A DNA stretch of 16,417 bases. Origin: Bacillota bacterium. Its GTDB lineage: Bacteria > Bacillota > Bacilli > Bacillales_B > DSM-18226. Below are positions 1-16,417 of the stretch, in pieces (positions within the stretch are counted from its first letter, which is position 1; every line of letters starts with the position of its first letter). The translations under genes were made by a program, and so were the position numbers. Location: positions 1 to 16,417 of the forward strand of contig JAUZQA010000018.1 of assembly GCA_030705665.1 (NCBI GenBank), read 5' to 3'. The notes below the pieces were generated by a model that worked only from the letters and a program-made list of their open reading frames with translations, ran no database searches and was not told the DNA's origin.

Positions 1-427
1 CTTCACGGTTAATTTTAGCTGTTGCTTCAAATCCGTAAACTTCTACGCCCCATGGATTTGTACCTTTACCACCAAATTCAACATCAAATTCTACTGGTTT
101 TGTTACGCCTTTAATTGTTAAGTCACCAGTTACTTTGTAGCCATCGCCATCTTTTTTAATATTTGTAGATTTGAAATCAATTGATGGGTAACTCTCTACA
201 TCAAAGAAATCAGGTGATTTTAAGTGATTATTGCGATCTTCGATACGTGTGTTAATACTTGCTACATCAAATTTGAATGCGATTGTAGCAGTTGTTAAAT
301 CAGTTAAGTCTGTTGCTTCTACATCTGCTGTATAAGAATCAATATGACCTGTTACTTTTGATACCATCATATGTTTTACTTCAAATCCTACTAATGAGTG
401 TGCTTGGTCTACTGTCCATTTTGCCAT
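1..427 (-). CDS. YceI-family lipid-binding-like protein (3' end outside window)
   Basis: The minus strand encodes at least 142 residues beginning MAKWTVDQAHSLVGFEVKHM. This is the usual opening of cytosolic YceI proteins: a W-x-x-D-x-x-H-S beginning followed by the first beta strand. Further family features are the central DPxF-like segment (SPDFFDVESYPSIDF, about residues 69-83) and the G-DLTIKGVTKPV strand. The family folds as a lipocalin-like beta barrel that binds polyisoprenoid or other amphiphilic lipids; the cellular role in Bacillus is not defined. There is no signal peptide, so the product is probably cytoplasmic. AGGAGG at 436-441 lies 8 bases before the ATG at 425-427, which fixes the start. 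The C-terminus runs off the left edge. It is transcribed away from the ketone operon and is probably unrelated to it. Confidence 0.93.
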   Translation of the reverse strand, partial: MAKWTVDQAHSLVGFEVKHMMVSKVTGHIDSYTADVEATDLTDLTTATIAFKFDVASINTRIEDRNNHLKSPDFFDVESYPSIDFKSTNIKKDGDGYKVTGDLTIKGVTKPVEFDVEFGGKGTNPWGVEVYGFEATAKINRE

Positions 428-529
428 TTTAAAATTCCTCCTATTTGTTTTATCTTTATCTTAAATTCAAGGTATATCCAAAAATACTTTTACTTTACGA
501 TACTCTAAGCCAAATCGAATCCCCAAAAA

Positions 530-566
530 GCGTACTGCCTCCAAGCTGCGCAAGGAGACAGTACGC
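530..566. terminator. Strong hairpin, possible bidirectional terminator or attenuator upstream of yceI
   Basis: GCGTACTG (530-537) pairs with CAGTACGC (559-566). After one C.A mismatch, CTCC (539-542) pairs with GGAG (554-557), leaving an 11-base loop. On the plus strand the stem is followed by ACTTTTTATT, on the minus strand by TTTTTGGGG, so either direction could terminate. No plus-strand gene ends here. On the minus strand it lies about 100 bases before the yceI start, where it could end a transcript from the right or act as an attenuator in the yceI leader. Confidence 0.55.
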
Positions 567-850
567 ACTTTTTATTCGCAGTTTTTCTTCGAAATCCCTT
601 TTTGAATAAAAATTACTTTTCATTATTGAAAAACTCGGTATCGAGACTCGCCTTTCAATCGATGCTGCTGCTATATTTCCACAGCTATTCGCCTCGGACC
701 CTCAGGCCCTGTTTTTAATGGCAAAAGGGCCTCGAGCCCTAATACTATTAGATGGTCTCATACCTTTCGGTATGTTGGACCATCACTCTCGGAATGTAGT
801 ATGTAGTAATCCTTCTTTGTTCTCTTCATTATAATGAATGGGCTTATGAC
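567..850 (-). other. Structured non-coding stretch, possible leader RNA; orientation uncertain
   Basis: No convincing protein gene was seen here, but two nested hairpins stand out. GATGGTC (751-757) pairs with GACCATC (778-784), enclosing CATACC (759-764) paired with GGTATG (769-774) around a TTTC loop. AGGCCCT (704-710) pairs with AGGGCCT (726-732), extended by CTC (701-703) with GAG (734-736) around one bulged C. A TATAAT-like hexamer (828-833, minus) sits within the palindrome TTCATTATAATGAA, with TTCACA 19 bases upstream. A minus transcript from there would run through both hairpins and the 530-566 stem into yceI. It did not match the conserved cores of riboswitches compared from memory (TPP, SAM, FMN, lysine, cobalamin, M-box, T-box). 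Confidence 0.35.
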
Positions 851-1214
851 CGTGTGAAGAGAGGGCTCCAAGTTTTTAAATGCAGCATATGCAAGTGTTG
901 GAATCAGATTGACCAAACAAAACATTCCATCTCCAAAGGATATTTATGAGTCACCTCTATTAACAAAAATTTCGGAACTATGAAGATATCCTTAAAAGAC
1001 ATATTGAAATCAGACAATTTTTCTCTACAGGGTCATTACCGTATAAGCACCGTCCACAACATTGGAGGGTGCTTATGTCATTTAAAAGCGTTAAATCAGT
1101 CCTTTTGGGTGCTTGTTTTTTCGTATCTGCTATGATAGAATTTTCAACAATCAGAATATTCAATATTTTAAAAACCTTACCATTCACTATTAAAGAACGT
1201 AGGGGGTATCAAAT
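851..1214. other. Intergenic region upstream of the sigma-54 activator, no gene seen
   Basis: This stretch has no reading frame with a ribosome binding site or recognisable protein. It holds one hairpin: ATAAGCACC (1043-1051) pairs with GGTGCTTAT (1068-1076), continued by TCC/GGA around an 8-base loop. The stem lacks a following T-run on either strand. The regulator promoter should lie between about 1100 and 1200. Confidence 0.5.
1128..1136 (+). promoter_or_regulatory. Possible extended -10 promoter of the regulator gene
   Basis: TGC followed by TATGAT (1131-1136) forms a TGn-extended -10 element about 80 bases before the TTG start of the activator. No good -35 hexamer lies at 16-18 bases; TTGGGT at 1105-1110 gives a 20-base spacer. 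This is a weak call. Confidence 0.28.
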
Positions 1215-3224
1215 TTGCCAGATCGTTGGTTACATAAGCAAAAGCTGAAGATTCCTTTTGAAGAATTTATTACTTCGATAAAGGAATCGTGGAAAGGATT
1301 TATCAATAACGGGAATAAACCCGAAAAGATTCTTTCAAATGATATCCTCTCCTCATGGGAACGCTGTTTGGAATACGGGGTTGATCCATTTCAGAATTAT
1401 ATTCACAAAAGTTTAAAGGATCAAGAACTGAAAATGGAAAAGGAAAGAAATGAAAAAATGCTTATGTATGCTGAGCCGGTGATGAAACAATTATGCCAAG
1501 TTATTGAAGGGTCAAACTCGGTTTTGGTTATATCCGACAAAAATGGATATGTTCTTGAGTTGCATGGTGATTCCCTCACACAGAAGGAAGCTGCAAGAAT
1601 CAACTTTTATCCTGGAGCAACCTGGAGTGAAGAGGTTGCCGGTACAAACGCCCTCGGGACTGTCATAAAACAAAAAAAGCCAATTCAAATTGTTCATACC
1701 GAACACTTTTGTACGGGATGGCATGATTGGACATGCGTGTCATCACCGATTTTAAATCCGATTACAAACGAGCTGCTTGGTGTAATCGATATATCTGGTA
1801 AGTGGAAGGGATTTCCACATCATACATTTGGAATGGCCATCAGCATGTCAAATATGATTTCGAACGGGATTGAAAGTAAAATACTAAATGATATGACCCA
1901 GCTTAATCCATTTTTACTAACAGCGATCGGTTCTTTGGAAGAGGGACTACTGGCCATCGATACAAATAAAAATATCATCAAATCAAATTCGGTGATTCAA
2001 AGAATTTTTGGAAAAGAAATGATTAGCTTGTCTCAATATCCATATTTTGATGTTCTTATAGATAAAGTACTATACGGAATTGAGAAGTTTATCAAACAAG
2101 AAATTGATATAAATCGAAAGTTATATGTTGTTTCTATTTCCCCTGTAAATTCAGACGGGGAAAGTATTGTTGGCGTGATCGTCCATTTACATGAATCTAA
2201 AATGATCGTACAGCATCAAGAAAAAAAACAGACGACCATGAAAAATACATCACAAAAAAACTACTCTATCCACGATATTGTAGGTTCATCGTCTATATTT
2301 AAAAAAGTATTACAAAAAGCTCAAAAAGCAGCAACTGTTGATTCAACTCTATTGATTACTGGAGAAACGGGAGTTGGTAAGGAGGTATTTGCCCAGGTTG
2401 TTCACAATGAAAGCGAAAGAAAAAATAAACCATTTATTGCTGTAAATTGTGGGGCCATTCCCAGAAATCTAATAGAAAGCGAGCTTTTTGGATACGAGTC
2501 TGGATCGTTTACAGGTGCAAGTCAGAAAGGAAGGAAAGGGAAGTTTGAACTGGCCCAGAGCGGGACAATCTTTCTTGATGAAATTGGTGATATGCCCCTG
2601 GATGTTCAGGTTCACTTACTTCGGGTTTTAGAGGAAAGAAGGATACAAAGGGTAGGCGGGGATCAGTCTATCCCTATCGATGTGCGCATTATTGCTGCAA
2701 CAAACAAAGACCTAATTGAAGCTGTAAAAAATGGAGAATTCCGTGCGGATTTACTCTATCGCTTAAGAGTAATCAAATTAGAGATACCATCACTGAAAGA
2801 AAGAAAAGCAGACATACCATTACTAATACAACATTTTATAACAAAGCTCAGCAATAAATTTGGTAAGATTCAAATTCAATTTGATCCAATGGTGATCGAG
2901 GAGTTACAGGAATATTCCTGGCCTGGTAATATTCGAGAGTTAAAAAATGTGGTGGAACAAATGTTGTTTAATATGGAGGGGAACTTCATTTCATTAAATG
3001 ATATACCTGATGATATCCTTACTAGCAAAATAACAAGTGAAAGGGAAGAATTTATCAAACTGATTCAAAAAATGAATGGAAATATGAGCGAGATCGCCAG
3101 TAAACTTGGTATGTCTCGTGCAACGCTTTATCGGAAACTGAAAAAGTATGGAATTGCAACCGATACACTCAAATCTAAAAGCAAAGAATCCGAAAGTGGA
3201 TCATTTCAAACTGCTTCTTTTTAA
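1215..3224 (+). CDS. Sigma-54-dependent transcriptional activator, AcoR/AcxR type
   Basis: A 669-residue enhancer-binding protein that likely senses a small molecule and opens sigma-54 (SigL) promoters by ATP hydrolysis. Domains in order: an AcoR-type N-terminus with GAF domain (about 75-210), a PAS-like segment (about 230-335), an AAA+ domain (about 352-580) and a Fis-type helix-turn-helix (about 620-648). Visible motifs are Walker A GETGVGKE (383-390), the sigma-54 contact loop GSFTGA (430-435; the consensus is GAFTGA), Walker B with D455-E456, and WPGNIREL near 569. The HTH reads SEIASKLGMSRATLYRKL. The start is TTG at 1215, 7 bases after AGGGGGT. The gene faces the same way as the carboxylase operon, whose sigma-54 promoter begins 170 bases downstream, so it is the obvious activator. 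AcoR (acetoin) and AcxR (acetone carboxylase) share this layout; the context favours a ketone-responsive role. Confidence 0.93.
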   Translation: MPDRWLHKQKLKIPFEEFITSIKESWKGFINNGNKPEKILSNDILSSWERCLEYGVDPFQNYIHKSLKDQELKMEKERNEKMLMYAEPVMKQLCQVIEGSNSVLVISDKNGYVLELHGDSLTQKEAARINFYPGATWSEEVAGTNALGTVIKQKKPIQIVHTEHFCTGWHDWTCVSSPILNPITNELLGVIDISGKWKGFPHHTFGMAISMSNMISNGIESKILNDMTQLNPFLLTAIGSLEEGLLAIDTNKNIIKSNSVIQRIFGKEMISLSQYPYFDVLIDKVLYGIEKFIKQEIDINRKLYVVSISPVNSDGESIVGVIVHLHESKMIVQHQEKKQTTMKNTSQKNYSIHDIVGSSSIFKKVLQKAQKAATVDSTLLITGETGVGKEVFAQVVHNESERKNKPFIAVNCGAIPRNLIESELFGYESGSFTGASQKGRKGKFELAQSGTIFLDEIGDMPLDVQVHLLRVLEERRIQRVGGDQSIPIDVRIIAATNKDLIEAVKNGEFRADLLYRLRVIKLEIPSLKERKADIPLLIQHFITKLSNKFGKIQIQFDPMVIEELQEYSWPGNIRELKNVVEQMLFNMEGNFISLNDIPDDILTSKITSEREEFIKLIQKMNGNMSEIASKLGMSRATLYRKLKKYGIATDTLKSKSKESESGSFQTASF

Positions 3225-3239
3225 AAGAAGCAGTTTTTT
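3208..3239 (+). terminator. Intrinsic terminator overlapping the end of the regulator gene
   Basis: AAACTGCTTC (3208-3217) pairs with GAAGCAGTTT (3227-3236), and the T/A-rich centre may extend the stem. A run of six T follows from 3233. The 5' arm encodes the last residues of the activator and the stop codon lies in the loop, so transcription should end right after the gene and not run into the operon. Confidence 0.8.
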
Positions 3240-3260
3240 CGTTTGATTAGATCCTAAAAC

Positions 3261-3334
3261 GGTCTCATATTATGAGCCAAATGCGACAGATGAGACAGAT
3301 GAGACAAATACTGTCTCACTGAAACAGTGAGACA
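3261..3334 (+). promoter_or_regulatory. Upstream activator sites: cluster of GTCTCA/TGAGAC boxes
   Basis: Three adjacent motifs share the core TGAGAC (or GTCTCA inverted). First, GGTCTCATA (3261-3269) faces TATGAGCC (3271-3278). Second, ACAGATGAG occurs twice in tandem (3286-3294, 3295-3303), followed by ACA. Third, TGTCTCACTG (3312-3321) and CAGTGAGACA (3325-3334) form a perfect 10-bp inverted repeat with an AAA spacer. They lie about 60-130 bases upstream of the sigma-54 promoter, the usual place for activator binding. The neighbouring activator with its Fis-type HTH is the likely ligand; this is inference. Confidence 0.75.
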
Positions 3335-3391
3335 ATTCAAACTTGCGCTTAATAAGGTCTGTGAAACGGGTATTTCTGTACGAATCCAATT

Positions 3392-3408
3392 TTGGCACAC
3401 TAATTGCA
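3392..3408 (+). promoter_or_regulatory. Sigma-54 (-24/-12) promoter of the ketone carboxylase operon
   Basis: TTGGCAC (3392-3398), five bases, then TTGCA (3404-3408) matches the consensus TGGCAC-N5-TTGCW. The invariant GG (3394-3395) and GC (3406-3407) are exactly 10 bases apart. Transcription should begin near 3418-3420, giving a leader of about 50 bases before the first gene. Dependence on SigL plus the upstream activator follows from the family. Confidence 0.92.
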
Positions 3409-3468
3409 CATATATAGGTGTGAGGGGGGAGAAAAAATTAAATCATTTTATCGAAAGGGGAATCGCTA

Positions 3469-5409
3469 ATGAGCGTACTAATGACTATTGACAATGGCGG
3501 GACATTCACAGATGCATGTTTGATTAAAGGAGAGAAAATAGTCCGAGCCAAAACCTTAACAACACCCTATGATTTAACAAAATGCTTTATTGATGTAATT
3601 AATCGGATTTCTGAAGAATTGTATGGTGAGCCAAATATTCGAAAACTCCTCCAAGAAACGGAATATCTCCGATACTCAACAACTGCTGGGACAAATGCAA
3701 TTGTGCAAAAGCGCGGGCCGCGTTTGGGGTTGATCGTTAGGAAGGGTACTGATACTTCTTTCTTAACAGATTCAATGGAAAAGCAGGAAATGTTTAATAG
3801 TATGATTGATGGAAGAATTGTAGAAATTGATCCTGATAAAGATAGGGACCTATTAGAGTCAGAAATAGTAATTGCTGTAAATCAGTTGCTTTCACAAGGG
3901 GTAAACCGCCTTGCCATTAGCTTTAGCGGGGAATCTTTAGTCGGGGATGAGATAAAAGTAAAAAATATCATCCTCCGTAAATATCCACGTCATTTGCTGG
4001 GAGCGATCCCAATGATTTTTTCACATGAGGTGGCAGAAGACAAAAATGATAGCCAAAGAACATGGACTGCATTAATTAACTCATTTCTCCATACAGAGAT
4101 GGAGAGGTTCCTCTATAATTCTGAAAACTTCCTGCGAAGTCATCGGATGAAAAATCCGCTGCTCATTTTTCATAATGATGGAAACTCTGCAAGAGTCGCA
4201 AAGACAACGGCGATAAAAACATATGGTTCGGGACCACGCGGCGGAATGGAAGGGACAAAAGCTATTGCAGCCCAATACAATATTCCAGCTTTATTAACAT
4301 TAGATATAGGTGGGACCACTTCAGATATTGGTCTTGTAAAAGAAGAAAAAATAAAAGTAGACCGCTATGGACATATTGAGGGGATTCCAACCTCGTTCTC
4401 CTTAAGTGATTTAATCAGTATTGGTGCCGGCGGAAGTTCTGTTTTTTCCGTAAAAAACAACAATCTTCAAGTTGGGCCGGAAAGCGTTGGGGCTGTCCCA
4501 GGCCCAGCCTGTTTTGGAAGGGGTGGAAAAGAAGCAACAGTAACAGATGCCTATTTTCTCATGGGTGTACTTGATTCACGATCCTATTTCCGCGGCAGCA
4601 TGACTTTGGATGAGGAACGAGCTAAAACAGCCATTATCGAAAATGTTGCCAGACCACTTGGAATTTCACTTGAAAGCTCTTTATTGGAGATGGAAAAACA
4701 ATATTGTCAAAAAATTGCCGATGGACTGTCCACCTATCAGGAGCAGGTTGATGATGAAACATTACTTGCTTTTGGGGGTGCCGGACCAATGAGCGCCTGT
4801 GGTGTTGCAGAAGCAGCGGGAATAAATAAAATTATTATTCCTCGCCTAGCAGCTGTTTTCAGTGCATTTGGAATCGGCTTCAGTGATATTGCCCATGAAT
4901 ATCAAACATATCTATCTTCAGTGTCTGAACAAATTATGAATGAAAAATTGAAAGAACTTGAGGAAAAAGCCGAAAGGGATATGTTTGCCGAAGGATTTAC
5001 TATTTCTGAATGCCGTACTACTGCTTTTATCAGTTATTTTACAGATGGTGAGGAAAAAATTGCATCACTTTCGGAGATCAATCTGGTGAAAAACAAAATA
5101 TCCGAAGAAGATGACATTCGTTTACATTTAAAGGTCGAAAAACCAATCATTCATTTTAAATTTGAGGAAAATCAATCCGCAGGACAAACGGAATTAACTC
5201 CGATCCGTACTCAAAGAATTTTAAATGAAAATGAAGAGTGGGAAGACGTTCCGGTTTATTCTTTTGAAGCGATTTCCTCAGGAACTAAAGGGGAGGGCCC
5301 CGCCTTAATTGAGGATGAATATTTTACTTGCCGAATTTTAAAAGGCTGGGAATATGAAGTGAATTCCTTTAAAGATATCTTTCTTTATAGAAAAGGGGGA
5401 GAAAAATAG
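3469..5409 (+). CDS. apc1: HyuA-like subunit of an acetophenone/acetone-carboxylase-type enzyme (Apc1-like)
   Basis: A 646-residue member of the hydantoinase A/oxoprolinase family, with an ASKHA-type ATP-binding fold. The first phosphate motif is DNGGTFTD (8-15), where most relatives have DIGGTFTD. The second is LDIGGTTSDIG with Asp279, and the conserved late loop is GGAGP (436-440). In ketone carboxylases such subunits use ATP to phosphorylate bicarbonate or the ketone enolate. AAAGGGGA (3454-3461) is 7 bases before the ATG. It is the first gene after the sigma-54 promoter, and its stop touches the start of the next gene. Its size fits the roughly 70-kDa Apc1 of Aromatoleum. Family membership is clear; the exact substrate and which ATP step it performs are inferred from the whole operon. 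Confidence 0.87.
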   Translation: MSVLMTIDNGGTFTDACLIKGEKIVRAKTLTTPYDLTKCFIDVINRISEELYGEPNIRKLLQETEYLRYSTTAGTNAIVQKRGPRLGLIVRKGTDTSFLTDSMEKQEMFNSMIDGRIVEIDPDKDRDLLESEIVIAVNQLLSQGVNRLAISFSGESLVGDEIKVKNIILRKYPRHLLGAIPMIFSHEVAEDKNDSQRTWTALINSFLHTEMERFLYNSENFLRSHRMKNPLLIFHNDGNSARVAKTTAIKTYGSGPRGGMEGTKAIAAQYNIPALLTLDIGGTTSDIGLVKEEKIKVDRYGHIEGIPTSFSLSDLISIGAGGSSVFSVKNNNLQVGPESVGAVPGPACFGRGGKEATVTDAYFLMGVLDSRSYFRGSMTLDEERAKTAIIENVARPLGISLESSLLEMEKQYCQKIADGLSTYQEQVDDETLLAFGGAGPMSACGVAEAAGINKIIIPRLAAVFSAFGIGFSDIAHEYQTYLSSVSEQIMNEKLKELEEKAERDMFAEGFTISECRTTAFISYFTDGEEKIASLSEINLVKNKISEEDDIRLHLKVEKPIIHFKFEENQSAGQTELTPIRTQRILNENEEWEDVPVYSFEAISSGTKGEGPALIEDEYFTCRILKGWEYEVNSFKDIFLYRKGGEK

Positions 5410-5763
5410 ATGAGAGAAAACATGACAGAATATCTGGCCATTGATCTTGAAACAGAAAACTGGGTATGCCGAAAATGTGACCATTCTATCGCACCTGCTC
5501 GCGTTAATTATAAAGAAGGTTTATTGGTGAACGTCCGCGATCCGCGCGAAATCCACAAGCCGATTCTAAATCCGGATTTATATGAGTATACGTATGCTCC
5601 AGATCCAAAGTGGCTGCAAATCCTTGAGTATTATTGCCCAAGCTGTGCAACTCAGATAGAGGTTGAATATTTGCCGCCCGGGCATCCGCCGGTAAGAGAT
5701 ATGGATTTTGATATTGATGCATTAAAACGACGCAGAAAGAATGGAAAGGAGCAAAGAGCATGA
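5410..5763 (+). CDS. apc2: Small zinc-binding carboxylase subunit (Apc2 / acetone carboxylase gamma-like)
   Basis: A 117-residue protein with two CxxC pairs, Cys20/Cys23 and Cys76/Cys79, enough for one structural zinc site. The rest is polar, with a proline-rich stretch (LPPGHPPVRD) near residues 88-97 and a basic C-terminus. It resembles the small gamma subunit found between the large subunits in acetone and acetophenone carboxylases (about 15 kDa in Apc). The start codon follows the apc1 stop directly. GGGGGAG at 5395-5401, inside the end of apc1, serves as ribosome binding site. The stop overlaps the next start as ATGA, so translation is coupled and equal stoichiometry is likely. A role in assembly or in shaping the active-site channel is inference. 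Confidence 0.83.
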   Translation: MRENMTEYLAIDLETENWVCRKCDHSIAPARVNYKEGLLVNVRDPREIHKPILNPDLYEYTYAPDPKWLQILEYYCPSCATQIEVEYLPPGHPPVRDMDFDIDALKRRRKNGKEQRA

Positions 5764-7934
5764 AACAGGTGAGTGTAGATATCGGTGGAACGTTTACAGA
5801 TTGTTTTTTGGTTTGGGATGACACGCTAATTGAGACGAAAGCGCTTACAACCCACCACAATCTAGCCTTAGGGTTTATGGATGCGCTTGAACAAGCTTGT
5901 GCAGAACTCGGAAAAACGATTCGTGAAGTGTTATCACAACTTGATTCAGTACGCTATGCTACTACGCTCGGAACAAATGCCTTATTAGAAAGAAAAGGGC
6001 CAAAGATTGGCCTCATCACAACGGCAGGTTATGAAAGTCAGGTTCCATTAAGCCGTGGTCGTGGATATGGGGATGGTTTAATTCCGGAGGAGCAAGCCGA
6101 CCTTCCGGCAGGTCATCGTCCGGAGCCGCTTGTTACACCGCCTATGATTGAAGGGGTGCGGGAACGTATTGATTATGACGGGAAAATTATTATGAAACTT
6201 GACGAGGAACATTTACGCAAACAAATCCGAAAGCTTGTAGACCGAGGCGCGCAGGCCTTTGTAGTTGGTTTGATGAATTCAGTTGTAAATCCTGTGCATG
6301 AAAGAAAAGTAGAAGAAATTATTTTGAAGGAATACCCTACACACATGCTTGGCTCCATGCCAGTCATTCTTTCCCATCAGGTAGCTGAAAGGAAAGGAGA
6401 ATACGTAAGGATTACATCTGCAATATTAGACGCATATTTACATGACCAAATGTATCATGCATTGAGTTCGCTTGAAATGACACTTAAAGAATATGGCTAT
6501 CAAAAACCAATGCTAGTTGTGCATAATATTGGCGGAATGGCGCAGCTCAACTCAACCCATGCTCTGCAAACGATTCACTCAGGACCGACTTCCGGTATTA
6601 ATGCCTCTGAACATTTGTCTGAGGAATTTGAAGTTGGACATTTAGTTGCCATGGATATGGGAGGAACCAGCTGCGATATTGGAATCATTGTTGGCGGTGG
6701 TATCCGTTTCTATGACTTTAATCCGGTCATTGACCGCTGGCTTGTCAGCGTACCAATGCTCCACCTTGGTGTAATTGGAGCAGGCGGGGGCTCGATTGCT
6801 CGCTATGATCAAACTTTAAATCATATTGAGGTTGGACCTGCAAGTGCCGGATCCGAACCTGGTCCAGCATGCTTTGACCGAGGCGGACTTGACCCAACCG
6901 TAACAGATGCCGATTTGATCTTGGGATATTTAGATCCTGGCTATTACGCTGAAGGACATATTGCTTTAAATAAAAAACGTTCAGAGTTTGCCATTGAAGA
7001 AGCAATTTGTGAGGAAATGGATTTAACTGTGATCGATGCAGCCAAGCAAATTAAAAAGAAGGTTGACTCAAACATGGCGCATGCCATTTTTAAAGAACTG
7101 GGAGTTAAGGGCTATGATCCGAAAAACTTCACTTTGCTTGCCTATGGTGGAAATGGGCCGCTCCATTGTTGCGGAATAGCAAGAGTACTGGAAATTGATA
7201 AAATTCTTGTCCCGCCATTTGCTCCGATTTTCTCTGCAGTTGGAGCAGGCATCATGAATCAAGTAAACATTCACGAACGCTCTGTTTTTATGAATATTTA
7301 TGATTCAAACACAAGAAGTTTATTTAAAGATTTTGATCGTTTTAACGCGATTGTCCAAGAGCTTGAAAAGGAAGGTAAAGAAGAATTGATGCGGCAGGGT
7401 ATTCCTGAGGACCAGATCCAATTCCGTCTTGAGCTTGATATGCGCTATGGAAATCAGTTAACTCAGACTTCGGTTATTTCTCCGGTTAATCGTTTGACCA
7501 ACATGTCAGAGGTTATGAAGCTCGTAAACGCATTTAGTGATAACTATGGAGAGCGTTTTGGAGAAGGCAGCCAGCAGCCGGAGGCAGGGATCCGCATTAA
7601 TACGGTCCGTGTTCTTTCCTTCGTTGAACTGGAACAAGTTAAGTTTACAAAGGGATCAGAAGTGTTTATTGAGGCCCCAGAGCCAATAAGTGTACGAAAC
7701 TGCTATTTTGTTGATTTTGAAAATCCATTAAAGACAGCTGTCTACCGTTCAGAACAATTACAATCAGGGGTTGAAATTGTTGGACCTGCTATTGTTGAAT
7801 CACCAAGAACTAGCTATTTAATTGAACCTGGATGGAGGCTGGTAATGGGAGAACAGCGTTCAGCATGGATTTTAAATACAGCGAAAACGGCAAGCAAGCA
7901 AAAAACAAATGTACAAGCAAAAGCAAAAGCTTAA
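5760..7934 (+). CDS. apc3: Second HyuA-like carboxylase subunit (Apc3-like)
   Basis: A 724-residue hydantoinase A/oxoprolinase-family protein, a diverged paralogue of the 646-residue subunit. It has canonical DIGGTFTD (7-14), a second phosphate motif MDMGGTSCDIG with Asp299, and GGNGP (463-467) where the paralogue has GGAGP. Two different HyuA-like chains in one operon are the mark of the acetophenone-type enzyme; acetone carboxylase has only one. The likely role is the second ATP-dependent activation. The ATG overlaps the apc2 stop (ATGA), with AAAGGAG at 5746-5752. The last 20 or so residues form a Lys/Ala/Gln-rich tail that looks disordered and is read from a short A-rich repetitive stretch. 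Division of labour between the two HyuA chains is inferred, not visible. Confidence 0.87.
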   Translation: MKQVSVDIGGTFTDCFLVWDDTLIETKALTTHHNLALGFMDALEQACAELGKTIREVLSQLDSVRYATTLGTNALLERKGPKIGLITTAGYESQVPLSRGRGYGDGLIPEEQADLPAGHRPEPLVTPPMIEGVRERIDYDGKIIMKLDEEHLRKQIRKLVDRGAQAFVVGLMNSVVNPVHERKVEEIILKEYPTHMLGSMPVILSHQVAERKGEYVRITSAILDAYLHDQMYHALSSLEMTLKEYGYQKPMLVVHNIGGMAQLNSTHALQTIHSGPTSGINASEHLSEEFEVGHLVAMDMGGTSCDIGIIVGGGIRFYDFNPVIDRWLVSVPMLHLGVIGAGGGSIARYDQTLNHIEVGPASAGSEPGPACFDRGGLDPTVTDADLILGYLDPGYYAEGHIALNKKRSEFAIEEAICEEMDLTVIDAAKQIKKKVDSNMAHAIFKELGVKGYDPKNFTLLAYGGNGPLHCCGIARVLEIDKILVPPFAPIFSAVGAGIMNQVNIHERSVFMNIYDSNTRSLFKDFDRFNAIVQELEKEGKEELMRQGIPEDQIQFRLELDMRYGNQLTQTSVISPVNRLTNMSEVMKLVNAFSDNYGERFGEGSQQPEAGIRINTVRVLSFVELEQVKFTKGSEVFIEAPEPISVRNCYFVDFENPLKTAVYRSEQLQSGVEIVGPAIVESPRTSYLIEPGWRLVMGEQRSAWILNTAKTASKQKTNVQAKAKA

Positions 7935-7951
7935 AAAAAGGAGTGATCAGG

Positions 7952-10192
7952 ATGTCTGTAGATGAGTTAAAGCGTGAACAGGAGCTTATCGAGAAGTTTT
8001 TAAAGGAAACGACATTGTTTCTGGGCCCAGATCCTAAAAATATGACGAACCACACCCTGGAAAAGATCACAGCAAGAGAAATAGAAGCGATTAATAAAGT
8101 AAACGATCCATCGATCCTTAGTGTTGCGCGGAGTAAATTATTAGCAGGTACCAATGAAGCGTTTGAAATGCTCGAGCAAATAGGGGCAGCACCGGGAGCC
8201 AAATGGGGAGACCTGGTGTGCGGGATTTTTACTGCCAGCGGTGACCTTTCCATTGTAAGTTCTGGTGGTGTCCTGATCTTTGCTGGATGTACACAATATG
8301 GCGTAAAGCATATTGTTCAAAACTGGTTACACGATCCGGAGGTAGGAGTTAACCCGGGTGATATTTTCTATTACAATGATGCCCGCTATGGTGGGGTTCA
8401 TAATACCGATCAAAACTTGATTCTTCCAGTGTTTGAAAAGGGAGAATTGATAGCTTGGATCGTAGCAGTTGTTCACGAGGGTGAAAACGGTTCAATCGAA
8501 CCTGGTGGTATGCCTTCTGCAGCTGAATCTGTTTATGACCAGGGATTAATGATTTCTCCAATGAAGATAGGTGAAAATAATAAATTGCAAAAAGATTTAT
8601 ATACGTATTTCCAAAATTCTGTCCGTGAACCAAAGCTGATGATCACAGATATAAAGGCTAAACTCCATGCAGCAAATCGCGTTCATAAACGGATACAGGA
8701 AACGATTGATGAATATGGTGTTGATGCAGTTATCGCTGTGTTACGAAAAACACTTGATGATACTGTTGATGAAGTAAAAAGACGTCTAAGTCAGTGGCCC
8801 GATGGAACGGTAAGTGCAATGGGAATTGCTGATGGAACACTAAGAGAAAATATCTTAATCAAAACCAGCCTGAAAATGACAAAAAAAGGTGATGAGCTAA
8901 CCCTTGATTTTAGAGGATCTGGACCGGCATTTGCCAACCGTCCAAACAATTCTGTTATGGGTGCCATGAAAGGTATGCTTGCCCAGATGTTTCTATCCTT
9001 CGTCTGGCCAGACTTACCGCGTAATCAGGCTGTACTGGCACCGATGAAGTTTGTTGTCGATGATCATTCTATTTATAACGCCGCATTTGATGTCCCGAAC
9101 GCGCAAAGTATGATGACATTCTTCCCTGCGTTTACCGTCGGACAAATGTGTGTAGCAAAATTCTTGTATAACAGTCCGGAAAAAGCAACTAATGTAGTTG
9201 CCCCTTGGTACAACATGATTCAGACCTGTATTTATGGGGGTGTTACCCAGCACGGTGAAACCGTTGGAAACCTTGCAGCGGACTTAAATGGGATGCCTGG
9301 CGGAGCAAGGGATGGAATTGATGGAGAACATTCGATCGCCCCGATTTTTGCTGCAATGGCTGAACAAGGTGAACAGGAGTTAATCGAAGAAGAAGTACCG
9401 CTCATGCAATTGTCGAGAAGAATCATGATGGATAATCAAGGATTCGGGAAGTATCGAGGCGGTCAGGGTTATCAAATGTTTTTAACTGTAAAAGATACTC
9501 CATTCTTTGGCTTTATGACAACTACCATTGGCTCTAAATATCCTACTACCTATGGATTGTTTGGCGGTTACGCTTGCCCAAGCTATCCGTTAAGTAAGGT
9601 GAAAGGAATTAATATATTTGAGATTATGGAAAAAACTCCGGAAAAAATGGTTTACACCGTTGAAGAAGTGATGAATAATCGTCCGTTTGAAAATGGAACC
9701 TATACGACACATCATACAGGTCTTCAATATGAGAAAGTCGAAGAAGGCGAACTTTATATGATTACTCAAGGTGCAGGCGGAGGGTATGGTGACGTACTTG
9801 ATCGGGATCCTGAGCTGGTACTAAAGGATGTTGAGGAAGAGTTAATCTCTCAAGAAACAGCAAATCATATTTACAAAGTATTCTATAATCCTGAAACATT
9901 AGCCCTGGATATTGAAAAAACAGAGGCAGCAAGAAGAAAAGAAAGGGAAGAACGTTTAAAACGCGGTATTCCATACCAGGAATTTTTACAAAAATGGGTG
10001 ACAGCAGAGCCGGCAGAGCACTTACCTTTCTATGGACGCTGGAAAGATGAAAACATTATATATGCAGGGTCGAAAGCGAACAAAATGGCGGCGGACAATA
10101 TGCATCCTGTTTTCATGCCAGATCCAAGGGAAGTACGCATCCAGCAGCTTGAAGAGGAACTAAGGCAACTAAAGAAAAAAAATCAAATTTAA
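7952..10192 (+). CDS. apc4: HyuB-like catalytic subunit of ketone carboxylase (Apc4-like)
   Basis: A 746-residue hydantoinase B/oxoprolinase-family protein. The ATG at 7952 follows AGGAG (7939-7943) by 8 bases and lies 17 bases after the apc3 stop; the open frame reaches back to 7832 but has no ribosome binding site there. The segment YYNDARYGGVHNTDQN holds His150 and Asp153, and AVVHEGENG holds His175. From memory, these residues and this spacing are the Mn ligands of the acetone carboxylase alpha subunit, so a metal-bound active site for C-C bond formation is likely. Other family features are QGAGGGYGD near residue 607 and NRPNNSVMGAMKG near 330. The last 25 residues (REVRIQQLEEELRQLKKK) are predicted by eye to form a coiled coil, which may dock another subunit. 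Confidence 0.9.
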   Translation: MSVDELKREQELIEKFLKETTLFLGPDPKNMTNHTLEKITAREIEAINKVNDPSILSVARSKLLAGTNEAFEMLEQIGAAPGAKWGDLVCGIFTASGDLSIVSSGGVLIFAGCTQYGVKHIVQNWLHDPEVGVNPGDIFYYNDARYGGVHNTDQNLILPVFEKGELIAWIVAVVHEGENGSIEPGGMPSAAESVYDQGLMISPMKIGENNKLQKDLYTYFQNSVREPKLMITDIKAKLHAANRVHKRIQETIDEYGVDAVIAVLRKTLDDTVDEVKRRLSQWPDGTVSAMGIADGTLRENILIKTSLKMTKKGDELTLDFRGSGPAFANRPNNSVMGAMKGMLAQMFLSFVWPDLPRNQAVLAPMKFVVDDHSIYNAAFDVPNAQSMMTFFPAFTVGQMCVAKFLYNSPEKATNVVAPWYNMIQTCIYGGVTQHGETVGNLAADLNGMPGGARDGIDGEHSIAPIFAAMAEQGEQELIEEEVPLMQLSRRIMMDNQGFGKYRGGQGYQMFLTVKDTPFFGFMTTTIGSKYPTTYGLFGGYACPSYPLSKVKGINIFEIMEKTPEKMVYTVEEVMNNRPFENGTYTTHHTGLQYEKVEEGELYMITQGAGGGYGDVLDRDPELVLKDVEEELISQETANHIYKVFYNPETLALDIEKTEAARRKEREERLKRGIPYQEFLQKWVTAEPAEHLPFYGRWKDENIIYAGSKANKMAADNMHPVFMPDPREVRIQQLEEELRQLKKKNQI

Positions 10193-10207
10193 TATTACAC
10201 GGTTTGG

Positions 10208-10239
10208 GAAGAGTCAGCTTTTTTTTAGGCTGACTCTTC
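10208..10239 (+). other. Intra-operon hairpin between apc4 and the fifth gene
   Basis: GAAGAGTCAGC (10208-10218) pairs perfectly with GCTGACTCTTC (10229-10239). The loop is ten bases, eight of them T. No T-run follows the stem, so it is not a standard terminator. It could slow decay of the upstream mRNA or set lower expression of the fifth subunit. This is a direct structural observation; the function is inferred. Confidence 0.7.
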
Positions 10240-10270
10240 TGGATTCATTAATTTAAAGGGAGGGAATACT

Positions 10271-11152
10271 ATGAATATTGGATCCTATGAGTCTGTTTTT
10301 TCGCAAATCAAAGAAAAAAGAATCACTTTTCTGGATTTTATTGACTATGCTAACCATTTATTAAACAAAGAAAATAACGATCTGTTTTTAAAACCGGAAG
10401 TTTTTATATCTGTCTTCACACAAGCAGAAAGATTGCTTCAACCAGATCTTCTAAACATTCATGTAAATCCGTTTTATCAAACATACTTGGATAAAGAAAA
10501 TGACCTGCTTCAATCGTTGAAAAACAAACGAATACACATTGCTTTTAAAAATATTCTCGCCCAGCAGCAACCAAAAAATGTTTTGTCAGAGATTGTGAAT
10601 GCATTAAAATCGTTATCCAACAAGCCGATCGTTCTGACGATAGATTCCCCGCAAAAATGGCTGCTCCAGGTCCAAGAGACTGTCAGCGAGAGTAAACTAT
10701 CAAATTTTTCATTAGATGATTTTGAGCGTGCTTCCATGTATATGGCAGAGCTTCTAAGAGCGTTTTCAACACTTGGTATCTCTGCCATTGTCCTTTCGGA
10801 AACAAACGAGATACCATTTTCTTTGGAAGAGTTGCTAAACAGCTATCAGCCGATCATAAATGTTGCCAACCATTATAAATGGCGGCTTGGTATTCATTTG
10901 GAATCAACGAGCATTGACATCGCCATCGTGAATGATAAAGTTGATTTTTATTTGAACCAATCATTGGGGATTGAAGAATTATCACCTTTCTGGGAAAAAG
11001 GCCTTTCAGTTGGGGGCGGCTTAAATCGAGAATTTTGGAAAGGTAATATACAGCAAAAAATAGAGCCTAATAGAGGCCTGCTATATGGAAAAATACCTCC
11101 TGATGCAGAACCAGAAACAGTATTAGCGCAGCTAAAAGCGTTGCAATCATAA
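10271..11152 (+). CDS. Orphan 293-aa protein, candidate fifth (epsilon) carboxylase subunit (Apc5-like)
   Basis: I do not recognise a family motif in this protein. It is soluble, with no signal peptide or membrane segment, and mixes acidic helices with short hydrophobic beta-like stretches (KPIVLTIDS near 116, ISAIVLSE near 169, WRLGIHLES near 201), ending with a Gly-rich SVGGGLNREFW segment near 246. This alternation could fit an alpha/beta fold. The assignment rests on position and size: it follows the fourth carboxylase gene and is about 33 kDa, as is the separable 34-kDa Apc5 that the Aromatoleum enzyme needs for activity. AGGGAGGG at 10257-10264 precedes the ATG by 6 bases. It lies 78 bases after apc4, across a hairpin. 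Confidence 0.68.
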   Translation: MNIGSYESVFSQIKEKRITFLDFIDYANHLLNKENNDLFLKPEVFISVFTQAERLLQPDLLNIHVNPFYQTYLDKENDLLQSLKNKRIHIAFKNILAQQQPKNVLSEIVNALKSLSNKPIVLTIDSPQKWLLQVQETVSESKLSNFSLDDFERASMYMAELLRAFSTLGISAIVLSETNEIPFSLEELLNSYQPIINVANHYKWRLGIHLESTSIDIAIVNDKVDFYLNQSLGIEELSPFWEKGLSVGGGLNREFWKGNIQQKIEPNRGLLYGKIPPDAEPETVLAQLKALQS

Positions 11153-11256
11153 CAAGAACTTTTATTATTTTTGGTTTGGGTGCGAAAGCATCGTTGCTGT
11201 GATTGTTCCGATTTAATACGGCCTCGACAGCATACCATGAAAAAAAGGAGTCTACC

Positions 11257-12831
11257 ATGGATATAATCGGAAAAAGAAGTCTGAGAGATTTATTGAATGA
11301 GAAAGTTAGGCTGTTCCCTGATAAAACCTTTCTTTTCTTTGAAGATGCTGCTCAAAGAAGGTTCGAACTATCGTATGGTGAATTTGCTGATCAAGTTTAT
11401 CGATTAAGTCAGGTATTTGTAGATTTTGGGGTAAAAAAAGGTGATCATATTGCAATGCATCTTCCAAATTGTATTGAATTTTTAACCTCATGGTTTGCTA
11501 TTGCCAGTATAGGTGCCATTATGGTTCCAACCAATCCTTTATCCACTGCCGATGAGATGGAATATGTTTTAAACCATTCCGAATCAATGATCTTAATTAC
11601 TGAAGAAGAATATTTGGATAAGTTCGCAAGTATTAAACACAGCTTACATCATCTTCAAGAAACCCTCTTAGTTCGATACAGTGGAGGTGAATATGCTGAC
11701 CGCGATCTTAGTAAATTGATGGCTAAGGCAATGCCTGTAGCACCAACAGTTCCTTTAAGTTCGGATGATGTGGCAGGAATGATTTATACTTCTGGGACCA
11801 CCTCCAAACCTAAAGGTGTTGAAATTACTCATGCTAATTACATCTATGTTGGTGAACTAATGTCAAAATCGGTTCGCCTATCCCCGGAGGACCGTCAATT
11901 TATTGTTCTTCCTTTGTTTCACGGGAATGCACAATATTATTCTACCATGTCTGCTTTAGTTGTCGGTGCCAGCATAGCCATGACAGAGAAGTTTAGCGCT
12001 TCCCGATATTTTAAACAAGCAAAACAGCTAGGTGCAACGGTTGGCTCATTATTTGCTGCACCAATTCGCATGATTCTTGCACAAAATTATGATTCGTTAG
12101 ATAGAGACCATTCACTAAGAATGATCTGGTTTGCTCAATCTGTTACACCTGAACAATTAACAGCTTTTGAGGAAAAATACCAAACTACTTTATTACAAAT
12201 GTATGGGATGACGGAAACGATCGGAATACCATTGATGAATCCTATTGATGGGATTCGGAAAAACATGAGTATTGGTAAACCGACAATTGGCTACGAAGTA
12301 AAATTGGTGGATGAGGCAGGAGAAGAAGTTCCAGTTGGCATGTCAGGTCAAATTATTGTAAAAGGGATTCCCGGTCGAACTTTAATGAAAGGGTATTTTA
12401 AGAATCCGATAGCAACCGCAGAAACACTAAGGGATGGCTGGCTATACACCGGGGATAATGCCCAGCTCGAGGAGGATGGTTATTTTTATTTTGTAGATCG
12501 TATCAAAGACATGATTAAGCGTGCCGGGGAAAATGTGGCGGCAAATGAGGTTGAAAGTGTTCTTTGCCAGCATCAGGCCGTATATGAAGCTGCTGTCATT
12601 GGTATTCCTGATGATATACGTGATGAAGCAATTAAGGCATATGTGATTTTACGAGAAAATTATCGTTTGACAGAAGAAGAGCTCCTCTCACATAGCCGTG
12701 AAAGACTGGCTAAATTTAAAGTACCGGATTCTATTGAATTTATCTCTGAGTTTCCCAGAACATCTGTCGGAAAAATTCAAAAGCATATATTGCGGAGAAA
12801 GCATGAACAAGAATTTAAAACTCATACTTAA
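11257..12831 (+). CDS. AMP-forming acyl-CoA ligase (beta-ketoacid--CoA ligase candidate)
   Basis: A 524-residue member of the ANL adenylate-forming family. Motifs are the P-loop TSGTTSKPKG (178-187), QMYGMTETIG near 323, the hinge and A8 region (YTGDNAQLEEDGYFYFVDR, then RAGENVAANEVE) and the catalytic C-terminal lysine Lys506 in TSVGKIQKH. It should convert the carboxylation product, a beta-keto acid, to its CoA ester with ATP giving AMP and PPi; in Aromatoleum a benzoylacetate-CoA ligase follows apc. The ATG at 11257 is 6 bases after AAGGAG (11245-11250); the frame extends to 11203, but that start has no ribosome binding site. A gap of 104 bases to the preceding gene shows no promoter or terminator that I can identify. 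Family certain, substrate inferred. Confidence 0.9.
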   Translation: MDIIGKRSLRDLLNEKVRLFPDKTFLFFEDAAQRRFELSYGEFADQVYRLSQVFVDFGVKKGDHIAMHLPNCIEFLTSWFAIASIGAIMVPTNPLSTADEMEYVLNHSESMILITEEEYLDKFASIKHSLHHLQETLLVRYSGGEYADRDLSKLMAKAMPVAPTVPLSSDDVAGMIYTSGTTSKPKGVEITHANYIYVGELMSKSVRLSPEDRQFIVLPLFHGNAQYYSTMSALVVGASIAMTEKFSASRYFKQAKQLGATVGSLFAAPIRMILAQNYDSLDRDHSLRMIWFAQSVTPEQLTAFEEKYQTTLLQMYGMTETIGIPLMNPIDGIRKNMSIGKPTIGYEVKLVDEAGEEVPVGMSGQIIVKGIPGRTLMKGYFKNPIATAETLRDGWLYTGDNAQLEEDGYFYFVDRIKDMIKRAGENVAANEVESVLCQHQAVYEAAVIGIPDDIRDEAIKAYVILRENYRLTEEELLSHSRERLAKFKVPDSIEFISEFPRTSVGKIQKHILRRKHEQEFKTHT

Positions 12832-12867
12832 ATAAAAATTGATTTGCTATTTGGAGGGGGAATATGA

Positions 12868-14031
12868 ATGGCACTGGCTTCTGTAATTGGAATAGGCAGT
12901 ACACGCTATGGTGCATTAGAATCAAGCTTCACCGAATTGGTAATTGAGGCTGCAAGCAAGGCCTTAACAGACGCCGGACTGGGTCCTGACGATATTGATG
13001 CTTTTTATTTAGGTAATTTTGCGGGAGATCAGTTTTTTCATCAAAATCACTTGGCGTCATATGCTGCTTCAGCGATTGGCCTTAATGGGGTTCCGGCAAC
13101 ACGGGTGGAGGGTGCCTGTGCATCAGGGAGTCTTGCCATCAGACAAGCCATTTTTGCGATCCAAAGCGGGTTTTATAAGCGGGTTCTTGTTGTTGGAGCT
13201 GAAAAAATGACATCTTTGCCAACCGCCGGTGTAACCAGCGTTCTGGCACAAGCAAGTAACCAAGAATTGGAGGTTAATGCAGGATTAACGTTTCCAGGAG
13301 TATTTGCTTTAATCACGAACAGGCATATGCATCGTTATGGAACGACCAGGGAGCAGCTGGCTGCAGTGGCAGTAAAAAACCATGAACATGGTTTTTTAAA
13401 TCCTCTGGCCCATATGAGGAAAAAGATAACAATGGAAGACGTGTGTTCCTCCACCATTATGGTGGCAGAACCGCTGAATCGTTATGATTGTTCTCTCGTT
13501 TCCGATGGGGCTTCGGCAATGGTGCTATGTGCTCCAGAACTGGCTTCGAATCACAGGAAAGATGTCATTGATATTACTGGATCAGGCCAGGCTTCAGGGC
13601 AATTTGAAATCTTTTTAAATGAGGATATGACTTCGTTCAAGTCTGCCAGACTAGCAGCATCCAAAGCATATCAGATGGCCGGCATTACCCCAAAAGATAT
13701 ACATTTAGCCGAGGTGCATGACTGCTTTACAATGGCTGAAATAGTTGCAACTGAAGATTTAGGGTTTTTTGAACCAGGGCAAGGTGGCATAGCAGCACTT
13801 GAAGGGTGGACGAAAATTGGCGGAAGGCTTCCGGTCAATCCAAGTGGCGGTTTGAAATCAAAGGGACATCCCATTGGATCGACAGGTGTTGGACAAGGAA
13901 TAGAAACAGTCCTTCAACTCCGAGGGGATGCTGGTAAACGGCAAGTGGAAGGGGCAAAGATCGGATTGACCCACAATATTGGCGGATCAGGTGGTACATG
14001 TTGTGTCCAAATTTATCAAAGGAGGGGCTAA
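12868..14031 (+). CDS. SCP2-type thiolase (beta-ketoacyl-CoA thiolase candidate)
   Basis: A 387-residue thiolase of the SCP-x/SCP2-like subfamily. The nucleophile is Cys84 in GACASG. His284 lies in EVHDCF, His334 in the GHPIG loop, and the second cysteine Cys378 in GGSGGTCCV, all in the expected order. It should cleave the beta-ketoacyl-CoA with free CoA to give an acyl-CoA (benzoyl-CoA if the ketone is acetophenone) and acetyl-CoA. GGAGGGGG at 12853-12860 lies 7 bases before ATG 12868; an ATG at 12864 is in another frame. Only 2 bases separate its stop from the zinc-ribbon partner gene. Such pairs resemble BbsB/BbsA (benzoylsuccinyl-CoA thiolase), which suggests a bulky substrate over acetoacetyl-CoA. 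Substrate is inferred. Confidence 0.9.
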   Translation: MALASVIGIGSTRYGALESSFTELVIEAASKALTDAGLGPDDIDAFYLGNFAGDQFFHQNHLASYAASAIGLNGVPATRVEGACASGSLAIRQAIFAIQSGFYKRVLVVGAEKMTSLPTAGVTSVLAQASNQELEVNAGLTFPGVFALITNRHMHRYGTTREQLAAVAVKNHEHGFLNPLAHMRKKITMEDVCSSTIMVAEPLNRYDCSLVSDGASAMVLCAPELASNHRKDVIDITGSGQASGQFEIFLNEDMTSFKSARLAASKAYQMAGITPKDIHLAEVHDCFTMAEIVATEDLGFFEPGQGGIAALEGWTKIGGRLPVNPSGGLKSKGHPIGSTGVGQGIETVLQLRGDAGKRQVEGAKIGLTHNIGGSGGTCCVQIYQRRG

Positions 14032-14033
14032 GG

Positions 14034-14363
14034 ATGATGCAGAAGTTAAACGCCTATCAATGTAAATCATGCGGGACTCGTACCATTATCTCATATGGAT
14101 ATTGTCCGAAGTGCCGGGAAAAAGATATCTTTCAAAAAGTTACTGTGGATTCTAAAGGCACTATTTTTTCTTACACAAAAATTTTCGTTGCAGAAGAAAG
14201 ATTTCAAGGAAAGACGCCTTATGTCCTGGCCGTTATAGAAAGTGAGGAGGGGGTAAGGTTACTTGCCAGAATTAAACATGAGGATATGGACAAGGTATCC
14301 ATTGGGGTGGCTGTCGAACTTGAGGGTTGGAATGATAATGTACCGATATTTAAGGTTTCTTAA
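14034..14363 (+). CDS. DUF35 zinc-ribbon/OB-fold thiolase partner protein
   Basis: A 109-residue protein with an N-terminal zinc ribbon (Cys10, Cys13, Cys24, Cys27) and a following OB-fold region typical of DUF35/ChsH2-like proteins (GTIFSYTKIFVA near 45, PYVLAVIE near 63). Partners of this kind form complexes with SCP2-type thiolases and help build the acyl-CoA site. AAAGGAGGGG at 14018-14027 begins before the thiolase stop and favours the ATG at 14034; a second ATG follows at once. The frame extends to 13998 inside the thiolase, but without a ribosome binding site. It is the last gene of the operon; a hairpin lies 45 bases downstream. Confidence 0.88.
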   Translation: MMQKLNAYQCKSCGTRTIISYGYCPKCREKDIFQKVTVDSKGTIFSYTKIFVAEERFQGKTPYVLAVIESEEGVRLLARIKHEDMDKVSIGVAVELEGWNDNVPIFKVS

Positions 14364-14374
14364 ATTGATAAAAT

Positions 14375-14524
14375 TTATTGGTAAACGATAAAGGACAGTA
14401 ACAAAACTCCCGGCATGCATATGCCGGGAACTTTAAAACTCTTTCGAAATGATTTTCCTTTTTCCAAAAATGCTTGAACCTGACTTTCTCCTTTTGAAAT
14501 ATCCAGATCAACGACTGGATTCAT
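14375..14524 (-). pseudogene. IS110-family transposase, N-terminal fragment only
   Basis: On the minus strand an ATG at 14522-14524, 8 bases after AGGAG (14533-14537), opens a frame with LDISKGESQVQAFL at residues 7-20 and KGKSFRKSFKV to residue 32. This is the start of IS110-type transposases, including the first acidic residue of the RuvC-like DEDD site (LDIS). After residue 32 (14429) the sequence runs into the operon hairpin, and the frame stops after 17 unrelated residues at 14375. More than 300 residues of the usual protein are absent, so it is a dead remnant. Confidence 0.82.
14409..14428. terminator. Hairpin at the end of the operon, possible terminator
   Basis: CCCGGCAT (14409-14416) pairs with ATGCCGGG (14421-14428) around a GCAT loop. 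On the plus strand only AACTTTAAAAC follows, a poor T-run; on the minus strand AGTTTTGTTA follows. The IS110 remnant begins at the next base, so the original downstream half may have been lost when the element arrived or decayed. Confidence 0.55.
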
Positions 14525-14720
14525 TTTCAAATCTCCTAAACTAGTACCGGTTGTGAACAGCGTGCCTGGTCAGGTGGGTTCGATTCCCACACAGTCCCGC
14601 CAATACTTAAACCTATGTAACTACTAAGATCAATGTTGAATTAATATCTCCATATAGAAAAATTAAAGTTGCTGAAATTATTAAACTGGCACCTATGTCA
14701 AGGACATATGTAAAAAAGAG
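14525..14720 (-). other. Non-coding stretch upstream of the IS110 fragment, possible bridge-RNA region
   Basis: In IS110 elements the stretch between the left end and the transposase encodes the bridge RNA that guides recombination. Here about 180 bases precede the fragment. They contain a perfect stem GTGGG (14574-14578)/CCCAC (14586-14590) with a TTCGATT loop, which on the plus strand mimics a tRNA T-arm, and an inverted repeat TATGTC/GACATA near 14696-14710. The left boundary of the element is not defined. Assignment is by position only. Confidence 0.4.
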
Positions 14721-14824
14721 TTAAGCTCCTAAAAGATGATTCCTATATTGAATAGGAGTCATCTTTTTTAAATTCCACTGATAACGGTAATTGTTATTTT
14801 TGGTCTTTTTTTGTTGTAATAATG
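14721..14824 (-). pseudogene. IS3-family transposase (OrfB) C-terminal remnant, frameshifted
   Basis: The minus strand from 14789 to a TAA at 14721 encodes YRYQWNLKKMTPIQYRNHLL plus two residues, the C-terminal tail of IS3/IS150-type OrfB. Just upstream (14824-14804) HYYNKKR, also typical of that tail, lies in a different frame across a run of seven A, so a frameshift separates the two pieces. Nothing recognisable of the catalytic core remains beyond about 14830. Confidence 0.75.
14731..14767. terminator. Perfect 16-bp hairpin inside the IS3 remnant, possible bidirectional terminator
   Basis: The 16 bases 14731-14746 (AAAAGATGATTCCTAT) pair with 14752-14767 with a single T.G wobble, around the loop ATTGA. 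The plus strand then reads into a T-run (CATCTTTTTTA) and the minus strand into CTTTTAGG. It coincides with the codons for the transposase tail, so it may be the native terminator of the IS; it now shields both flanks. Confidence 0.6.
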
Positions 14825-15042
14825 ACATCGATAAATAAAGACAAACAAAAATTAATGGTCGTATTATATTGACTAAAGGCCTCCTAACTCTACGCCCTAA
14901 ATTGGGATGTTTTATATATTTTTCAAGATGTATACAAATCAAATATGTAAACTAGAAAACTTTCGGAGCCCACCCACCGTGTCCTAGAATGCTTTTACAT
15001 CCTTGTTACACATGCCTTGGAATTTTTTTAGGGTGCAGCAAT
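14825..15042. other. Intergenic, no gene recognised
   Basis: A+T-rich sequence without a supported gene. It may include more decayed IS3 DNA, since the minus frame stays open to 14942 but shows no familiar motif. No clear terminator for the hydrolase gene on the right was found. Confidence 0.5.
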
Positions 15043-15741
15043 TTAATGATATTTTTTTATAAATTTAATGACCGTTTGAACGACAGAGTCAACTTCACAA
15101 TCCCGGCAAATGTGGTGCCTTGAAAGGGGGAGATAATGTAACTCTTTTTCCTTTGATGAAGAAACAGAATAAATCAATTCTGAACTTCTTGGATCTACGG
15201 TCTCATCCTTTTGTCCATGAATGATACAAATCGGGATAGAAATATGCTGAAAAATCCTTTTAGCCTGACGAACGATCTTATGAAATTGGAGAATATTATA
15301 AATAGGGGTAGAACGGATTAATGACGGACTTTTGTGAACAGTTTGACCAGACATTGAACGTACCTTTCTAGCTTGTTGTAAAAATTTTTCTAGCTTCATC
15401 CTTAATAAGTAGGGTGAAAGTACGTAAACTGCTGGCGATAGTAATACCAGTGTGGATGTTTGATAACGATATGCCATAATAGCAGCAATCATCGCTCCCA
15501 TAGAAAACCCAATCATATGAACCACCTTGTTTTCTTCAATTGCATGAATAACAATTGTTTCGACCATTTGTATCCATTCCAACGCAGTGACTTTTTCCAT
15601 TCTCTCATTGGAAATACTGTGTCCTGGTAACAAAGGGGTTATTACTCCGTAACCCATTCGTTCTAAAGCATTTGCCAATGGCTCTACTTCCCAGGGATTT
15701 CCTGTGAACCCATGAATAATGATACATAATTCTTGATTCAT
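15043..15741 (-). CDS. Alpha/beta-hydrolase, carboxylesterase-like
   Basis: A 232-residue serine hydrolase. HGFTGNPWEVEPL (residues 9-21) forms the oxyanion-hole region, GFSMGA near residue 82 the nucleophile elbow with its serine, GQKDETVDP near 185 the likely acid, and SRHH near 211 the catalytic histidine. The layout recalls small Bacillus carboxylesterases such as Est30. No signal peptide or membrane segment is visible, so it should be cytosolic. GAGGAG (15751-15756) is 9 bases before ATG 15739-15741, which decides the start; the frame extends another 29 codons to 15828 without a ribosome binding site. It converges on the operon across the IS remnants and shows no tie to it. Its substrate is unknown. 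Confidence 0.88.
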   Translation of the reverse strand: MNQELCIIIHGFTGNPWEVEPLANALERMGYGVITPLLPGHSISNERMEKVTALEWIQMVETIVIHAIEENKVVHMIGFSMGAMIAAIMAYRYQTSTLVLLSPAVYVLSPYLLRMKLEKFLQQARKVRSMSGQTVHKSPSLIRSTPIYNILQFHKIVRQAKRIFQHISIPICIIHGQKDETVDPRSSELIYSVSSSKEKELHYLPLSRHHICRDCEVDSVVQTVIKFIKKYH

Positions 15742-16016
15742 ATAAAATGTCTCCTCTACCGTTGGTTGAATGTCGTATTTAGGGAATGATAGAAAAGCCG
15801 AAACATACAACTCAATCTTATATATCAAACCAAACTGTTTGTTTAACTCGATTTAATTCTCGTTAAGATTGATCAATTACTTTGCAAATCTGATTGCAGT
15901 TATAGTCTGCCGATGTAATTGGTGTATAATACTCAGTTATTCAACTGGAATCTTTTCATGGAATGCAGCATTTTTAATGTAACCTTTGAAAATCTTTAAG
16001 ACTGAGGTGATTGGAT
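15742..16016. promoter_or_regulatory. Divergent intergenic region between the two hydrolase genes
   Basis: About 275 bases that must hold promoters for both divergent genes. On the plus strand TATAAT at 15925-15930 is a good -10, but no clear -35 lies 16-18 bases upstream. No operator-like inverted repeat stood out. Confidence 0.45.
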
Positions 16017-16417
16017 ATGCCTTTTATTATGGTAAACGATTGCAAACTTTATTTTACGGTTCAAGGGCAAGGGATACCCATCGTCTTTATCCATCCCCCG
16101 GTACTTACTCATCTCAATTTTGAGTACCAAATGAAGGATTTATCAATGTATTTCCGGGTTGTTTCCTTTGATATTCGAGGGCATGGAAGAAGTTCATTTT
16201 CGAAACAGCCTTTAACTTATCCTTTGATTGTGGAAGATATAGAACAATTATTGGATCATTTAAAAATTCAAAAAGCATTTATTTGCGGCTATTCTACAGG
16301 TGGAACGATTGCTCTTGAATTTTTATTATCTAAAGCGGATCGAGCATGGGGTGGGATTGTAATAAGTGGTATGTCGGAAGTTAGTGATTGGTTTTTAAAA
16401 AATAAAATTGGATTAGC
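16017..16417 (+). CDS. Alpha/beta-hydrolase (3' end outside window)
   Basis: The first 133 residues of an alpha/beta-hydrolase fold protein. Features are IVFIHPP (residues 22-28, HG-type oxyanion strand), FDIRGHGRSS (52-61) and the nucleophile elbow GYSTGG with its serine near residue 91. This pattern is close to lactonases and haloperoxidase-like hydrolases; the family is too broad for a substrate call. GAGGTGA at 16004-16010 is 6 bases before the ATG. The gene continues past the right edge, so the acid and histidine of the triad are not seen. Confidence 0.88.
   Translation, partial: MPFIMVNDCKLYFTVQGQGIPIVFIHPPVLTHLNFEYQMKDLSMYFRVVSFDIRGHGRSSFSKQPLTYPLIVEDIEQLLDHLKIQKAFICGYSTGGTIALEFLLSKADRAWGGIVISGMSEVSDWFLKNKIGL

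Follow-up and report, generated by a model that had tools for sequence, protein, structure and literature searches.

A Putative Five-Subunit Ketone Carboxylase Operon with a Downstream CoA Module in a Bacillota Genome

Gene content and upstream region

The stretch of DNA analyzed here (16,417 nt, referred to as the window) contains, on the plus strand, a gene encoding a σ54-dependent activator, followed by a −24/−12 promoter and eight co-oriented genes encoding, in this order, α′, γ, α, and β subunits, a 293-aa orphan, an acyl-CoA ligase, an SCP2-type thiolase, and a DUF35 protein. The initial annotation had described this gene set in tight order on one strand; all eight genes were present with open frames, and the intergenic gaps from α′ to the DUF35 gene were 0, −4, 17, 78, 104, 36, and 2 nt. 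The features are as follows.

1215..3224, plus strand: σ54-dependent activator (GAF, AAA+, Fis-type HTH), TTG start (Pfam PF00158, 238 bits; GAF; HTH_8)
3208..3236, plus strand: terminator-like hairpin 3′ of the regulator gene (13-pair stem and T run)
3291..3334, no strand assigned: TGAGACA repeats including the TGTCTCACTG/CAGTGAGACA palindrome, probable enhancer (UAS), from sequence
3393..3408, plus strand: σ54 (−24/−12) promoter TGGCACACTAATTGCA, exact consensus
3469..5409, plus strand: α′ subunit, ApcA-like (best PDB match 5L9W_b, E 4e-88)
5410..5763, plus strand: γ subunit, ApcB-like, four Cys (PF08882, 131 bits)
5760..7934, plus strand: α subunit, ApcC-like (5L9W_B, 541 bits)
7952..10192, plus strand: β subunit, ApcD-like, 746 aa (5L9W_A, 296 bits)
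10207..10240, plus strand: 14-bp hairpin separating the β and ε genes (z −5.75)
10271..11152, plus strand: predicted ε subunit, ApcE-like, UROD-fold barrel, 293 aa (position and predicted fold)
about 11257..12831, plus strand: AMP-forming acyl-CoA ligase (PF00501/PF13193)
12868..14031, plus strand: SCP2-type thiolase with Cys and His motifs (PRK06064, 472; cut-off 420)
14034..14363, plus strand: DUF35/OB-fold zinc-ribbon partner of the thiolase (PF01796, 49 bits; four Cys)

The β open reading frame opens at 7832; its start codon was placed at the ATG at 7952, where the ribosome site is good. The hairpin at the β/ε junction was found in the same place in one related locus, L001 (z −2.90), and was not found in two others, L003 and L005. 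No tRNA and no Rfam match at the gathering threshold was found in the window.

None of the 25 NCBIfam equivalogs listed for the regulator scored over its cut-off; the syntenic homologue is 71% identical in L001 and 36–52% identical in L003–L006. The terminator-like hairpin behind the regulator gene indicates that the operon proper begins at 3393, where the σ54 promoter claimed by the initial annotation was found, 76 nt 5′ of the first ATG and as the sole exact match in the window. When up to two mismatches were allowed, the σ54 pattern had 14 matches in the window against 8 expected, and weaker matches therefore carry little meaning. In a weighted scoring (maximum 24), a score of at least 22 was reached at one of 32,802 window positions, the TGGCACACTAATTGCA site itself; each of the six related loci tested (L001, L003–L007) had a best upstream site scoring 22–24. 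Upstream of apcA, TGAGAC elements (on either strand), which form part of the probable enhancer in the window, also occur in L001, L003, L004, and L006; none were found in L005 or L007, or 5′ of a zinc alcohol dehydrogenase gene that precedes the apc operon in L006 and has its own σ54 site. A σ70 scan of the window was uninformative (33 matches found, 33.5 expected).

Predicted carboxylase core and the ε orphan

All four core subunits had their best match in the acetophenone carboxylase structure 5L9W, above acetone carboxylase (Acx) and hydantoinase (Hyd): α scored 541 bits against 5L9W_B (Acx, 310; Hyd, 285), β scored 296 bits against 5L9W_A (Acx, 154), and γ matched 5L9W_C with E 6e-35 (Acx, 1e-9). 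Apc-type enzymes have been characterized (PMC5214803) by the gene order apcABCD(E), a second ATPase α′, an RERIDsxG motif found only in α, a short γ with four conserved Cys, a β about 50 aa shorter than that of Acx, an ApcE homologue, and an α branch apart from Acx and Hyd. The window has this gene order, an α′ with ATP motifs that lacks the RERID motif, which occurs in ApcC only (RERIDYDG at residue 134), and a short γ of 117 aa with Cys at positions 20, 23, 76, and 79. The length of β (746 aa) lies between those of 5L9W (684) and 5M45 (776), while the lengths of α and γ fit Apc; the β residues aligned with Asp65, His123, Asp126, and His148 of Apc β are Asp, His, Asp, and His. The NCBIfam equivalog cut-offs for ApcA to ApcD were all missed (348/1250, 143/250, 588/1500, and 337/1500). 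The α subunit is 91% identical to a Bacillus marasmi protein, in agreement with the Bacillaceae-like host proposed initially.

Grouping of the subunits with hydantoinases or 5-oxoprolinases was not seen in the trees. The window α′ belongs to a clade with 100/100 support, which is joined by the Aromatoleum (5L9W) α′ with 99/95 support, the latter being a partial row (516 aa) on a long branch. The window α falls in a separate clade (support 100/100) with sequences from Bacilli, Neorhizobium, Rhodococcus, Cupriavidus, and a haloarchaeon, apart from the Acx and Hyd α subunits; in the free tree, the 5L9W α is not sister to this clade and is placed with the Acx and Hyd α subunits, but monophyly of all five-subunit-type α subunits was not rejected (p-AU 0.283).

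The 293-aa orphan had no Pfam, NCBIfam, or PDB sequence match, and no relatives were found in the genome contigs with the single sequence as query. Its predicted fold (pLDDT 88.6) had the solved ApcE structure 9FOU as top Foldseek match, inside the uroporphyrinogen-decarboxylase (UROD) fold, and a UROD superfamily test found a UROD-like barrel in the predicted structure; the orphan thus fits ApcE by position and predicted fold. Two ε profiles, A3 and A4, gave no sequence match to 9FOU, so that the likeness to Aromatoleum ApcE is one of predicted fold and position. Kinship with the URO-D proteins encoded in other operons is also weak by sequence, since a further profile, A1, gave E of about 1.2 for those of L046 and L047 and nothing for that of L013; the hhalign value against the L046 protein was 50%. 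Residues conserved in ε are Asp59, Arg163, and Asn197-x3-His201-Tyr202. Only two close orthologues of the Aromatoleum ε subunit had been reported (PMC5214803); a set of 114 proteins, none with a Pfam domain in its listing, supplies candidates for UROD-fold ε subunits.

Related loci and the downstream CoA module

We compared 19 loci (the window, L001, L003–L013, L024, L026, and L044–L047), leaving out L002/L025 (one genome with core and ε on different contigs), duplicates, and L048 (which continues L026); neighboring genes were tallied by tblastn with ten queries. An ε homologue was found in 15 loci and a URO-D protein in three, including L013, where it sits between α′ and γ; neither was seen in L024. 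The ε homologues of L008–L011 were confirmed by profile A1 built without them (E 3e-33 or better), that of L012 is weak (E 3.5e-4; hhalign 96%), and that of L007 is broken by stops. A CoA-activating gene adjoins the core in 16 of the 19 loci, counting genes upstream or on the opposite strand (L001, L008, and L012), and is accompanied by a thiolase in 11, counting one split thiolase (L007) and one that runs off the stretch (L024). By tblastn, no CoA-activating gene was found beside the core in L010, L013, and L026; the pairing is absent from these three and from L001, L004, L008, L009, and L011. A thiolase about 6 kb upstream in L010 and a thiolase and DUF35 pair about 9–10 kb from the core in L048 were left out of the tally; L009 has an unannotated CoA-transferase A match (38%) immediately 3′ of ε.

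In the genomes searched, the branch is rare. Profile A1 matched three of 193 genomes of the B. marasmi family, B. marasmi included; profile A4 matched two of 398 Bacillota genomes, one being the genome at the center of the search (G003) and the other a marginal match (E 7.8e-4) with an internal stop; and α′ (A2, E up to 1e-100) was found in six of 299 Bacilli genomes, counting the center of that search. Several Bacilli carry it, including the named strains B. marasmi and Aneurinibacillus terranovensis.

The window ligase is not an acetoacetate-CoA ligase; its best NCBIfam match was PRK08008 (512 bits, under the cut-off of 651), and it is predicted to activate a β-keto acid. It also stayed under the cut-off of the benzoate-CoA ligase family (242 against 375). 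The thiolase carries the motifs GACASG, EVHDCF, and GHPIGSTG. The initial description of the cluster as made self-sufficient by the added thiolase/DUF35 pair is plausible.

Nucleotide similarity to L001 is unbroken from 1250 to 10882 (76%), from the regulator gene into the ε gene, and beyond this point consists only of 49- and 62-nt pieces; the core-adjacent ligases of other loci are just 29–42% identical to that of the window, and the window has an SCP2 thiolase and DUF35 where L003 has a BktB-like thiolase. In these comparisons, the regulator–apcABCDE part is conserved and the downstream CoA module is swapped between relatives. Such a pattern also suits a larger, branched, or oxygenated lineage-specific ketone, with a general core and a ligase and thiolase exchanged to match the particular acyl part, as does a separate three-subunit acetone carboxylase, which G002, G003, G004, G006, and G007 encode among the seven related genomes and which leaves room for a substrate other than acetone itself. 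We regard this as a serious alternative, although with less than an even chance: the predicted pocket, described below, is identical to that of acetoacetate-linked relatives, L001 also has a core-adjacent ligase gene (opposite strand, 42% identical), and L004 has a further ligase fragment upstream (50% identical).

Comparison with known systems and proposed pathway

Acetophenone carboxylase proper carboxylates acetophenone with 2 ATP. Like apcABCDE-bal of Aromatoleum aromaticum (5L9W core, 9FOU ε), the window has five subunit genes in the same order, a ligase gene in the operon behind the ε gene, the ATP and Cys motifs, and the predicted ε fold. In contrast to Aromatoleum, its α is only 38% identical and in another clade with a changed pocket, its β is longer than the 684 aa of 5L9W, its operon encloses thiolase and DUF35 genes, and it has a σ54 activator gene where Aromatoleum has a predicted two-component system. 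Of the Apc-type operon claimed initially, the five subunits, the ligase, and the thiolase/DUF35 pair were supported; a route simply identical to that of Aromatoleum was not.

In acetone carboxylase AcxABC (5M45, 5SVB), α, β, and γ are homologous to those of the window, but similarity is lower, γ is longer (168 aa in PDB), and α′ and ε are lacking; an Acx-type assignment was rejected, as α′ and ε are present and α lies outside the Acx clade. In related genomes, five of six acx operons adjoin a σ54 regulator gene 36–39% identical to that of the window, and an acetone carboxylase operon with an adjoining σ54 regulator gene is described for Paracoccus (PMC6987047). ATP-dependent hydantoinases, 5-oxoprolinases, and caprolactamase share the α- and β-type domains and consist of two subunits or one fused chain, with no γ, α′, or ε (PMC5214803). 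Although Pfam detected HyuA/HyuB-type domains in the core, a hydantoinase, oxoprolinase, or lactamase complex with extra genes can be set aside as very improbable, given the four-Cys γ, α′, and ε, the scores of 6YRA and 7HK5 well under that of 5L9W, the tree placement, and the downstream genes for CoA activation and thiolysis.

The residues Leu81, Phe281, Asn282, Gln344, and Thr345 of the 5L9W pocket correspond to Thr, Ile, His, His, and Leu in the predicted pocket of the window. The same string occurs in L003, L005, and L008, and with one change in L011; by matches above the cut-offs, L003 and L008 have genes for a 3-oxoacid CoA-transferase, and L005 and L011 have genes for an acetoacetate-CoA ligase. 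Because the pocket differs from that of Aromatoleum and the same or nearly the same string is found beside acetoacetate-type genes, a small alkyl (methyl) ketone is the likelier substrate than acetophenone. An enzyme for aromatic ketones proper, like that of Aromatoleum and followed by thiolytic release of an aroyl-CoA, could draw on the shared subunits, gene order, and ligase position, on 5L9W as top match of every core subunit, and on a match to the BbsB-type thiolase model, although far below cut-off (186 against 750); with five pocket residues changed and the ligase score noted above, we consider it improbable.

The best matches of the core to 5L9W and of the ε fold to 9FOU make a five-subunit ATP-dependent ketone carboxylase most likely, and we consider it probable that the locus is a catabolic ketone operon combining such an enzyme with its own route to acyl-CoA and acetyl-CoA, likely from a small alkyl ketone. 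The CoA-activating genes beside the core in most loci and the σ54-linked alcohol dehydrogenase gene of L006 also favor this reading; the missed ApcA to ApcD cut-offs, the free-tree position of 5L9W α, and the length of β count against it. The carboxylase reaction and subunit roles are those we infer by homology. The neighboring σ54 activator would switch the operon on, presumably in response to the ketone or the corresponding alcohol. Within the enzyme, α would act as the kinase for the ketone's enol, α′ would turn bicarbonate into carboxyphosphate, and β and γ would hold the core together. The UROD-fold barrel of ε would bind transiently, with the two activated pieces reacting to give a β-keto acid. 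The ligase would then attach CoA to this acid, and cleavage of the thioester by the thiolase/DUF35 pair would yield acyl-CoA and acetyl-CoA. More speculatively, and with a slim chance, the locus could belong to a widespread second branch for alkyl ketones (Bacillota, Pseudomonadota, Actinomycetota, and haloarchaea) in which the ε barrel, through its conserved residues, would be no mere clamp and would host the step between CO2/carboxyphosphate and enol phosphate, as a decarboxylase fold run in reverse.

As of 2017, only one Apc enzyme had been characterized (PMC5214803). The freely available literature searched showed neither a characterized ketone carboxylase from Bacillota nor a paper on an ApcE structure; passages of PMC3039467 and PMC6987047 report no ketone carboxylase in Bacillus, and two further sources give the name as automatic annotation only, for a "gamma subunit of acetophenone carboxylase" in clostridial MAGs (PMC7229112) and for Listeria lmo0458 as "apc1" (PMC13082608). 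A distinct branch with conserved regulator–apcABCDE in named Bacilli would offer new experimental systems, and the pocket residues and neighboring genes lead to the prediction that five-subunit carboxylases also serve ketones other than aromatic ones.

Gene set and control region

An exact match to a σ54 promoter at 3393–3408 (+ strand) is followed by eight + strand genes; this promoter and the gene calls bear out the initial annotation, which had described a single-strand cluster of eight genes behind a σ54 promoter. The four core genes, encoding α′, γ, α, and β (ApcA- to ApcD-like, respectively), matched the Pfam families Hydantoinase_A, Acetone_carb_G, Hydantoinase_A, and Hydantoinase_B, while the last three genes matched AMP-binding, Thiolase, and OB_ChsH2_C (DUF35); the Pfam search gave no family for the 293-aa protein (ε, ApcE-like). 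Upstream of the promoter, a gene encoding a GAF/AAA+/Fis σ54 activator is closed by a terminator-like hairpin. TGAGACA repeats and a 10-bp palindrome are located approximately 60–100 nt ahead of the −24 element, where an activator would bind; similar elements precede apcA in four related loci (L001 from Bacillus marasmi, L003, L004, and L006) and are absent there in L005 and L007. All six related loci examined presented σ54 sites scoring 22–24 of 24.

A strong 14-bp hairpin (10207–10240; z −5.75) separates the β and ε genes; an intergenic hairpin was also identified here in B. marasmi (L001 9919–10000; z −2.90), and none was found in L003 or L005. This hairpin might set the core-to-ε ratio. 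The G+C content of the operon (3469–14363) is 41%, as compared to 35–36% in the flanks, which is compatible with acquisition.

Core subunits and acetophenone carboxylase

All four core subunits preferred the acetophenone carboxylase (Apc) core of Aromatoleum aromaticum (PDB 5L9W) over other solved structures: α (541 bits, versus 310 for acetone carboxylase and 285 for 5-oxoprolinase), α′ (299, versus 238 for the other 5L9W ATPase subunit and 171 for 5-oxoprolinase), β (296, versus 154 for acetone carboxylase), and γ (123, versus 42). Criteria for Apc include gene order, an α′ subunit, a short four-Cys γ, and a RERID motif in α but not α′ (PMC5214803), and each of these features was found in the window; in β, the alignment also showed the putative metal site to be conserved at each of its four positions. 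However, no window protein reached the NCBIfam ApcA–D equivalog cut-offs, and β is longer than that of 5L9W; these observations, together with the position of α in the tree, count against simple Apc membership. In a 45-row tree with long branches, two of which meet, the window α fell in a 17-row clade (100/100) including Bacilli, Neorhizobium, Rhodococcus, Cupriavidus, and Halorientalis, while 5L9W α grouped with L013 (a haloarchaeal locus), acetone carboxylase (Acx), and hydantoinase rows (98/97); forcing the 20 five-subunit-type α sequences together was not rejected (p-AU 0.283). The α′ subunits of the window and 5L9W clustered (99/95); the 5L9W sequence in this tree is incomplete and on a long branch. 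The comparison with Apc and Acx proposed in the initial annotation favored Apc by bit scores and by the α′ grouping; in the tree, α lay in a clade of its own, apart from Acx.

Motifs and folds suggest carboxylase chemistry for this operon. Under the scheme proposed for Apc (PMC5214803), the enol phosphate of the ketone would be formed at α and carboxyphosphate at α′, with ε joining late. Because an ApcE structure is public (PDB 9FOU, released 2025-12-24), the uroporphyrinogen-decarboxylase-like fold of ApcE may already have been described in the literature.

Conserved unit and exchangeable downstream genes

Nucleotide similarity to the B. marasmi locus is unbroken (76%) over positions 1250–10882, which start within the regulator gene and end within the ε gene; past this point, alignable sequence was limited to 49 nt of ε and 62 nt of the ligase gene. 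Regulator–apcABCDE is therefore the conserved unit, with exchangeable genes behind it. A CoA-activation gene adjoins the core in 16 of the 19 compared loci, and 11 have both this gene and a thiolase nearby. The activation gene encodes a 3-oxoacid CoA-transferase in L003 and L008 and an acetoacetate-CoA ligase in L005 and L011, all above NCBIfam cut-offs, while the best model for the window ligase (PRK08008) scored below its cut-off.

In Rhodococcus jostii RHA1 pRHL2, a CoA-transferase A match missing from the plasmid gene table lies directly 3′ of ε (L009 17859–18440). Apc-type operons were found on haloarchaeal plasmids (L012 and L013), one with AMP ligases, a thiolase, and an OB-fold protein, like the window. 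A Brevibacillus MAG (G005) carries a second Apc-type operon (L024 1–9010) with genes for α′, γ, α, β, and a ligase, plus a thiolase match of which the beginning is covered; no ε gene was seen in this interval. In Neobacillus sp. PS3-12, the ε and thiolase frames are interrupted (L007 10001–10929 and 12625–13880), perhaps indicating a decaying copy.

Ketone pocket, predicted substrate, and novelty

At the Apc ketone-pocket positions Leu81, Phe281, Asn282, Pro285, Ile333, Gln344, and Thr345 (PMC5214803), the window has Thr, Ile, His, Pro, Ile, His, and Leu. With positions 283–284 included, the resulting string, TIHSGPIHL, is exact in 12 of 26 non-PDB alignment rows (window, L001, L003–L010, L044, and L045); all 12 are among the 19 rows that represent five-subunit-type operons. 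One change was found in L011, two in L026, and three each in L012, L046, and L047; the strings of L013 and L024 partially resemble 5L9W. Together with the acetoacetate-type genes of relatives, this string points to small alkyl ketones as predicted substrates; the window ligase and SCP2 thiolase do not fix the acyl part. Acx operons with three subunits also occur separately in five of the seven related genomes, so butanone and larger methyl ketones would be as likely as acetone.

Six such three-subunit operons (L018–L023) were found alongside the five-subunit operon in five genomes, and five of the six adjoin a σ54 regulator gene. In genome G126, a flavin monooxygenase gene (L026 16494–18001; Pfam FMO-like), presumably similar to Baeyer-Villiger enzymes, is divergent to apcABCDE.

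While the Aromatoleum apc-bal operon has been linked to a predicted two-component system (PMC4729919), the window has a σ54 activator gene in its place. Five-subunit ketone carboxylases are a known kind; our literature searches listed no characterized member of the window's branch, and the mentions they gave of ketone carboxylase genes in Bacillota were annotation only. The variant described here is a branch with a different pocket, a different regulator, and a swappable downstream module.
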